Position numbers and translations under genes: made by a program
In this document: positions 1 through 62,928 of the stretch, piece after piece
Numbering within the stretch: position 1 is the stretch's first letter
How the letters are laid out: each line of letters opens with the position of its first letter
IMG/VR virus record: IMGVR_UViG_3300048004_000231
Span: 1-62,928 of that record
Reading direction: 5' to 3' (one strand)
DNA from: a virus
Length of the DNA stretch: 62,928 bases
The notes under the pieces: model-generated
What the model was told of the DNA's origin: nothing
Database searches by the model: none
The model's input: only the letters and a program-made list of their open reading frames with translations

Positions 1-127
1 CGCCATATGCACTATCGATACAATGCTCAATGTTGACACCAGCCAAAGTGGAAAGATTGGTAAGTACCACAACGGCATCACCAATAGCGTCAATAATGTC
101 CTCTTTATTGTTTTTGAGTATGGCGTC
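1..127. repeat. Terminal direct repeat, copy 1 (contig overlap)
   Basis: These 127 bases recur exactly at 62802-62928. A gene reads through the junction without a frame break when the two ends are joined, so this is best read as the overlap of a circular assembly. 127 is also a common maximum k-mer size for short-read assemblers. A true 127-bp terminal redundancy cannot be excluded. Confidence 0.95.
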
Positions 128-703
128 TGCAAGCTCACCAACCTCTTCAAGTAACTTAATATATTGTGTTTTAACATCTCCATTTTGTGTTATGCCACGA
201 ACATCTGCCCATGAGCGAATTAAATCAAATGTATTATTACCAAGTGCCGGCTCCGCTATAAACGCTTCATGATAAGCTTTATTATATATGTAGCATCGAC
301 CATCGTTATACATAGAAGGCTTTGCATTAGCTACTATCCAGGGTATTGTTTCACTTGATATTTTAAATTTACCAAGCCAGGTGTCCCATTCGGTACCTTG
401 GTTATCCATTAGTGCACCTTTTAGTTTATTAACAGGTACTGGGAATGTTGTTGTTTGGTCTGTCGGGTTTATTTTCATTTTATTTAATTTATTAAAGTAT
501 AAATTTTTATACTTTTTGTTATCTACTCTATAGCCATAAGACTTTTGAAGTTCTATTTCGCGGTCTGATATATAATCTATATCGTCTGACTGCTCAAGAA
601 CTTCATATTCGTTAGGCTTATAGCCCTGCTGTTTAGTAACGCGAATAAAAAGATTACGTGTAACACCTATCTTCTTACCTGGTATGTGATATAAATAATA
701 CAT
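1..703 (-). CDS. GIY-YIG-like / MazG nucleotide pyrophosphohydrolase fusion, N-terminal and middle part
   Basis: The gene starts at 703 and runs off the left end of the contig. It continues in frame from 62801 to a TGA at 62743, giving 253 residues in the closed circle. Residues 1-65 look like a degenerate GIY-YIG fold, with a YLYHIP strand, then KIGVT, an arginine and a late REIELQK helix. From about residue 160 the sequence is an all-alpha MazG domain with the EEVGELADAI and DAIGDAVVVL helices that carry the metal-binding acidic residues. MazG enzymes hydrolyse nucleoside triphosphates to monophosphates; in phages they may lower ppGpp or clean the dNTP pool. The start lies 3 bases after the thyA stop, so both genes are probably co-transcribed. 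An internal ATG at 478 would give a MazG-only form. The MazG assignment is strong; the role of the N-terminal domain is inferred. Confidence 0.88.
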   Translation of the reverse strand, partial: MYYLYHIPGKKIGVTRNLFIRVTKQQGYKPNEYEVLEQSDDIDYISDREIELQKSYGYRVDNKKYKNLYFNKLNKMKINPTDQTTTFPVPVNKLKGALMDNQGTEWDTWLGKFKISSETIPWIVANAKPSMYNDGRCYIYNKAYHEAFIAEPALGNNTFDLIRSWADVRGITQNGDVKTQYIKLLEEVGELADAILKNNKEDIIDAIGDAVVVLTNLSTLAGVNIEHCIDSAYG

Positions 704-706
704 AAT

Positions 707-1486
707 TTATATTGCTACAGGTGCTGGTATATGGGGACCGTGTTGATAATCAACTAGTCGCACACCTTTGTTAGTACAAAATCTATATGCTGGTAAATTA
801 TGCATTGGTTGCTCTAAATATTTCTTTACTGCTTCAATTTGGTTTAAATATACATGAGCATCAATAATATTTACTGCAAGTTTACCTATTTGATAGCCTG
901 TTTTATGTGCTACATAATTTATAATTAAAGTAAATAATGCAACATCATAAGGCACTCCTAAATACATATCTCCAGATCTTTGTACTACAAACATATTAAT
1001 TTTTCCGTTCTCAACAAAGAATTGAAAGTATAAATAACAAGGAGGTAATGCCATCTTTTCTTGCTCAGCTGGATTCCACAGCGATATAACATGGCGACGG
1101 CTATCTGGTTCGTGGCACAGGCTCCATATAACGTCCTTCATCTGATCAAAACCTTGACTATTAAAGTTTCTAAGCTGATGGCCATAAACAGGCCCTAAAT
1201 CGCCGTTTTCATCTGCCCAAGCATCCCATATTTTAACACCTGCTTTTTTAAATCTTTCAATGTTTGTTTCACCATTTAAAAACCATTTCATTTCAGTATT
1301 AAAAACTTTAGGAAACATCTTACGCCCAGTTAATATAGGAAAGCGATTGCTAACATCAAACTCCATACTTTGATTAAATATAGAGTAGCACCCAACACGC
1401 GTTCGGTCTTCTCTATAAACGGAATTATCACTTAAGCATCGCCGGAGTATATCCCTATATTGTAATTCATAATCCGTACTTTTCAT
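707..1486 (-). CDS. thyA: Thymidylate synthase (ThyA type)
   Basis: Methylates dUMP to dTMP using methylene-tetrahydrofolate, supplying dTTP for phage DNA. The protein has 259 residues, near the usual size. Visible signatures are the N-terminal DRTRVG loop, the catalytic-cysteine region ALPPCYLYFQF, the RSGDMYLGVPYDVA substrate motif and the C-terminal APVAI ending. The frame is open further upstream to 1579, but the conserved N-terminus begins at the ATG at 1486, and the longer version would lie largely inside the upstream gene. It sits between an unknown gene and the MazG fusion; with the nrd genes it forms a nucleotide-supply set. Confidence 0.96.
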   Translation of the reverse strand: MKSTDYELQYRDILRRCLSDNSVYREDRTRVGCYSIFNQSMEFDVSNRFPILTGRKMFPKVFNTEMKWFLNGETNIERFKKAGVKIWDAWADENGDLGPVYGHQLRNFNSQGFDQMKDVIWSLCHEPDSRRHVISLWNPAEQEKMALPPCYLYFQFFVENGKINMFVVQRSGDMYLGVPYDVALFTLIINYVAHKTGYQIGKLAVNIIDAHVYLNQIEAVKKYLEQPMHNLPAYRFCTNKGVRLVDYQHGPHIPAPVAI

Positions 1487-1742
1487 AATAGAATACATAT
1501 AATTCAAATATTTTAGGCCATATCTGATGCTCATCGTACTGATATGGACTACGTTTAACTTTATTTTTTGCTTTAACATCTACCCACCATTTACGAGGCT
1601 CGCTACCGGCTACCGCAAAGGGCGAAATTGCTATGTTGTTTCGTACACACCAAAGATAAGCATTATTTTCCAAATCGCTGCGGTTGTAAGGCAACATTGG
1701 TTTAAAAAATCCTTTCTTTTTTTTACTTAAACCGCTTCCCAT
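1467..1742 (-). CDS. Hypothetical protein
   Basis: A 91-residue protein with a very basic start (GLSKKKKG) and several aromatic and tryptophan residues. I do not recognise its family. It overlaps the primase-helicase stop by 16 bases and the thyA start by 20 bases, the tight packing expected of a real operon gene. Confidence 0.7.
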   Translation of the reverse strand: MGSGLSKKKKGFFKPMLPYNRSDLENNAYLWCVRNNIAISPFAVAGSEPRKWWVDVKAKNKVKRSPYQYDEHQIWPKIFELYVFYYEKYGL

Positions 1743-3451
1743 GGTAGGGGATCATCATTAATAGTTATATCTTGATGAGGTATAAAGCAGCCTGACTTTG
1801 GTTCCCACTTGAAATGAGCTTCAGCGCCGTTTTCACCGAGGTTTTGGAACTTAACTTTCAACACTTTAGCTTTAACAGTTTTAGCTTCATAGTTTCTGTG
1901 AACTAAAATACCATGATAACTTGCATCATACCATTCACCACCACCTTTAATGTTATACATAGTTGGTTCTTCTATTTGACCATCTGAACCTTTATACATT
2001 TTAGTTGGGTGTGCTACAATAAATACTAATACATCATACTTCTTAGCAAAGATTTCAATCTTAGTTAAGTATTCCATTGTGTAACGGTTAACGTCTTCTG
2101 TTTTACAATCAACGTCTCTAACTTTATTGAATGGATCAATAACAAGGCACTTAATACCTTTACGCTTAACTAGCTCAGCGCCTTTACGCAGCACTGACTC
2201 AAGCGTGTAACGCTCCATATCTATAAAGAAAAAGTTGTCGTTCACATGCTCAGCAACTTGATTCCATTTATCACCACCAATATCTGTTTTACGTGGCATA
2301 TCCTGCCACACTTTACGCATTAGTTTGTGTGCATGGAGATAAGTCGGAGCATTTTCAGGCGAAGCGAAAGCTGTTTTCCATCCATAGTTCGCATTATAGC
2401 CGACACACATTTGATCGACAAAATCTGATTTACCCGAACTAGGTATACCAGTGACTGTAATAAATTGACCAGTGTAAGTTGAAAATATGTCATCGAAATT
2501 TTGTAAACCAATTTGATACCCGGGTTTGAAACCATTCGTAACAAAGTCGGTAACTTCGCCTTCAATATCTTTGAACGTTGTGACGTTTTCAAGCGGTACA
2601 GGTCGTGCTTTGGTAATACGCTTTGCCAGTTCTTCTTTTCCATATTCTAATAAATATTCATTTGCATCTTTGCAACCATTAAAATCAGCGAGGTAACAAA
2701 CTTCAGCGCCTAGTCTTCTAACTAGTTCACGCTGCAACGCTTGGCCTGCTTCGTCTGCATCTACTGCAATAATTATTTTTTCTTTGTCTTCAAAATAGTC
2801 TATACAACTATCTAAGTAATCTAAGTTATTAGTATTAAGCGTAGCACCATTTGGTACGGACACTACATTTTCAATACCCGCTTCATATAACGAAAGGGCA
2901 TCCATCTCGCCTTCTACAATAATACAATATTCATATCCTACGATACTATTTATATTATAGAAAACCTTTTCGGCACCCTTATATAACTTAAAGTTTTTAC
3001 GACCATCTCTGTATTTAACATTTATAAGCTGGTCTCCCATATAGTAATTAAACTGTATGGTATTCTCGGTCTTACCGGTTTGTGGCATAAACTCAGAGCC
3101 CTCGGTTACTTTGAGAGCTTTGAGTGTCTGCTTTGATATACCGCGTGATTCAAACCACTTTTCAACGTTAGTACTAACTTCGTGTATAGCATCTGGCGTT
3201 TCAGGCCGGACATATACTTTTTCGCTAGCGCCTTTGCGCTGATAAGTATGCATTTGAAATGTGCGATCACAATTATGGCAAGTTCCGAGACCCCGTTCCC
3301 AATCATAAGAAGCACACTTTGCTTTCTTATTTTCAGGTTTCCTATCTTCAGAACACATAGGGCAAGTACCCTGTGACGCTCCTACTTTTAGGTCGTATTG
3401 ATTAAACTGGTCAATCAAATATCCATTGATCTCCGAATTGTTAACTTGCAT
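1727..3451 (-). CDS. Bifunctional primase-helicase (T7 gp4-like)
   Basis: Unwinds DNA at the phage fork and makes lagging-strand primers. Domains in order over 574 residues: an N-terminal zinc ribbon with C30, C33, C58 and C61; a TOPRIM domain with the VEGEMDAL glutamate at 180 followed by a VDADEAG motif; and a RecA-like hexameric helicase core with Walker A GIPSSGKSD (K341) and a hydrophobic VIDPFN Walker B. The order zinc finger, TOPRIM, RecA matches T7 gp4 and mitochondrial Twinkle. It lies in an operon with SSB, exonuclease and annealase genes. No DNA polymerase accompanies it, so the fork probably uses host polymerase. Confidence 0.93.
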   Translation of the reverse strand: MQVNNSEINGYLIDQFNQYDLKVGASQGTCPMCSEDRKPENKKAKCASYDWERGLGTCHNCDRTFQMHTYQRKGASEKVYVRPETPDAIHEVSTNVEKWFESRGISKQTLKALKVTEGSEFMPQTGKTENTIQFNYYMGDQLINVKYRDGRKNFKLYKGAEKVFYNINSIVGYEYCIIVEGEMDALSLYEAGIENVVSVPNGATLNTNNLDYLDSCIDYFEDKEKIIIAVDADEAGQALQRELVRRLGAEVCYLADFNGCKDANEYLLEYGKEELAKRITKARPVPLENVTTFKDIEGEVTDFVTNGFKPGYQIGLQNFDDIFSTYTGQFITVTGIPSSGKSDFVDQMCVGYNANYGWKTAFASPENAPTYLHAHKLMRKVWQDMPRKTDIGGDKWNQVAEHVNDNFFFIDMERYTLESVLRKGAELVKRKGIKCLVIDPFNKVRDVDCKTEDVNRYTMEYLTKIEIFAKKYDVLVFIVAHPTKMYKGSDGQIEEPTMYNIKGGGEWYDASYHGILVHRNYEAKTVKAKVLKVKFQNLGENGAEAHFKWEPKSGCFIPHQDITINDDPLPWEAV

Positions 3452-3466
3452 TTAATTTAATTTATT

Positions 3467-3562
3467 TTACCATTCTTCATTATCTCTACAATCAGGGCAT
3501 ATATCGCAAAAGTCATATTCCTCCTGCGATATTTCCTGATCACAAAATTCACACGTTGGCAT
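3467..3562 (-). CDS. Tiny zinc-ribbon-like protein
   Basis: A 31-residue reading frame with CEFC near the start and a second cysteine group (C19, C22, C25), enough to bind one zinc ion. Its ATG overlaps the stop of the SSB gene (TAATG), which supports translational coupling. It lies between the SSB and primase-helicase genes. Function unknown. Confidence 0.6.
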   Translation of the reverse strand: MPTCEFCDQEISQEEYDFCDICPDCRDNEEW

Positions 3563-3870
3563 TAGAACGGCAAATCTTCTTCAACTGCAGCCGGTTTAGC
3601 AGGTGCACTTGGCGCACCGTCTCTTGGAGCAGCAGCTACATTATCACCATTAGTCCATACAACTTGTACATTCCCAAGGTAAACTTTATCCTCTTGCGCC
3701 TCACGCTCTTCTTTAGATTGCGAAATAATAACAGGACCTTGATTATTAAATTGATCAAGTTCGTCGTTTATAGTTATTGTGATAGGTAAATACTTACCTT
3801 TCTTGCCATCGATAATTTTAGTTTTATCGATCTTTGTCAAGTCTATACTTGTTTTAATTATTGAAGCCAT
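3562..3870 (-). CDS. Single-stranded DNA-binding protein (SSB-like)
   Basis: A 102-residue protein with a beta-rich N-terminal half, a low-complexity Ala/Pro linker and an acidic hydrophobic tip ending DLPF. That tip is the classic SSB tail used to recruit replication partners. I also recall the KVYLGN segment from SSB-like proteins of phages infecting Bacteroidota. It sits beside the primase-helicase and recombination genes, as expected for a protein coating single strands at the fork. The OB-fold itself is inferred, not demonstrated. Confidence 0.75.
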   Translation of the reverse strand: MASIIKTSIDLTKIDKTKIIDGKKGKYLPITITINDELDQFNNQGPVIISQSKEEREAQEDKVYLGNVQVVWTNGDNVAAAPRDGAPSAPAKPAAVEEDLPF

Positions 3871-4033
3871 ACTCGTTCAAGTTGTTGAAGGTTCTACGTA
3901 AAGCATCTAGTGATACACCATTGTTGCGGCGTAAGTTGTCTACTGCTTTTACATGGTTTTGGTTATTATAAAAATTATTCTCACTGGTTTTAATTCCAGT
4001 TACATTACACACTTTCATTTTTCTTCGTGCCAT
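3854..4033 (-). CDS. Hypothetical small basic protein
   Basis: A 59-residue protein starting MARRKMKVCNVTG and rich in Asn, Arg and Lys. It overlaps the SSB start by 17 bases and lies just downstream of the exonuclease gene. The composition suggests nucleic-acid contact, but I cannot assign a function. Confidence 0.6.
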   Translation of the reverse strand: MARRKMKVCNVTGIKTSENNFYNNQNHVKAVDNLRRNNGVSLDALRRTFNNLNEYGFNN

Positions 4034-4044
4034 AATATTTGGTT

Positions 4045-4776
4045 TTAAAGGGTTTTATTAATAAAATAATTAGTAGGATCGAAATCCTCGTTGTTGTAAA
4101 ATAGATCGTATGCAGCACTTGCATCTTCTACTTTGCGTTTACCTGCTTCATAAAAATCAGGCGAACAGTCAAAGATACCAATAATATGCGAATTTTTGTC
4201 TATTGCAATGAATAAAAATTCATAACCAAATAGCTTACTATAAATATAAGCCTGGCTATCGTAGTTCCACTTGCGTGCACTTGAACGAAAACCATTTACG
4301 TTACTTGTTGTTTTCAAATCAATAATAAGCTTCTCATCGTGATTAACAATATCAGCTTTACCTTTCCACATATTATTCTCCAGCTCAATTATGCCGGGTA
4401 CTTCATACTCTACATTATCACCTTGAATTAAACTCTTTGCAGTATCATTAGCTAAAAGTATTTCTCGCATCTTCTGTACATTATCAACTTCTTGTTGAAG
4501 CATACACATCTCTCCGCCAGATAACTCTTTATACTTTTTCGTATTCCTTGTACTTGCCTCAATAATTTTAAAGCGTTCTAATTTATCCGGTTCAAGTATA
4601 GCCGTGTGAAAGTAACTACCAATAATTAAATTGGGTGATGCTTTCGTCGGCTGCCCATACTGCAAAGGGTCATTCAGTAATGTTCCTATATCAGAATTGC
4701 TTAAATATTGTTTACCGAACGCACCGTAGTAATGTTCGTCATCTTTAAGCTTTTCTAAAATCTCAGGCTTGTTCAT
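4045..4776 (-). CDS. PD-(D/E)XK exonuclease, RecE / exodeoxyribonuclease VIII-like
   Basis: Probably resects double-stranded DNA ends to feed the annealing protein encoded next to it. The 243-residue sequence has the family's SYFHTAILEP region (H57), then a GKADIV strand (D142) and IIDLKTT (D153, K155). These form the metal-binding core of the PD-(D/E)XK fold. A QAYIY helix follows, as in Cas4/RecB-type members. Its start overlaps the ERF gene by 14 bases. An exonuclease plus annealase pair is the standard two-component phage recombination system. Confidence 0.85.
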   Translation of the reverse strand: MNKPEILEKLKDDEHYYGAFGKQYLSNSDIGTLLNDPLQYGQPTKASPNLIIGSYFHTAILEPDKLERFKIIEASTRNTKKYKELSGGEMCMLQQEVDNVQKMREILLANDTAKSLIQGDNVEYEVPGIIELENNMWKGKADIVNHDEKLIIDLKTTSNVNGFRSSARKWNYDSQAYIYSKLFGYEFLFIAIDKNSHIIGIFDCSPDFYEAGKRKVEDASAAYDLFYNNEDFDPTNYFINKTL

Positions 4777-5311
4777 ACTTTTTAAGTTCTGCTTTAGCAG
4801 CGGTGTCTACCTTATACTTTGCATTGATTGCAGGAATTGATCCGCCAGATTTAATATACTGAATTGCTTTATCAAACGCATCAGTGCCAGATTTTAATAC
4901 TGGCTTTTCTTTCTTTTGGTCACGGCCTCCAGTGTTAGTAGCATCAGCATCTGCGGTGTCATCAATAAGCAGTAGATTACCTAGCGCATATTTCTTACCA
5001 TAACTTGAGGCTGACCCAAACTGTTGAGGTACTTGCATACCTTTTTGGTTTAAATCTACACCTACAATGGCTTTAGCTGCTACTTCCATACCACCTTCTG
5101 CATCTACTGCAACGGCAACACTTTCAATAACACCTTCACCTAAATAGGTTTCGTCTACTTTAAAGTACACATTGTACTTTTCATTAAACGGTTTTAGCGC
5201 TTCAAGTATATCTTCAGCAGATCGGAAATTGTACTTTCCGAATGAATTAAAGCGACTCTTCTTTGCTTTAAATTCTTGTTGAATTTTACTTAATTTCTCG
5301 TGAATTGTCAT
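4763..5311 (-). CDS. erf: ERF-family single-strand annealing protein
   Basis: Anneals complementary single strands during phage recombination and genome circularisation. The 182-residue protein has the ERF signature: an N-terminal FNSFGKYNFRSAEDILEA segment, a central beta region, and QQFGSASSYGKKYALGNLLLI followed by an acidic DDTADAD stretch. The last part is the most conserved portion of the family. The C-terminal tail is less conserved. It is coupled by overlap to the exonuclease gene downstream, so the pair should act together. Confidence 0.9.
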   Translation of the reverse strand: MTIHEKLSKIQQEFKAKKSRFNSFGKYNFRSAEDILEALKPFNEKYNVYFKVDETYLGEGVIESVAVAVDAEGGMEVAAKAIVGVDLNQKGMQVPQQFGSASSYGKKYALGNLLLIDDTADADATNTGGRDQKKEKPVLKSGTDAFDKAIQYIKSGGSIPAINAKYKVDTAAKAELKKYEQA

Positions 5312-5352
5312 ATATATATTATTACGTATTATACACTTTTGTTAGCCCTAAC

Positions 5353-6114
5353 TTACAGGTAATCAATTACTTGCTCGCTTGGAACGTTGTCTACTAGCTT
5401 ATCAATTGCTTCCTTTTTTATTTGCGAAACTCGCACATAACTTGCGATGCCATTAATTTCCAGTTTGTCTGCTATATCTTTAGCTGACATCTTATCACAG
5501 TCTAATCCATAACTTAATCGTATTACTTCATACTCTTTATCTGTTAGGTGTTCTTTCATTATACCTAATAGATACGCGTTAAGTAATGCAATATTGTACG
5601 GCTCAGAATTATCTGGTATTTGAAACATAGAATTTTCATCATCTACATTTGGATTGTTATCAATACTTAAAAATATCTGATTAAAGAACGTTTCAACTAT
5701 TAATCTATCCTTGCCAGAATTTTTTCTAATCTCATTTAATTTATGCTCTGGTATACGCATATCACCGCGATTAATATCTATTGATCTTCTCACAGCCCCT
5801 CGTATACGTTTGCCTAAAAACGATTTTAGTGTTAATTCTTGATCGTCACTTTGCGCAAGTGATTCCCAATCTATTCTATCAATAGCTGCAATTAAACCTA
5901 TGCTTCCTTCTTGTATTAAATCATTAATAGTAAGAACCCCTGACGCTTGCTGCGACGTGGCAAATCTTCTACTAATATTTTCTACAAGCGGTAAGAACAC
6001 AGTAATTAATTCCTGCCTACTATAGTCTTTAAAAGCTTTGTCTGGTATAACACTTAAACAAAAGTCTAAGTCCTCTTTATACCGAATGTAGTTTGTTACA
6101 TTATACTTTTTCAT
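5353..6114 (-). CDS. Phage-encoded sigma-70 family factor
   Basis: Redirects host RNA polymerase to phage promoters. Region 2 lies at about residues 40-110, with LTINDLIQEGSIGLIAAIDR (core binding and -10 recognition) followed by SFLGKRIRGAVRRSID. Region 4 lies near the C-terminus (about 185-245), with LTDKEYEVIRLSYGLD and a second helix pair for -35 contact. At 253 residues it is shorter than a primary sigma factor and lacks region 1.1. It overlaps the HTH gene by 14 bases. With no phage RNA polymerase present, it is the best candidate to switch on the 49-50 bp element promoters. Confidence 0.9.
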   Translation of the reverse strand: MKKYNVTNYIRYKEDLDFCLSVIPDKAFKDYSRQELITVFLPLVENISRRFATSQQASGVLTINDLIQEGSIGLIAAIDRIDWESLAQSDDQELTLKSFLGKRIRGAVRRSIDINRGDMRIPEHKLNEIRKNSGKDRLIVETFFNQIFLSIDNNPNVDDENSMFQIPDNSEPYNIALLNAYLLGIMKEHLTDKEYEVIRLSYGLDCDKMSAKDIADKLEINGIASYVRVSQIKKEAIDKLVDNVPSEQVIDYL

Positions 6115-6715
6115 TTAAAAGCTCTTTCTCTTTGGTTAACTCATGCGTCATATTCCTGTACACCGTACGGGTTGAAACACTGAGAACTTTAGCTATTGCT
6201 GCAACGGTAATTTTTTTATCATCATCGTGCAGTAATAACATTGTTTCATATATATCCTCTGGAGTTGCCTTGCTCCCTCTTCCTATGAGCTTTCCTACTA
6301 TAGATAATTTTTCACTTTTTGTCAACCCTGTATTATCTTTAAAAATAACTTTTCTTAGTTTATTTTTAGGCGGTTGATCTAAATCCATCATACTGATTTC
6401 ATAAATCATTGTCTTGAGTAGTAGCTCAGGCATGGTAAAGGTAGCAAATCCATTTGACTTTTCTGCAATAAACCATGCTAATTCTTCAAACTTATCTGGA
6501 TTTAGCTGAGGATTAAGGTACCAAAGAACAAGTAAATGCCACTTTAACGACTTATATGTTGTTATCTGCGCTTTACTTCTAAACAATGTATAGCATTCAT
6601 ACGTCCCGTGCTCATAGAAATAACCCCACTCATAAACTTCTGTGGGTTTATCACTGATCGGATCACGTCGATAGACTATATTATTATTATTTAAGTAAAA
6701 CATTTTGCGTGACAT
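6101..6715 (-). CDS. Helix-turn-helix regulator or replication-initiator-like protein
   Basis: The C-terminal part of this 204-residue protein has a clear HTH segment, ITVAAIAKVLSVSTRTVYRNM. The N-terminal 150 residues are mixed alpha/beta with many aromatics and resemble nothing I can name. It overlaps the sigma factor gene and is the first gene after the 49-bp element at 6707-6755. The element's right arm runs through the first ATG (6715), so translation may start there on a nearly leaderless message, or at the ATG at 6703. A role in transcription control or origin binding is inferred. Confidence 0.75.
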   Translation of the reverse strand: MSRKMFYLNNNNIVYRRDPISDKPTEVYEWGYFYEHGTYECYTLFRSKAQITTYKSLKWHLLVLWYLNPQLNPDKFEELAWFIAEKSNGFATFTMPELLLKTMIYEISMMDLDQPPKNKLRKVIFKDNTGLTKSEKLSIVGKLIGRGSKATPEDIYETMLLLHDDDKKITVAAIAKVLSVSTRTVYRNMTHELTKEKELLNEKV

Positions 6716-6755
6716 TAGCCTGTTACTTTATATACTTAATTAGCTAGCGTCACAC
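6707..6755 (-). promoter_or_regulatory. 49-bp arm-core-arm promoter/operator element, copy 1
   Basis: Read on the minus strand it begins GTGTGACGCTAG and ends GGCTAATGTCACGC. Between them is an A/T core containing TATATAAAG. The arms are imperfect inverted repeats. TGTGAC and TATAAA are 16 bases apart, close to sigma-70 promoter spacing. It sits in front of the HTH-sigma-ERF-exonuclease-SSB-helicase operon. Two more copies are at 13100-13149 and 15158-15206. Confidence 0.75.
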
Positions 6756-6813
6756 TTTTGACGTACTAATTTTAATTTTCTGTTTATACCATTCATTATT
6801 TGCTATTGCAAAT

Positions 6814-7305
6814 TTATACTTTTTCTGCGAATGGTCGTACAATTTTCTGCTCATTTTTATTTGCTATCTTATATTTGTCTCCCTCGTAGTAATTCCAGTA
6901 AGCCGAAATACTATCACCTTCAACCTTATATTCATCTGGCATACACTGTGGTGGCTCGCACCAATCGTCGCCTTGTGTATATCTAGGATATTGAGAAAGA
7001 AAATCTCTACATTTGATTATAGTTAAATGTTCTTTATCATATCTTTTTGTATATTCTCTGCCCAATGCCATCATATATTCATACGCCCAAAAATATGTAG
7101 TGCGTGATTTCCTAACCCATATTGTGGAGGGGTGATTTAAATGTGCTTGCTTATAAGGTATAAGATCTTTTAGTTCTTCATCGCCATAACAATGATGCGC
7201 TGTACAAAGCATTTGCGCAGCTTCTAAGACCATCTTAACCTTATGCTTATCATAATGATAGCTAGCGGCTGTTACAGGGTCTCTATCGAGATAAAATAAA
7301 TTCAT
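6814..7305 (-). CDS. Conserved phage protein of unknown function
   Basis: A 163-residue protein starting MNLFYLDRDP, followed by DKHKVKMVLEAAQMLCTAHH and HPSTIWVRKS. I recognise this combination from many T4-like and marine phages. The His, Asp and Lys residues in these motifs look like an active or metal site, but I know of no established function. Its ATG overlaps the stop of the KTSC gene upstream (TAATG-type junction). Confidence 0.75.
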   Translation of the reverse strand: MNLFYLDRDPVTAASYHYDKHKVKMVLEAAQMLCTAHHCYGDEELKDLIPYKQAHLNHPSTIWVRKSRTTYFWAYEYMMALGREYTKRYDKEHLTIIKCRDFLSQYPRYTQGDDWCEPPQCMPDEYKVEGDSISAYWNYYEGDKYKIANKNEQKIVRPFAEKV

Positions 7306-7526
7306 TACAGTTCTTCGTATTTGAATACATCAAACACTTTATTGTGTAATGCTCTACCGGTTGAGTTTGCATTACGCACATCTTCAAATGTACCTTCGTC
7401 AACGTTTTTATATACGTACACTCTGCCGTTTTTAAAGTTAACAATAAGCTTTTTACTGTCATTGTAGTAGCTTGCTGTGTCTACCATTGATGAATCTACT
7501 AATATGTGTGTTACTTTTGTGCTCAT
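7305..7526 (-). CDS. KTSC domain protein
   Basis: A 73-residue protein matching the small KTSC fold: an SSMVDTASYYNDSKKL start, a VNFKNGRVYVYKNV hairpin and a C-terminal GRALHNKVFDVF. The family is common in phages and bacteria and has been suggested to bind nucleic acid or lysyl-tRNA synthetase-like partners; its role here is unknown. It overlaps both neighbours by a few bases. Confidence 0.75.
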   Translation of the reverse strand: MSTKVTHILVDSSMVDTASYYNDSKKLIVNFKNGRVYVYKNVDEGTFEDVRNANSTGRALHNKVFDVFKYEEL

Positions 7527-7837
7527 AAATTTCTAATTTTAGTTTCTATTCTATCTATTTTATTCTTAATTATTGCCGCCTTCTCGTATTGCTCCTTATC
7601 TTCATAAGCTTGGAGCAGCGTCATTAACCGGGCTAGCTCAGCTAATAACACTTCTTCATCAGATGCATTACCTTGATTACCAAACACATCTTGTTGTAAG
7701 GTTATTTCAATGTCTTGCCCTGACGCTTTTACTTGTTCAATGAATTGTTGGTCAAGATCTGCCTGTCTATCCATTATTAGTTTAAATACTTTTTCTGCTA
7801 ACAAGTCTGAAAACTTGTCCATTTCTTCTTCAGTCAT
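7523..7837 (-). CDS. Hypothetical protein with UVR-like C-terminal helix pair
   Basis: A 104-residue, largely helical acidic protein. The last 40 residues (LARLMTLLQAYEDKEQYEKAAIIKNKIDRI) resemble the UvrB/UvrC interaction helix pair, in which a glutamate-tyrosine-glutamate precedes an Ala-Ala turn. This may be a protein-protein contact motif. No catalytic domain is visible. It overlaps the genes on either side. Confidence 0.6.
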   Translation of the reverse strand: MTEEEMDKFSDLLAEKVFKLIMDRQADLDQQFIEQVKASGQDIEITLQQDVFGNQGNASDEEVLLAELARLMTLLQAYEDKEQYEKAAIIKNKIDRIETKIRNL

Positions 7838-8039
7838 ATAATTTAGTTAGTATGTAACGTGTAACTTCTACTCTTCGTTTTGCATATGCAATATTGTTTT
7901 GTTTAACTTCTTGCCAATCTTCAACGCCAGCCCAACCGCGGCCGTCCCAGCGCTCTGCATCTTTAAGTTCATTTGTTGCGGCACCGAGCTTAGCCATCAT
8001 ATAGTTTTCTGCTCGTTCGTGTATATCTAGTTTGCTCAT
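7830..8039 (-). CDS. Hypothetical protein
   Basis: A 69-residue protein rich in Ala, Glu and Arg, predicted mostly helical, with a tryptophan cluster (RWDGRGWAGVEDW). No family recognised. Overlaps of 4-8 bases with both neighbours support it as a real operon gene. Confidence 0.6.
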   Translation of the reverse strand: MSKLDIHERAENYMMAKLGAATNELKDAERWDGRGWAGVEDWQEVKQNNIAYAKRRVEVTRYILTKLYD

Positions 8040-8248
8040 AATCCTGATTTTTGTAAGAAGTAATTATATACTTCTGGTATATGTTTTTTATAGTAAGGTT
8101 GTTCTGATGCAACCCATTTCTTTAAATTAGCTTTATTACCCCAATGCTTTTTACCATATTGCTTTAAAGTCCAATCAAAGATTTGTTCTATATCGTCAAT
8201 GAAGTCACCGACGGTCCAACCTTCCCATATGTGTTTATCTCTATTCAT
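8036..8248 (-). CDS. Hypothetical Trp-rich protein
   Basis: A 70-residue protein with eight aromatic-flanked tryptophan, lysine and tyrosine patches and a basic pI. The last base of the gp88-like stop is shared with its start. No function can be assigned. Confidence 0.6.
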   Translation of the reverse strand: MNRDKHIWEGWTVGDFIDDIEQIFDWTLKQYGKKHWGNKANLKKWVASEQPYYKKHIPEVYNYFLQKSGL

Positions 8249-8856
8249 TAGTGAAATATTAATCCTACTTTTTTGTTTTTACTAAACCATTTTGTTGCAA
8301 ATAAATCTACTTTGCTTGCATTTACAAACCCAGCGCGGTCTAGCTCTTGCTCTGATTTGAATATTTTAGTAAATCTATCCTGCTCATAATCAATCATATG
8401 CACTTGTTTACCTGCATTACTGAATATAATATCGTAGTTGCTAGGCAGATCGGTTTTGTGTACTAGATCAACCATATTAGTGTACGAATAAAACTTGACG
8501 TCGGGGTTGTGTATAGCAACCGTTATCCACTTTTTTAGATATGCGCCGGAATAATAATCACCGCTATCATGGACACGTACGTAATCGGGTTTCTTACGTT
8601 TTATTTCAGCATTCATTGCATCTACAAATCTGTCTGTTTTGCTTAGCTCATAGCGCTTTTCAAAAGCAGGTTTCACATTGCTCCAGATATATGCGCCTTT
8701 CTTAGCATAACAAAACTTTACACAGTCTTTAGCCATTGGGCATGTAAGTTTACCGCTGGCTGATTTGTATGCAGGTATACCGAAATTGAATACCCGTACG
8801 CCAAGTTGTTTACTCGTATTTTTTAGTTTACTGTTTTGCGTTAATAAATTCATCAC
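8248..8856 (-). CDS. Gp88-like cysteine-motif protein
   Basis: A 202-residue protein of the gene product 88 family known from mycobacteriophages and other phages. The key signature is C39, C45 and C49 in a CPMAKDCVKFCYA motif, followed by RVHDSGDYYSGAYLKKW and a FYSYTN strand. The closely spaced cysteines look able to hold a metal or Fe-S cluster, but I know of no demonstrated activity. The start overlaps the DnaA-like gene by 29 bases. The family assignment is from motif memory. Confidence 0.75.
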   Translation of the reverse strand: MMNLLTQNSKLKNTSKQLGVRVFNFGIPAYKSASGKLTCPMAKDCVKFCYAKKGAYIWSNVKPAFEKRYELSKTDRFVDAMNAEIKRKKPDYVRVHDSGDYYSGAYLKKWITVAIHNPDVKFYSYTNMVDLVHKTDLPSNYDIIFSNAGKQVHMIDYEQDRFTKIFKSEQELDRAGFVNASKVDLFATKWFSKNKKVGLIFH

Positions 8857-9223
8857 TTAGTAATTGTTTTTTAAGTGCGTATAACTTATGTATTTCAGTG
8901 TGCATAAACTTTATTTGTTCGTCCACTGCTACAACGTCATTGCATCGCGTTTCTTTCATACATATTATCGTAAGCTGGTCGTATTTAGCTTGTAAATCTT
9001 TATCCCAAGCGCATTCATTTTCAAACTGTTTTAGTCCGTAAATTACTGTTGCATGGTTACGACCAACTATTTCACCGATCAGTCTCAGTGAATATTGGGT
9101 GTGTTCTTTAGCAAGTTTGTAATATAACCACCGGTTAATTACTATCTCGTGGTCACGGGACGAGGATAATATATTTACCCCCGTACCCATAACTATATCT
9201 TTAATGGTATGCAGATCTTTCAT
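8828..9223 (-). CDS. Stand-alone DnaA domain IV-like DNA-binding protein
   Basis: A 131-residue protein whose first 70 residues resemble the DnaA C-terminal domain. The segment LRLIGEIVGRNHATVIYGL corresponds to the DnaA-box-reading helix-turn-helix (GR.HATV). The AAA+ ATPase part of DnaA is absent. The C-terminal part is helical. It could bind DnaA boxes in phage or host DNA, guiding replication initiation or blocking the host origin. The fold call is fairly firm; the role is inferred. Confidence 0.8.
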   Translation of the reverse strand: MKDLHTIKDIVMGTGVNILSSSRDHEIVINRWLYYKLAKEHTQYSLRLIGEIVGRNHATVIYGLKQFENECAWDKDLQAKYDQLTIICMKETRCNDVVAVDEQIKFMHTEIHKLYALKKQLLSDEFINAKQ

Positions 9224-9492
9224 CAGTCTAGTAATACCATATAAGCTTCAGGGTTAGCACGGCGGAACCAATCTAAACCCCTACGCATTTGACTTATTAG
9301 TTTAGTGTTAGCACTAAAGCCACTCATAACAAACTCAGCTCCTTTAATAAAGTCATACATACTTAGTTCTTCCGCTGTTAACTTCATTGATTGATCAGTA
9401 TAGGGATTAGTTACTTCGCCTCCCTCATTATATATTTGTCCATCAAACCACTTAGGCAGTGGCTTCTGTGATAGTGTCGGTTTCGCGTTCAT
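9223..9492 (-). CDS. Hypothetical protein
   Basis: An 89-residue protein with a proline-rich start and a helical second half (AEELSMYDFIKGAEFVMSGF). No known family. It overlaps the acidic protein gene upstream by 41 bases and touches the DnaA-like gene downstream. Confidence 0.6.
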   Translation of the reverse strand: MNAKPTLSQKPLPKWFDGQIYNEGGEVTNPYTDQSMKLTAEELSMYDFIKGAEFVMSGFSANTKLISQMRRGLDWFRRANPEAYMVLLD

Positions 9493-9913
9493 ATCCTTTG
9501 TTTATTAGTTCTTCTTCTATTTCTTCTTTTATATCGTCTACCATACTGCCATATGATTCTTCAACAGCGTCCATAAACGGGTGCCAGTCTAGGTCGTCAA
9601 TATACATATTATAACCTTCCTGTATTGCTTCTGCAATTTCATCTGACAAATCATTTTCGTAGTAATGTACATCTTCGCTTATACATACGCTATCAGGATT
9701 GTTAGTAGCGATGAACACCTCGTAACCGTCTGAAGTGGTTTCGGAGTAGCAATAAAAATCAAAACTTTTATTTGTCCACTGATCTGATACTTCGCATTCG
9801 TAGTGTTTTTCAAGTAAATTCCACGCTTTTGTTTCGTCCATATCGTGGTATTCTAAATAGCCACGCTTTTCTAACTCACTGGTTATCAGCTCGTCGGTAA
9901 TTATTTTTTTCAT
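9452..9913 (-). CDS. Strongly acidic protein, possible DNA mimic
   Basis: By my count this 153-residue protein has 42 Asp/Glu and about 10 Lys/Arg, so it should carry a large negative charge. The acidic residues are spread along predicted helices, as in DNA-mimic anti-restriction proteins such as T7 Ocr, though no sequence similarity to Ocr is visible. It overlaps genes on both sides. The mimic role is only a suggestion from charge and from its position in the early gene bank. Confidence 0.7.
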   Translation of the reverse strand: MKKIITDELITSELEKRGYLEYHDMDETKAWNLLEKHYECEVSDQWTNKSFDFYCYSETTSDGYEVFIATNNPDSVCISEDVHYYENDLSDEIAEAIQEGYNMYIDDLDWHPFMDAVEESYGSMVDDIKEEIEEELINKGYERETDTITEATA

Positions 9914-10137
9914 TATCTATCTTCGTTAAAAATTAAATATATACTATCCCAGCTTTTTACTTCACACATATCGCAGATATAACCGAGCTGGCCTATGGTT
10001 AAGTCTACTACAAATTTATTTTCATTAAGTGCTTCCTCAGCGATTTGTGCTAAGTATGGCCACTTGTCTTTATTTTCAATTAGCTTTACTCTGTACTCAT
10101 CTTTGAGCCGCTGGTAAAGAGTTTTATATTCTTTCAT
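9913..10137 (-). CDS. Hypothetical early protein
   Basis: A 74-residue protein with a charged N-terminal helix and a CDMCEV cysteine pair. It is the first gene after the 35-bp promoter at 10142-10176, only 4 bases away, so its message has almost no leader. Function unknown. Confidence 0.7.
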   Translation of the reverse strand: MKEYKTLYQRLKDEYRVKLIENKDKWPYLAQIAEEALNENKFVVDLTIGQLGYICDMCEVKSWDSIYLIFNEDR

Positions 10138-10141
10138 CAGT

Positions 10142-10176
10142 TATATTATCTATGTTTGTCCGTGTTTAGTTTGTAA
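10142..10176 (-). promoter_or_regulatory. 35-bp early promoter, copy 1
   Basis: On the minus strand: TTACAAACTAAACACG, ten variable bases, then GATAATATA. It lies just before the gene at 9913-10137. Seven other copies have the same total length and spacing. Confidence 0.8.
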
Positions 10177-10394
10177 ATTAGTTCTCGCACACCGATCTCA
10201 ATCATTGCGTACGCTTTATCACCTGTATCTTGTATTACACCCGCGTCCAACATTTGGTTCTCAAGTATCTGCCATATATGTTCTTTAACGTACTCTTCAA
10301 CGCCGTTAACTGTTGCAGTAATACCGTCTTGATCTTCGCCGGTAATGTTGTGTTCGTGTATAGCACGTAAGGTGCTCGCCATAGCTTTATCCAT
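10146..10394 (-). CDS. Hypothetical early protein
   Basis: An 82-residue helical acidic protein with no recognised family. Its stop codon lies inside promoter copy 1. It overlaps the next upstream gene by 8 bases. Confidence 0.65.
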   Translation of the reverse strand: MDKAMASTLRAIHEHNITGEDQDGITATVNGVEEYVKEHIWQILENQMLDAGVIQDTGDKAYAMIEIGVRELIYKLNTDKHR

Positions 10395-10548
10395 CGTATT
10401 TAAATTTTAGTTTTACTGAATTAGTGTGGAATGCTTTATTATATTCCATTTGCAGTGTTCCCGCTTCTTTAGCATTGTCTGCCTCATCTATTACTTCTCC
10501 TTTGTATATCAATTGATACACACCTGTTTTATTATACTTTACTCTCAT
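10387..10548 (-). CDS. Hypothetical small protein
   Basis: A 53-residue basic protein starting MRVKYNKTGVYQLIYKGEVI, probably a small beta-hairpin fold. The frame stays open to 10602, but the ATG at 10548 is preferred: it gives a natural N-terminus and an overlap of only 17 bases with the upstream gene. Confidence 0.6.
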   Translation of the reverse strand: MRVKYNKTGVYQLIYKGEVIDEADNAKEAGTLQMEYNKAFHTNSVKLKFKYDG

Positions 10549-10858
10549 ATATATATTCTTTAAAAGCAAACAATAGTGCGGCGCTGTTTGCATTACCGCC
10601 AATAGACCACGTGTCTAATTCATATTCAGTGTACTCAGCATCATATGTTTTCCAGTCATATATGGTGAATATTTCACCTTCAAACTCCATAATCCACTCG
10701 TATTGTACTTTATCATCACCCGACCCAATTACGGTCGGCTTACCTAGTTTAGTTACTAAGTCTCGGTAGTATATACCGTCTAGGCTACCTATCTTAAAGG
10801 TACCGTTTGCTACGTCGGTGTCGTTTTCAAACACCTGGAACTGCTCTTTTGTTGTCAT
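10532..10858 (-). CDS. Hypothetical protein
   Basis: A 108-residue, acidic, aromatic-rich protein, probably mostly beta-sheet (YEWIMEFEGEIFTIYDWKTYD). No family recognised. It is the first protein gene downstream of the tRNA-like RNA at 10874-10997. Confidence 0.65.
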   Translation of the reverse strand: MTTKEQFQVFENDTDVANGTFKIGSLDGIYYRDLVTKLGKPTVIGSGDDKVQYEWIMEFEGEIFTIYDWKTYDAEYTEYELDTWSIGGNANSAALLFAFKEYIYESKV

Positions 10859-10873
10859 AATTTATAATTTTAG

Positions 10874-10997
10874 TGGACGTGGCAGGAATCGAACCCGCGT
10901 TAATGTGTCAAACATCCTTTCTGCTGCTTGCCGATTAGCAAGTTTCAACTATTCGTCATAGTCTTAGTGGGAAACACATTCTAACCATTTCACGCCC
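10874..10997 (-). ncRNA. tRNA-like / minimal tmRNA-like RNA
   Basis: The minus strand can fold into a tRNA-like end. A 7-bp acceptor pairs GGGCGTG (5') with CACGTCC (3') and includes a G3-U70 wobble, the alanine identity pair shared by tRNA-Ala and tmRNA; the discriminator base is A. The T arm is GCGGG-TTCGATT-CCTGC. Instead of a D stem there is a short loop with GGTTAG, and instead of an anticodon arm a 7-bp helix (AATGTGT with ACACATT) encloses about 60 nt carrying two smaller hairpins. This plan matches the tRNA-like domain of tmRNA (acceptor, degenerate D loop, P2 helix, T arm), but 124 nt is far shorter than a normal tmRNA and I see no LAA-type tag. No CCA is encoded (CTA follows). A tRNA with a small insertion is the alternative. 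Confidence 0.55.
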
Positions 10998-11008
10998 AGT
11001 TTAGACCT

Positions 11009-11060
11009 GCCGTGTCATCTCCTCCCTGAGTACACACGGCGACAGTCTATTTACGTCGCC
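11009..11060 (-). other. Two stacked hairpins upstream of the tRNA-like RNA
   Basis: Two perfect 6-bp inverted repeats: GGCGAC (11038-11043) with GTCGCC (11055-11060), and GCCGTG (11009-11014) with CACGGC (11035-11040). They overlap by three bases, so they would compete rather than coexist. The first includes the stop codon of the gene at 11047. They could be a terminator-like, processing or folding signal for the RNA that follows. Confidence 0.45.
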
Positions 11061-11235
11061 AAGATCGGTGCACTGCTGCACTTGTGGCTTGACTGACGAT
11101 TTGAATTGTGTTACCGGTCTTGTGTGCGATAATGGGTACGTAGCTGTACTGCTCAACGTCGGAGCAAGTTATGCATTTTTTATACCCGAGGTTTACTCGC
11201 CCGGCCGGTATTATATTGTTACAAGAGCACCGCAT
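11047..11235 (-). CDS. Small cysteine-rich (zinc-finger-like) protein
   Basis: A 62-residue protein with CSC near residue 3 and CITC near 21, enough for one zinc site. A VPIIAHKTGNTIQI segment follows. I recall this pattern from short conserved phage proteins of unknown role. Its ATG overlaps the stop of the upstream gene. Confidence 0.65.
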   Translation of the reverse strand: MRCSCNNIIPAGRVNLGYKKCITCSDVEQYSYVPIIAHKTGNTIQIVSQATSAAVHRSWRRK

Positions 11236-11432
11236 TACTTAGCAATTGAATCGGTTAAGTCGAACTCACTTATCCAAGTATAACCTTTGGCATTGAACCA
11301 AGTGGTAATGGGCTCACGTTTGTTGTGTATAGCAAAGTTTGGTGGCATTTCGCCTACTCGGAAACCGATGAAGCGTGTGTGGTTAAACTTTACTCGTGGT
11401 CGTTTACTGAACTTTGTTACTTTTATAGTCAT
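11235..11432 (-). CDS. Hypothetical early protein
   Basis: A 65-residue basic protein with no recognised family. It follows the 35-bp promoter at 11457-11491 with a short A/T-rich leader, so it heads an early transcription unit that also includes the zinc-finger-like gene and perhaps the tRNA-like RNA. Confidence 0.65.
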   Translation of the reverse strand: MTIKVTKFSKRPRVKFNHTRFIGFRVGEMPPNFAIHNKREPITTWFNAKGYTWISEFDLTDSIAK

Positions 11433-11456
11433 AATTAAGTTTTTAAATGTTACAAA

Positions 11457-11491
11457 TATATTATCGACACTCGTTCGTGTTTAGTTTGTAA
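11457..11491 (-). promoter_or_regulatory. 35-bp early promoter, copy 2
   Basis: TTACAAACTAAACACG, ten bases, GATAATATA on the minus strand; a full match to the consensus. It drives the unit starting with the gene at 11235-11432. Confidence 0.8.
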
Positions 11492-11704
11492 TTATCCTTT
11501 CTCTGTACCCATAAAACCCGGTAACTTTTCTAAAGGATTTTCACTAATTATTTCACTGTCTTTGTGCACCATCCATTCTATATTGCTTAGCTCATAGCCT
11601 TCGCGGTCTAGAAAAGCTTCGTAATCTTCACTGGCATGCTCGTGTGCCCCAACATTGTGCTGGTATACTCTACCATCTTCAAAATTTAATACTGTTATAT
11701 ACAT
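11492..11704 (-). CDS. Hypothetical early protein
   Basis: A 70-residue acidic protein, starting MYITVLNFEDGRVYQHNV, with an N-terminal beta-hairpin look. Its stop abuts promoter copy 2 and its start shares a TAATG junction with the next upstream gene. Function unknown. Confidence 0.65.
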   Translation of the reverse strand: MYITVLNFEDGRVYQHNVGAHEHASEDYEAFLDREGYELSNIEWMVHKDSEIISENPLEKLPGFMGTEKG

Positions 11705-11832
11705 TACTCTTCTTTTTTAATTATCTCTAATATCTCTTCGTAGGTTAACTGACCTATCTCGGCTTGTGTGTATCCATAGTCTAGTAAACGATTACTCAAC
11801 TGATACATCTGTTCTGCGTAATACTGATTCAT
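11704..11832 (-). CDS. Hypothetical small helical protein
   Basis: A 42-residue acidic helical protein starting MNQYYAEQMYQLSN. It overlaps both neighbours by 1-4 bases in the ATGA/TAATG manner, the main support that it is translated. Confidence 0.55.
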   Translation of the reverse strand: MNQYYAEQMYQLSNRLLDYGYTQAEIGQLTYEEILEIIKKEE

Positions 11833-11990
11833 TTGTTTAAATTTATTAGTACTTGTCTTTCTCTCATTGCTTTGTACGTGTCACTGATAAGCTCACTTCG
11901 CTGTTCACTTGTAAGACCGGCAATGTAGCTAGTGTTGTACCTTTCTTTTGCTAGCTTATGTAGGTGGTCATAATAGTTTATACGTTTCAT
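11829..11990 (-). CDS. Hypothetical small basic protein
   Basis: A 53-residue, probably helical protein rich in Tyr, Arg and Lys (starting MKRINYYDHLHKLAKE). It overlaps the next gene by 4 bases. No family recognised. Confidence 0.55.
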   Translation of the reverse strand: MKRINYYDHLHKLAKERYNTSYIAGLTSEQRSELISDTYKAMRERQVLINLNK

Positions 11991-11992
11991 AA

Positions 11993-12127
11993 TTACCTAA
12001 ATTTATCCGCTAGTTTTTTTATCTCTACTTTATCTTCGCTATCTAAGCCTTCGGTGAGGGCAGCATAGCGTTGTAATACGTGGTGTACAAATGTACAATC
12101 ACCTTCCGTTAGTTTAATTTTTTTCAT
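11993..12127 (-). CDS. Hypothetical small protein
   Basis: A 44-residue protein with balanced charge and a likely helix-loop-helix form. It overlaps the upstream gene by 4 bases and is 2 bases from the downstream one. No function assigned. Confidence 0.55.
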   Translation of the reverse strand: MKKIKLTEGDCTFVHHVLQRYAALTEGLDSEDKVEIKKLADKFR

Positions 12128-12324
12128 AACTCGTTATTTTCAATTATGTTCTCAATCTTATCTTCCATATCTATAATATCCCTAGCTAGTTCTAGTATAG
12201 TTTCAAGACCGCGCCGCTCACGGGCACTAAGGTCTACATCAACATCGCAATCGAATAGTGTATCGACTACATCTTGCATATCGTTTGAGGTATTCTCATA
12301 CCTGCAATAACTCATATTTGGCAT
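12124..12324 (-). CDS. Hypothetical acidic early protein
   Basis: A 66-residue, very acidic protein with DVVDTLFDCDVDVDLSARER followed by a long acidic helix. I recall similar MPNMSYCRYENT starts from small proteins across many bacteria and phages. It is the first gene after promoter copy 3 and begins a run of four overlapping genes. Confidence 0.65.
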   Translation of the reverse strand: MPNMSYCRYENTSNDMQDVVDTLFDCDVDVDLSARERRGLETILELARDIIDMEDKIENIIENNEL

Positions 12325-12350
12325 AGTATTGTGTTTTAAATTGTTACATT

Positions 12351-12385
12351 ATTATTATCGTTCGGTGTTCGTGTTTAGCTTGTAA
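12351..12385 (-). promoter_or_regulatory. 35-bp early promoter, copy 3
   Basis: Minus strand TTACAAGCTAAACACG (one change from consensus), ten bases, then GATAATAAT. Spacing is identical to the other copies. It drives the gene at 12124-12324. Confidence 0.75.
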
Positions 12386-12387
12386 AG

Positions 12388-12495
12388 TTATTCTTCACTT
12401 ATGTCGTCAAACTCCGCCCATTCTAAACAAACCGCACATAACTCGGGGCTTATATAGCTCGGTGATGCACCGCAGCAATTACTTACTAATTCCAT
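12388..12495 (-). CDS. Tiny zinc-finger-like protein
   Basis: A 35-residue protein with a CCGASP start and a CAVC pair about 12 residues later, followed by an acidic tail. Four cysteines in this arrangement fit a small zinc knuckle. I recall similar short proteins from marine phages. The stop ends 3 bases before promoter copy 3. Confidence 0.6.
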   Translation of the reverse strand: MELVSNCCGASPSYISPELCAVCLEWAEFDDISEE

Positions 12496-12511
12496 ATCTT
12501 TACTTATTTAA

Positions 12512-12760
12512 TTATTTTACATTTCTTTTTACCCACTCTACACAATATTGGTATCGATCAGCGGGGTTAGGTATTAACACTCTAGTATAGTACTTGTACT
12601 TACTATTAGGTGGGGTATAACTAGTTTTCTTATTGATTTGGTATAGTCGATCACCACCGTAGTCTATTCTTACATAACCCGAGGTGTAGTTTAATAAAAA
12701 CCTACCATCACTTAACGCAAACTTTAACGTACCCTTCTTACTTATATCTATTAGCTTCAT
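12512..12760 (-). CDS. Hypothetical basic early protein
   Basis: An 82-residue, beta-rich, strongly basic protein (KKTSYTPPNSKYKYYTRVLI). The YKYYTR and YKYYSQ patterns are reminiscent of the paralog pair at 13267 and 14089, but overall similarity is weak. No function assigned. Confidence 0.6.
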   Translation of the reverse strand: MKLIDISKKGTLKFALSDGRFLLNYTSGYVRIDYGGDRLYQINKKTSYTPPNSKYKYYTRVLIPNPADRYQYCVEWVKRNVK

Positions 12761-12764
12761 AACT

Positions 12765-12962
12765 CTACTTATTTATTTTATCCTCTACTTGTGTTAACAA
12801 ATCTAAGTATAGTGCTCGCATATCACTTTCACCGTCCCAATCACACTCGTCTGCTACATACTCATATATTCTCATTGCCGTACTAGCCCAACCACTTGAC
12901 TCTTTAAAATCCGCATAGTAATCAACGGTATAGGGGTCGAAATAAAACTTATATTCACTCAT
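12765..12962 (-). CDS. Hypothetical early protein
   Basis: A 65-residue acidic protein starting MSEYKFYFDPYTVDYYADF. The frame is open to an ATG at 12998, but that codon and the next methionine fall in or at the edge of promoter copy 4 (12985-13019), so the ATG at 12962 is the likely start. Function unknown. Confidence 0.65.
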   Translation of the reverse strand: MSEYKFYFDPYTVDYYADFKESSGWASTAMRIYEYVADECDWDGESDMRALYLDLLTQVEDKINK

Positions 12963-12984
12963 CTTAGTTGTTTTTAAATTCATA

Positions 12985-13019
12985 TATATTATCTTCACCG
13001 AGTCGTATTTAGTTTGTAA
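12985..13019 (-). promoter_or_regulatory. 35-bp early promoter, copy 4
   Basis: Minus strand TTACAAACTAAATACG, ten bases, GATAATATA. It overlaps the longer open frame of the downstream gene and so fixes that gene's start at 12962. Confidence 0.8.
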
Positions 13020-13099
13020 TAAAAGTAGGTACAGTGTTTAGTAGAAAAAAAGTAGGGATAGGTATAACACCACACCTCTGAGTGTAGGAAAGTTAAAAA

Positions 13100-13149
13100 G
13101 TGTGACATTAGGTAGCTAATATATTAAATATAACAGGCTAGTGTCGCAC
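13100..13149 (+). promoter_or_regulatory. 50-bp arm-core-arm promoter/operator element, copy 2
   Basis: Left arm GTGTGACATTAG, A/T core with TATATTAAATATAACA, right arm GGCTAGTGTCGCAC. The arms match as an inverted repeat at 10 of 12 positions. In the same orientation as copy 3 it would read rightward, antisense to the early genes. The near-palindrome could also act leftward or serve as an operator. No gene lies in the surrounding 13020-13266. Confidence 0.65.
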
Positions 13150-13206
13150 TATACGCTACTAATCTCTTGCTTACCGATCTGTTCTTTGCGTTACTTTACC
13201 GCACTT

Positions 13207-13241
13207 TGCTATACATATGCTATACACACTCGCGGTGAGTG
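13207..13241. repeat. TGCTATAC boxes plus hairpin
   Basis: Two TGCTATAC boxes (13207-13214 and 13218-13225) are followed by a 5-bp hairpin (CACTC/GAGTG, 13227-13241). The same arrangement occurs at 13913-13945, and a single box abuts promoter copy 8. The hairpin has no T-run, so it is not a typical terminator. The rest of 13150-13266 shows nothing I can name. Confidence 0.4.
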
Positions 13242-13266
13242 CGTTACTCCGGTAAGGTGTGAAATC

Positions 13267-13518
13267 TTATTTTACTAAGACCTCATCACCTAACTCTCTT
13301 ACAAACTTAGGTAGTGCAAAAGTTTGAGAGTAGTACTTGTACTTTTGAAAACACTTCATGTTGTCAAACCTTTCTTTACATAACTCATATACTTTGTCAT
13401 GTGAATACTTATGTACTTTACCGTCATAGTCGGTGAATGTTACTACTATTCCTTTACCTATTAGTGTTTTTCTAATGATAAATCTTTTACTTACTAATGT
13501 GTTTACTTTTGTTTTCAT
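13267..13518 (-). CDS. Early protein, paralog A
   Basis: An 83-residue basic protein starting MKTKVNTLVSKRFIIRKTL. It is about 80% identical to the product of 14089-14340 over nearly its whole length (shared TFTDYDGKVHKY and KYKYYSQTFALPKFVRE regions, with small changes). The first ATG of the frame (13539) lies next to the promoter core; 13518 is the better start. Function unknown; a basic DNA- or RNA-binding role is possible. Confidence 0.7.
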   Translation of the reverse strand: MKTKVNTLVSKRFIIRKTLIGKGIVVTFTDYDGKVHKYSHDKVYELCKERFDNMKCFQKYKYYSQTFALPKFVRELGDEVLVK

Positions 13519-13540
13519 ATTATTAGATTTTAAATTCATA

Positions 13541-13575
13541 TATATTATCTTCTTTACTTCGTATTTAGTTTGTAT
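13541..13575 (-). promoter_or_regulatory. 35-bp early promoter, copy 5
   Basis: Minus strand ATACAAACTAAATACG, ten bases, GATAATATA. It drives paralog A and contains the stop codon of the gene upstream. Confidence 0.78.
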
Positions 13576-13682
13576 TTTTCAATTTCTATATCTACTAAAT
13601 CACTTATTTGATCTTGTGTGAGGTGACTATACTCTTGTATAAAGTCAGTGTAAATTTCCTCTCTTAATTCTTGTAAGTCCAT
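13554..13682 (-). CDS. Hypothetical acidic small protein
   Basis: A 42-residue acidic helical protein (starting MDLQELREEIYTDFIQEY). It ends inside promoter copy 5. It shares a transcription unit with the 46-residue gene upstream. Confidence 0.55.
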   Translation of the reverse strand: MDLQELREEIYTDFIQEYSHLTQDQISDLVDIEIEKYKLNTK

Positions 13683-13690
13683 ATTGTTAG

Positions 13691-13831
13691 TTATTGTATT
13701 TTGTTATTAGTTTCAAGTATAGAATCAATTTCTTGTTGAGTTAGGTTAAGTACTTTTTCATTTTCAAGATAGTAGAAGAAAGCTTTTGTAATATTAGTGT
13801 AGTCAGATTGTGTTAATGTGATTGTTTTCAT
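13691..13831 (-). CDS. Hypothetical small protein
   Basis: A 46-residue protein starting MKTITLTQSDYTNITKAFF with an amphipathic helical second half. It is the first gene after promoter copy 6. No family recognised. Confidence 0.58.
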   Translation of the reverse strand: MKTITLTQSDYTNITKAFFYYLENEKVLNLTQQEIDSILETNNKIQ

Positions 13832-13848
13832 ATTATTTGTTTTACATT

Positions 13849-13883
13849 TATATTATCTAAGTAAGGTCGTGTTTAGTTTGTAA
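13849..13883 (-). promoter_or_regulatory. 35-bp early promoter, copy 6
   Basis: Minus strand TTACAAACTAAACACG, ten bases, GATAATATA; a full match. It drives the genes at 13691-13831 and 13554-13682. Confidence 0.8.
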
Positions 13884-13912
13884 AAGATCTTACAAGTAGA
13901 GTACGGTGAAAA

Positions 13913-13945
13913 TGCTATACGCGTTGCTATACACGCCTCCGGCGT
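13913..13945. repeat. TGCTATAC boxes plus hairpin
   Basis: TGCTATAC at 13913-13920 and 13925-13932, followed by a 5-bp ACGCC/GGCGT hairpin (13933-13945). It repeats the arrangement at 13207-13241 and lies upstream of promoter copy 6. Confidence 0.4.
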
Positions 13946-13963
13946 TATGCCTTCGGCTTTGTA

Positions 13964-14089
13964 TCAGACCCTGAAGTTAGGATCCGTGATCAAGCTTACG
14001 ATAGCGAACACTATCCCTGAACCCGCCAGGGCCAGATAAGCACCGATGACTGCACCAGTGATTATCTGCTTGTGACTGAAGCGACGCAT
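13964..14089 (-). CDS. Small single-pass membrane protein
   Basis: A 41-residue protein with a basic N-terminus (MRRFSHKQ) followed by one hydrophobic segment of about 25 residues (ITGAVIGAYLALAGSGIVFAI). It should insert in the inner membrane with its N-terminus inside. It is coupled to paralog B by a TAATG junction. It could be a host-membrane effector or superinfection factor; this is speculative. Confidence 0.6.
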   Translation of the reverse strand: MRRFSHKQIITGAVIGAYLALAGSGIVFAIVSLITDPNFRV

Positions 14090-14340
14090 TAGATTACGTC
14101 TGCTTTATCCATTTCACGTACGAACTTAGGTAGCGCGAATGTTTGTGAATAATACTTGTACTTCTTGAAGCAGTTCATATTATCGAAGCGCTCTTTGTGG
14201 TACTCATACACTTTATCGTGATTGTACTTGTGTACTTTGCCATCGTAGTCCGTGAAGCTTACGATTACTCCCTTACCGATTAAGGTCTTGCGGATGATGA
14301 ATCTTTTACTAATTAACGTGTTTACTTTATTCTTACTCAT
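14089..14340 (-). CDS. Early protein, paralog B
   Basis: An 83-residue basic protein, about 80% identical to paralog A (13267-13518). It follows promoter copy 7 with a short A/T-rich leader. Codon choices differ a good deal between the two copies, so the duplication is not recent. Confidence 0.7.
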   Translation of the reverse strand: MSKNKVNTLISKRFIIRKTLIGKGVIVSFTDYDGKVHKYNHDKVYEYHKERFDNMNCFKKYKYYSQTFALPKFVREMDKADVI

Positions 14341-14367
14341 AATTGTTATATTTAATTGTTTTACATT

Positions 14368-14402
14368 TATATTATCTACTATACTTCGTGTTAGGCTTGT
14401 AA
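14368..14402 (-). promoter_or_regulatory. 35-bp early promoter, copy 7
   Basis: Minus strand TTACAAGCCTAACACG (two changes), ten bases, GATAATATA. It drives paralog B and the membrane protein, and contains the stop of the gene at 14391. Confidence 0.75.
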
Positions 14403-14546
14403 TACTTCGTGGCCGATGATCTTGCTCTCAAGCTGATGATGCGACATGAAGCGGAGGTAGTTGTCCAGGTGTGACTGACTCTGGAAGAGCTGCACGCGGC
14501 TGCTGTAGTTACCCAGCCAATTCTTTTTATCGATGCGCACTAACAT
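14391..14546 (-). CDS. Hypothetical small protein
   Basis: A 51-residue basic protein with several His and Gln residues (starting MLVRIDKKNWLGNYSSRVQL). It overlaps the gene upstream by 7 bases. The local GC content is higher than that of its neighbours. No family recognised. Confidence 0.55.
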   Translation of the reverse strand: MLVRIDKKNWLGNYSSRVQLFQSQSHLDNYLRFMSHHQLESKIIGHEVLQA

Positions 14547-14701
14547 CTGTTCCACATTATTCCGTTATACATTGACCCGACCAGGTTGTTGTACATATCT
14601 TCCAGCTCACTGGTATCCCAGGCACTTAGGTCGATTGGGTTCCCTAGCTCTGATTCGATTTCTGTGATTAGCCACTCGCGGCTTGGTGATTCGTAACTCA
14701 T
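14540..14701 (-). CDS. Hypothetical acidic small protein
   Basis: A 53-residue acidic protein starting MSYESPSREWLITEIESEL, probably helical. It is one base from the 47-residue gene upstream and overlaps the one downstream; all three form one unit under promoter copy 8. Confidence 0.58.
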   Translation of the reverse strand: MSYESPSREWLITEIESELGNPIDLSAWDTSELEDMYNNLVGSMYNGIMWNRC

Positions 14702-14702
14702 A

Positions 14703-14846
14703 TTAATTAAATTTATATCTGATTATATTAGACTGCAAATCTGATAACGCTTGCACTGCTGCTTCGTTAGTTACGTTGCCGAGCAGATACTGGTTTAGCT
14801 CGTCGATCGTTGCGGTTATTTCCGCTTTTAAATTTATATCGTACAT
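14703..14846 (-). CDS. Hypothetical small helical protein
   Basis: A 47-residue protein, probably two helices (starting MYDINLKAEITATIDELNQY). It is the first gene after promoter copy 8 and so the first of the leftward early bank with a clear promoter. Confidence 0.58.
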   Translation of the reverse strand: MYDINLKAEITATIDELNQYLLGNVTNEAAVQALSDLQSNIIRYKFN

Positions 14847-14868
14847 AGTATTAATTTTTATATTCGTA

Positions 14869-14903
14869 TATATTATCTAGAATAGTACGTATTAGATTTG
14901 TAA
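14869..14903 (-). promoter_or_regulatory. 35-bp early promoter, copy 8
   Basis: Minus strand TTACAAATCTAATACG, ten bases, GATAATATA. It is the most diverged -35 block but keeps exact spacing. A TGCTATAC box (14905-14912) abuts it upstream. Confidence 0.72.
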
Positions 14904-14997
14904 ATGCTATACGCGCTACGCTGCGCTGCGCTCTGCTATGCTGCCCAGGGAAAAGCCTAAATCCCGCAGCAGGTTTCGCTACGCGGTCCGCGATAGT

Positions 14998-15120
14998 TTA
15001 CAGTACGGCACGCTGGTTCCTGGTAACCCAAGCCGCAAATCCTGGATCGGCACGGGGGCTGGCAAAAAGATTTAGCTTTAGTTTAACGCCGTTGTCGTGT
15101 AAAATGTATATGCAACCCAT
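14998..15120 (-). CDS. Possible 40-residue protein
   Basis: An open frame starting MGCIYILHDNGVKLKLNLFA in the divergent control region. No 35-bp promoter precedes it and I know of no relative, so it may be chance. The rest of 14904-15241 is non-coding and holds GC-rich repeats (GCTGCGCTGCGCTCTGC) and the copy-3 element. It is a reasonable place to look for an origin. Confidence 0.35.
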   Translation of the reverse strand: MGCIYILHDNGVKLKLNLFASPRADPGFAAWVTRNQRAVL

Positions 15121-15157
15121 TACCTCTATTCATCTCAAGGGTGTAAAAGGTTCCCCT

Positions 15158-15206
15158 GTGCGACGATAGGGTGTTAAGTATATTTAGTAAGAGGCTAGTG
15201 TCGTAT
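15158..15206 (+). promoter_or_regulatory. 49-bp arm-core-arm promoter/operator element, copy 3 (late operon)
   Basis: Left arm GTGCGACGATAG, core with TTAAGTATATTTAGTAA, right arm GGCTAGTGTCGTAT. TGCGAC and TATTTA are 16 bases apart. It lies about 36 bases before the first rightward gene and is the most likely promoter for the late arm. Confidence 0.78.
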
Positions 15207-15241
15207 TGTAAGAAAATACAACTATCTGTAATATAATATGT

Positions 15242-15478
15242 ATGGCAAAACAGAAACTATCAGCTGAAGCCCGAAGACGCAAAGCGGTTCGAGATTTAAA
15301 GTATGCAAATAGCGCTAGAAGAAGGCGTATGCGTGCAGAGAATCAAAGATTAAGAAGAGCTGCTATAAAAGCAGGTGTAAGTATTGCTGGTAAAGATTAC
15401 GATCACAAAGATAAAAAATTTAAATCGGTTAAGCGTAACAGAGGAAACGATGGTAGCGGAACTAAAAGAGAAGGATAA
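15242..15478 (+). CDS. Small highly basic protein
   Basis: A 78-residue protein with many Arg and Lys (ARRRKAVRDLKYANSARRRR) and a Gly/Asn-rich tail. It is the first gene of the late arm. It resembles short basic proteins I recall from marine phages; binding of DNA or RNA is likely from charge alone. Its stop overlaps the next start (TAATG). Confidence 0.7.
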   Translation: MAKQKLSAEARRRKAVRDLKYANSARRRRMRAENQRLRRAAIKAGVSIAGKDYDHKDKKFKSVKRNRGNDGSGTKREG

Positions 15479-16596
15479 TGGCAAGAATAGAAACATATGT
15501 ATTAGATACGGTTTTAAACGCGTCTGATAAGCTAATAGGTACAGATGCAGCGCAGGGTGCAAACAATGCTACTAAAAATTTTACCGTTGGTACATTAAAA
15601 GAATTTATAAATACAGGAGTGCCAGATCCCACAGATCCAACCGATACAGTTAACCAAGGCTACGTTGCAGATAATGTTGTAAACGGTGGCTCTATTTCAG
15701 GTGGCAATTTAACATTAACAAGAACGGGGGAACTAGATGATGTTGCAATTGATGGGTTATTTAGTGGAAACGGTACAGAGACTCAAATAGCTATATTTAG
15801 CGCTACATCAACAATAACTTCTACACAAGCCGTAGCTGTAAATAGTTCTAGCCAAATAATAATGGAGGTATTGCGTAGTAGTAATTCTTACGCAGACGAC
15901 ACGGCCGCTTTAGCTGGGGGCGTTCCATACGGTGGGTTATATAGAACAGGTAGTACTGTTAAAATAAACTTGCTCGAAAGTGCTCCCGTATCAGAGTCTA
16001 GTGCTGATGTGTGTGGTATAGAGTTTACTACAGTTAATACATCAATAACAGCTGTTACATCTGGGCCGGATATAGTTATTGCTACAGACGCTAGTGATTG
16101 GGATTCAAAAATTAGCCAAAGTATTCCTGCCGCGGCTTATTATAATTACGATATTGCTAACGCAGAAAGAGGTTTATATTATAATATATACGCATTTGCG
16201 GTTATCCAACCCCCAACAGGGTTTAGGAAACCTGATGTATATGACATTACAACTCTTATAAACAGCCCGTGTTCTGATACTTCTTTAAGCCCTGCAAACC
16301 GCAACAGTCTTGCGACATCAGTTGGGACAGGCGGTTGGAATGAAAGTCTTTTTACTAATACGACTAATAGAGGAAACAGCGGGCTAGACCTTAGGGGTTA
16401 CGGATATTATGGCAATAATGGAACTTTTGATGAAAATCAAAGTCAGGGTGCGTTTTTTTATTCCGGGAATAGCGTGTCTCAGGCTGCTGTAATAGGGGAT
16501 ACTGATAGTAATGCTTATATGACGTCCTTTTCTTACCAGCTACCGGCAGACTCTAACATGGGCTTTAATATAAGGTTTTGTAAAGACACACCTTAA
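15478..16596 (+). CDS. Putative tail fibre or appendage protein
   Basis: A 372-residue, Ser/Thr/Asn/Gly-rich protein. The N-terminal 45 residues (starting MARIETYVLDTVLNASDKLIGTD) resemble the start of the product of 22544-23218, suggesting a shared attachment module. The rest looks like beta-structured fibre sequence with a distinct C-terminal domain ending NIRFCKDTP. It is probably a virion surface protein for receptor contact. It is separated from the other fibre genes by the chaperonin block. Confidence 0.65.
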   Translation: MARIETYVLDTVLNASDKLIGTDAAQGANNATKNFTVGTLKEFINTGVPDPTDPTDTVNQGYVADNVVNGGSISGGNLTLTRTGELDDVAIDGLFSGNGTETQIAIFSATSTITSTQAVAVNSSSQIIMEVLRSSNSYADDTAALAGGVPYGGLYRTGSTVKINLLESAPVSESSADVCGIEFTTVNTSITAVTSGPDIVIATDASDWDSKISQSIPAAAYYNYDIANAERGLYYNIYAFAVIQPPTGFRKPDVYDITTLINSPCSDTSLSPANRNSLATSVGTGGWNESLFTNTTNRGNSGLDLRGYGYYGNNGTFDENQSQGAFFYSGNSVSQAAVIGDTDSNAYMTSFSYQLPADSNMGFNIRFCKDTP

Positions 16597-16697
16597 TAGC
16601 TAAAATCGTAAATTATAATTAATTTAAGTGAGTATATAAAATATACCCGGCCCGGGTAGGGCGACCAATTAATAACTAACATAAAAACCAAAACCAA

Positions 16698-16979
16698 ATG
16701 ACATACTATTATTACCAAAGTACGACTACCTCAGATGGTAGCGTATCCGAAGAAACCAGAAAACTTTGGGAGCATATCTCCGATAAGTCTAACTGGCGCA
16801 TAGTTCAGCTACCGAATGGGTATTACCAAGCTGAATACAACAAAGAAGGTGAGTGGGTTGATACCACCCGCCGTGAAACAGAGCAAGGAGCAGAAACCGC
16901 AATTGATGCATCGATTGAGCATTATAAAAAGCGATTAGCGTTTGCCAACGGCCCTGTAGTTGTAAAAACATTCGAATAG
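16698..16979 (+). CDS. Hypothetical protein
   Basis: A 93-residue protein starting MTYYYYQSTTTSDGSVSEET. The middle part (WRIVQLPNGYYQAEY) looks like a small beta unit. The 100 bases upstream contain a short GC hairpin (ACCCG/CGGGT near 16647) but no T-run. No function recognised. Confidence 0.65.
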   Translation: MTYYYYQSTTTSDGSVSEETRKLWEHISDKSNWRIVQLPNGYYQAEYNKEGEWVDTTRRETEQGAETAIDASIEHYKKRLAFANGPVVVKTFE

Positions 16980-17002
16980 TATAATAATATCAATTTAATT
17001 AA

Positions 17003-18571
17003 ATGGAATTTAATAACCCAAGCCAGATAGTAAAAGATTTGTCGTTCGGCGACGCTGGCAAAGCAAAAGTAATGCATGGTGTAGAACAATTAACCAATGC
17101 AGTAAAATCAACATTAGGCGCTTCAGGTAAATGTGTTATCTATGAAGATGCTCTTGGAAAACCGGTGATAACAAAAGATGGTGTAACCGTTGCGGAAAGC
17201 GTAGTCTTACTTGACCCGGTTGAAAATATAGGAGCAACACTTATTAAAGAAGCGGCTAAAAACACAGTGAAAGAAGCAGGCGACGGTACCACCACGGCGA
17301 CCGTCCTTGCTCATTCGCTATTGTTAAAAGCAAACAAAGCTTTACAGGACAAAGATAATACAATAAGAGATATTAAGAATGGAATTCAATCAGCAAGTGA
17401 AAAAGTTATTCAATATCTTTCTAAACACGCCAAAACAGTACATAGCGATATGCTTGGCCAAGTTGCAACAATTAGCTGCAACAATGAAAAAGAATTAGGC
17501 GCAAAAATCGGTGCTGCTTTTTCAAAAGTTGGTAAAGATGGTGTAGTGCTGATGGAAGAGTCTGATACAAATGAAACTTACGTAGATTTTGTAGAAGGCG
17601 TACAATTAGAGACCGGGCTTATATCTAACTATCTTATTACAGACAAAGATAAACAGAGAGCTGTTTTAGACAACCCTTATGTGCTTATTATATCTTCGCC
17701 TATATCAAATATAAGGAAAATACAAGGTGTCTTAGAACACGTTATTAAGAAGAATAGGGCGTTGCTTATTGTATCCGATGTGGAACAGCAACCTAAAGCT
17801 GCATTAATTACAAATAAAGTAAAAGGCAATATTAAGGTAAATATAATCGACCCTCCGGGATTTGGTCCAACTAAGCAAGATACTATTGAAGATTTAGCTT
17901 TTTTAACTGGAGCAAAGATTATAAATGAAGAATTAGGTGATGATCTTGATATGATACAGCCTGATTGTTTAGGGGAAGCTATAAAGGCAATAACAGATGA
18001 TAAAACAACCGTATTGCAAATAGGCGATCTAGGCGATGCTTTTGACGAAAGAGTTAAAGGAATACAACTAAAGATTCAGAATGAATCTAACCCGTACTTT
18101 AAAAGACGACTAGAGCAACGGTTAGCTATGCTAAACGGCGCAGTCGGAATTGTAAAAGTCGGCGCGGATTCTAAGGTAGAGCTAAAAGAAAAGAAAGACC
18201 GTATTGAAGACGCTATTTATGCGACAAAAGCCGCTTATAAAGAGGGTATAGTCCCAGGCGGTGGTGTAGCACTATTAAATGCCTCTACGCTTATTACACC
18301 TAAAAATAAGGGCGAAGAGATATTGCTAGAAGCTATTAGAGCACCTTACGAAACTATTTTAGATAACGCGGGGCTTGACATAGTGTATCCTAACAAAAAG
18401 GGATGGGGTATTGATGTAGTTACAGGTAAAAATGTAAATATGACCAGGAGCGGCGTTATAGACCCTGTGCTTGTAACAAAGACTGCTTTAAAAAATGCCG
18501 TAAGTGTTGTTAACACTATTATTTCAGCTGATTGTATAATTAATAATATTCGAGCAAATGAAGGCAATTAA
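17003..18571 (+). CDS. groEL: GroEL-type chaperonin (Hsp60)
   Basis: An ATP-driven protein-folding chamber, here carried by the phage in its late operon. The 522-residue sequence has the nucleotide-binding [11 protein letters not shown] (93-103), the [10 protein letters not shown] region, and [14 protein letters not shown] ahead of [12 protein letters not shown]. That stretch carries the ATPase aspartate. The flexible Gly-Gly-Met tail of bacterial GroEL is missing and the protein is divergent, so it is not a recent host copy. It overlaps groES by 14 bases. It probably folds the capsid or the very large fibre and internal proteins. Confidence 0.95.
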
Positions 18572-18815
18572 TTATTATCTAATAGTTGAAAAAGTAAAAG
18601 AGGGCCCTCGTATGGTTGGTGGCTTAGAATTAACAGACAGAGTTGACGATAGCGTTAGATATTTAAAAGCTAAAGTAATATCTGCTGGTAATTTAGTTGA
18701 AGGTGTAAAAGACGATGATATTGTATATTATGACCGTCACGCTGGACACGGCGTACAGGTAGGGGAAACGCTATATCAAGTTATAAGAATACAGGATATA
18801 GTTCTTGCAGAATGA
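18558..18815 (+). CDS. groES: GroES-type co-chaperonin (Hsp10)
   Basis: The lid of the folding chamber. At 85 residues it is slightly shorter than bacterial GroES. It has the N-terminal YLIVEKVKEGPRMVGGLEL with a Gly-rich mobile loop, AKVISAGN (family form G.V...G) and a KDDDIVYYDRHAGHGVQV barrel. The gene overlaps groEL and follows it, the reverse of the usual bacterial order. T4 gp31 is a known phage parallel. Confidence 0.88.
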   Translation: MKAINYYLIVEKVKEGPRMVGGLELTDRVDDSVRYLKAKVISAGNLVEGVKDDDIVYYDRHAGHGVQVGETLYQVIRIQDIVLAE

Positions 18816-19252
18816 AACTAGAATCAGCTTCGCTGCGAGAATTACAATTATTAAAGTATTACAGGCTCATTCGTAAGTGGGCCTGTAAAACTTATAACTT
18901 AAAAGACGCAGATCTTGAATTATTGATATATCTAGATTGCAAAAAACGTTTTACACGTAATGATTTCATAGACGGCCAATACACATATTCTTGGGATAAA
19001 GATAGGTGGGAGCGGCTAAGGCGAGAAGGCTGGATAGAGGTTTGGCGGCATCGCAATCGTACTACAATTAAATATTCTATATTTCATACCTCTTTAAAAT
19101 GCAAGCAACTTATAATGCGCATATATAGGATTATGCTAGGCGAGGAAGACCTTCCTACTAGTTCTAAAAGCATATTTTACAAAAACAAAACGTATACAGA
19201 TAAAGTCTATAATAAGGCTATAGATGATATGATAAAAGATTCTGAAAGATGA
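18812..19252 (+). CDS. Winged-helix (MarR-like) regulator
   Basis: A 146-residue basic protein. The pattern LLIYLDCKKRFTRNDFI, then RWERLRREGWIEVWRHRNRTTIKYSIF, looks like a winged helix-turn-helix. LKCKQLIMRIYRIMLG follows as a dimerisation-type helix. I recall near relatives in marine phages. It overlaps groES by 4 bases and may control late transcription; that role is inferred. Confidence 0.75.
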   Translation: MKLESASLRELQLLKYYRLIRKWACKTYNLKDADLELLIYLDCKKRFTRNDFIDGQYTYSWDKDRWERLRREGWIEVWRHRNRTTIKYSIFHTSLKCKQLIMRIYRIMLGEEDLPTSSKSIFYKNKTYTDKVYNKAIDDMIKDSER

Positions 19253-19383
19253 AAGCAATACCAATTACTAAAAAACTTTGTACAGCAGGCGGCGGATACG
19301 CATCACCAGCTAAGTTAGACCCAGCGGAGGAAGAAGAAAACAAACAAACTGCTTCTGAAAAAAAGCTATTTATAAATGAGTAG
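19249..19383 (+). CDS. Small protein with MKAIPIT signature
   Basis: A 44-residue protein starting MKAIPITKKLCTAGGGYASP with an acidic, lysine-containing tail. It is the first of several neighbouring genes with an M(K/R)A.PIT start and an SP motif. Overlaps of 4 and 8 bases with its neighbours support translation. Function unknown. Confidence 0.6.
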   Translation: MKAIPITKKLCTAGGGYASPAKLDPAEEEENKQTASEKKLFINE

Positions 19384-19726
19384 CATGGGGTTTAAATTAA
19401 GAAGTAATATTAATAAACTTCTCGGTATAAACGAAGAGCTCTCATCATACACACATCCTGTATTTGAAAAAAATTTAGAAGATGGTGTTATTGCAGAAGC
19501 AAATAGAGACGGCACTACTTTTGTAAATAAAAAAGCTAGTAAGCAAAAAAAGAAAGAAGCTATTGAGCATGAAAATGTTCACCACGAGCAAATGCGCCGT
19601 GGTGATTTAAATTATGATGAAAATAATGTTTATTGGAAAGGAAAAACTTTTCCACGTGGCCCGCAGATGAACGAAGGGGCTAAAGGATTGCCCTGGGAGG
19701 CCGAGGCTTATAAAAGAACAAAATAA
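19376..19726 (+). CDS. Small putative zinc metallopeptidase (HExxH)
   Basis: A 116-residue protein with H65-E66-N-V-H69, followed about 40 residues later by PWEAEAY, whose glutamate could be the third zinc ligand. This is the minimal plan of a zincin. It starts with a basic, strand-like segment and lies among the small SP-motif genes. It might process virion proteins or act during entry. Catalysis is unproven. Confidence 0.6.
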   Translation: MSSMGFKLRSNINKLLGINEELSSYTHPVFEKNLEDGVIAEANRDGTTFVNKKASKQKKKEAIEHENVHHEQMRRGDLNYDENNVYWKGKTFPRGPQMNEGAKGLPWEAEAYKRTK

Positions 19727-19727
19727 T

Positions 19728-19904
19728 ATGAAAGCAACACCAATTACACAAAAATGCAAATCTCCTCTAAGATTAGATGAAACAACTTTAGCTGCGGGGG
19801 CACAAGGCTACTCAAAGTTTGAAGACAGCGCTGCGGGAAAAGTAGCAAAGGCTGGTAAAGTAGTAGGAGATTCTTTTGAAAAACTTGCCAAGGCGGCACA
19901 ATAA
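19728..19904 (+). CDS. Small protein with MKATPIT...SP signature
   Basis: A 58-residue protein starting MKATPITQKCKSPLRLDETT. The remainder is Ala/Gly/Lys-rich and probably helical. It shares the N-terminal signature with products of 19249, 19918 and 21336. Function unknown; a virion role is suggested by its place in the late arm. Confidence 0.6.
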   Translation: MKATPITQKCKSPLRLDETTLAAGAQGYSKFEDSAAGKVAKAGKVVGDSFEKLAKAAQ

Positions 19905-19917
19905 TAAATAAAGAATT

Positions 19918-20880
19918 ATGAGAGCAACCCCAATTACAAGTGCATTAAAGCGCAAATATAGTCCTTTTAAAAAAGAAGAGAGCAAAGCGCAAAAAGAAAG
20001 CAAACAAATGCTTGCTGACCAAACTGGCGTATATGTACAAACTAAAATAAAAACACCTGGAACAGAAGGAACTCCAGCAACGCCAAAGAAAACGTTAAGA
20101 CAAGCGTATGATGATGCACTAGCATTAGGGTATAGAACAGAAGATGAAAGCTTTGAAGATTATGCTAAAAGAGCAAAAGCGGACCCGCAATATGGCACCA
20201 GTGGATCTGAGGGCGCAGAAGGCACAGAAGGCTCTGAACAAACTTCTGAGGTTAAACTAAAAACTAAAGTTGAGGGCACGGCTCAAACACCCGAAACATA
20301 TAGAAGGCAGGTAAGGTCGGGTAAATTTGCTGCAGGTGTTGAAAAAAGAGCGGCCGTTGATAAAGCAAGGGCCGAAGCAAAAGAACAAAAGCTTAAGGGA
20401 AAAGAAAAAAGAGATTATATAAAAAGTGCTAGGCTAAAAGCTAAAAAAATTCAAAAAGAAAAAATAGGCAAGCTAGCCGGAGAGGTATCAACAAATGTGC
20501 AAAAAACAGCTGAAGCTGGTAAAGGGGTTAAAGACGGCACTTATACAAAAGGCGAGCGTGATAAAATGCAGTCTGAGGTTACTGATCAATCTACTTTAGG
20601 AGCACGCACTTCGGGGCCCGGTGCAGCAGAAAAGTTTTTTGGTAGCTTGCCAAAAGATATTTCTTCTGATATTCAAATGAAATTCAGCCCAGCAAAGTTT
20701 AAATCATATGGTAAAAATTCACCTATGAAAAAGCTAACTGATATTTCCGGTGATGGCAAAGTTACTAAAAAAGATGTGCTTATAGGCAGAGGTGTTATTG
20801 GTAAAGACGGTTCACCTGCAAAATATGGCAATAAAAAATCGCCGTACAAAATGAAGGGTTACGGAAATAAAACTTATTAA
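19918..20880 (+). CDS. Lysine-rich protein with PIT and SPFKK signature
   Basis: A 320-residue, highly charged, low-complexity protein. It starts MRATPITSALKRKYSPFKKE. Its middle is Lys/Ala/Glu helical repeats, and its C-terminus carries several SP motifs (NSPMKKL, GSPAKY, KSPYKMKGYG). No globular domain is evident. It could be an internal, DNA-associated or ejected virion protein. Confidence 0.65.
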   Translation: MRATPITSALKRKYSPFKKEESKAQKESKQMLADQTGVYVQTKIKTPGTEGTPATPKKTLRQAYDDALALGYRTEDESFEDYAKRAKADPQYGTSGSEGAEGTEGSEQTSEVKLKTKVEGTAQTPETYRRQVRSGKFAAGVEKRAAVDKARAEAKEQKLKGKEKRDYIKSARLKAKKIQKEKIGKLAGEVSTNVQKTAEAGKGVKDGTYTKGERDKMQSEVTDQSTLGARTSGPGAAEKFFGSLPKDISSDIQMKFSPAKFKSYGKNSPMKKLTDISGDGKVTKKDVLIGRGVIGKDGSPAKYGNKKSPYKMKGYGNKTY

Positions 20881-20882
20881 TA

Positions 20883-21167
20883 ATGTATATTCAAACAAAC
20901 TCTCCGTTTAAAAAACTTCGCAAAACCACGAAAGGAAAGGGGCGTCATTTTCTTACAGCTAAAGAAGGTGCTGGTATGACAGAAGCCGGGCGTAAAGCGT
21001 ATAATAAAGAAACTGGAGGTAAGCTTAAAGCACCGCAACCAGGCGGTGGCAGCCGAAGAACTTCATATTGCGCAAGATCACTTGGGCAAATGAAAATGCA
21101 TAATATTAATTGTAAGAAAACACCTAAAAAAAGAATCTGTGCGGCAAGGCGTAGATGGAATTGTTAA
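20883..21167 (+). CDS. Conserved small basic protein with SPFKK motif
   Basis: A 94-residue basic protein starting MYIQTNSPFKKLRKTTKGKG. TAKEGAGMTEAGRKAYNKETGGKLKAP and a PGGGSRRTSYCAR segment follow, a combination I recall from phage proteins of unknown role. The C-terminus has four cysteines and many Arg/Lys and may bind metal or nucleic acid. Confidence 0.65.
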   Translation: MYIQTNSPFKKLRKTTKGKGRHFLTAKEGAGMTEAGRKAYNKETGGKLKAPQPGGGSRRTSYCARSLGQMKMHNINCKKTPKKRICAARRRWNC

Positions 21168-21169
21168 TT

Positions 21170-21334
21170 ATGTTTAAAGAAGATAAAGGATTAGGCGATA
21201 CAGTAGAAAGATTTACAAAAGCTACAGGTATTAAAAATGTTGTTGATCGTGTGTCAAATGGATTAAATATACCATGTGGATGTGAAGGACGCAAAGAAGC
21301 GCTTAATAAAGTATTTCAGTATAAAAAAAGATAA
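21170..21334 (+). CDS. Conserved small protein
   Basis: A 54-residue protein starting MFKEDKGLGDTVERFTKATG with a later PCGCEGRKEALNKVF. I recall the GLGDT...KATGIK...CGC pattern from phage proteins. It sits two bases after the previous stop and one base before the next start. Function unknown. Confidence 0.6.
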   Translation: MFKEDKGLGDTVERFTKATGIKNVVDRVSNGLNIPCGCEGRKEALNKVFQYKKR

Positions 21335-21335
21335 A

Positions 21336-22082
21336 ATGAAAAAACAAGTAGGGCCAATCCCGATTACAGCTAAATTAAAAAGAACAACAAAAGGTGGTAT
21401 TGTACAGCCTCAAATTAAAACACTGCAGTCACCAGCTCAAAAAGCTTTAGTGGGTAAACAACATAATTTACCAAATCATTTAAAAGCTAAAATTGAAGCA
21501 GCACCAGAGTCACCGGCTAAACAAACTGGGAGGAATAGAGTTCAGCGAACAGATAAATTAGACGTAAAGCCAAGCAGAAGAGGCAGCGGCGACAGGGCAA
21601 GAGCTAGATCAACAGGTAGACAAATACAACAACAAAATGTTAAAAACGATCCTCATTATGGTATTAGCCCTTCTACCCGAACTTCACAGCCTGTACCAGA
21701 TTTATTAAAGGGCCCATCAAAACCACGCAAGCAAACAAAAACTGTAACAACTATTAAAAGCAAGCCTGTTGCTCAAACTACAAAACCTACTGCGTCTAAA
21801 GATATTAAACCAAAAGTAAAAACTAAAGCTGAAACAAGCATTAAAGCAAGCAAGCTAAGAGCTAAAGGCGAAAAAGCATTAGCAGAAGGTAAAACAGGTA
21901 AAGCGCAAAGACTTGCAAAACGTTATACTCGTAAAACTAAACGTGACGAAAATAAAGCTGCACGCCAAGAAAAAAGAGCAAATAAAAAAGGTTTGCGTAA
22001 AACCAAAAGATCTCTTATAAAACAAGAAGTAGCTAAACTTAGAGCTGCTAAAAAAGAAATAAGATCTTATAAAGATTATTAA
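21336..22082 (+). CDS. Lysine-rich protein with PIPIT signature
   Basis: A 248-residue, extremely basic, low-complexity protein (starting MKKQVGPIPITAKLKRTTKG). Its middle contains one SPAKQTG motif and its end is Arg/Lys-rich helices. The frame is open from 21276, but that would overlap the upstream 54-residue gene; the ATG at 21336 matches the family's start. It is possibly DNA-condensing or ejected with the genome. Confidence 0.65.
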   Translation: MKKQVGPIPITAKLKRTTKGGIVQPQIKTLQSPAQKALVGKQHNLPNHLKAKIEAAPESPAKQTGRNRVQRTDKLDVKPSRRGSGDRARARSTGRQIQQQNVKNDPHYGISPSTRTSQPVPDLLKGPSKPRKQTKTVTTIKSKPVAQTTKPTASKDIKPKVKTKAETSIKASKLRAKGEKALAEGKTGKAQRLAKRYTRKTKRDENKAARQEKRANKKGLRKTKRSLIKQEVAKLRAAKKEIRSYKDY

Positions 22083-22085
22083 TAA

Positions 22086-22544
22086 ATGCCAAAGAAAAAA
22101 TTTGCTGAAACAAATGTCGGCAAGCTTTTACTAGGTGCTGCTTCGGTAATAAATCCTGCATTAGGCAATGTATTATCGGGAGTTATGTCGCCCAAAGAAG
22201 CTATTGCAGAAATTACAAAAGCTGATATACCTGCGGAAGAAAAAATTAAATTACAACAATTAATTTTTGATCAACAGAATAAAGAAATAGAAGCTATAAG
22301 CACACGCTGGAAAGCAGATGCGGCTTCAGATTCGTGGCTTTCAAAAAACGTACGCCCACTAGTTTTAGTGTGGTGTATTGTTGTATTTAGCTTTGCGGGT
22401 ATATTAGACAGTGTAGATTCTATAGCTTTTAACATAGGAGTAACGTGGAATGATACATTTGAAAAAGTAATGATGGCAGTTGTATTAGCGTATTTTGGCG
22501 GCAGAACAACTGAAAAAGCAACAAATATATTTAAAAGCAAATAA
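22086..22544 (+). CDS. Holin-like protein (3TM family)
   Basis: A 152-residue protein whose C-terminal part holds a WLSKNVRPLVLVWCIVVFSF membrane segment, a second hydrophobic stretch and MMAVVLAYFGGRTTEKA, as in the 3TM holins of gene transfer agents and many phages. The N-terminal 50 residues form an amphipathic hairpin. Holins time lysis by opening the inner membrane for the endolysin, here encoded far away at 58151. Its stop overlaps the next start. Confidence 0.75.
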   Translation: MPKKKFAETNVGKLLLGAASVINPALGNVLSGVMSPKEAIAEITKADIPAEEKIKLQQLIFDQQNKEIEAISTRWKADAASDSWLSKNVRPLVLVWCIVVFSFAGILDSVDSIAFNIGVTWNDTFEKVMMAVVLAYFGGRTTEKATNIFKSK

Positions 22545-23218
22545 TGGCTAGAATTAGTATATATCAAAAGGATACTGACATAACTAGTCAAGACAAAGTA
22601 ATAGGAACAGATTTTAACGGATCGGTTACTAAAAACTTTCCGCTTGGTGGATTAAGCAATTTTTTTAGCCGTACTATAACAGTTGGCGGACAAGTTGCTT
22701 ATCAATTTGTAGATATAAAAAAAAATGCAAGTTTAACAGAGCCAGCAGACGATACCGCTTTTTCAGCGCTTACCACTTTTAAGCTAAGTGAAATTGACAG
22801 CGCGGGACATAACGTAGAAAATTTTTTACTTGAATATGCCGGCAAAAGAATTATTATAACACAAGTTGACAATAAAAACAATTATGGCTTTTATGATGTT
22901 ACTTCGGTTATAGAAGACGAAAATAATTTAAATTACTATGACTTTATACTTAAATATGTATCTGGCCATGGTAATTTAATTTTAAATAAGTATTATACTA
23001 TAATGCTCGCCGGGGGCGAAAAAGACAAGCATTATACACACAACCAGGGCATAGCAAGTGCAACTTGGAATGTATCTCATAATTTAAATAAATTCCCATC
23101 AGTAACAGTAGTATTATCTACAGGGCAAAAAGGCTATGCTGATGTTTCTTATACAGACACAAACAACTTAACAATAACATTTACCGGTGCTGAAACTGGT
23201 AAAGCATACATGAACTAA
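22544..23218 (+). CDS. Putative tail fibre attachment or connector protein
   Basis: A 224-residue protein whose start (MARISIYQKDTDITSQDKVIGTD) resembles that of the 15478 product, suggesting a common docking module. The C-terminal 70 residues (GIASATWNVSHNLNKFPSVTVV) look like a repeated fibre-tip beta domain. It precedes two larger fibre genes and probably belongs to the same appendage. Confidence 0.65.
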   Translation: MARISIYQKDTDITSQDKVIGTDFNGSVTKNFPLGGLSNFFSRTITVGGQVAYQFVDIKKNASLTEPADDTAFSALTTFKLSEIDSAGHNVENFLLEYAGKRIIITQVDNKNNYGFYDVTSVIEDENNLNYYDFILKYVSGHGNLILNKYYTIMLAGGEKDKHYTHNQGIASATWNVSHNLNKFPSVTVVLSTGQKGYADVSYTDTNNLTITFTGAETGKAYMN

Positions 23219-23220
23219 TT

Positions 23221-24480
23221 ATGGCAATACCTTTTTTACATAATATAAATCTTAGCGGCAACGAAATACAAAACGTAAAGCTTCATAATACTTCTTCCGT
23301 CCCTGTGGCGGCAGCGGTTGGGAACCAAGGCCAATTATATTTTAACACTACGGCAAGTACAGGAGTGGATGGAACTGGTAAAAAAGTTTATATATCTACT
23401 GATGTAACTACTGCAAACACCTATGCTTATGAAGCTCTTGCTTTTGAAAGCTGGGTAAGTGATAATTTTAATAATTATTTATTACCTCTTGCGGCCAACG
23501 GAACACGAGGCGGCATACAAATAGGTTATACTGAAAACGCAAAAAACTACCCGGTTGAGTTAGATTCTGAAAAGGCGTATGTAAATGTACCTTGGACGGA
23601 TACGGTATATACACACCCAGATCACACAGGGCATGTAACCTCCGCGGCCGATGGTGCAACCACTTTAACGGTTGCTGCTATTACAGGGCAAACAGAGCTT
23701 GCTTCTGGATTAGCCAGTATAGATGAATTTGTAATTAGCGACGATGGCGTTATAAAAAGAATGGATGTAAGTGTTTTGCAAACATTTATGCAAAATAATC
23801 TTACTTTTACAACTGACACCAATACAGATACACTACAAGGTATATCTGCAGACAGTACTGACAATGATAGGTTTATCACAACAGTTGCTAACGCGTCAGG
23901 AGCACAGGAAGGCTTATCTCATTCTACTTTAAAATATAATCCAAGCTCAGAAACATTAAAAGTTACTAATTTAGTTATATCAGGCACTCAAACTACAATT
24001 AATACTGAAACAATTAATCTTGCTGATAATATTATTACTTTAAATAGTAATTTTACTGGAGACCCAGATACAGTAGTAGAAGACGCCGGTATTGAAGTTG
24101 AAAGAGGCACAGGGGCTAATGTTAAGTTGTTTTGGGATGAAAGTGAAGACGCTTGGACTGTAACTAATACCACAGGTGATTTTCAAATATTACAAGCTGT
24201 TGGCGCAGCTGCTGGTAAAATAAAAGTGCCTTTAACAGTAGATGCTTCGCCAGCTGCTGCTAATGTAACATCTGTAACTAAAACAAATAATAAATATACA
24301 ATTAATCACAGCCTTGCAACGCAAGATTTAATCATACAAATTGTTGATATTTCAGACGGAACACCTACTTATGAAACTGTATTTGCAGATATTGAAAGGC
24401 CAACTACTGGTACAATAACTATTGATTTTGCAAATGCTGTTACAGACGGCGATTATAAGCTATTAGCAACTCAAATATAA
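23221..24480 (+). CDS. Tail fibre protein
   Basis: A 419-residue Thr/Asn/Asp-rich protein. It starts MAIPFLHNINLSGNEIQNVK, a form often seen at the N-terminus of phage fibre proteins, and ends with a beta domain (TINHSLATQDLIIQIVDISD) also typical of fibres. It should sit between the attachment protein and the 1,644-residue fibre. Confidence 0.7.
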   Translation: MAIPFLHNINLSGNEIQNVKLHNTSSVPVAAAVGNQGQLYFNTTASTGVDGTGKKVYISTDVTTANTYAYEALAFESWVSDNFNNYLLPLAANGTRGGIQIGYTENAKNYPVELDSEKAYVNVPWTDTVYTHPDHTGHVTSAADGATTLTVAAITGQTELASGLASIDEFVISDDGVIKRMDVSVLQTFMQNNLTFTTDTNTDTLQGISADSTDNDRFITTVANASGAQEGLSHSTLKYNPSSETLKVTNLVISGTQTTINTETINLADNIITLNSNFTGDPDTVVEDAGIEVERGTGANVKLFWDESEDAWTVTNTTGDFQILQAVGAAAGKIKVPLTVDASPAAANVTSVTKTNNKYTINHSLATQDLIIQIVDISDGTPTYETVFADIERPTTGTITIDFANAVTDGDYKLLATQI

Positions 24481-24496
24481 TAATTAAATAAAATAA

Positions 24497-27400
24497 ATGG
24501 CAAATCGGTTTCTTAATAACATAAAGATAAACGATTCGTATACCCTGCCTACGGCAGACGGTGCAGCAGATCAGATAATAAAAACAGATGGCGAGGGCGA
24601 ATTAACCTTTATAAACCAAGGTGATGTTATTGCAGGTGAAGCCGATAAGGCTAAGTCTGTTATATTAAGGGTTAAAAACTCTACGTTATCTGCAATGACC
24701 AAAGGTCAAGTTATATGCGAAAATGTATCTATATCTCCACCAAGTGGCAACTTAATTGAAGTTGCTTTAGCTGACAATAACGTCGCAGGCAGAATGCCAG
24801 CTCTAGGTATACTAAACGAAGATTTAGATGCAGCTGGAGGTAATAAAGATGAGGGCAACGCTATTATGTTTGGTAAGGTATCGGGCATTGACACGTCTGC
24901 ATTTTCTGTAGGCGATGAAGTATTTGTAAGCGATACCCTAGGGGGGCTTACAACTACAAAACCAACTGGCGTAAAATATATTCAAAAAGTAGGCGTTGTA
25001 ATTAGAGATGACGAAGACAACGGTACAATAGAAGTATTCGGAGCAGGCCGTGTAAATGACGTACCAACTCCATTATATGTAGACCACGCTAATCAGCGTT
25101 TAGGTGTTGGAATTACAAGTCCGCAAACCACTCTTCATATGGGTGTGCAAGCCGCAAACCCGGCTAGGACCGAAGAGTTTAGATTAGAAAGTAGAACCGG
25201 TTCTGGTTTTGGAGGGAATTCTGTTGTAAATCTATACACAGGCCAATATGGAACTTCTGGAGTATATTTTGGGAATGATAGCACTTATACAAGTCAAAAA
25301 GCTAAAGTTGAGTATGTCGACTTTGATAACGCTATATATTATAGTGTTTTAGGCAATAGCATTAATTATCACTATTGGCAAAACGGTGGGTCAACAAAAA
25401 TGACCCTTAAAAATAGCTTTCTTGGTATCGGGACTACGAACCCTGGGCAAAAACTAGATGTTTCTGGAAATATTAAAATGACCGAAACCGCAGCTGCATC
25501 AGACACAGATAAGTTTGTTGTTTCTGACAGCGGAGTTCTCAAATACAGAACTGGCGCTCAGGTACTAAGTGATATTGGAGCGGCAGCGAGTTCACACAAC
25601 CACGACGATAGATATTACACCGAAACAGAGTCTGATGATAGGTTTTTAAGGCAAGATGGTTCAGGTAAAGAATTTGTTTTTGAAGTAAATGACGAAGAAA
25701 ATTTATCAGGGAATAAGTGGTATAAAATAGCCAGTGTAAATCAGGGCAATGGTGGGTTGCATATAAGAGGGTTTATAGCTAACCATGTTGAAAGTTTTAC
25801 GTCTCAAAAAATAAATCTTGCAATAAATGGCCGTGAATCGAATGACGGCTCTAATATAGAGGTGATTGGTACAGTTGACGTTCTCCATAACAATGAAACA
25901 GGTACGGACAAAGCTGGTATTAGAATTATAAAAGCAACAGATAGTACGTATGACCGTTATGACGTATATGTTAGAACTTCTAGGTATAATATGTTAAGGT
26001 TACACCTTACAAAATCTGGTAATACATCATTTTATACTTCACCAACACCAGCTACAACAGAACCTCAACCTGTTTCAGGCGGTAATGTTGAAATAGATAC
26101 CTCTAGTTTTTTACCAGGTATACATACAGTTACTGATAGTGCAGTTAGACAAGTAATTAAAGAAGGCGGCAACGTCGGGATTGGGACGACCAATCCTAGT
26201 AGACAACTAGAAGTTTCCAACACAGGGGATTCAATAATAAGAATAGCAGGGGATAGCGACAATGACACAGGAGAATTAGGAGATGCCGTACTTGAAATGA
26301 CTACTGATGGAGGAGGTCAAGGGTGGACAATAAGAAGTGCTAATGTAGGTGGAGGAACAGGTGATTTCAAAGTAAACACTTTTATAGGCGGTACTGAGTC
26401 AAATAAACTACTAATTGACAGGGACGGCAACGTCGGGATCGGAACGACAAGTCCTCAACAGAAACTTGATGTTAATGGGGATATTGCCATTAAAACTGCT
26501 ACCCAGCTTAGTTTTAATACCACCACTGGCACTCTTAGTGTTGGCGGTGACGCGGGGCAGCTCAATTTATTAAGTAGCAGTATTTTTATTAATTATACCG
26601 GCGACGTCGGGATCGGGGCTACGAACCCTGGGCAAAAACTAGATGTTTCTGGAAATATTAAAATGACCGAAACCGCTGCTACGGAAGATACTGATAAGTT
26701 TGTTGTGCTAGATTCCGGTGTTTTAAAATATAGAACCGGTGCTGACGTTATATCTGACCTCCCAACAGATAGTAGATATGTAGCAACTACTGGCGATACT
26801 ATGACTGGTGGCTTAACTATGAATAACAGCCAAATACAAATAACAGATAGTGGTGCGCAAGCTAGAATGTCGATAAATAACACCGGAACTGGCGATCCCC
26901 AAATTAATTTTCAATTATCTGCAAGCAGCAAATTTGCTATAGGCGTAGATAATAGCGATAATGATAAGTTTAAAATATCAGGAAGTTCAGCCTTAGGATC
27001 CAACGATAGAATAGTTGTAGATTCCTCAGGCAACGTCGGGATTGGGACTACCACGCCAACAGCTCCTTTGCATATACAAGGAGGAGCTACTAGTGAGGTT
27101 TTAAAAATAGAAGCAGACGCAAACCCTTATGCTAGATGGGTTGTAAATGGCACTAATGTAGGGTTTTTGCAGTTTTCTTCAACTAACGCTTATCTGTCAA
27201 ATATGTCAAACGGTTCTCTTTTATTTAGAACTAATAACACTGACAAAATGACTATCACTGGCGGAGGCAACGTCGGGATTGGAACGACTAATCCACAAAA
27301 CATATTACACCTTAAAAGCCCTAATCCTTATTTAATACTAGAGGACACTTCAAATGCGAATAAAAATAGAATTGCCAATGTAGATGGGAATATGCACTAC

Positions 27401-29431
27401 CACGCGGACTACAATAACCAAATGGGTAACTCTAGACATATTTTTTATATAGATAACTCTGAAAAATTAAGAATAAATACCAACGGCAACATAGGTATTG
27501 GGACGACTAGTCCAGACGGTAAATTACATATAGGTGGTATTTCAGATAGCGTTAGTGGTTTAGTTTTAGAAGCGTCAAACAATGGAGACAATAGATCTAT
27601 TGATTTTCAAAATACAGCAGGAGCTTTAAGACTTGGTTTAGAATATGACAACGCTAATATAAACTTAGATATTGTTGATAGAAATAGATCTAAGCTTGTT
27701 ACATTTAGAGAAGGTGGCAACGTAGGGATTGGGACTACTAGTCCAGGGCACGAATTAGTTGTGCAAGGCACATCAAGCCCTAATATAGAACTTAAAAACA
27801 GCAATTATTCTAACGGTGGTTTTATTTTAAATAGAACCAATTATGGGCATCAATGGAAGTGGTGGGCGGAGTCCAATGTCATGTATTTTGGTTTTTCTAC
27901 AGATGAATCTACATACTCAACCAAATTAGCTATTGAAAGTAGTGGCGATGTTGGGATTGGGACGTCTAACCCTGGCGCTAAACTCCACGTATTAGGCTCT
28001 CAACAATTTATATTAATTGAATCTACAGCTAATTCTGACGCTACATATAGGTCAAAAACACCATTAGGGTATTACGGTAGTGGAACAGGTATTGGCTCGG
28101 CAACAAATTGTTGGAACGTATATGATTTTAATGCGGGAGCTGAAAGAATGCGCATTTCTTCCTCCGGCAACGTTGGGATTAACACAACAAACCCAAACCA
28201 AAAATTAACTATAAAAGGTAATGACAATTACGTTGCAACAGAACAGACAAATTATGTTTGGGGAGGCACAAACACCATAGGCGTAAGAATGGGTACTAGT
28301 ACTGCAGGCGTGTTAGATTTCAGGCGCTGGGACGGTGGTGTTACTCACGGCACAGCCGCTATAACACAAGTTACTTCAGACGGCGGCTGGGGTCTTGATT
28401 TTAGAGTAGACAATAAATCAACAAATACGTCTGCTACCACTAGCAGAATGTTTTTAAGTACATCTGGAGAAGTCGGGATTGGGACGACTAATCCAGCTGC
28501 AAAGTTAGACGTAAACCAAGACGCTGCGACTGTTGCTTTTAATGTAACTGGAGGTAATGGAGGAGCATCTTTGGCCACATTCACACGTGATGTAGGTGCA
28601 ACTGGATCTTCGGTAAGCATAAACGCTCAAAGTAATTTTCCTCAAATACAGTTCGCAAATACAGGTAACACTTTTTCAATAGGTGGAGACACCTCTGGTA
28701 ATTTCAAAATATCAGATAATACGGCTATTGGAACAAATGATAGGATTACAATAGATAATACTGGCAACGTTGGGATCGGGGCGACTAATCCAAGTGAAAA
28801 ACTTCACGTGTATAATGGTAGCGCTTATATAACACCTATAGCATACGCCGCAAACCAAAATGATTGGGTAATTAGAACAGGCGCTTATAACAATACAGCA
28901 TTTGACCAAGGCTTAAAAATAAAATCTACTAGCGGTGGCGCAAGCTATATGGCGTTTGAAACAGCGCATAGCGGTGGCGAAACTATGGTTTTACGAAGTG
29001 GTAAAGTAGGTATTGGGCTGGATAATCCTGCATACCAATTACAGTTATCTACCAATTCAGCTGCAAAACCAACCTCAAGTGCCTGGACTGTAGTATCTGA
29101 CGAAAGAGTAAAAACTAATATACGACCTTACGAAACAGGTCTTCAAGAGTTATTACAAATAGAGCCCAAAGTTTTTGACTATAATGGTAAAGCAGGATTT
29201 GATGCTAAAATTAAAAATAATATTGGCATTATAGCGCAAGAAGTTAAAGACATAATCCCAGAAACGGTTAAAACATACGAAGCTAAGCTAAATGAAAATG
29301 ACGAAGAAAATACAGAATTGTATAATTTTGATGGCCATGCGTTAACTTTTGCCTTAATAAACTCTGTAAAAGAACTAAGTGCTAAAATAGAAAGCTTAGA
29401 AACAAAAATACAAACTTTAGAAAACCAATAA
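24497..29431 (+). CDS. Large tail fibre/spike with S74 intramolecular chaperone
   Basis: A 1,644-residue receptor-binding protein. It starts MANRFLNNIKINDSYTLPTA, close to the fibre upstream. The shaft contains 14 units with a (V/I)GIG-T-NP-KL-V consensus, spaced roughly 60-150 residues apart, which mark trimeric beta-helix modules. From about residue 1533 is a Peptidase_S74 domain (SDERVKTNIRPY, later GIIAQEVKDIIPE), followed by a C-terminal coiled coil. S74 domains trimerise the fibre and then cut themselves off at the serine. Internal nucleotide repeats make the shaft prone to recombination. Confidence 0.92.
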   Translation: MANRFLNNIKINDSYTLPTADGAADQIIKTDGEGELTFINQGDVIAGEADKAKSVILRVKNSTLSAMTKGQVICENVSISPPSGNLIEVALADNNVAGRMPALGILNEDLDAAGGNKDEGNAIMFGKVSGIDTSAFSVGDEVFVSDTLGGLTTTKPTGVKYIQKVGVVIRDDEDNGTIEVFGAGRVNDVPTPLYVDHANQRLGVGITSPQTTLHMGVQAANPARTEEFRLESRTGSGFGGNSVVNLYTGQYGTSGVYFGNDSTYTSQKAKVEYVDFDNAIYYSVLGNSINYHYWQNGGSTKMTLKNSFLGIGTTNPGQKLDVSGNIKMTETAAASDTDKFVVSDSGVLKYRTGAQVLSDIGAAASSHNHDDRYYTETESDDRFLRQDGSGKEFVFEVNDEENLSGNKWYKIASVNQGNGGLHIRGFIANHVESFTSQKINLAINGRESNDGSNIEVIGTVDVLHNNETGTDKAGIRIIKATDSTYDRYDVYVRTSRYNMLRLHLTKSGNTSFYTSPTPATTEPQPVSGGNVEIDTSSFLPGIHTVTDSAVRQVIKEGGNVGIGTTNPSRQLEVSNTGDSIIRIAGDSDNDTGELGDAVLEMTTDGGGQGWTIRSANVGGGTGDFKVNTFIGGTESNKLLIDRDGNVGIGTTSPQQKLDVNGDIAIKTATQLSFNTTTGTLSVGGDAGQLNLLSSSIFINYTGDVGIGATNPGQKLDVSGNIKMTETAATEDTDKFVVLDSGVLKYRTGADVISDLPTDSRYVATTGDTMTGGLTMNNSQIQITDSGAQARMSINNTGTGDPQINFQLSASSKFAIGVDNSDNDKFKISGSSALGSNDRIVVDSSGNVGIGTTTPTAPLHIQGGATSEVLKIEADANPYARWVVNGTNVGFLQFSSTNAYLSNMSNGSLLFRTNNTDKMTITGGGNVGIGTTNPQNILHLKSPNPYLILEDTSNANKNRIANVDGNMHYHADYNNQMGNSRHIFYIDNSEKLRINTNGNIGIGTTSPDGKLHIGGISDSVSGLVLEASNNGDNRSIDFQNTAGALRLGLEYDNANINLDIVDRNRSKLVTFREGGNVGIGTTSPGHELVVQGTSSPNIELKNSNYSNGGFILNRTNYGHQWKWWAESNVMYFGFSTDESTYSTKLAIESSGDVGIGTSNPGAKLHVLGSQQFILIESTANSDATYRSKTPLGYYGSGTGIGSATNCWNVYDFNAGAERMRISSSGNVGINTTNPNQKLTIKGNDNYVATEQTNYVWGGTNTIGVRMGTSTAGVLDFRRWDGGVTHGTAAITQVTSDGGWGLDFRVDNKSTNTSATTSRMFLSTSGEVGIGTTNPAAKLDVNQDAATVAFNVTGGNGGASLATFTRDVGATGSSVSINAQSNFPQIQFANTGNTFSIGGDTSGNFKISDNTAIGTNDRITIDNTGNVGIGATNPSEKLHVYNGSAYITPIAYAANQNDWVIRTGAYNNTAFDQGLKIKSTSGGASYMAFETAHSGGETMVLRSGKVGIGLDNPAYQLQLSTNSAAKPTSSAWTVVSDERVKTNIRPYETGLQELLQIEPKVFDYNGKAGFDAKIKNNIGIIAQEVKDIIPETVKTYEAKLNENDEENTELYNFDGHALTFALINSVKELSAKIESLETKIQTLENQ
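25434..25491 (+). repeat. 58-bp direct repeat within fibre gene, copy 1
   Basis: Exact 58-base match to 26619-26676. It encodes the TNPGQKLDVSGNIKMTET module. It is long enough for homologous recombination by the phage ERF system. Confidence 0.9.
26619..26676 (+). repeat. 58-bp direct repeat within fibre gene, copy 2
   Basis: Exact copy of 25434-25491. Recombination between the two would delete or duplicate 1,185 bp, an exact multiple of three, so the frame would be preserved. Confidence 0.9.
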
Positions 29432-29464
29432 AATAAGTAATTAATAAATATAAACTAAACAAAA

Positions 29465-29806
29465 ATGGCAAATACATATTCTTGGACAATTAATGCTTTA
29501 GACACATATCCTACTCAGGATTCTTTAGCAGATGTTGTTTACAATATTCATTGGGGATTAACAGCTGAGTCGGATCAAACAGACGCTGAAGGTAATGTTT
29601 ATACAGCAAGCTCTATCGGCACACAAACTGTTGCCGCGGCTGACGCTGATAATTATACAGCTTTTGAAGATCTTACACAAGATGTTGTAGAAGCGTGGCT
29701 AGAAGCAAGCGATTTAGATGTTGAGGCAATTAAAGGAGGCCTTGACGCACAAATCGAAGAAAAAATTACACCTACAAGTGTAACAAAGCAGTTACCAACT
29801 GCATAA
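29465..29806 (+). CDS. Putative virion-associated protein
   Basis: A 113-residue acidic protein starting MANTYSWTINALDTYPTQDS with a VVYNIHWGLTAES strand and a helical LTQDVVEAWLEA part. I recall this plan from small proteins of phages and prophages in structural clusters. Exact role unknown. Confidence 0.65.
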   Translation: MANTYSWTINALDTYPTQDSLADVVYNIHWGLTAESDQTDAEGNVYTASSIGTQTVAAADADNYTAFEDLTQDVVEAWLEASDLDVEAIKGGLDAQIEEKITPTSVTKQLPTA

Positions 29807-29836
29807 TTATTATTAACAATTAAATACAATTAAATT

Positions 29837-30097
29837 ATGTCTAACGACGCAAAACTAACCGAAGAGCAGTTGCAAAAACTACAAGGATTTGTACAGGCTC
29901 TAAACCAAGCACAAATGCAATTAGGACAACTAGAAGTTGAAAAACATGGCCTATTGCACCAAACCGCAGAAACACAATCACAATTACAAGCGTTCCAAAA
30001 AGAGCTTGAAGATGAATACGGCAAGGTATCTGTAAATATTCAAGACGGAACTTATGTAGCAATCCCAGAAGAAGATGAAGCTAATAAGAAAAATTAG
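29837..30097 (+). CDS. Coiled-coil small protein
   Basis: An 86-residue protein. Residues 8-60 form a strongly predicted coiled coil rich in Gln, Leu and Glu (EEQLQKLQGFVQALNQAQMQ), followed by a short beta tail. The form resembles prefoldin-like or assembly-chaperone proteins, but this is structural analogy only. It overlaps the next gene by 23 bases. Confidence 0.65.
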   Translation: MSNDAKLTEEQLQKLQGFVQALNQAQMQLGQLEVEKHGLLHQTAETQSQLQAFQKELEDEYGKVSVNIQDGTYVAIPEEDEANKKN

Positions 30098-30293
30098 TAT
30101 TGGGAAAGACTATAAAAATGAAGCTATGCATTACTCCGTAGGCCAAGAGGTTTACGGGGGGCATACTATTTGCGATATAGTTGAGGAAGATAAAAAATAT
30201 AGTATTTATATTAAAAAAAATGACGAGGTATTGCCTTGGAAAGATTTTAATAAAAATATGGCAGTAGCGGTTGAATATAACTTAGAGTATTAA
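30075..30293 (+). CDS. Hypothetical protein
   Basis: A 72-residue protein, probably a small beta barrel (HYSVGQEVYGGHTICDIVEE). Its stop overlaps the next gene's ATG. No function recognised. Confidence 0.62.
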   Translation: MKLIRKISIGKDYKNEAMHYSVGQEVYGGHTICDIVEEDKKYSIYIKKNDEVLPWKDFNKNMAVAVEYNLEY

Positions 30294-30898
30294 TGCGCAG
30301 TTTATTTCATTTTATAGTACAGCCAAAAAATGGCCGTAATAATAATAAAATAAATATTAATGATAAAGAGTTAATTGTTAATACAGAACTTCAAAACCAT
30401 GAGTATGTAAACCGTTTAGGGGTTGTTATAAATACACCTAAAAACGAAAAAACAGATATTAAAAAAGGAGATGAAGCTATTTTACATCATAATGTATTTA
30501 GAAGATTTTATGATGTTCGCGGAAAAGAAAAAAACAGCAAAAGCTATTTTAACGAAAAAACATATTTTGTAGATAGTACCCAAATATTTTTATATAAAAG
30601 AAATAAAAAATGGTACGCTCCTAAAAATTATTGTTTTATTAAGCCTATTAAATCAAATAATATTTTTAGTTCTAATAAAGAAAAACCTTTAATGGGTATT
30701 ATAAAATACTCAAATAAAATGTTAATTAAAAACGGCATTAAAGAAGGTTCTTTAGTGGGCTTTACGCCTAGAAGCGAGTATGAATTTTTGATTGAAGGTG
30801 AAAGATTATATAGAATAACAACAGATTCAATTGCAATTAAATATGAATACGAAGGAAACGAAGAGGAATATAATCCGAGCTGGGGAAAAAGCAGTTAA
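30293..30898 (+). CDS. Hypothetical protein, weakly GroES-like fold
   Basis: A 201-residue basic protein. NRLGVVINTPKNEKTDIKKGDEAILHHN has the feel of a GroES-type barrel (G.V...P...IK.GD), and a second copy may start near KPLMGIIKYSN. Whether it is an assembly chaperone or a structural protein cannot be told from sequence. It overlaps the presumed terminase small subunit gene by 56 bases. Confidence 0.55.
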   Translation: MRSLFHFIVQPKNGRNNNKININDKELIVNTELQNHEYVNRLGVVINTPKNEKTDIKKGDEAILHHNVFRRFYDVRGKEKNSKSYFNEKTYFVDSTQIFLYKRNKKWYAPKNYCFIKPIKSNNIFSSNKEKPLMGIIKYSNKMLIKNGIKEGSLVGFTPRSEYEFLIEGERLYRITTDSIAIKYEYEGNEEEYNPSWGKSS

Positions 30899-31118
30899 AG
30901 AACTTATAAAAGTTGCAGAAGAAAAAATCATTACAAATACAGAAGATGATGTTTCTGCCGATAGACTTAAAAACGCGGCTGCTACAAAAAAGCTTGCAAT
31001 CTTTGATGCGTTTGAAATTCTTACTAGAATTGAAGTAGAGAAGGCGTTATTAGAAAACAAACCTCTAGTTGAAGAAAAAAAAGCGTTTAAAGGATTTGCT
31101 GAAAAAAGAAGTAAGTAA
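30843..31118 (+). CDS. Putative terminase small subunit
   Basis: A 91-residue helical protein starting MNTKETKRNIIRAGEKAVKE, directly before and overlapping the terminase large subunit by one base. Small, helical, DNA-contacting TerS proteins typically occupy this position. An in-frame TTG at 30831 could add four residues. The call rests on position and general form, not on a clear motif. Confidence 0.55.
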   Translation: MNTKETKRNIIRAGEKAVKELIKVAEEKIITNTEDDVSADRLKNAAATKKLAIFDAFEILTRIEVEKALLENKPLVEEKKAFKGFAEKRSK

Positions 31119-33325
31119 TGTATCAGCAAACATTATATAAGGTTATAGAGCCTATTAAAATAAACAAGCTAAAGCGATTTAACAAAGCTAAGCGATGGAA
31201 GTACGGTTATGACAAAGAAGAAGATATTGTTGTTATAAGTAAAACCGGCCAAATTGGAGATGTGTATAGCATACAAAATTTAAAAATAGCATTACCTCCA
31301 CCACCAAACAAATTAGATAAGAGCAGTAATAAATGGATCAAAGCGGAATATCCTAAAGAGCTTAATAAAATAAAAACTATATTTGATTGGAAAAATTACC
31401 CGCACGAATTTCAAGAAAAATGGGAACCATATATAGATGAAGAGTTTAAAAGACGGGAAGAGGGTTATTGGTTTTATAATAAAAATAAACCTACTTATAT
31501 TACTGGTACTCACTACATGTACTTGCAGTGGAGTAAGATTGATGTTGGGGCAGCAGACTTTAGGGAGTCAAATAGATTATTCTACATTTTCTGGGAAGCC
31601 TGTAAAGCAGACACAAGATCCTACGGTATGTGCTATCTTAAGAACAGACGATCAGGATTTTCATTCATGGCATCGGGCGAAACTGTTAACTTGGCAACAA
31701 TCAGTTCAGATTCAAGATTCGGTATCTTATCAAAATCGGGGAGTGATGCTAAAAAAATGTTTACCGACAAAGTAGTACCAATATCAATTAACTACCCTTT
31801 CTTTTTTAAACCGATACAAGACGGTATGGATCGTCCAAAAACAGAGCTAGCTTACAGAGTGCCAGCTTCAAAGCTAACACGTAAATCAATACAATCTGAG
31901 CAGCGAAGAGAAGAGCTTGAAGGACTTGATACAACTATAGACTGGAAAAATACAGGTGATAACAGTTATGACGGTGAAAAACTAAAGCTGTTAGTGCATG
32001 ATGAAAGCGGAAAATGGGAAAGACCTGACAACATATTAAATAACTGGAGAGTTACAAAAACCACATTAAGGCTAGGTAGTAGAGTTATCGGTAAATGTAT
32101 GATGGGCTCAACAAGTAATGCACTAGACAAAGGCGGTGAAAATTTTAAAAAATTATATGATGGATCAGACGTCACAAAGCGAAACCGCAATGGTCAGACT
32201 AAGTCAGGATTATATTCTTTGTTCATACCTATGGAATGGAATTACGAAGGATTCATTGATTCTTATGGACACCCTGTCTTTAATACGCCTACAGAACCTA
32301 CCGAGGGACCACACAGAGACATTATAGACGTCGGTGTAATTGAACACTGGGATAATGAGGTTGACGGATTAAAAGGCGACCAGGATAGCCTAAACGAATA
32401 TTACAGACAGTTCCCGCGCACAGAGGAACATGCGTTTCGCGACGAAGCAAAAAACAGTATATTTAATCTTGCAAGGATATATGAGCAAATTGATTATAAT
32501 GAAGAAGTCGCAACTAATGTAGTAACTAAAGGAAATTTTCAATGGGAGCGTGGCATTAAAGACTCTAAAGTTATTTTTTTACCGGATAATAATGGTAGAT
32601 TTAATATAAGCTGGGTACCGCCAATAGCTTTGCAAAATAGGTGCATAATAAAAAACGGAGTGCGCTATCCAGGTAATGAGCATATGGGCGCATTTGGGTG
32701 TGATAGTTACGATATATCAGGAACAACTGATGGGCAAGGTTCTAAAGGTGCTTTACACGGATTAACAAAGTTTAGTATGGAAGAGGCACCGGCTAATACA
32801 TTTTTTTTAGAATATGTTGCCCGACCGCAAACAGCAGAAACATTTTTTGAAGACGTTTTAATGTCATTAGTGTTTTATGGGATGCCATTACTTGCTGAAA
32901 ATAATAAGCCTAGATTACTATATTATTTAAAAAGAAGAGGTTATAGAGGTTACTCAATGAATAGGCCTGATAAAGTTTGGAATAAACTATCTATATCAGA
33001 AAAAGAAGTAGGAGGTATACCAAACTCATCCGAAGATATAAAGCAAGCTCACGCGGCGGCAATTGAAACTTATATTCAATCTTATGTAGGTAATAATCAA
33101 AATGGTATAAGCAATAATATATATTTTAACAGAACTTTGAATGATTGGGCAAAGTTTGATATAAATAAACGAACAAAGTTTGATGCGGCAATAAGCTCAG
33201 GTTTAGCAATAATGGCATGCAACAGACATTTGTATTCCCCAGTTGGAAAGAAAAACAAGGCTAAACTTAATTTAAGTTTTGCAAAATATAAAAACAGCGG
33301 TTTAAGATCGCAAATAATAGATTAA
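31118..33325 (+). CDS. terL: Terminase large subunit
   Basis: The ATP-driven motor and nuclease that packages DNA into the prohead. The 735-residue protein has an adenine-binding region with YMYLQWSKIDVG, a Walker-A-like KNRRSGFSFMASGE (about 175-188) and a Walker-B-like LLVHDESGKWE (about 291-301). The RNase-H-type nuclease domain starts at about 527 with FGCDSYDISG. It is followed at once by the portal gene, the usual order. Confidence 0.88.
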   Translation: MYQQTLYKVIEPIKINKLKRFNKAKRWKYGYDKEEDIVVISKTGQIGDVYSIQNLKIALPPPPNKLDKSSNKWIKAEYPKELNKIKTIFDWKNYPHEFQEKWEPYIDEEFKRREEGYWFYNKNKPTYITGTHYMYLQWSKIDVGAADFRESNRLFYIFWEACKADTRSYGMCYLKNRRSGFSFMASGETVNLATISSDSRFGILSKSGSDAKKMFTDKVVPISINYPFFFKPIQDGMDRPKTELAYRVPASKLTRKSIQSEQRREELEGLDTTIDWKNTGDNSYDGEKLKLLVHDESGKWERPDNILNNWRVTKTTLRLGSRVIGKCMMGSTSNALDKGGENFKKLYDGSDVTKRNRNGQTKSGLYSLFIPMEWNYEGFIDSYGHPVFNTPTEPTEGPHRDIIDVGVIEHWDNEVDGLKGDQDSLNEYYRQFPRTEEHAFRDEAKNSIFNLARIYEQIDYNEEVATNVVTKGNFQWERGIKDSKVIFLPDNNGRFNISWVPPIALQNRCIIKNGVRYPGNEHMGAFGCDSYDISGTTDGQGSKGALHGLTKFSMEEAPANTFFLEYVARPQTAETFFEDVLMSLVFYGMPLLAENNKPRLLYYLKRRGYRGYSMNRPDKVWNKLSISEKEVGGIPNSSEDIKQAHAAAIETYIQSYVGNNQNGISNNIYFNRTLNDWAKFDINKRTKFDAAISSGLAIMACNRHLYSPVGKKNKAKLNLSFAKYKNSGLRSQIID

Positions 33326-33326
33326 T

Positions 33327-35750
33327 ATGGCTGAGTCAGTTGTAAAAAGTTATTTTCCAAGTCAAGTCGCAAGCGATTTAGAAAAAATAAGCCCTGAGTA
33401 TGGGCTTAAGGTCGCTAAAGCTATTGAGCATGAATGGTTTAAAAGAGACTCGGGCACTACTCGTTTTTATAATAACCAAAATCAATATCATAAATTAAGA
33501 TTATATGCTAGAGGCGAGCAGCCTGTACAAAAATATAAAGATGAGTTATCAATAAACGGTGATTTATCATATCTTAATTTAGATTGGAAACCTGTACCTA
33601 TCATACCTAAGTTTGTAGATATTGTTGTTAATGGAATAGCAGAAAGAACTTATGATATAAAAGCTTATTCACAGGATCCTTACGGCGTAGAAAAAAGAAC
33701 AAAATATATGGAGTCAATTTTGCGAGATATGAAAACGCAAGATTTAAATACTTTTGTTCAAGAAAAGTTTGATATAAACTTATTTGAAAACGACCCGTCC
33801 ACTTTGCCAACATCGGAAGAAGAGCTATCTGTGCATATGCAGCTAACATATAAACAATCTATTGAACTTGCGGAAGAGCAAGCAATTAACACAGTTCTAG
33901 AGCAAAATAAATACGAATTAATTAAAAAACAGTTTTATTATGATTTAGCTGTTTTAGGTATTGGCGCAACAAAGACTACGTTTAATACGGCTGAAGGTGT
34001 TAAAATTGAATACGTTGACCCTGCAGATATTGTTTATTCATATACTGACTCGCCTTATTTTGATGACATATATTATATAGGTGAAATTAAAACAATACCT
34101 ATTAATGAATTAAAAAGACAATTTCCTAATCTTACTAATGAAGACTTAGAAGAAATTACAAAGCAAGGTGTGCAAAATACGGATTTTTATCATCGTACAT
34201 TAAATGAAACAAATAATGTAGATGCTAACTCAGTGCAGATTTTGTATTTTAATTATAAGACTTATATGAACGAAGTCTACAAAATTAAAAGCACTGCTAC
34301 AGGAGCTGAGAAAGCTTTATTAAAAAATGATCAATTTAATCCACCTAAAGACGATAGAACTAGGTTTGAAAAAGTATCAAGGTCATTAGAAGTATTATAT
34401 GAGGGTGCTTTAATATTAGGTACTAATAAACTTCTTAAATGGGAAATGGCACAAAATATGATGCGTCCTAAAAGCGATGTTACTAAAGTTAAAATGAATT
34501 ACGCTTTAGTAGCACCTAGAATGTATAAAGGAAAAGTTGAATCATTAGTAGGCCGTATTACTGGATTTGCTGATATGATTCAATTAACGCATTTAAAGCT
34601 ACAGCAAGTAATGTCTCGTATGGTGCCAGATGGAGTATATCTTGACGCCGATGGTATTGCGGAAATAGATTTAGGCAACGGAACTAATTACAATCCACAA
34701 GAAGCACTAAATATGTTTTTTCAAACAGGATCTGTTATTGGTCGATCGTTTACATCGGAAGGTGATATGAACCCCGGTAAAGTGCCTATACAAGAAATCA
34801 CAAGCGGTAGCGGTGGAAATAAATTAGGTGTATTAATTAATACATATAATTATTACTTGCAAATGATTCGTGATGTGACCGGATTAAATGAAGCAAGAGA
34901 TGGTAGCATGCCTGACAAAAATGCTTTAGTAGGTGTACAAAAATTAGCGGCTGCAAATTCAAACACTGCAACAAGGCATATATTACAAAGCGGATTATTT
35001 TTAACCGCTGAAACCGCCGAGGCTATTTCGATGCGTATCTCTGATATACTCGAGTACTCGCCAACAGCGGAAGCATTTATACAAAGTATTGGCGCTCATA
35101 ATGTAGCGACACTAAGTGAAGTTTCGCAATTACACTTGCGTGATTTTGGAATATTTTTAGAATTAACCCCTGACGAAGAAGAAAAGCAGTTGCTTGAAAA
35201 CAATATTCAGACGGCGTTATCAGCAGGGCTTATAGATTTAGACGATGCTATCGATATTAGAGAAATACGTAATATTAAGTTAGCAAATCAGCTTTTAAAA
35301 ATAAGACGCCAAAAGAAGCAAGAACGCGACCAGCAAATCCAACAGCAAAATATCCAAGCGCAAGCGCAGGCGAATGCACAAGCACAGCAAGTTGCGGCAC
35401 AGGCTGAAGTACAGAAAAGCCAGGCGCTAACAGCACAAAAAGCGGAGCTTGAACAAATTAAAGCTCAAATAGATAGTAATAAGCTAATGCAAGAAGCGCA
35501 GCTTAAAAAAGAATTAATGCAGCTAGAGTTCGAAATGAATATGCAACTTAAAGGAATTGAAGTTGACGGACAAAAACAAGCAATTAAAGAAAAGGAAGAT
35601 CGCAAAGATGATCGTACTAAATTACAAGCAACTCAACAAAGCGAGTTAATTAATCAAAGAAAAAATAATTTACCGCCTAAAGTATTCGAATCCTCGGGTA
35701 ATGATATACTTAGCGGTGATTTTGACTTAGGTTCCTTTGAACCCAAGTAA
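33327..35750 (+). CDS. Portal protein
   Basis: The 12-fold ring through which DNA enters and leaves the capsid. At 807 residues it is large, as in podoviruses. The core has LVGRITGFADMIQLTHLKLQ and TGLNEARDGSMPDKNALVGVQ, typical of podovirus head-tail connectors. From about residue 640 it becomes a Gln/Ala/Lys coiled coil, probably a barrel crown reaching into the head. It lies between terminase and scaffold genes. Confidence 0.85.
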   Translation: MAESVVKSYFPSQVASDLEKISPEYGLKVAKAIEHEWFKRDSGTTRFYNNQNQYHKLRLYARGEQPVQKYKDELSINGDLSYLNLDWKPVPIIPKFVDIVVNGIAERTYDIKAYSQDPYGVEKRTKYMESILRDMKTQDLNTFVQEKFDINLFENDPSTLPTSEEELSVHMQLTYKQSIELAEEQAINTVLEQNKYELIKKQFYYDLAVLGIGATKTTFNTAEGVKIEYVDPADIVYSYTDSPYFDDIYYIGEIKTIPINELKRQFPNLTNEDLEEITKQGVQNTDFYHRTLNETNNVDANSVQILYFNYKTYMNEVYKIKSTATGAEKALLKNDQFNPPKDDRTRFEKVSRSLEVLYEGALILGTNKLLKWEMAQNMMRPKSDVTKVKMNYALVAPRMYKGKVESLVGRITGFADMIQLTHLKLQQVMSRMVPDGVYLDADGIAEIDLGNGTNYNPQEALNMFFQTGSVIGRSFTSEGDMNPGKVPIQEITSGSGGNKLGVLINTYNYYLQMIRDVTGLNEARDGSMPDKNALVGVQKLAAANSNTATRHILQSGLFLTAETAEAISMRISDILEYSPTAEAFIQSIGAHNVATLSEVSQLHLRDFGIFLELTPDEEEKQLLENNIQTALSAGLIDLDDAIDIREIRNIKLANQLLKIRRQKKQERDQQIQQQNIQAQAQANAQAQQVAAQAEVQKSQALTAQKAELEQIKAQIDSNKLMQEAQLKKELMQLEFEMNMQLKGIEVDGQKQAIKEKEDRKDDRTKLQATQQSELINQRKNNLPPKVFESSGNDILSGDFDLGSFEPK

Positions 35751-35783
35751 TTTATAGTGTATATAATTATATAATATTTTATC

Positions 35784-37010
35784 ATGGAAAACCAAGAAGA
35801 ACAAAATATTGCTCAGGAACAAGAAAATGTTTCTCAAGAGCAAACAGCTGATCCAATAGTAGAGGCTAAAATAGTTGAGCCCACAATAGAAGAGGATCCA
35901 AATGTAGTAAAAGTTGATTTAAGAAAAATAAACGAAGATGCCGTTCAAGAACAAAGCACAGATGCAGGCGATGATACTGTCGAACAACCCGAAAACGCGG
36001 AAAGTAGCGAAGAAGTGGTTGAAGAAGTACGGGAGTCCGAACAAAGCGATGAGCCCTCTGCAAATGATGGGGCTGAAGAAACGGTATTAGAAGAAATTAC
36101 AGAAGAAGAAATTGTAGAAGAAGCGCAAGAATTAGCTGAAAATGTTGAAGAGGCTATTCAAGAGCAACAAGATTCTGGCATTGAACTTCCTGAAAATATT
36201 CAAAAAGTTGTGGACTTCATGAACGAAACCGGAGGCACACTTGAAGATTATGTAGCATTAAATAGAGACTACGCAAATGTGGACGACATGGCACTGCTAC
36301 GCGACTATTACCAAAAAAACAAACCGCATTTAACCGCGGATGAAATTGATTTTTTAATTGAAGATAATTTTTCATACGACGAAACTCTTGATGAAGAGCG
36401 GGATATTAAGCGTAAAAAATTAAATTTTAAAGAAGAGGTTGCACAAGCAAGGCAATCTTTAGAAGGATTAAAAAATGAATATTATAAAGAAATTAAAGCG
36501 GGCTCTAGATTAAACCCTGAGCAACAAAAAGCTGTAGAGTTTTTTAACCGCTATAATAAAGAGAATGAAGAAATCACAAAAGTTTCTGATCAACAAAAAT
36601 CTATATTTCAAAAGAAGACTAATGAAGTTTTCTCTGACTCATTCAAAGGTTTTGAATATAATGTTGGTGATAAAAAATATAGATTTAATGTAAAGCAGCC
36701 AAATGAAGTTAAAAATACTCAGTCTGATATTAATAATTTTGTTCAAAAGTTTTTGGACGAAAACAATAGTATGAAAGACGCTAAAGGTTATCATAAAGCT
36801 TTATTTACTGCAATGAATACAGACAAAATTGCTCAGCACTTTTATGAACAGGGTCGTGCAGATGCTTTAAAACAAAGTATTTCTAATGCTAAGAATGTAA
36901 AAATGAACCCAAGAGGGGTTCACGAAAAAGTTACATCTTCGTCTGGACTTACAGTAAAAGCTATATCTGGCGACAGCTCTTCAAGATTAAGAGTAAAACT
37001 AAGAAAATAA
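35784..37010 (+). CDS. Scaffolding protein
   Basis: A 408-residue protein with a strikingly acidic N-terminal half (repeated EEV, EEI and EQ stretches) and a basic C-terminal helix-turn region ending RLRVKLRK. That polarity, and the place between portal and major capsid genes, are classic for phage scaffolds, which bind capsid protein through a basic C-terminus and leave before maturation. Confidence 0.8.
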   Translation: MENQEEQNIAQEQENVSQEQTADPIVEAKIVEPTIEEDPNVVKVDLRKINEDAVQEQSTDAGDDTVEQPENAESSEEVVEEVRESEQSDEPSANDGAEETVLEEITEEEIVEEAQELAENVEEAIQEQQDSGIELPENIQKVVDFMNETGGTLEDYVALNRDYANVDDMALLRDYYQKNKPHLTADEIDFLIEDNFSYDETLDEERDIKRKKLNFKEEVAQARQSLEGLKNEYYKEIKAGSRLNPEQQKAVEFFNRYNKENEEITKVSDQQKSIFQKKTNEVFSDSFKGFEYNVGDKKYRFNVKQPNEVKNTQSDINNFVQKFLDENNSMKDAKGYHKALFTAMNTDKIAQHFYEQGRADALKQSISNAKNVKMNPRGVHEKVTSSSGLTVKAISGDSSSRLRVKLRK

Positions 37011-37028
37011 CAAACTAAAATATAAAAA

Positions 37029-38471
37029 ATGAGTTTTCAAACAGGAGGAGCGTTCCCAGCGGGACTAACTCCATCACCAACAAAAACGTTGTTTGATAAG
37101 AATTATCTTTCTATCGGAGACAACGACTTTAACTTTACTAAGCAGTTTTTGCCAGAGGTATATGAAAAAGAAGTAGAGCGTTACGGAAATCGTTCTATCT
37201 CTTCTTTCTTGCGTATGGTAGGGGCTGAAATGCCTATGGCTTCTGACGAGGTTGTATGGACAGAGCAAGGGCGTTTGCATATTGCATATGACAATGCAGC
37301 ACTAGCTAGCACAACAGACGATACTGAAAAAACAATTAATATTACTGGGCACTCAATTCGTGCTAACCAAACAATTGTTGTTTCAAAAGGTACTGATTCT
37401 GTAAAAGCTTTTGTACAATCTGTATCAACAGACAGCATTGAAGCGTACCCTTTAACTTCTGCTACATGGCCTGCAAGCTTTGTTGCTGACCCGGCGCCAG
37501 CACTTAAAGTGTTTGTTTATGGTTCAGAATTTGGCAAAGGCTCAGCGGGAATGGCTGGATCAGTTGACGCTGGTTTCCAAAGATTCTCAAATAGCCCTAT
37601 TATCCTAAAAGATAAGTATTCTATTAATGGTTCTGATACTGCTCAAATTGGGTGGGTAGAAGTAACTACTGAAATGGGTACATCTGGATACTTATGGTAT
37701 TTAAAATCTGAGCACGAAACACGTTTGCGTTTTGAAGATTATCTTGAAATGTCAATGGTTGAAGCTGAAAAAGCAACTGAAACTATTAATATTCTTGATA
37801 ACTCTGGTGCAGATTCTGGCGCTAATGTAAGAGGTACCGAAGGTCTTTTCTCGGCTATTGAAAGCAGAGGTCTTGTATTCCAAGATCACGACTTTGATAA
37901 TACCAGCGGACTTTCAGGTTTAGGAGAATTTGATGAAATTCTTAAAGAGCTTGATAAGCAAGGTGCTATTGAAGAAAATATGCTTTTTGTAGGTCGTGGT
38001 ACATCTTTAGCTTTAGATAATATGCTAGCACGCGCTAATTCTTACGGAAGCGGCGGTACATCTTATGGCGTATTTGAAAACAGCGAAGATATGGCGCTTA
38101 ACTTAGGATTTTCAGGATTCCGTAGAGGTTCTTACGATTTCTACAAAACTGACTGGAAATATCTAAACGATGCCGCTACTCGTGGCCTTACTGATGACAT
38201 TGACGGTGTACTTGTACCTGCTGGTGTATCAACAGTATATGATCAAACACTAGGTAAAAATATCCAACGTCCATTCTTACACGTTCGCTACAGAGCTTCT
38301 GAAGCTGATGATCGTAGAATGAAATCTTGGATTACTGGATCTGTAGGAGGAAACTTCACGTCTGATATTGACGAAATGAATGTTCACTTCCTATCTGAAA
38401 GAGCGCTATGTGTACAAGGGGCAAACAACTTTATCTTATTTGAAGATACGGCTGCTGCTGGTGGAGCATAG
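37029..38471 (+). CDS. Major capsid protein
   Basis: A 480-residue protein of balanced composition following the scaffold gene. A long N-terminal segment (FLPEVYEKEVERYGNRSI) precedes a beta-rich body, as expected for an HK97-type fold. It is followed at once by a strong terminator at 38485-38528, which would raise its relative expression. Position and size make the call; no motif is decisive. Confidence 0.8.
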   Translation: MSFQTGGAFPAGLTPSPTKTLFDKNYLSIGDNDFNFTKQFLPEVYEKEVERYGNRSISSFLRMVGAEMPMASDEVVWTEQGRLHIAYDNAALASTTDDTEKTINITGHSIRANQTIVVSKGTDSVKAFVQSVSTDSIEAYPLTSATWPASFVADPAPALKVFVYGSEFGKGSAGMAGSVDAGFQRFSNSPIILKDKYSINGSDTAQIGWVEVTTEMGTSGYLWYLKSEHETRLRFEDYLEMSMVEAEKATETINILDNSGADSGANVRGTEGLFSAIESRGLVFQDHDFDNTSGLSGLGEFDEILKELDKQGAIEENMLFVGRGTSLALDNMLARANSYGSGGTSYGVFENSEDMALNLGFSGFRRGSYDFYKTDWKYLNDAATRGLTDDIDGVLVPAGVSTVYDQTLGKNIQRPFLHVRYRASEADDRRMKSWITGSVGGNFTSDIDEMNVHFLSERALCVQGANNFILFEDTAAAGGA

Positions 38472-38484
38472 TAACCATATTTAA

Positions 38485-38528
38485 ACTTAGGGTCGTATCT
38501 TCGGCCCTAGGTTTATTTTTATTTTTTT
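38485..38528 (+). terminator. Intrinsic terminator after capsid gene
   Basis: An 8-bp stem (ACTTAGGG with CCCTAGGT, one wobble), a 12-base loop and a T-rich run of about 16 bases. It lies 14 bases after the capsid stop and would partly separate head genes from tail genes. Confidence 0.8.
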
Positions 38529-38542
38529 AATTATATTATATC

Positions 38543-39307
38543 ATGAAAACAAAAGAAATTAGTAAACCCAAAAACTGGGAAATTAAAGACCGTGTATATT
38601 ATTTAAACGGCAATAAACAACCTATTATAAAGTCAATAGCATCAAAGCATACAGCTAAAAGAAGTTTGTTGTGGTTTGACGAAGAAAAAGGTTATCAAAG
38701 AGAATTGCGTTATGCCACTAATCAACCGTCAGTATTTGTTGATGAGCAAGACGGACCAGTTACTCTTGAACAAATAGTATTTAGAGACGGATCATTATTT
38801 GTTCCTAAATCAAAACAAAATTTACAGCTATTACTTTCTGTATATCATCCTTTAAAAAATTCTGTATATTCTGAACTAGACGAAGTTAAAAATGCAGAAC
38901 AGGATTTAGACTATTTAGAAGTTGAAATTGAAGCTTTAAATTTAGCTACTAAATTAGAGGTAGATATGCTAGAGGCTATTTTGCGTGTTGAAGTTGGTAA
39001 TAAAGTAAATCAAATGACTAGCAAAGAAGTTAAGCGTGATGTTTTATTATTTGCTCGTAGAAATCCAAGCTTATTTTTAGAATTAGCAAATGATGAAAAT
39101 GTACAAGTACGTAATTTTGGCATTAAAGCAGTTGAAGCAGGACTAATTAAATTAAGCCCCGACCAACGCTCTTTTCAATGGGCAACAAATGGCCGTAAGC
39201 TTATGGCTGTTCCATTTGATGAAAACCCTTATTCAGCTTTAGCTGCGTGGTTTAAAACAGATGATGGTATTGAAGTATACCAAAATTTAGAAAAAAGACT
39301 TAAATAA
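38543..39307 (+). CDS. Hypothetical structural-region protein
   Basis: A 254-residue protein with an N-terminal beta section (KDRVYYLNGNKQPIIKSI), a helical middle (KNAEQDLDYLEVEIEALNLA) and a C-terminal globular part. It lies between the capsid and adaptor genes; a head-completion or assembly role is possible. No family motif recognised. Confidence 0.65.
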   Translation: MKTKEISKPKNWEIKDRVYYLNGNKQPIIKSIASKHTAKRSLLWFDEEKGYQRELRYATNQPSVFVDEQDGPVTLEQIVFRDGSLFVPKSKQNLQLLLSVYHPLKNSVYSELDEVKNAEQDLDYLEVEIEALNLATKLEVDMLEAILRVEVGNKVNQMTSKEVKRDVLLFARRNPSLFLELANDENVQVRNFGIKAVEAGLIKLSPDQRSFQWATNGRKLMAVPFDENPYSALAAWFKTDDGIEVYQNLEKRLK

Positions 39308-39320
39308 GTCGCTTATAACG

Positions 39321-39347
39321 GTTAGGCCGTTGTAATTGCGGCCTAAC
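39321..39347 (+). other. Perfect 9-bp hairpin between late genes
   Basis: GTTAGGCCG and CGGCCTAAC form a perfect 9-bp stem around a 9-base loop. No T-run follows, so it is more likely an mRNA-stabilising or processing hairpin than a terminator. The next gene starts 19 bases later. Confidence 0.6.
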
Positions 39348-39365
39348 TATTATAAAAACAAAAAT

Positions 39366-40067
39366 ATGGCAGTAAGCATAGATACAGTATACCAAAGAGT
39401 GCTAGCAATATTAAATAAAGAACAAAGAGGGTATATTACTCCTCAAGAGTTTAATTTATTCGCTAACCAGGCTCAGCTTGATATATTTGAACAATACTTT
39501 TATGATTTAAATCAATTTATGCGTTTGCCTGGCAATGATAGCACATATGGAGATGTGGTTGATTTGTTAAATGAAAAAATTGATATATTTGAAAAATTTA
39601 GGCAAGACGTTACTATAGCCTCAGGCGGTATTGGCACATTACCTAATTATTATAGAATGGGGCAATTGTCTTATTTAAACAATACAGAATATATAGAGAT
39701 TGAAAAAATCAATCAAAATGAATTAAATCATTATATGAATTCAAAGCTTACACAACCCACAGTAAGCTCCCCAATATACGTGCAGACATCTTCTTCTGCA
39801 ATACAAGTTTATCCTACTACTATAACTTCAGGAGTTACGTGTAATTATATAAGTAAACCAGCAAAAGTTGAATGGCAATATCAAATGGTATTTGGCGAAG
39901 CTTTATACAATGCAACTAACTCAGTTGATTTTGAGCTACATGCATCTGACGAAACAGAGCTTGTAATGAAAATATTAGAAATGGCGGGTCTTGTTATTAA
40001 AGATCCCTCCGTATATCAAGTGGCTAATGCTGAAGAAATAGAACAATTACAACAAGAAAAATCTTAA
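39366..40067 (+). CDS. Putative head-tail adaptor (neck) protein
   Basis: A 233-residue protein starting MAVSIDTVYQRVLAILNKEQ, with an EFNLFANQAQLDIFEQYF helix and a beta-barrel-like C-terminal half. The layout suits the first neck protein that docks to the portal of short-tailed phages. The ATG at 39366 is preferred over 39336 because the earlier frame runs through the hairpin region. Confidence 0.7.
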   Translation: MAVSIDTVYQRVLAILNKEQRGYITPQEFNLFANQAQLDIFEQYFYDLNQFMRLPGNDSTYGDVVDLLNEKIDIFEKFRQDVTIASGGIGTLPNYYRMGQLSYLNNTEYIEIEKINQNELNHYMNSKLTQPTVSSPIYVQTSSSAIQVYPTTITSGVTCNYISKPAKVEWQYQMVFGEALYNATNSVDFELHASDETELVMKILEMAGLVIKDPSVYQVANAEEIEQLQQEKS

Positions 40068-40070
40068 TAA

Positions 40071-40979
40071 ATGGCTTTATTTACAGGAACTCAAAAAGAA
40101 TACTATTATGGTCCCGATAATTTATGGGGAAGCAATGATGAGAGCTATGGTAATTACCAATTTATTAATTTAAAAGATTTAATAAATAATTTTATTATTA
40201 ACTACGTAGGCGAGGATAAAATTATCAGTAAAATGAAACGCACGGATATTTCTTTTCATATGCAACGTGCTATTCAAGAATTTTCTTATGATATTTTTAA
40301 ATCAGAAAAATCGCAAGAAATTGAAATACCGCCATCGCTAATGATGTTGCTTCCGCACGATTATGTTAACTACGTTAAAATAAGCTGGCTAGACGACTCG
40401 GGCATAGAAAGACTTTTATACCCTGCTAGAAAAACCAGCAATCCTCTACCAATATTACAAGATAATCAATATGAGTATTTATTTGATCAGCAGACTGAAG
40501 AAATACTTACAGCGAACGAATCTGAAACTTGGAAAAAGTTTAAAGGAAGACAAGAAAATGCGCAAAACGATAGTAGAAATGCTAGCGACCAATTTGAATT
40601 TTCCGAGTCTTACGGAGGGCGTATCGGTATTGATCCAGAAATGGCACAATCAAATGGTACTTTTTTTATAGACCCGCTTAAGGGTAAAATATTTTTTGAT
40701 TCTAACATGGTTAATAAAGTTGTTACTTTAAAATATATAAGTGACGGCGTTGCTACAGAAGATGAAAAAATAGTACATAAATTTGCTGAGGATGCGGTGT
40801 ACAAGCATGTTGCGCACGCTGTATTATCCGCGCGACAAAACGTGCCTGAATACCAGGTAGCAAGATTTAAAAAAGAAAAGTTTGCAGCAACGCGGAAGGC
40901 TAAACTTAGATTATCTAATCTTAAGATAGAAGAGCTTACGCAAATAATGAGAAACAAAGGTAAACAAATAAAGCACTAG
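40071..40979 (+). CDS. Putative tail tube/neck protein
   Basis: A 302-residue protein with an N-terminal aromatic segment, a helical MKRTDISFHMQRAIQEFSYD region and a C-terminal basic helix (RKAKLRLSNLKIEELTQIM). It lies between the adaptor and the 1,449-residue tail protein, where short-tailed phages encode a tubular or neck component. Call is by position. Confidence 0.65.
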   Translation: MALFTGTQKEYYYGPDNLWGSNDESYGNYQFINLKDLINNFIINYVGEDKIISKMKRTDISFHMQRAIQEFSYDIFKSEKSQEIEIPPSLMMLLPHDYVNYVKISWLDDSGIERLLYPARKTSNPLPILQDNQYEYLFDQQTEEILTANESETWKKFKGRQENAQNDSRNASDQFEFSESYGGRIGIDPEMAQSNGTFFIDPLKGKIFFDSNMVNKVVTLKYISDGVATEDEKIVHKFAEDAVYKHVAHAVLSARQNVPEYQVARFKKEKFAATRKAKLRLSNLKIEELTQIMRNKGKQIKH

Positions 40980-40982
40980 AAT

Positions 40983-43900
40983 ATGCCAGAAATGCAAAGG
41001 GTATTTGCTAAAGGTCGCATGAACAAAGACCTAGATGAGCGAATGGTACCAAATGGCGAGTATAGAGATGCGTTAAATTTAGATTTATCCGTATCTGAAG
41101 GCTCAGACGTTGGCGCTTTTGAAAATATCAAAGGTAACAAAGAAATTGTTCATAAAGCTTATAATAGTAGTACACTTTTGTTTACTAACTGGAATAGTGA
41201 TTATATTTCAAATTTAACGGATGCATCGTGCGTAGGTGTTATTAAAGATGAAGAAACCGAAAAAATATATTGGCTTATCGCTTCCAGCGAAGTTAATGCT
41301 ATTGCTCAATATGATCAGTTTTTAGATGTAGTTATTCCTTTGCTTGTTGAAAACAAAACAATATCTAACTTTTTAAATTTTACTGCCGATAATATTATTA
41401 CTGGTATTAATATTTTAAAAGGTATTTTATTTTGGACTGATAATAAAACAGAGCCCAAAAAAATTGTTATAGCCGACTGGCAAAATTCTACAAGTACGTT
41501 CTTAAATCACTCACAAATATACGGTAGAGATTTTATTGAGCAAGATATTACTGTAATTAAAAAGTACCCTTTAACAGCCCCATCGCTATCTTTAAGCATT
41601 AGCGAAAGACAAGGAAATATAAACGCAACAATATCATACCAATTTGCGACTCTTTCTTCTGAAGGGGAATATAATAGCCTAAATAGCGAATCTCCTGAAC
41701 AAACTTTTAATTTTCCAACAAAAATGGATTATAAAGAAGGGGACACGTTAATTTTTAATTTATTAAATGATAATCAAGAATACCAAGACGACGCTGCAGT
41801 TCGAGTTGTAATAACAGAAGTTGTTAACGTTTATAAAATAAAAGCAGAAATACTTTCCATATCTGACGAAGTACCCACTGAGTTTGCCCCTTGGGAGGTG
41901 TCTTTGATTTTAGAAGACCCTATATTTGAATTTAAATTTCCTAGATTTGCTTATAGGTATAAATATAAAGACAATCAATATTCAGCCTTTTCTCCATTTT
42001 CAAAAGTTGCTTTTTTACCAAAAGAAGAATTTGAATATGACAGCAAATTAGGCTACAATACAGCGATGGTTAATTCTGTGCGTATTATTAAAATACAAAA
42101 TTTTGTGCCAAGCGCTGGCGTTTTACCTAAAGATGTTATATCTATAGATATATTATATAAAGAAACAGGTAACAATGCGGTATACAAAGTAGAAACAATA
42201 GAAAAAGATTCAAAAAAATGGTTAGATAATGAGTATCAAATAGAAAGCGAAATTATTAGTTCAATATTAGAAGCTAATCAAATTTTAAGACCTTTTGATA
42301 ATGTTCCTAAAAAAGCTTTATCGCAAGAAATTGTTGCTAATAGACTAATATACGGAAACTATACTCAGGGCTATAATATGTTAACCTCGCAAAATGAAAA
42401 ATTTAATTCTAGTTTTTCTTTTGTAATAAATCAAAACAACACATATTTTCCTTCTCCATCTATTAAATCTCAACGGACATATCAATTAGGCGTTGTTTGT
42501 GTAGATGAATATGGGCGCCAATCGCCAGTTTTTTCGTCTGAATCGGCTACAAAAATTTTAAATAAATCTTTTGCGCCGTTATCCGTTTCTATTAAAAATA
42601 AAATGGTTGGAGCCCCTCCTTTTTGGGCTAAATATTTCAAGTATTTTATAAAAGAAAATTCAAGTGAGTATTACAACCTTGCAATGGATAGATGGTATAA
42701 TGCTGAAGATGGAAATATTTGGATTTCTTTTCCGTCATCAGATAGAGATAAAATTACGCAAGAATCATTTTTAGAATTAAAAAAACAACACGCAAGTTCT
42801 ATTCCTGTAATAGAAAACGCAAAATATAAAGCTGTATCTATTTCCAATACAGTGCCGCTTTTTGTAAAAACTACACAAAAAAATAAAGGTCAAGGCTCCA
42901 TTAGCTGGAATCAAAATATTACTTCTTTAAAAGAAGGCTTTCCTTTAAAAGGCAGATTGTTTTTTTATATTAAAAACGGAGATTACCAAAAACTTTTCGG
43001 AGGTGCTGAAAACAGCAACAATAGACTAACTGTACAATTTTCTTTAACATCTAATTCTTCAGATAAATTTGAAATAGCCAATATTAATTTTTTAGGGGAT
43101 GTTGGGGTCAATGACAGCTTAGTGCAAGTAAATTTAGCATTACCGATGGACGACACTATAGATTGGACCTCCACGGATGGTGATTTTGATTCTAGAATAT
43201 CTGATGAATTGACTGTTATAATACGGGAGGACGTAGTAGAAAATAAACCTGAATTTGAAGGCAGATTTTTCGTAAAAATATATAAAGATTCTACATTAAC
43301 TAATAAAATTATAAGTCAATCAGGCGATCCTAATTACGCAATAATTCAGTCAAAAGAGCTATACAGAGTTAAGGATGCTAGCGAGGGTGCTCCGCATTGG
43401 TGGTATTTTGACGAAACCAACCCGCATGATATAGAAGGAAAAAGCGCAGACAATGAATACCATTATGAAAACGCAGGAGATGTATTTGAAAAACACCGAG
43501 TTGGATGGGGGCTTCAAGAGGGTTTTGACAAACTTGATATTACTTGGCACGGTTTTGGGCCTAAGGCAAGTAATGCGTTTTGCGATGGCAATTGGGATAT
43601 TTGGAAAAATTGGGACGAAAATAACGCAAACGAGCGTCCTCAAAAAAAATTTAGCGATGCTTTAAAAACTATTGGTACTAAATTTCAATTTAAGGGAGAT
43701 CCAACTGGCACGGTTTATGAAATTAAAAAAATGTTCCGAACATATTACACCAACGCTAACAGAAATAAAATATGGTGTAATGGAGCGGGCAAGGAGTGGA
43801 AAAGAAGATCTATAAGATACAGCATAAAATTAGATCAGCCTTTAAAATGGGTGCCTAATATAACATTAAATAATACTAATTCATCAGGGTTTATAGAAAT

Positions 43901-45332
43901 ACTGCGCGACCTTAATATATCACAAGAAGGAGATTTTTCAACGTCAAACCCCGCTATATGGGAAACAGAGCCTAAAGAATCTGTAGATTTAGATTTATAT
44001 TATGCGGCAAGTGATTTATATCCTATAGACGAATGGAATAATTTAAAAACGCTAGATTGGTATAATTGTTGGAGTTTTGGGAATGGCGTTGAATCTAATA
44101 GAATTAGAGATGATTTTGCGCAAACATACCTAGACAATAACCCTATAGTTTCAACCGTACTTGAAGAACCTTACCAAGAAGAGCACAGAAGTACAGGGCT
44201 TATATTTTCACAAATATTTAATAGCCAATCGGGTGTAAATAATCTTAATCAGTTTATACTAGCTGAGGCAATTACTAAAGATTTAAACCCGCGTCATGGC
44301 AGTATTCAAAAGCTACATGCTAGAGATACTGACATGGTGGCATTGTGTGAAGATAAATGCTTTAGTATACCAGCCCAAAAAGATTTACTTTTTAATGCTG
44401 ATGGTTCTGCAAATGTAACATCTAATACAAATGTTTTAGGTACAGCGCGCCCATATGCGGGTAATTTTGGAATAAGTAGAAACCCTGAAAGCTTTGCTGA
44501 TTATGGTAATAAAATGTATTTTACCGATAAAAACAGAGGTGTTGTTATACGTCTTTCTGGAGGTTTAGGAGGAGGCGACGGCATTACGCTTATATCTGCT
44601 AAAGGAATGGCGGATTATTTCGAAGATAATTTACAGCTAAATACTAGGATTATAGGCAGCTATGACACAACATCAGGCTCTTATAATTTATTGCTTAATA
44701 ATACAAATAGCACTTTATCGTATCAAGAAGCCGTTGATGGCTGGGTTGGTAGATTTTCATTTTTAAAGGAACAAGGCGTAAGTATAAATAATAAATACTA
44801 CACTTTTAAAGAAGGTAGAATTTGGGAGCATAAAGCGAGCACATTGTTTAATAATTTTTACGGCATACAATACGATAGTCAATTTACTGTTTTATTAAAT
44901 GACGCTCCTTACAGCGTTAAGAACTTTAAAACATTAAATTACACAGGCTCAGAAGCGCGTAATTATAAATACGAAACCGGTAATGGTATAAAATACTCAT
45001 TAGCAGAGATACAGGCTAAGAATTTAACCCCCTCGTCTCAGGCTGTTAGCCCAGGGTGGTGGGTTGAAAGTATTAATACAGATTTACAACAGGGACAATT
45101 AAAAACATTTTTAGATAAAGAAGGTAAGTATTTTAATTATATTAAAGGCACTTCTACAACATTATCTAATGTTGATTCAAAAGAATTTTCAGTACAAGGA
45201 ATAGGTACAGCTACAGTTACTGGGGCTGACCAGTCAGAGTATAACGTGCATGTGTATGTGAATGACGCATGCTTTGCCGGTAATTACACCGTACACGTTT
45301 ATGTAAACGACACTTGTTTTACAAATAATTAA
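40983..45332 (+). CDS. Large tail tubular / stabilization protein
   Basis: A 1,449-residue protein starting MPEMQRVFAKGRMNKDLDER. The VPNGEYRDALNLDL start is one I recall from tail stabilization proteins of crAss-like and other podoviruses of the Bacteroidota. The body is beta-rich; a glycine-rich SGGLGGGDGITLISAKGM stretch lies near residue 1,200. The last 30 residues hold a tandem repeat of a VHVYVND-CF unit. It probably forms the main tail tube or nozzle. Confidence 0.72.
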   Translation: MPEMQRVFAKGRMNKDLDERMVPNGEYRDALNLDLSVSEGSDVGAFENIKGNKEIVHKAYNSSTLLFTNWNSDYISNLTDASCVGVIKDEETEKIYWLIASSEVNAIAQYDQFLDVVIPLLVENKTISNFLNFTADNIITGINILKGILFWTDNKTEPKKIVIADWQNSTSTFLNHSQIYGRDFIEQDITVIKKYPLTAPSLSLSISERQGNINATISYQFATLSSEGEYNSLNSESPEQTFNFPTKMDYKEGDTLIFNLLNDNQEYQDDAAVRVVITEVVNVYKIKAEILSISDEVPTEFAPWEVSLILEDPIFEFKFPRFAYRYKYKDNQYSAFSPFSKVAFLPKEEFEYDSKLGYNTAMVNSVRIIKIQNFVPSAGVLPKDVISIDILYKETGNNAVYKVETIEKDSKKWLDNEYQIESEIISSILEANQILRPFDNVPKKALSQEIVANRLIYGNYTQGYNMLTSQNEKFNSSFSFVINQNNTYFPSPSIKSQRTYQLGVVCVDEYGRQSPVFSSESATKILNKSFAPLSVSIKNKMVGAPPFWAKYFKYFIKENSSEYYNLAMDRWYNAEDGNIWISFPSSDRDKITQESFLELKKQHASSIPVIENAKYKAVSISNTVPLFVKTTQKNKGQGSISWNQNITSLKEGFPLKGRLFFYIKNGDYQKLFGGAENSNNRLTVQFSLTSNSSDKFEIANINFLGDVGVNDSLVQVNLALPMDDTIDWTSTDGDFDSRISDELTVIIREDVVENKPEFEGRFFVKIYKDSTLTNKIISQSGDPNYAIIQSKELYRVKDASEGAPHWWYFDETNPHDIEGKSADNEYHYENAGDVFEKHRVGWGLQEGFDKLDITWHGFGPKASNAFCDGNWDIWKNWDENNANERPQKKFSDALKTIGTKFQFKGDPTGTVYEIKKMFRTYYTNANRNKIWCNGAGKEWKRRSIRYSIKLDQPLKWVPNITLNNTNSSGFIEILRDLNISQEGDFSTSNPAIWETEPKESVDLDLYYAASDLYPIDEWNNLKTLDWYNCWSFGNGVESNRIRDDFAQTYLDNNPIVSTVLEEPYQEEHRSTGLIFSQIFNSQSGVNNLNQFILAEAITKDLNPRHGSIQKLHARDTDMVALCEDKCFSIPAQKDLLFNADGSANVTSNTNVLGTARPYAGNFGISRNPESFADYGNKMYFTDKNRGVVIRLSGGLGGGDGITLISAKGMADYFEDNLQLNTRIIGSYDTTSGSYNLLLNNTNSTLSYQEAVDGWVGRFSFLKEQGVSINNKYYTFKEGRIWEHKASTLFNNFYGIQYDSQFTVLLNDAPYSVKNFKTLNYTGSEARNYKYETGNGIKYSLAEIQAKNLTPSSQAVSPGWWVESINTDLQQGQLKTFLDKEGKYFNYIKGTSTTLSNVDSKEFSVQGIGTATVTGADQSEYNVHVYVNDACFAGNYTVHVYVNDTCFTNN

Positions 45333-45333
45333 T

Positions 45334-48162
45334 ATGGCACATACTACTAAAATAGGTAATTTTTCGGTTGCATCAGTTGAATTTGGTGTTACGCAGGGAA
45401 CTAACATAGCTGACACACAGTCAACTGCTGTTTTAACATTAATACCAGATGAAGGCTTTACTTTAACTGCGGCGGATTTTAGCTATACTTCAGGACCTGC
45501 AGAAGTTCAAAGTGTTTCTTTTTCACAATCAGGCAATAATGTTTTAGCGACTGTTACTTTTGCGACTGGCGCTTCAATGCCAGCTTCTGATTTAGATATA
45601 CCTATTTGTATTGCCGGTGAGTCAGGATTAGTCCAATATACTTTGTCAGGCGTTGTGGAGACAATAGCAAGTTCTAATGTTACACCAGCGAGTGGCAACA
45701 CAAGTTTTTCTATAACCGGGAATGCAGGCGATGAGGTTCAAGCTTTTTCCCATACAGTAACGGCAGGATCGGGTTATTATTTCCCTACGTCTCCCAGCGG
45801 CAACCTTACTACAGGTAATACTGATAATTATTCTTTTACAACTTCAGAGGCTACTAATGATGAATTACAAATTACAGGAAAAACATTTACAGGTGTTTAT
45901 ACTTTCCCCGCGGCCAATATTGCTAACAATGTTTTTACCGTTGTTGCAGAGGCTGTTGAAATACCTATTATTATACGTGAAATAACAAGCTACACTATTA
46001 ATAAAGCAAATGTTGATGAAGGTGGTGAAACAAGACAAATGGTTATATTTGGCAATGAAGGTGCTGAATTTAGTTTAACTGTATTAAATGAGGACGGGAC
46101 ATCTATTTTAACATCGCCGCTTTCTAATGTAACTATACCGGCTATCGGCTCCTATACATTTAATATAACATTTCCAACTGTTACTGACACAGACGATTAT
46201 GATTTTGTTTTAACAGGGGATTTAGCATCTACTTTTGACACCCCTCAAGGCCAAGAATCTACGTTTACTATAAACCAATATTTAGATATTAATTTAACTT
46301 TCCAGTTAATAACTAATAACTCAGATCTTACGCCTGGAGCAAACTTTACACTTGTATATAAACCAAATAAAGATTTAGAAGCAGGCGATAGTAATTATAG
46401 TTTCCAAGGCGAACTAACAGTTATTTCAACTACGCCAATAATTGAGAATACCCCTCCTTTAGTTAATAGTTTTACAAATTTATTAGCAGCAGCCAATGGC
46501 GGAACAGACACTACTATAGAATCTGTTAGTTCAGCTTTATCAAATTCTGACTTAACATATACTATTTCTTTTGAAGGTATTACAGAGCAAACAGGCACAT
46601 TAAATGTATTAAGCCAGCTTGATTTAGATTTTCTTATTTCAACAAATACAACTCCAGTTGCTAATGAAAATTATTATACGACTGATGAAGATACCGGTAT
46701 ACTTTTAAGTGTTTCAGCTACAGATGCGGATGGCGACTCATTAATCTATAGTATAATGACAGGCCCTTCAAATGGTACGTTTTATGCATATGAGGGTGGC
46801 CCTGAAATTACATCCTATCCGTATGATTTACCTGCACAAACAGCAACAGTATGGTATGAACCGGATTTAAATTATAATGGCGGTGATAGCTTTACACTAC
46901 AGGTTAGCGACGGCACAGCGGATAGTAATATTGCCCCAAATGTTATTACGGTATTGCCTGTAAACGACGACCCAATTATAAGCCACACCCCTTGGACAGA
47001 GGGCACGTATAATACATTTAATGAGCCTGTTAATTCTTATGTGTTTGAAGAAGGAGATGCGTTTTCAGCAACAGCTACTGCCACGGATGTTGAAGATCCC
47101 GCTACGGATTTAACATGGGATATAATAAGTGAATTTGAAGCTACAGGGGAAGGGGAAACCACAACTCCTTCGTGGATTACCGGAACAACTAATGGAGATG
47201 GTTCTTTTACAATAACCGCTGATGGCTTAGGCATACGAGCCGGAAGTGTTACATTTTATATAAAAGTAGAAGACACAGGCGGAGGCTTTGACACTCAAAT
47301 AGTTCAATTAGGCGGAATTGTGCCAACTGTTAATTCGTACTTTAAGTTTTTGTTTGACAGCTCTGGCTCTATGGACGAAACGCTAGGATATTTAAAAAGA
47401 GATTTTTTAGGTGTTGGAGGAACCTATACCGTCAATAATGCCTCTAGTTATAACGTAACAGCTTATAGCAACCCATATACTAATCCTGAATGTTTAAGAT
47501 ATTATTTACAAGATTTTTATGCTACAGGTCTAACTGAAGCGCAGGGAAACACAGATACAACTACTAATGGCGCGGACGAATTTGATTCAAAAGTTGAGGT
47601 TGCTGAATCGGGCATAGAGCGACCCCATCAAAATTTAGCTAATGGTCAAAATGGGGTATTTGGGTTTAGTACAGATGAAAATGGAGAGTTCCCAGGCGCA
47701 GAATCAGTTGTTATAGGCGTTTTTATGGATGAAGCAAGCCAGATTGGAATTGGGGATGGAAGCGGTGACCAATACCCCGCTGATGGCGTTGCAGATGCAA
47801 ATGGAATAAGCCACGTTACTAATTTAAAAGCAACTATAAACTCATTAAAAAATAATAAAGGAACAGGATTTTATAGGGGTTTATTTTATCCAGTTAAAGT
47901 TAACAGCCAAACTACCGCTGAATCTGCTTTAGAGCAATATTATAAAGCTTCTGTTAACAATACAGACCAATTTGATTCAACTTCAACTAATCCACCTTAT
48001 GCAGGCGTAGAAAATTTAAATGAGCACGGTTATTTAACTTCCGCATTTAATGTAGAATTATTAGATGATGGTAACACTACCCCTGGGTATTACACTAAAA
48101 GAGTAGTAGATGACTTAATAACATTAGGGTATGTAATTCCTCAATATGCTGGAACAAATTAA
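45334..48162 (+). CDS. Virion adhesin with cadherin-like repeats and a vWA-type MIDAS motif
   Basis: A 942-residue protein built of Ig/cadherin-like beta domains. A clear example near residue 460 contains LSVSATDADGDSLIYSI and LNYNGGDSFTLQVSDG, as in bacterial surface adhesins. At about residue 675 it switches to a von Willebrand A-like segment with the metal-binding D675-x-S677-x-S679 motif (FLFDSSGSMDE). It probably decorates the tail and binds host surface glycans or proteins. Such a vWA segment in a phage structural protein is uncommon. Confidence 0.75.
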   Translation: MAHTTKIGNFSVASVEFGVTQGTNIADTQSTAVLTLIPDEGFTLTAADFSYTSGPAEVQSVSFSQSGNNVLATVTFATGASMPASDLDIPICIAGESGLVQYTLSGVVETIASSNVTPASGNTSFSITGNAGDEVQAFSHTVTAGSGYYFPTSPSGNLTTGNTDNYSFTTSEATNDELQITGKTFTGVYTFPAANIANNVFTVVAEAVEIPIIIREITSYTINKANVDEGGETRQMVIFGNEGAEFSLTVLNEDGTSILTSPLSNVTIPAIGSYTFNITFPTVTDTDDYDFVLTGDLASTFDTPQGQESTFTINQYLDINLTFQLITNNSDLTPGANFTLVYKPNKDLEAGDSNYSFQGELTVISTTPIIENTPPLVNSFTNLLAAANGGTDTTIESVSSALSNSDLTYTISFEGITEQTGTLNVLSQLDLDFLISTNTTPVANENYYTTDEDTGILLSVSATDADGDSLIYSIMTGPSNGTFYAYEGGPEITSYPYDLPAQTATVWYEPDLNYNGGDSFTLQVSDGTADSNIAPNVITVLPVNDDPIISHTPWTEGTYNTFNEPVNSYVFEEGDAFSATATATDVEDPATDLTWDIISEFEATGEGETTTPSWITGTTNGDGSFTITADGLGIRAGSVTFYIKVEDTGGGFDTQIVQLGGIVPTVNSYFKFLFDSSGSMDETLGYLKRDFLGVGGTYTVNNASSYNVTAYSNPYTNPECLRYYLQDFYATGLTEAQGNTDTTTNGADEFDSKVEVAESGIERPHQNLANGQNGVFGFSTDENGEFPGAESVVIGVFMDEASQIGIGDGSGDQYPADGVADANGISHVTNLKATINSLKNNKGTGFYRGLFYPVKVNSQTTAESALEQYYKASVNNTDQFDSTSTNPPYAGVENLNEHGYLTSAFNVELLDDGNTTPGYYTKRVVDDLITLGYVIPQYAGTN

Positions 48163-48168
48163 GAAAAA

Positions 48169-48495
48169 ATGGATAGTATAACATTAACTTTCCCGAAGCC
48201 CCTAAACGTTTCTGTACAAATAGGCGATACAGCTTATTATACAAACGATTTAAATGGAGAAACAATTGTACAAATAGGTGAGGTTACTTCGGTAAGCACG
48301 TATAGCATAAATTGTAATATTGCGGCATCAACCCCTAGGCCGACCAATACAAGCTTTATATTGTTTAGCAAAACAAACGCAGCTAATATAAGCGGCCTTA
48401 CAGGATACTTCGCGGAAGCAGTATTTAAAAATAATTCAACAGAAAAAATAGAGCTATTTTCTATAGGTAGCGAAATATTTGAAAGTAGCAAGTAA
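48169..48495 (+). CDS. Hypothetical small virion-region protein
   Basis: A 108-residue beta-rich, Ser/Thr/Asn-rich protein. It lies between the adhesin and internal virion proteins and may cap or link a tail part. No family recognised. Confidence 0.62.
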   Translation: MDSITLTFPKPLNVSVQIGDTAYYTNDLNGETIVQIGEVTSVSTYSINCNIAASTPRPTNTSFILFSKTNAANISGLTGYFAEAVFKNNSTEKIELFSIGSEIFESSK

Positions 48496-48512
48496 AACGT
48501 AATAAAATTAAT

Positions 48513-49226
48513 ATGGATTGGATAATTGAACTTTTAATCGGATCACTAGATTCAGGCATGCAATATGCATTTTTACCTGTTGCAGCAATTGGACAAGGTG
48601 TTAAAGCTCTGACCGGTATTGCGGGTGGTATTATTGGTAGTGGAAAAAGAAAAAGAGAGGAAGCGGCCGCACAAAGAGAATTTGATAGAGCTAAGGCGGC
48701 TTTAATGGATAGAGATATATCTGATCCTACAAAAAATCTTGAAAATCAATATGAAGATCTTACTGTTTCTACAAAAGCAGACGAAATGCGTGTAGCGGGG
48801 CAACAACAGGCTTTAGCTAATACGCTAGGTGCTATGAAAGGAGCGGCTGGGGGAAGCGGTATTGCAGCGTTGGCACAAAGTATAGCGGGCCAACAATCAC
48901 AAAATATATCTGCCGGGCTTGCAGATCTTCAAGGTAGAGAAGCTGCGCTCGCGGGCACAAAAGCAAGTGCCGCAGACGCTTTTCAACAAACAAAAATGCG
49001 CGGTGACTTAATGCAGAGAGAAATGCAGCAAGAGCTTGCAACTGACCAATTTCAAATGGCAGGGCAAAGATTAGGTGCTGCAAAAGCAGCAAGAGCATCG
49101 GCAACCCAATCACTTATGGGAGGCATTGGTACATTAGCAGGAGCTGGATTAGCTGGAGCATTAGGCGAAGGCGAAGGATCATTTATGGATAAAGCAGGTG
49201 ATTTTTTAAAATCCCAACCACAATAA
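48513..49226 (+). CDS. Internal virion (ejection) protein, small
   Basis: A 237-residue protein with a hydrophobic N-terminal region (FLPVAAIGQGVKALTGIAGG) and a long Ala/Gln-rich helical remainder ending in a Gly/Ala hydrophobic patch. This composition and the place before two larger proteins match T7 gp14-type proteins, which form a pore across the host envelope for DNA entry. Confidence 0.68.
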   Translation: MDWIIELLIGSLDSGMQYAFLPVAAIGQGVKALTGIAGGIIGSGKRKREEAAAQREFDRAKAALMDRDISDPTKNLENQYEDLTVSTKADEMRVAGQQQALANTLGAMKGAAGGSGIAALAQSIAGQQSQNISAGLADLQGREAALAGTKASAADAFQQTKMRGDLMQREMQQELATDQFQMAGQRLGAAKAARASATQSLMGGIGTLAGAGLAGALGEGEGSFMDKAGDFLKSQPQ

Positions 49227-49229
49227 ATT

Positions 49230-50543
49230 ATGGACAAAAGAACATTAGACTTAGCGGCTTACGCGGCATCAGGAATGAGCCCAGAAGAATATAGAGCCAC
49301 AGGAGGCTTTAGGAACGTTATAGGAGACTTTGGCGCTGATTTAAGTACTAAGCTTACTAATTACGCAAAAGCCAGTAAAATACTTCAAGAAAAGCAAAAT
49401 CAAAAGATAAGTAATTATATGAAAGGCTTAAACGCTGAGGTAGATATTACATCACTTGACTCAAGCCAACAACAAGCTGCCACTGATTTTTTAATAGCAC
49501 AAAAAAGAACCTACGCGGATGCCGCGATGGAAATAACAAATTATGATGCTACAGATGATCGCTATTTAGAATTGATTAGTATAATGAATGGCGTAAATAA
49601 TAAAGTTAAAAACTTTGCCGGGCAGGTAGATTCTTTAAATAATATGAAAATGCAATTCGTTCAAGATGTGGACTCAGGGCTAATATCTGACGGCAACGAC
49701 GTGGGGCAATTTGCAATTACAACAAACGCTTTAACTAATAATTCTAATTTTTTAGTTGACGAAAGTGGTAATATAGCTTTTTCAGATGAATTAGGGGAAA
49801 TTGATTTATTTAAGGATTTGCCTTCATACTTTAAAAAAGATTTTGACACAGCCAATAAATTAACTAAGTTAATGGACACTGTTTATTCAGCAGGGCAAAC
49901 TATAGATGGTAATAAAGAAAACATGCTTCGTATGCAGCTAAAGAATATGATTAGCCAAGGTGGCAGAGCAACATTGCTTTCCCTTGCTAACGACGATTTC
50001 TTTGTTGAAGGTGGTATGGGGTTACAAGACCCAAGGCTTTATGAAGAGGAAAATGAAGCTGAGCTAAAAGAAACTGTTATAAATGGCTATTTACAAGCTT
50101 TAAAAGACACAGCGGCTGAAGGCGCTAGAAAAGCTTCTAAAAATAATAAAGCTCAAAGAGTAACTACCCAGCAACGCCAGCTACAGCAAATGGAGAATTT
50201 ATTAGTTAATAGCGAAGAATCAATTGTTAACGGGATTAATACATTACTTCCTCAAATACAATCAGGCGAAGTTAACTTTAACAACTTATACGATTTAGGA
50301 ACTAATTTAGGGCTAGATGTTAATAAAGTAACTAATGATGATGACGACATAATAGGGTATAGATTTGAGCATCCTATGATTAAACAAAAAGTTGAAATAT
50401 CCGTAAACGGTATAAAAGATCCTTTTTTAATACAAAAAGCATTATATAGAGCTCTTGGCTCTGATTATTTAGGTTACAATATAACTAGGCCTGAACCAGA
50501 AAATACAGAAGAAACAGAATCTGATCTACCAATAATAGAATAA
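49230..50543 (+). CDS. Internal virion protein, middle
   Basis: A 437-residue, mainly helical, acidic protein (MDKRTLDLAAYAASGMSPEE start, long KNMISQGGRATLLSL helices). It follows the small ejection protein and precedes the 2,140-residue protein, as gp15 does in T7-like phages. Role by position. Confidence 0.65.
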   Translation: MDKRTLDLAAYAASGMSPEEYRATGGFRNVIGDFGADLSTKLTNYAKASKILQEKQNQKISNYMKGLNAEVDITSLDSSQQQAATDFLIAQKRTYADAAMEITNYDATDDRYLELISIMNGVNNKVKNFAGQVDSLNNMKMQFVQDVDSGLISDGNDVGQFAITTNALTNNSNFLVDESGNIAFSDELGEIDLFKDLPSYFKKDFDTANKLTKLMDTVYSAGQTIDGNKENMLRMQLKNMISQGGRATLLSLANDDFFVEGGMGLQDPRLYEEENEAELKETVINGYLQALKDTAAEGARKASKNNKAQRVTTQQRQLQQMENLLVNSEESIVNGINTLLPQIQSGEVNFNNLYDLGTNLGLDVNKVTNDDDDIIGYRFEHPMIKQKVEISVNGIKDPFLIQKALYRALGSDYLGYNITRPEPENTEETESDLPIIE

Positions 50544-50545
50544 TT

Positions 50546-53500
50546 ATGTTTGAATTAAACGGTAAGCAGTACTCTTTAACGCAAGTTGAAGCGGCTGCGG
50601 CAAAATCTAATAAAACATTGGATGAATATATCCAAGGAGCTGGCTTAATTACTTTAGAGCCGGGAAAGACAACTCCCACGGGTCAGGGTGCGCCTGTGGA
50701 GGAAACTGCAGCACCCGAAAACAATATGGTTTCCACTTCGGAAGCTGGTTCTTCGGTATCAGAAGAAATTGAGCTTACCAATATACAGTCTATAAAAAAT
50801 TCATTTTCAAATATGCTCGAGCAAACCGGGGATATTATAGAATTTTGGGGCGCTGACAAAGGGCAAGGTTCAGCTTTAGATATAGCCACTAATACAATCG
50901 CGGCAGGAATTTTCGGACAAAATAAAGTAGATGAATTTGCTGCGAATACATCAGATTACATGAGTGGAGGATTAGGTTCTGAAGAAACTATAAAAGCTAT
51001 TAAAGAATATGAAAAAGAATTAGCCCAAACAAAAAGAACCAAAGGTATTATTGAAAGCGCTAAAGAAGGTAATGTCGGAGGTATGGCGGCTGGGGTAATT
51101 AATGCAGTTACTAATGCATTAGGATCTGTAGCATATACGGTTGGAACTTTAGGCACTGGTAATATTTTGAATTATATAGCTAATAATTATGTAGAATTTA
51201 ATAAATTAAAAGCTAAAAATTTAGGAATATCATCAGAAGAACTTATTAAACAAGATAAAGCTGATGAAGCCGCACCCATTGCTATGGGATTTTTAAGCGG
51301 TTTATTAGAGAATATAGGTAGTAAAGCCATAGTACAAGGAGTAGTTAAAGGAACTACGGGCATGGCGACATTGGGCAAGCTTAATAAAAATCTTGCTCAA
51401 AAAATGTTTTATAATAAAACAGCAAGAAGAACCGCTAATATAATAGCCACTGGATCTTTGGAGGCTGTTACGGAAATATTACAGCATGCGTCCGATGCAG
51501 TTAATATAGAATTAGGTAGTGTAGCGGGTACTGATGAAAGCGCCGAGGTAATGTCTTCTTTCTTTGACGCTGTAACAAGCGAAGAAGGCTTAGAAGCGGG
51601 ATTACAAGGATTTTTAGGAGGCAGCGGTTTGTCAACAGGATCTTATTCTGCAAAAGCTTTAAATTCAGTAAGAGAAACCACCAACTTAAAAGAAATTGAT
51701 GGGCTTATACAAAAGTTATATAAGCTTAGAAAAAATTATACAGGCATTACAGACCCTACATCTAAAAAAGGGATAGAACAAAATATTAATACTGTAGAAC
51801 AAAAACTTTCAGATTTAATTGATAAAGGCAATTTAATATATGAATCTTTATCAGATGAGCAAATATCAAAAATAGAAAGCCTAAAAGACTTAGCCAATAC
51901 TGCTGCTAATGAAATAACTGAACTAAATAAAAAATTTAGGCTAGGCATTATTAGCAAAAACGAATATGCCGCTGCATTTGAAGGTTTTAAATTACAATAC
52001 GAACAATCCAGAAATGAGCTAGTAAATTTAAAGTTAGAAGAAAACATATCTACTGTTCAACAAGAAGCGTCACAGAGAGGCACAACAGTTGAAGCGTTTG
52101 AAACAGCCGAAGAATATGCCCAGGCATATAAAGCTTTAACGGGAAAAGATGTAGTAAACTCAAACGGTGTGTTTATTGGTAAAGGCAAAATACTTATTAA
52201 TAAACAATTGGCTAGAGAAACCTTTTCTGTAAATGTAGCAAAACACGAATTTTTACATAATATATTAAATGCTGTTGTTGGAAATCAGGGTAAACAACGT
52301 AATGCAGTTAAAAAAATGCAGCGCGCGATGACCACTACCCAAAGGCGCGAAGTGAATAAAGTTTTAAAAAGAAAACGTATAAAAGCTAATTCTTCTGAAT
52401 ATTATACAGAATATATGAATGTGTTTTCTGATTTATTAGCTACTGATAGAGTAGGTTTTGAAAAAACTGTTTTTGAAAAAATTGGTGGTGCAATAACCGG
52501 TATATTTAAACCATTAGGTTTTGATAATATGAATTTTGCAAATGGGCAAAGCGCATATAACTTTATTAAATCTTATAGCGCAGCAAAAGGTCCTGAATTT
52601 AGTAATATTGTTGAAACTGTAGTAGGCGATATTAATTTAGGTGAGGTTAAAGCTTTTGCAGGGTCTCAGTTTGATGCAAACTTACAAGGTCAAGTACAAA
52701 GGCTTGGACAAGTTGAGCTTAGCCCTGAAGATGTTGCGGGTATAAGTGAAGAACAAATTGCTCGTCTCAAAGATGAAAAATGGAAAAAAAGCGGCGCGGA
52801 TACTGCAATAGCAGAATTATATGCCAGTGGTTTATTAGCCAGATTAATTGGAAGTAAAATTACTTCTGAAGATAGAAAGCTTCCAAATTTTAATGAAGAC
52901 GATTTTATAATGGGTTCTATTGAGGAAATTATTCCTCATATACGGAACTTTAAGCCCGGCCAAAACGACAACTTATCTGGTTGGATAAATTCTCAATTAG
53001 CAAATAAGATTAAACAAGCTAAGAAAACAGGTAAAGTTGGTACTAAACAAAAATTTGAAGAAAGCCTATCTTCTATAACAGAAGAAGGCCAAGAAAGATT
53101 TCAGGTTGCTTCAGATTATTTAGATAGCCAATCTTTAATTGAAATACGTCAGGAAGAAGAAGCCTTACAAAAAGCAAAAATAAATCCTTTAAGCGCATTT
53201 TTTAATGAAGAGGAAGCTGCTGATTATTATTCTAGAACTGTTACGGCTATAAATGAAATGTCTGAAGAAGAGTTTAATAGCTTAACTTTTGCTAGCATGC
53301 CCGATATGGTGCCTGAAATTACAGCTAGGTTATTTGGCATGAAACTTAATGCTTATTTAGGCCTTAATAAAGAAGGCAAACCTACCTCCGCGAATTTTTC
53401 AGGAGATAAAACAAAAGCTCAAAAATTTATATATGCCAATGCTGATACCTTAATTAGACTGTTACCTAACGGGGCTATATTAGAAGGGGATACCGCTAAA

Positions 53501-56500
53501 GAAAGTTTAATAAATACAGGTCTTCAAATACCTAGAAAAATACAACAAGCTTTTTATGAAAAACAAGGCCGCGTAAGTTTAGGAGCAGGCTTAGCCCCCT
53601 TTCAATTAAAAGACAATATAACTAAAAAAGATTTTTTAGCTACATTTGGTATTTCTACTGATGGCAAATTTGCTGTATTAAAAAATGGTGAAGCAAGAGC
53701 AATATCAATGATCGCAATGGCTCGCCTTGTTGGCAGACTTTTAAGCAATACTTCGGTTAGGGCTGCTGTAGATTTAACGCTAGAGCAGGCTCAAGATATT
53801 AAAGCAGGTATTAGTGTTGGGCAATTTGATGCTATTGAGCAAGATGCTGTTAATGATTTAAGAGTTTTTGATGTTTCAATGAACTTAATTGAAAATTTTG
53901 ATCAGCTTTTAAATTCAAATAAAATTAAAAACTTATTAGAAGATCAAGGGGTAGACGTTTCTAAGCTTGATACTACAAATATATTGCTTGTTAATAAACC
54001 CAAAGGCAAAGGGCAAGAATTAGATTTAGACAAAGGTAAGAGCTTCTTTCAAAATATAAGAGAATTAACTAAAGGTTTAGATAGAGATATTGCAAAAAAC
54101 AAAACTTTATTACGCGCTATTTATGGTAATTGGCGTGATACTTTTTTAGGGTTCCCGTTAGATAAAAGTGATTATAAATACCTTATTAAAAATAATAAAA
54201 AATTATCTTTTGAAAATGCCGAAGATTTAAAATTAATTAATGATTTTTTAAATGAAGCATCTGCGGGAACAAGAGATCAGGTTTTTACAGAAGAGCAAGC
54301 TGTGTGGGTTAGCGACTATACTAAAGAACTTATAAAACAATATAAAAAATCTTTAGCAAAAAATAAGCCTAAAGGTAATAGTAATACTCCAAATTCCGCA
54401 AGTAAAATTAGAACGCGTAAAAACCGACTAATGGATAAAAACGTTGAGCAAGACGCCCAAAATGCGTGGAACGATTTATCCGAACATAATGAAACTAATA
54501 ATTTATTAGCTAAAGTACTAATAAGCACATATAAAGACTACTATCATAATGGGCCCGGTACAAAAACAGAAAAATTAAAGTCAATAATAATTAGCTTAGT
54601 TTCTAACCGAAACTCCGTAAACGGATTCAGGTCTTTATCAAATGTTGTTGGAGTTGTATGGAGCCCCGATAAAGTTGCTCAATACCATATGGAGCACACT
54701 GAGTCGATAGCATCTGTAGTTAAAGACATTTTATTACAAATTATTTTACCTATAGGCAGTGAAATTAAATTTAACTCCACATCTGTTTTAATACCTAAAG
54801 AATTAGCTAATTTAAGAGACGGCAATAAAGAAACTAAATTTAGTGCATCGGCATTTAAAAAAATATTGTCAAAATTTGTTAATGATTCCGATAATGATTA
54901 TGAATATTTAGGCGAAAATGGGCAATTTGACAAAGCAGAAGAATTAGGTGAAATGATTGGCCGGACATCTGATATTAGTAGTAAATCTGAAATATCAGAA
55001 AAGAAAGCTAATTTGTTAGGTAAAAACAAAGGTAAATGGAAATTCTTTATACCACCTTCCGCAGATGATCTTATGGGACTTATGTACTATATGGTTGGTA
55101 AAGGAAAACAAGGGGATAAAGATTTAGCTTGGATAAAGAAAAATATAAGCGACCCGTTTGCTAAGGGAATAAATCAATTTACCGCGCATAGACAAATGGT
55201 TATGTCACAGTTTAAAGATTTTAAAAAGCAATTGCGTAAACAAAATATTAAACTAAAAGAAGTAAACAGCACTGGTTTTACAAATGAAGTAGCTGTTAGG
55301 GTTTATATATGGACTAAGCGCGGCATGCAATTACCCGAAGGTGATTTAACGAAGTCAGAAGTTGCAGAACTTATAAAGGTAGTTAAAGAAAATAGCGGGT
55401 TAGAAGATTTTGCAAAACAAGTAATGAACTTAACTACTTTTGCTGAATTGCCGTCTATTGAAAAGAACTGGGATAAAGGATCTATTACAACTGATATTTT
55501 AGATTATTTAAATACATCTTCAAGAGATAAATTTTTAGAAGAGTACGCTGCCAATATAGAAGAAATATTTGGTAAGTTTGGTCAAGATGGTAAACTTTCC
55601 GGCCCAACAGCCAATAGACTGAGAGCAGCTTATGGCGATAATTATTTAGAAGCGTTAAGCGATGTTCTTTATAGAATGAAAACAGGTAGGGCAAGACCAG
55701 CAGGGTCAAATAGATTAACTAATCAATTTGTAAACTGGATTAATGACTCAGTAGGTGCCATTATGTTCTTTAACACAAGATCGGCATTATTACAGCAGCT
55801 TTCTTTTGTTAACTTTATTAACTTTAGTGACAACAATCCGTTAAAAGCTGGAGCAGCATTTGCAAATCAAAAACAATTTTGGAGCGACTATGCCATGCTA
55901 TTTAACTCTGACTTTTTAAAAGAAAGACGTTCAGGGCTGAAAACGGATGTTAACGCAGATGAAATTGCTAAAGCCGCAGAAGAAGGCAGAAATCCTATAC
56001 GGTCTGTTATTGCTTCAATACTTAAGAAAGGATTTTTACCAACACAAATGGCGGATTCACACGCAATAGCTATGGGCGGGGCTTCTTTTTATAGAAACCG
56101 TTTAAATAGATATTTAAGTGAAGGCATGGAGCAGCAACAAGCTGAACAGCAAGCATTTTTAGATTTTCAAGAAGCCGCGGAAGAATCTCAGCAGTCATCA
56201 AGACCTGATCGTATATCACAGCAGCAGGCAAGTCCATTAGGGCGCCTTATATTAGCTTTTGCCAACACGCCTATGCAATATGCTCGCTTAACTAAAAAGG
56301 CAGCTTTAGATTTAATTAACGGCCGAGGGGATTGGAAAACAAACCTTAGTAAATTAATGTATTACGGAGCTGTTCAAAATATAGTGTTCTCTGCTATGCA
56401 AACTGCTTTATTCGCAATGATGTTTGATGACGAGGAAGAGGATAAAGAAAGAGACAGATATTTTAGAATTGCAAATAGTTCAGCTGATGGTTTATTAAGA

Positions 56501-56968
56501 GGTTTAGGATTTGGTGGTGCCGCAGTAGCTACTATTAAAAATATGATACTTGAAGCTATTAATCAAACTAATAAAGCAAGGCCTAATTATGAAAGGGTAG
56601 CTATTAAAGCTTTAACGTTATCGCCGCCTATAGATTCTAAAATACGTAAATTAATGTCTGCTGGTAGAACATTTACTTATAGAAATACAAGAGAAAAAAT
56701 GGCTAAAGAGGGATTTAGTTTAGATAATCCAGCCTTTGAGGCATTAGGTCAGGTTGTATCAGCGACAACTAATTTACCTATGGATCGCGTAATTAGAAAA
56801 ATGGATAACTTGTCTACACCAATTAGACAAGATGTTGAGGCTTGGCAAGCTATATCATTAGCACTTGGTTATTCTAAATGGGATGTTGGTTTAATTGAAA
56901 CGCAAACGAAAAAATCTAAAGGTAAAGTTATATCGAAAAGCACTAAGAAAAAAACAATTAAAAAATAA
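50546..56968 (+). CDS. Giant internal virion/ejection protein with HExxH motif
   Basis: The largest gene: 2,140 residues. Long helical tracts are interrupted by hydrophobic segments (near residues 160-220 and 1,740-1,970). At 567-571 is an HEFLH zinc-protease motif (H567, E568, H571), with EYMNVFSDLLA about 60 residues later as a possible third-ligand region. By analogy with T7 gp16 it is ejected ahead of the DNA. The protease may open the cell wall or process other virion proteins; no transglycosylase signature was seen. It ends in a lysine-rich tail. Confidence 0.75.
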   Translation: MFELNGKQYSLTQVEAAAAKSNKTLDEYIQGAGLITLEPGKTTPTGQGAPVEETAAPENNMVSTSEAGSSVSEEIELTNIQSIKNSFSNMLEQTGDIIEFWGADKGQGSALDIATNTIAAGIFGQNKVDEFAANTSDYMSGGLGSEETIKAIKEYEKELAQTKRTKGIIESAKEGNVGGMAAGVINAVTNALGSVAYTVGTLGTGNILNYIANNYVEFNKLKAKNLGISSEELIKQDKADEAAPIAMGFLSGLLENIGSKAIVQGVVKGTTGMATLGKLNKNLAQKMFYNKTARRTANIIATGSLEAVTEILQHASDAVNIELGSVAGTDESAEVMSSFFDAVTSEEGLEAGLQGFLGGSGLSTGSYSAKALNSVRETTNLKEIDGLIQKLYKLRKNYTGITDPTSKKGIEQNINTVEQKLSDLIDKGNLIYESLSDEQISKIESLKDLANTAANEITELNKKFRLGIISKNEYAAAFEGFKLQYEQSRNELVNLKLEENISTVQQEASQRGTTVEAFETAEEYAQAYKALTGKDVVNSNGVFIGKGKILINKQLARETFSVNVAKHEFLHNILNAVVGNQGKQRNAVKKMQRAMTTTQRREVNKVLKRKRIKANSSEYYTEYMNVFSDLLATDRVGFEKTVFEKIGGAITGIFKPLGFDNMNFANGQSAYNFIKSYSAAKGPEFSNIVETVVGDINLGEVKAFAGSQFDANLQGQVQRLGQVELSPEDVAGISEEQIARLKDEKWKKSGADTAIAELYASGLLARLIGSKITSEDRKLPNFNEDDFIMGSIEEIIPHIRNFKPGQNDNLSGWINSQLANKIKQAKKTGKVGTKQKFEESLSSITEEGQERFQVASDYLDSQSLIEIRQEEEALQKAKINPLSAFFNEEEAADYYSRTVTAINEMSEEEFNSLTFASMPDMVPEITARLFGMKLNAYLGLNKEGKPTSANFSGDKTKAQKFIYANADTLIRLLPNGAILEGDTAKESLINTGLQIPRKIQQAFYEKQGRVSLGAGLAPFQLKDNITKKDFLATFGISTDGKFAVLKNGEARAISMIAMARLVGRLLSNTSVRAAVDLTLEQAQDIKAGISVGQFDAIEQDAVNDLRVFDVSMNLIENFDQLLNSNKIKNLLEDQGVDVSKLDTTNILLVNKPKGKGQELDLDKGKSFFQNIRELTKGLDRDIAKNKTLLRAIYGNWRDTFLGFPLDKSDYKYLIKNNKKLSFENAEDLKLINDFLNEASAGTRDQVFTEEQAVWVSDYTKELIKQYKKSLAKNKPKGNSNTPNSASKIRTRKNRLMDKNVEQDAQNAWNDLSEHNETNNLLAKVLISTYKDYYHNGPGTKTEKLKSIIISLVSNRNSVNGFRSLSNVVGVVWSPDKVAQYHMEHTESIASVVKDILLQIILPIGSEIKFNSTSVLIPKELANLRDGNKETKFSASAFKKILSKFVNDSDNDYEYLGENGQFDKAEELGEMIGRTSDISSKSEISEKKANLLGKNKGKWKFFIPPSADDLMGLMYYMVGKGKQGDKDLAWIKKNISDPFAKGINQFTAHRQMVMSQFKDFKKQLRKQNIKLKEVNSTGFTNEVAVRVYIWTKRGMQLPEGDLTKSEVAELIKVVKENSGLEDFAKQVMNLTTFAELPSIEKNWDKGSITTDILDYLNTSSRDKFLEEYAANIEEIFGKFGQDGKLSGPTANRLRAAYGDNYLEALSDVLYRMKTGRARPAGSNRLTNQFVNWINDSVGAIMFFNTRSALLQQLSFVNFINFSDNNPLKAGAAFANQKQFWSDYAMLFNSDFLKERRSGLKTDVNADEIAKAAEEGRNPIRSVIASILKKGFLPTQMADSHAIAMGGASFYRNRLNRYLSEGMEQQQAEQQAFLDFQEAAEESQQSSRPDRISQQQASPLGRLILAFANTPMQYARLTKKAALDLINGRGDWKTNLSKLMYYGAVQNIVFSAMQTALFAMMFDDEEEDKERDRYFRIANSSADGLLRGLGFGGAAVATIKNMILEAINQTNKARPNYERVAIKALTLSPPIDSKIRKLMSAGRTFTYRNTREKMAKEGFSLDNPAFEALGQVVSATTNLPMDRVIRKMDNLSTPIRQDVEAWQAISLALGYSKWDVGLIETQTKKSKGKVISKSTKKKTIKK

Positions 56969-56972
56969 TATT

Positions 56973-57332
56973 ATGCCAGTTAGAAAAGCAAAAAACCCAG
57001 CTACAAGACCTACAAATAAAGTTACCGAAAGCTATGACGAAAAGCGATCTAAGCGACGTGGCTCAGGGAATTATTTACCAAAAGTTAAAGAGCCGTTGCA
57101 GAATCGTGGTGTTCAATCTAATCCCGCTAAAGAAAGACAACGCCAAAGAGCAATTGAAAGAGAAAGCATTGAAAATAAACGCCGCGAAAATTCACCTTTG
57201 CAAAAAAAAGATGCTTGTTATGCTAAAGTAAAAGCAAGATATAAAAAATGGCCATCTGCGTATGCTAGTGGTGCGCTAGTTAAATGCCGTAAAGTTGGTG
57301 CTAAAAACTGGGGTAATAAAAGTAAAAAATAA
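56973..57332 (+). CDS. Small basic protein
   Basis: A 119-residue, Arg/Lys-rich protein starting MPVRKAKNPATRPTNKVTES. Its C-terminus (CYAKVKARYKKWPSAYASGALVKCRKVGAKNWG) is a motif I recall from many phages next to virion genes. The frame is open from 56895, but that would overlap the giant gene; the ATG at 56973 has a typical A/T leader. Confidence 0.68.
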   Translation: MPVRKAKNPATRPTNKVTESYDEKRSKRRGSGNYLPKVKEPLQNRGVQSNPAKERQRQRAIERESIENKRRENSPLQKKDACYAKVKARYKKWPSAYASGALVKCRKVGAKNWGNKSKK

Positions 57333-57559
57333 TGGCATTTAAATTAAAACCATCTCCATTTAAAAATCTTAAACGTTGGTTTGAGGAAGAATGGGAAACC
57401 CCAAGCGGTGAAAAAGATTATAGCAAAGGCGAAAATACATTTAGACCTACAAAAAAAATTAATAGCAGTACACCAAAAACCTGGAGTGAAGTCACACCAG
57501 AATCAAAAAGAAAAGCTCAGCGCGAAAAGAATACTAAAGGCAGAGTAACTAAATATTAA
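57332..57559 (+). CDS. Small protein with PSPFKNL motif
   Basis: A 75-residue charged protein starting MAFKLKPSPFKNLKRWFEEE. The SPFK motif links it to the basic proteins at 19.2-22.1 kb. Its ATG overlaps the previous stop. Function unknown. Confidence 0.6.
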   Translation: MAFKLKPSPFKNLKRWFEEEWETPSGEKDYSKGENTFRPTKKINSSTPKTWSEVTPESKRKAQREKNTKGRVTKY

Positions 57560-57571
57560 AAACAAAAACTG

Positions 57572-57856
57572 ATGGCCCCTGAAATAAACGAAGGAACTAA
57601 AATTACACTGGATTTAAAAACAATAGCATTGGTTATTAGCGGTGCTGTTGCCTTGGCAGCAATGTATTTTACGCTAAAGGCAGATATAGAAATAGCCAAA
57701 GAGCTTCCTGAGCCTACTATTAGCAGAACAGAATATGATTTAAAAGATCAGCTTATTCGTGAAACTATAATGAACACACAATCTAAAGTAGAGGAAAATA
57801 GTGCGAAGCTTGATAAGATTGATGAAAAACTATATGAGATAATTGAAAACAAATAA
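57572..57856 (+). CDS. Single-pass membrane protein with coiled coil
   Basis: A 94-residue protein with one transmembrane segment (about residues 15-35, TIALVISGAVALAAMYF) followed by a charged helical coiled coil (SKVEENSAKLDKIDEKLYEI). This is the shape of an inner-membrane spanin or accessory holin. It lies next to a secreted protein and the endolysin, so a lysis role is likely but not proven. Confidence 0.62.
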   Translation: MAPEINEGTKITLDLKTIALVISGAVALAAMYFTLKADIEIAKELPEPTISRTEYDLKDQLIRETIMNTQSKVEENSAKLDKIDEKLYEIIENK

Positions 57857-57858
57857 AA

Positions 57859-58200
57859 ATGAAAACTTTAATCACTTCAATATTATTATTAATTTCTTTT
57901 TTATCTTATTGTCAAGACTATACTATTGTACAAATAAACGCTTCTTGGAACACGCGTAATGATGTTAAACTGCCTGACGAAATAAATGGCAGTAAAGTTA
58001 TTTATGGTATTTTAGAAGATCAGCCTTCGTCTATAAGAAAAAGTACTAAAGCTGTGCCTATTGTTCTAATATATAAAAACAATAAACCGCTTAGGCAATG
58101 GTCGGCAGATTTATCATTTAAATTAAATTTAACTAAAGAGGAAATAGCAAATGCAATTAGAGAAGATAAGCAAACATATAAGCGGGCGAGAAGCAACTGA
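57859..58200 (+). CDS. Secreted thioredoxin-fold-like protein
   Basis: A 113-residue protein with a signal sequence (MKTLITSILLLISFLSYC, then QDY) ending in a possible lipobox cysteine; this form is common in flavobacteria. The mature part (TIVQINASWNTRN, then AVPIVLIYKNNKPLRQW) resembles thioredoxin's first strand-helix and cis-proline strand, but no CxxC pair is present, so it is not a redox enzyme. It may be periplasmic or outer-membrane anchored and help lysis or exclusion. Confidence 0.65.
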   Translation: MKTLITSILLLISFLSYCQDYTIVQINASWNTRNDVKLPDEINGSKVIYGILEDQPSSIRKSTKAVPIVLIYKNNKPLRQWSADLSFKLNLTKEEIANAIREDKQTYKRARSN

Positions 58201-58618
58201 ATCTTATACAGCTAAAAGAAAAGGTATAGAAAATATACCAAACGAATACCAACTCACTAATATGGTAGGCGTTGCAGAAAATGTATTTGAACCATTACGC
58301 AATTGGGTTGGTGCGCCTATAAAAATTAATTCTTTTTTTAGAAGCGTAGATCTTAATAAAGCAATAGGCGGAAGTTCTAAGTCGCAGCATTGTCAAGGTA
58401 GAGCAATTGATATTGACGACGTGTATGGCCATAAAACAAACGCTGAAATGTTTAACTACATTAAAAATAATTTAGATTTTGATCAGCTTATATGGGAATT
58501 TGGGACAGACGATAATCCTAATTGGGTGCATGTAAGTTATGTATCGGCTGATGAAAATCGTAGACGTTGTTTAAAAGCTGAAAAACAAAAAGGGCGAACA
58601 GTGTATAGCATAATATAA
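58151..58618 (+). CDS. Endolysin, peptidase M15 type
   Basis: A 155-residue peptidoglycan peptidase that should cut the cross-linking peptide. Zinc ligands appear as H80 and D87 in SQHCQGRAIDID, and H127 in WVHVSY. The catalytic glutamate is probably E116 (IWEFG). A SFFRS strand lies before them, as in D-Ala-D-Ala carboxypeptidase-like endolysins. No signal peptide is visible, so release depends on the holin. It overlaps the secreted-protein gene by 50 bases and is the last late gene. Confidence 0.88.
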   Translation: MQLEKISKHISGREATESYTAKRKGIENIPNEYQLTNMVGVAENVFEPLRNWVGAPIKINSFFRSVDLNKAIGGSSKSQHCQGRAIDIDDVYGHKTNAEMFNYIKNNLDFDQLIWEFGTDDNPNWVHVSYVSADENRRRCLKAEKQKGRTVYSII

Positions 58619-58622
58619 AAAT

Positions 58623-58653
58623 AAAGGGGACTCAATTACGAATCCCCTTTTTT
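58623..58653. terminator. Bidirectional terminator between the two arms
   Basis: An 8-bp perfect stem (AAAGGGGA with TCCCCTTT) and 12-base loop, with a T-run on the right and an A-rich tract on the left. It can end both the late transcript and the leftward nrd transcript, which converge here. Confidence 0.9.
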
Positions 58654-58655
58654 AT

Positions 58656-60422
58656 TTACCCATCACAACTTAAACAATCTGGATCCATTGCTTTTGCCGC
58701 AATATCACCTCTGAGCACCGATTCGGTACGCATATAATATAAAGTCTTAACACCTTTTTTCCACGCATCTAAATGAACTTGATTAATCCACTTAGGCGAA
58801 GCTTCAGAAGGAAATGCTAAGTTAAGTGATACAGCTTGATCAACATATTGTTGTCTGATCCCAGCTTGATTAACCAGCTCTAATTGGTTTATTTCTTTAA
58901 AGGTTTTAAATACATCTTTGACTGTATCAAAGCCCGTTAAATCGAGCGATTCTTGCTCTGAAATACGCGTAAGCTTTTTATTTACATATCCCCAATCATC
59001 TAGCTCAGGTATATCCTGTACACTGCCACCATCAGCCATTATTTTATCCCACGTTTCATTAGTATTAATACCTGCTTTACGAAGCACTTTAGTTAGCTCT
59101 TTGTTCTTCCTAATGAACGTACCCTTCGCACTTTGTTCAGTGAAAACATTAGCGGCCCAAGGCTCAATACCAGGACTAACGTTACCGGCAAGCTTACTAT
59201 TAGACACAGTAGGAGCAATAGCCCTAAGATGAGTGTTACGAAACCCAGTACCGCGGCACCACAAAGGTTCACCATAAACTTCAGCAAGAGCCCTAGATGC
59301 TCTTTCGCTTTCAATTTTAATTTGTGAAAATATTCTTCGCGTTTCAAACTGCGCTTGTAACCCTTCAAACGGGATTCCATTTTGCTGGAGGTATGTGTGC
59401 CATCCAAGTACGCCAAGGCCGATAGCTCTGCCTTTTTCTGCAGATCTGACCGCATTTTCAAATCCTTTGAGCCCTTTTGCTTTTTGCAAATACTCTTCCA
59501 AGACGCCATCAAGAAACCATATAGCGTCATATATAAGGTTTGTATTCTTCCACTCTTCATATTTAGTTAAATTTACTGATGATAAACAACAAACAAAGCT
59601 ATGTGACTCATCTGTATGCAATGTAATTTCACTGCATATATTTGTCATGTGTACCTTTAATGCGTTTTCTTTATATGCTTTTGGATTTGCTTTGTTAACA
59701 TTTCCTTTAAACATGATATACGGCTCTCCAGTTGCTTTTCGTTTTCTAATAAGTTTACTCCATCGAGTCCGCGCTTCCGAATCTCCTTGTTCAAGGCGTC
59801 GCATAAACTTATCACCAACAACTGCGCATTGATGAAGGTTGAGTGACTGTCTGTTAACGTCGCCTTTTGGTTCTCTAATTTCAAGCCACTCTTCAAAATC
59901 GTCGTGTTCAATATTGATATTGACTGATGCTGCGCCTCTACGAACAGAGCCTTGATTAGTCGCGAGGATAGTTGAGTCGTAGATTTTGCAAAAAGGGACA
60001 ACTCCGTCTGATGTTCCATTACCTGTAATTGTTGCTCCGGCAGGACGTATCATATTTAATCCGATACCAACTCCCCCGCCGTGTTTAGCTAGTAACATCA
60101 TTTCTAAATTTTTACCTCCTATGTCGGCTATACTATCACCTACATCAATGCCAAAGCAAGAAATAGGTAACCCACGATCAGTACCTGTGTTACTAAGTAC
60201 AGGGCTAGCGAGGTTAAGCCAACCTTTCCAAATATAATCAAAAAACGTTTCACTCAGTTCCGGTTTGTACAATCGTCTTGCAACTGTTGTTGCGACTCTT
60301 TTGTATGCATCACGGGGCGACTCACCTTGCAGCAAATATCCCCCGGATATAGTTTTCTTGTATACGTCGGTATCTCCCCAGATTGGGTAATCAATACCTT
60401 TTTTCCATTCATTATTCCACAT
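58656..60422 (-). CDS. nrdA: Ribonucleotide reductase, class I large subunit
   Basis: Converts ribonucleotides to deoxyribonucleotides with NrdB. The 588-residue protein lacks the N-terminal ATP-cone, so allosteric shut-off by dATP is probably lost. The active site is complete: a redox cysteine in LPISCFGI, N-C-E in NICSEI, a second cysteine region VCCLSSVNL, the radical-transfer pair in TLYYMRTES, and the C-terminal CLSCDG pair. Its ATG overlaps the stop of a small membrane-protein gene. Confidence 0.95.
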   Translation of the reverse strand: MWNNEWKKGIDYPIWGDTDVYKKTISGGYLLQGESPRDAYKRVATTVARRLYKPELSETFFDYIWKGWLNLASPVLSNTGTDRGLPISCFGIDVGDSIADIGGKNLEMMLLAKHGGGVGIGLNMIRPAGATITGNGTSDGVVPFCKIYDSTILATNQGSVRRGAASVNINIEHDDFEEWLEIREPKGDVNRQSLNLHQCAVVGDKFMRRLEQGDSEARTRWSKLIRKRKATGEPYIMFKGNVNKANPKAYKENALKVHMTNICSEITLHTDESHSFVCCLSSVNLTKYEEWKNTNLIYDAIWFLDGVLEEYLQKAKGLKGFENAVRSAEKGRAIGLGVLGWHTYLQQNGIPFEGLQAQFETRRIFSQIKIESERASRALAEVYGEPLWCRGTGFRNTHLRAIAPTVSNSKLAGNVSPGIEPWAANVFTEQSAKGTFIRKNKELTKVLRKAGINTNETWDKIMADGGSVQDIPELDDWGYVNKKLTRISEQESLDLTGFDTVKDVFKTFKEINQLELVNQAGIRQQYVDQAVSLNLAFPSEASPKWINQVHLDAWKKGVKTLYYMRTESVLRGDIAAKAMDPDCLSCDG

Positions 60423-60679
60423 TATTTAAAAAATAAAATTGTGTAGGCTATAGCTACATTTAAATTAACTAATACTAAGTTCCATTGCTTTGCTACAAAT
60501 ACTTGAGGAATTGATATTACTCCTGCAATAATATATGTAACTATACCTGTTCTATCAGGTAATATATGTGGGGATAACATCATAAATGCCGTCCCCATAT
60601 ATCCTAATCTATTCGCGAGTCTTTCAATAGGCTTTAGCCTACGTTGTCTTACTAAAAATTTTAATACTTTCTTATTCAT
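60422..60679 (-). CDS. Small membrane protein between nrdB and nrdA
   Basis: An 85-residue protein with a basic start (MNKKVLKFLVRQRRLKPIER) and two to three hydrophobic segments (GYMGTAFMMLSPHIL, GIVTYIIAGVISIPQVF, LVNLNVAIAYTILFF). Its stop and the nrdA start form a TAATG junction. Its position inside the nrd operon is unusual; function unknown. Confidence 0.65.
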   Translation of the reverse strand: MNKKVLKFLVRQRRLKPIERLANRLGYMGTAFMMLSPHILPDRTGIVTYIIAGVISIPQVFVAKQWNLVLVNLNVAIAYTILFFK

Positions 60680-60717
60680 TGCTTAATTGTTCCCACATTT
60701 CGTATTCATCTAGCAGC

Positions 60718-61686
60718 TTACCAAATGTCTTCAAAGTCCTCGCCTTCACCAGCTTTCGAATAATCCGTCGGCCGAACCGCGAAAAAATCAGTATGAGTAT
60801 GCCCCCCGGTAAGATGGTAGAACCAATCAAGATTGCTTGCTGCGTTTTTGTCAAATGGGATATGCGACTTAAGATCCGCGTAACCGAGTTCAACGAGTTT
60901 TTCATTTGTTCTCTTTTTTATAAAGTGTTTTAAATCATTTGCTTTAATGCCTTCAATGTCACCCATCTCAAACATTTTATCTATATACTTACATTCAAGT
61001 TTTACCATTGTTTCGGCAGCGGTAATAATATCTTTCCGACATAAGTCTGCTAATTGATTGTTTTCACTGCACATATCGCGAAACAACTTACAACCCATTT
61101 TACTATGAAGTGATTCGTCGCGAACACTCCATTTCATTTGTTGTCCGATACCCTTAAGTAAATTGCGTAACTGGAAACTATATAAAACAGCAAAAGCTGA
61201 ATAGAGACTAACACCTTCGGCGAAAGCTGAAAAAATTGCCAAAGACTTTCCAATACCAACAGAACTTGAACCGCTGTAAGCAACCAAATTATCAAATCTT
61301 TCTGCCGTAGCAGGCTCGTGTAAGAATGCTTCATAATCTTCTAATCCTAATGTTTCATTTAAATAACTATATGCGACAGCGTGTATTGTTTCTTGCGATC
61401 CAAACATCATTGCCATTTGTTGTATTTCGTGTTTCGGAAACCAACCTACTACTTTCTGTGTCCAATAATCTGATACCGCACATTCTGTTTGCGCAAAACC
61501 TAATAGTATATTACCTACTAAGTTTTTTTCTTCGGCTGTTAGTTTTTCTTTCCAATCTTTAACATCACCTTGCATCGGTATTTCAGTGTGTAGCCAAAAT
61601 GCTTGTGCTTGTTTTAACCAACCTTCATTGTAATATTCAGGATATTCAAAAGGCTTATATGCTATACGCTCATCAAATAATCCCAT
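60718..61686 (-). CDS. nrdB: Ribonucleotide reductase, class I small subunit
   Basis: Houses the di-metal centre and tyrosyl radical that start NrdA catalysis. The 322 residues contain all the expected ligands: E68, E99 and H102 with the radical Y106 in ETIHAVAY, E157, E191 and H194 (DESLH). The first ligand is Glu, not Asp, as in several phage and Bacteroidota forms. The C-terminal GEGEDFEDIW tail is the NrdA-docking peptide. An out-of-phase frame within its 3' end is not a gene. Confidence 0.95.
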   Translation of the reverse strand: MGLFDERIAYKPFEYPEYYNEGWLKQAQAFWLHTEIPMQGDVKDWKEKLTAEEKNLVGNILLGFAQTECAVSDYWTQKVVGWFPKHEIQQMAMMFGSQETIHAVAYSYLNETLGLEDYEAFLHEPATAERFDNLVAYSGSSSVGIGKSLAIFSAFAEGVSLYSAFAVLYSFQLRNLLKGIGQQMKWSVRDESLHSKMGCKLFRDMCSENNQLADLCRKDIITAAETMVKLECKYIDKMFEMGDIEGIKANDLKHFIKKRTNEKLVELGYADLKSHIPFDKNAASNLDWFYHLTGGHTHTDFFAVRPTDYSKAGEGEDFEDIW

Positions 61687-61856
61687 TAGTTTTCTATTTC
61701 AAGTGCAATATCAATAAATGGTAAATATATAACGTGCTGGTGATGTGTGTCCCCGTGATATGTTCGCATACCTACAACAATACCTGGGTATGTACCTAAA
61801 CTAATTGACCAATCTTTTCTTTTTTTAGCGTCCTTGCCCTTTGTATTTTTTGACAT
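61686..61856 (-). CDS. Hypothetical small protein
   Basis: A 56-residue protein, Lys-rich at the start (MSKNTKGKDAKKRKDW) then beta-like with a His cluster (HGDTHHQHV). It ends at the nrdB start and overlaps the next gene by 32 bases. No family recognised. Confidence 0.58.
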   Translation of the reverse strand: MSKNTKGKDAKKRKDWSISLGTYPGIVVGMRTYHGDTHHQHVIYLPFIDIALEIEN

Positions 61857-61959
61857 AATTTTTAGATTTTTTGTTATTACTTGTTTTTGATTTTGCGTGC
61901 ACGCCTGGCCTAGATATAGTAGGTCTTTCTAAATAATTCGATAAAGTTAACTTAGCCAT
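61825..61959 (-). CDS. Conserved short basic protein
   Basis: A 44-residue protein with RPGVHAKSKTSNNKKSKNY and a GQGR end. I recall this GVHAK-K-SKNY pattern from many bacterial and phage genomes. Highly basic; function unknown. It overlaps both neighbours, which supports compact translation. Confidence 0.65.
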   Translation of the reverse strand: MAKLTLSNYLERPTISRPGVHAKSKTSNNKKSKNYVKKYKGQGR

Positions 61960-62125
61960 ATACTTTTATATTATGTTCATCATGCAGCTTTACTACATCT
62001 TTATATTTTACATATCCTTTTTGATTGATAGACCACTTAATAAATTTATCAATCTGCCGCTCCTTATATTTTTGGCGGGCTACGTGTTTCGAGAGTTTAG
62101 GATTAACTCTATTGTTCTGTCGCAT
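61952..62125 (-). CDS. Hypothetical basic protein
   Basis: A 57-residue, Lys/Arg-rich, probably helical protein starting MRQNNRVNPKLSKHVARQKY. It overlaps the nuclease gene by 46 bases and the short basic gene by 8. Function unknown. Confidence 0.55.
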   Translation of the reverse strand: MRQNNRVNPKLSKHVARQKYKERQIDKFIKWSINQKGYVKYKDVVKLHDEHNIKVYG

Positions 62126-62535
62126 TCAGCTTGATTTTGTGGTTTATATAATGTATAACTAGGAAACTGCTGTGACACTAGCAACTTAAATAGCTTCCAA
62201 CGGATTGGAAAAGATTCATTTGCTCTGCCTTTAGTTTCAATAATAAAGTCTTCACCTATAAAGTCAGGTGTATATTTTATTGGTAATATACGTTTACTGC
62301 CTCTATTTTGATAGCTGCCTTTACCATTAGCTTGTCTTTCAAAAGCTTCGTTTTCAAAATGAAAACCATTAATAAGTACAAAAGTTTCACCCTCATACTT
62401 AGCTTTAATTTTAGCTTTCTTCAATCCCATATACATATAGCGTTCAAGTCCCGAAGCAAAGTTAATACCATCGTATGTTATCTTCTTTGCTTGTACAGGG
62501 CCTCGCTTTTTTCTTTTAAATGTTTTTTTTCGCAT
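62080..62535 (-). CDS. PD-(D/E)XK endonuclease (DUF1064/Holliday-junction nuclease-like)
   Basis: A 151-residue protein with a basic start, an ASGLERYMYMGLKKAKI helix, and the core YTPDFIGEDFIIETKGRANE. The Asp in TPDF and the Glu-Thr-Lys in IETKG form the nuclease metal site. It may resolve branched phage DNA, as T7 endonuclease I does, or process ends. It overlaps genes on both sides. Confidence 0.82.
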   Translation of the reverse strand: MRKKTFKRKKRGPVQAKKITYDGINFASGLERYMYMGLKKAKIKAKYEGETFVLINGFHFENEAFERQANGKGSYQNRGSKRILPIKYTPDFIGEDFIIETKGRANESFPIRWKLFKLLVSQQFPSYTLYKPQNQAECDRTIELILNSRNT

Positions 62536-62746
62536 CTCTAATATAACATTCTTCTACTTCATTACGAAGTACCATTCGTGCTTTTTCTAAATAGTTAACA
62601 GCATCCATAAGTTCTTCTTGCAAATGTTGTAACCATCTATCAAGCGGTTGATCATCATCGGCAAGTGTAACACCGTATTTTTTATAGCCTACATCTGAGC
62701 GGCTTTGTATCTTATCAATTACTTGTTTAATTATTTGATCTCTCAT
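62516..62746 (-). CDS. MazG-like small protein
   Basis: A 76-residue helical protein with DVGYKKYGVTLADDDQPLDRWLQHLQEELMDAVNYLEKA. The helix with Gln-Glu-Glu followed by Asp-Ala resembles half of a MazG-type fold, and I recall short forms like this from phages. It starts within the MazG fusion's stop (ATGA overlap), so the two are co-translated and might interact. Confidence 0.62.
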   Translation of the reverse strand: MRDQIIKQVIDKIQSRSDVGYKKYGVTLADDDQPLDRWLQHLQEELMDAVNYLEKARMVLRNEVEECYIRDAKKNI

Positions 62747-62928
62747 ATCGTGTCTTTTACAAATGTTCCGTTTACCATAGATCCAGTTCGATTACTGATC
62801 TCGCCATATGCACTATCGATACAATGCTCAATGTTGACACCAGCCAAAGTGGAAAGATTGGTAAGTACCACAACGGCATCACCAATAGCGTCAATAATGT
62901 CCTCTTTATTGTTTTTGAGTATGGCGTC
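62743..62928 (-). CDS. GIY-YIG-like / MazG fusion, C-terminal part
   Basis: Partial. This is the 3' end of the gene described at 1-703; bases 62802-62928 duplicate 1-127. The segment ends with GSMVNGTFVKDTI and TGA, and overlaps the MazG-like small gene. In the closed circle the gene spans 703 to 1 and then 62801 to 62743. Confidence 0.85.
   Translation of the reverse strand, partial: DAILKNNKEDIIDAIGDAVVVLTNLSTLAGVNIEHCIDSAYGEISNRTGSMVNGTFVKDTI
62802..62928. repeat. Terminal direct repeat, copy 2 (contig overlap)
   Basis: Exact copy of positions 1-127. Joining the ends here gives a 62,801-bp circle and restores the reading frame of the MazG fusion gene. Confidence 0.95.

Follow-up and report, generated by a model that had tools for sequence, protein, structure and literature searches.

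A conserved family of tag-less, tmRNA-like RNAs with exchangeable P2 caps in marine phages

Here we show that a 124-nt RNA, encoded on the minus strand of a virus record of 62,928 bases (the window, i.e. the whole stretch of DNA analysed), belongs to a family conserved among related marine phages. Very probably it is a phage-encoded, tag-less form of the tmRNA tRNA-like domain (TLD) together with the P2 helix, in which the mRNA-like domain and pseudoknots have been lost and P2 is closed by an exchangeable cassette. The conserved tRNA-like end could in principle carry alanine. Because many related phages keep the RNA with compensating mutations, it is probably a tool with which the phage interferes with, or borrows, host ribosome rescue. 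A TLD-only phage tmRNA is already known from mycobacteriophage DS6A; what is new is the conserved marine-phage family, the evidence of selection on G3·U70, the fixed neighbour gene, and the exchange of cassettes.

The whole RNA (10874-10997, minus strand), consisting of TLD, P2 and P2-capping cassette, is recognised by its match to the Rfam tmRNA model RF00023 and by covariation, and the original prediction of a 124-nt minus-strand RNA at 10997-10874 proved exact to the base in coordinates and description. Read 5' to 3', all on the minus strand, the acceptor 5' strand GGGCGUG (10991-10997; G3 of G3·U70 at 10995) pairs with 10875-10881 and is followed by a stemless 10-nt D-loop, AAAUGGUUAG (10981-10990), which aligns to the tmRNA D-loop and carries A8 and, at loop positions 5-6, GG. 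The P2 helix, assigned by covariation, has AAUGUG (10975-10980) as its 5' strand and CACAUU (10902-10907) as its 3' strand, and encloses a 67-nt capping cassette with two inner hairpins (10908-10974) that also occurs free-standing elsewhere, in 75-nt identical copies. A linker, AAC (10899-10901), present in 70 of 81 members, joins P2 to the T stem; the T arm GCGGG-UUCGAUU-CCUGC (10882-10898) is supported by the Rfam alignment and by covariation, and the molecule ends in the acceptor 3' strand CACGUCC, defined by its pairing with the 5' strand, and the discriminator A73 (10874-10881). The predicted 7-bp acceptor with G3·U70 and an A discriminator, canonical T arm, stemless D-like loop with GG and helix in the place of P2 are thus all present, the last of them covarying. 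CCA is not encoded, the bases after A73 being CUA. The fold is modestly better than that of shuffled sequences (z -2.28), and the RNA scores 64.9 bits with the family covariance model R1. Just upstream lies a separate stem-closed RNA element (11004-11047, minus strand), a shared cassette whose loop, ACUCAGGGAGGAGAU, recurs in the insert of locus L113 and in free copies in L126 and L068.

Comparison with Rfam models places the RNA with tmRNA rather than tRNA. RF00023 aligns to it across the full model (1-374) with the middle deleted, giving 32.9 bits (E=1.5e-11 in a 601-nt search), versus 17.7 bits with the tRNA model (RF00005, for which at least 29 bits was the criterion). The covariance search suggested in the original prediction therefore favoured tmRNA, but the window RNA itself falls below the RF00023 gathering cut-off of 47 bits. 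Other members with the GGGCGUG acceptor score 27.9-41.3 bits with the tmRNA model and several score approximately 24-27 with the tRNA model (36.8 vs 26.2, 36.7 vs 26.8, and 41.3 vs 24.2 in three of them), the tmRNA model being the higher in every member compared. Three sister RNAs from the same locus, though just 78-79 nt long, lie above the cut-off (L379, 64.7; L369, 60.8; L363, 60.6 bits), and their D-loops, e.g. GAUAUGGUUUUGACG, are plainly tmRNA-like. It is from these scores, the sisters above the cut-off and the D-loops that the family is identified as a tmRNA TLD plus P2; together with G3·U70 being kept while its neighbours change, they bear out the prediction of a tmRNA tRNA-like domain without a tag. 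The window RNA shares with canonical tmRNA (RF00023) the 7-bp acceptor, G3·U70, A73, A8, the stemless D-loop with GG, P2, and the T arm; it differs, as does the whole family, in having neither tag frame nor pseudoknots and in being a fifth to a third as long.

The suggestion that this might be a tRNA with an insertion was rejected on account of the low tRNA score, a negative ARAGORN result (no RNA gene was called anywhere in the window), the missing D stem, and A8 in place of U8. In the window RNA, whose domain is of the tmRNA type, the insertion sits inside the P2 loop, P2 standing where a tRNA anticodon stem would be, and members have neither an anticodon loop nor a consistent 7-nt loop. A permuted tmRNA (RF04321) was likewise dismissed, given the normal 5'-3' order and a match of 13.9 bits to part of the model only.

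That the RNA has no typical tag was confirmed across the family. Frames with an alanine start and a stop end occurred in 25 of 81 inserts compared with 27.1 in shuffles, and those with hydrophobic-alanine ends in 1 of the 81 compared with 0.36, so that a hidden tag reading frame was rejected for want of any excess over shuffles. Such a frame would not fit into members of 68-79 nt, and no frame with a degradation signal and stop, as expected of a tmRNA tag, was found in the family. What remains corresponds to the DS6A type, a phage-encoded tmRNA TLD without an mRNA-like domain.

Relatives were gathered with the GP88 protein and with degenerate DNA patterns, and they yielded 81 distinct members of 68-125 nt. 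In total, the family contains 101 distinct members of 65-146 nt from related marine phages, on the same strand and downstream of a gene encoding a 62-aa zinc-knuckle protein. When members were compared by blastn with 50,697 phage records, only partial matches were obtained, chiefly to T-arm regions of tRNAs and tmRNAs. An exact D-loop pattern search of viral contigs gave no match; an acceptor-free pattern search returned mainly ordinary tRNAs and two true members, L217 and L176. An apparent 56-nt member in L129 was discarded as a false match within a longer one.

The suggested check for compensatory changes in relatives was borne out in acceptor, P2 and T stem alike. P2 differs in most members, with 69% of cells paired at the true register compared with 26-46% at most of the shifts tried, and is fully paired over 5 bp in 29 of 61 (shuffled mean 2.8, maximum 9). 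When 60 distinct sequences were trimmed of their inserts and aligned without gaps, 93.8% of the P2, acceptor and T-arm cells were paired (83.4% when shuffled), 122 cells carried double changes (45.5 when shuffled), and the covariation score was 0.259 (0.076 when shuffled), a value reached by none of 500 shuffles; sliding controls in the same alignment came nowhere near the covariation of the true register. Because the search pattern fixed the acceptor in this analysis, loci for a second ASCERTAINMENT were gathered through the neighbouring 62-aa protein, independently of any RNA pattern. Taken together, acceptor and T stem were 100% paired in 21 distinct sequences, with 20 double-change cells versus 3.0 and again none of 500 shuffles reaching the observed value. 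Acceptor variants at these neighbour-gene loci include GGGGGUG/CACCUCC, GGGAGUG/CACUUCC and GGGCGCG/CGCGUCC, and L217 has GGGUGUG/CACAUCC. This covariation in relatives excludes a chance origin of the fold.

The same data bear on whether the RNA is a functionless remnant of a complete tmRNA like the one in Cellulophaga phage Calle_1. The apical part is indeed hypervariable, and among the 66 neighbour-gene loci that extend 1 kb or more past the zinc-knuckle gene the RNA was present in 41 and not found in 25. Against this stand covariation in three helices, near-invariant loops, and a fixed strand and place; the compensatory changes largely refute a remnant, which we regard as very improbable. 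The "degenerate tmRNA" of the original prediction, if taken to mean a copy in decay, is accordingly not upheld, since the helices covary and the gene recurs at those 41 loci found independently of it.

Of the 101 members, 99 have G·U at pair 3-70 and two (L176 and L387) have A-U, while the adjacent pair 4-69 appears as CG, GC, AU and UA. Among the neighbour-gene loci, 42 carry G3·U70, one carries A3-U70, and one is a divergent paralogue with G3-C70. That a G·U wobble is kept while the pairs beside it change freely indicates selection for recognition by alanyl-tRNA synthetase (AlaRS). G3·U70 and A73 are major AlaRS identity elements in general. With both conserved in the family, the RNA could also act outside ribosome rescue, as a decoy that sequesters AlaRS or EF-Tu or as an alanine donor to a phage enzyme. 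This we consider improbable, as AlaRS alone would not need the tmRNA-type D-loop, A8 and P2 geometry, and no enzyme using aminoacyl-tRNA was recognised among the adjoining genes. A second, divergent TLD RNA lies approximately 1.5-1.7 kb from the first (L012:9699-9789, plus; L093:12695-12788, minus; L136:105-198, minus; L367:4647-4740, plus); it has the acceptor AGGCGUG/CACGYCU and U73, and, as it mostly carries G3-C70 in place of G3·U70, is probably not alanylated.

In the window, the RNA occupies the gap between ORF 11047-11235 and ORF 10532-10858, within a minus-strand block that also encodes a sigma-70-like protein, a DnaA-C-like protein and GP88. The upstream ORF (11047-11235, minus strand) encodes the syntenic 62-aa protein, with a CxC...CxxC zinc-knuckle motif whose cysteines C3, C5, C21 and C24 are invariant among relatives. 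In 103 of 103 scored occurrences (overlapping loci included), this gene and the RNA share a strand with the gene upstream, usually at a spacing of 4 to 760 nt. The downstream ORF (10532-10858, minus strand), taken from the ORF list, begins 15 nt past the RNA and encodes a 108-aa protein. Searches of Pfam and PHROGs assigned no function to the genes nearest the RNA and no family to the zinc-knuckle protein, which also had no match among the 50,697 phage records. In viral contigs, this four-cysteine family comprises 434 related loci and adjoins the RNA island wherever scored.

The window terminase has relatives among phages of Flavobacterium, Cellulophaga, Tenacibaculum and Maribacter and in one uncultured phage, at 32-62% identity among the matches listed. 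Matching isolates are filed under Elemovirus, Pervagoviridae and Pachyviridae, and a "crAss-like" label was dropped for this reason. A search of genome contigs yielded four metagenome-assembled contigs, which are probably mis-binned phage, so that no host can be named from them. In the contig of L053 (G020), the terminase gene (23207-25362) is in several pieces with in-frame stops, as in a split gene, an intron or a frameshift.

The P2 caps are interchangeable between members and also occur outside them. The insert of the window RNA has free-standing copies outside any TLD, 100% identical over 75 nt in L048 and L087 and near-identical in L068, L082 and L083, in which the closing stem is different yet again complementary. 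In L011, the same 28-nt core occurs twice, free (stem UAGUAUG/CAUACUA) and inside a TLD (GCGUG/CGCGC). The long window insert has an extra two-hairpin segment, the first hairpin of which changes compensatorily between copies (ACUAU/AUAGU, ACCAU/AUGGU, ACUCU/AGGGU). Many other P2 inserts are likewise interchangeable, some nested in one another, which accounts for the 65-146 nt spread in length, and such structured elements often fill the stretch that separates the RNA from the zinc-knuckle gene.

These swappable cassettes, which also stand free beside the RNA, together with other tRNA-like RNAs bearing other acceptors in the same island, would suit a processing or stability handle, in which RNase P and RNase Z cut the tRNA-like end as a natural tRNA scaffold that protects the RNA and carries or releases cassettes, the real effectors. 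A mere handle would not need G3·U70, yet this pair is kept while neighbouring pairs change, and the smallest members (68-69 nt) have almost no cassette; overall, a handle seems rather unlikely. Slightly less likely still is a modular RNA island in which the tmRNA-like end serves as the carrier: cassettes would move between free sites and P2 loops, and swappable RNA effectors would reach ribosomes or SmpB/EF-Tu by way of the alanyl-TLD.

Several further RNAs were observed. Cassettes common to intergenic sites and the P2 loops of TLD RNAs form a pool (window 11004-11047, minus; L079:1139-1189; L092:3797-3820; L062:8533-8637; L045:7215-7274) with conserved cores and variable complementary stems, located intergenically downstream of the zinc-knuckle gene and sometimes nested. 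Another tRNA-like family without a D stem has the acceptor AACUAG/CUAGUU (L050:8763-8860; L354:2835-2936; L346:2827-2910; L377:2973-3056) and a covarying mini-hairpin before the T arm (UACC-GACG-GGUA, UACU-GACG-AGUA, UAAC-GACG-GUUA), and a tRNA-like RNA with the acceptor GAACAUA/UAUGUUC, also lacking a D stem, occurs in the same island (L380:2786-2864; L388:2852-2930). Klebsiella phage RaK2 carries an unannotated tRNA-like RNA (L412:660-748; NC_019526 195659-195747) with a 7-bp acceptor, GCGGGUG/CACCCGC, a canonical T arm, and no Rfam match at E 0.001.

An RNA with a tmRNA-type TLD is expected to undergo tRNA-like processing, alanine charging, and binding by EF-Tu and SmpB. In the mechanism we propose, the RNA would be transcribed within the minus-strand block of replication and regulatory genes, trimmed in the manner of a tRNA and given its CCA, after which host AlaRS would charge it with alanine through G3·U70. 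Host EF-Tu and SmpB would then bind the alanylated RNA; none of 50 related phage records encodes SmpB, so that host SmpB would be the partner. Lacking a tag, the RNA is unable to carry trans-translation to its end, and it may instead compete with host tmRNA for SmpB and stalled ribosomes, a competition that would weaken or redirect trans-translation during infection. A function as an alanylated decoy is plausible by analogy. The precedent of DS6A leads us to favour competition with host tmRNA as the mechanism, tentatively and with a little less than even confidence; the best explanation overall, a tag-less tmRNA that is alanylated and competes with host tmRNA, stands in our judgement at an even chance. 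Alanylation cannot be a requirement for every copy, given the two A3-U70 members and a second paralogue that is mostly G3-C70/U73. Ordinary tRNAs and other tRNA-like RNAs with unrelated acceptors share the island that follows the zinc-knuckle gene; their presence suits a broader role and counts against this explanation.

The DS6A precedent is a TLD-only tmRNA (Mao et al. 2009, as cited in PMC4131195 and PMC11915505), and, by these two accounts, a DS6A-like molecule strongly inhibits tmRNA in E. coli whether chargeable or not, perhaps by titrating SmpB. The same anatomy and conserved G3·U70 would also serve a tag-less rescue factor, in which the alanyl-RNA and host SmpB enter stalled ribosomes, take the nascent chain, and recycle the ribosomes without tagging, giving the phage active ribosomes. 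Such a role has been suggested for mitochondrial tmRNAs without a tag, and in some mitochondria CDS-less tmRNAs are conserved alongside SmpB (PMC11915505). However, any step past peptidyl transfer lacks an explanation without a resume codon, and the TLD-only RNA is described as having inhibited tmRNA in E. coli rather than replaced it (PMC4131195; PMC11915505); we consider tag-less rescue unlikely.

As far as the cited accounts describe it, the DS6A RNA resembles the window family in being a phage-encoded tmRNA TLD without an mRNA-like domain. It is a single case from an actinobacterial phage, whereas the RNAs found here form a family conserved across marine phages that are relatives of flavobacterial phages; their variable P2 caps and fixed neighbour gene set them apart from DS6A as described. 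With that case described earlier, the prediction of a new way to touch host translation does not hold outright. CDS-less tmRNAs of mitochondria (jakobids, oomycetes) and of Mallomonadaceae plastids (approximately 65 bp) also have a TLD without a tag frame; these organellar RNAs are of bacterial inheritance, the mitochondrial ones acting with nucleus-encoded SmpB, and we know of no cassette exchange among them. Cellulophaga phage Calle_1 (MT732432), whose terminase is a relative at 36.7% identity, has a full-length tmRNA of 362 nt with a complete model match (86.6 bits); its 3' end has CUA in place of CCA, as in the window RNA, but unlike the latter it has a readable tag frame. The Calle_1 tmRNA (in L145, MT732432 30000-60000) lies at 42950-43311 of the record, relative to which the annotated tmRNA gene (43002-43361) is shifted, and its tag, as we read it, ends in ...EVAVGV-stop, not LAA. 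The 2025 tmRNA database searched RefSeq viruses (PMC11915505), and metagenomic phages like these were probably outside its scope.

The swapping of cassettes between P2 loops and free-standing sites represents an unusual form of RNA evolution and may indicate uncharacterised phage small RNAs. As a conserved family in which G3·U70 is preserved, as opposed to the curiosity of DS6A, these RNAs make deliberate targeting of ribosome rescue by phages a testable idea.
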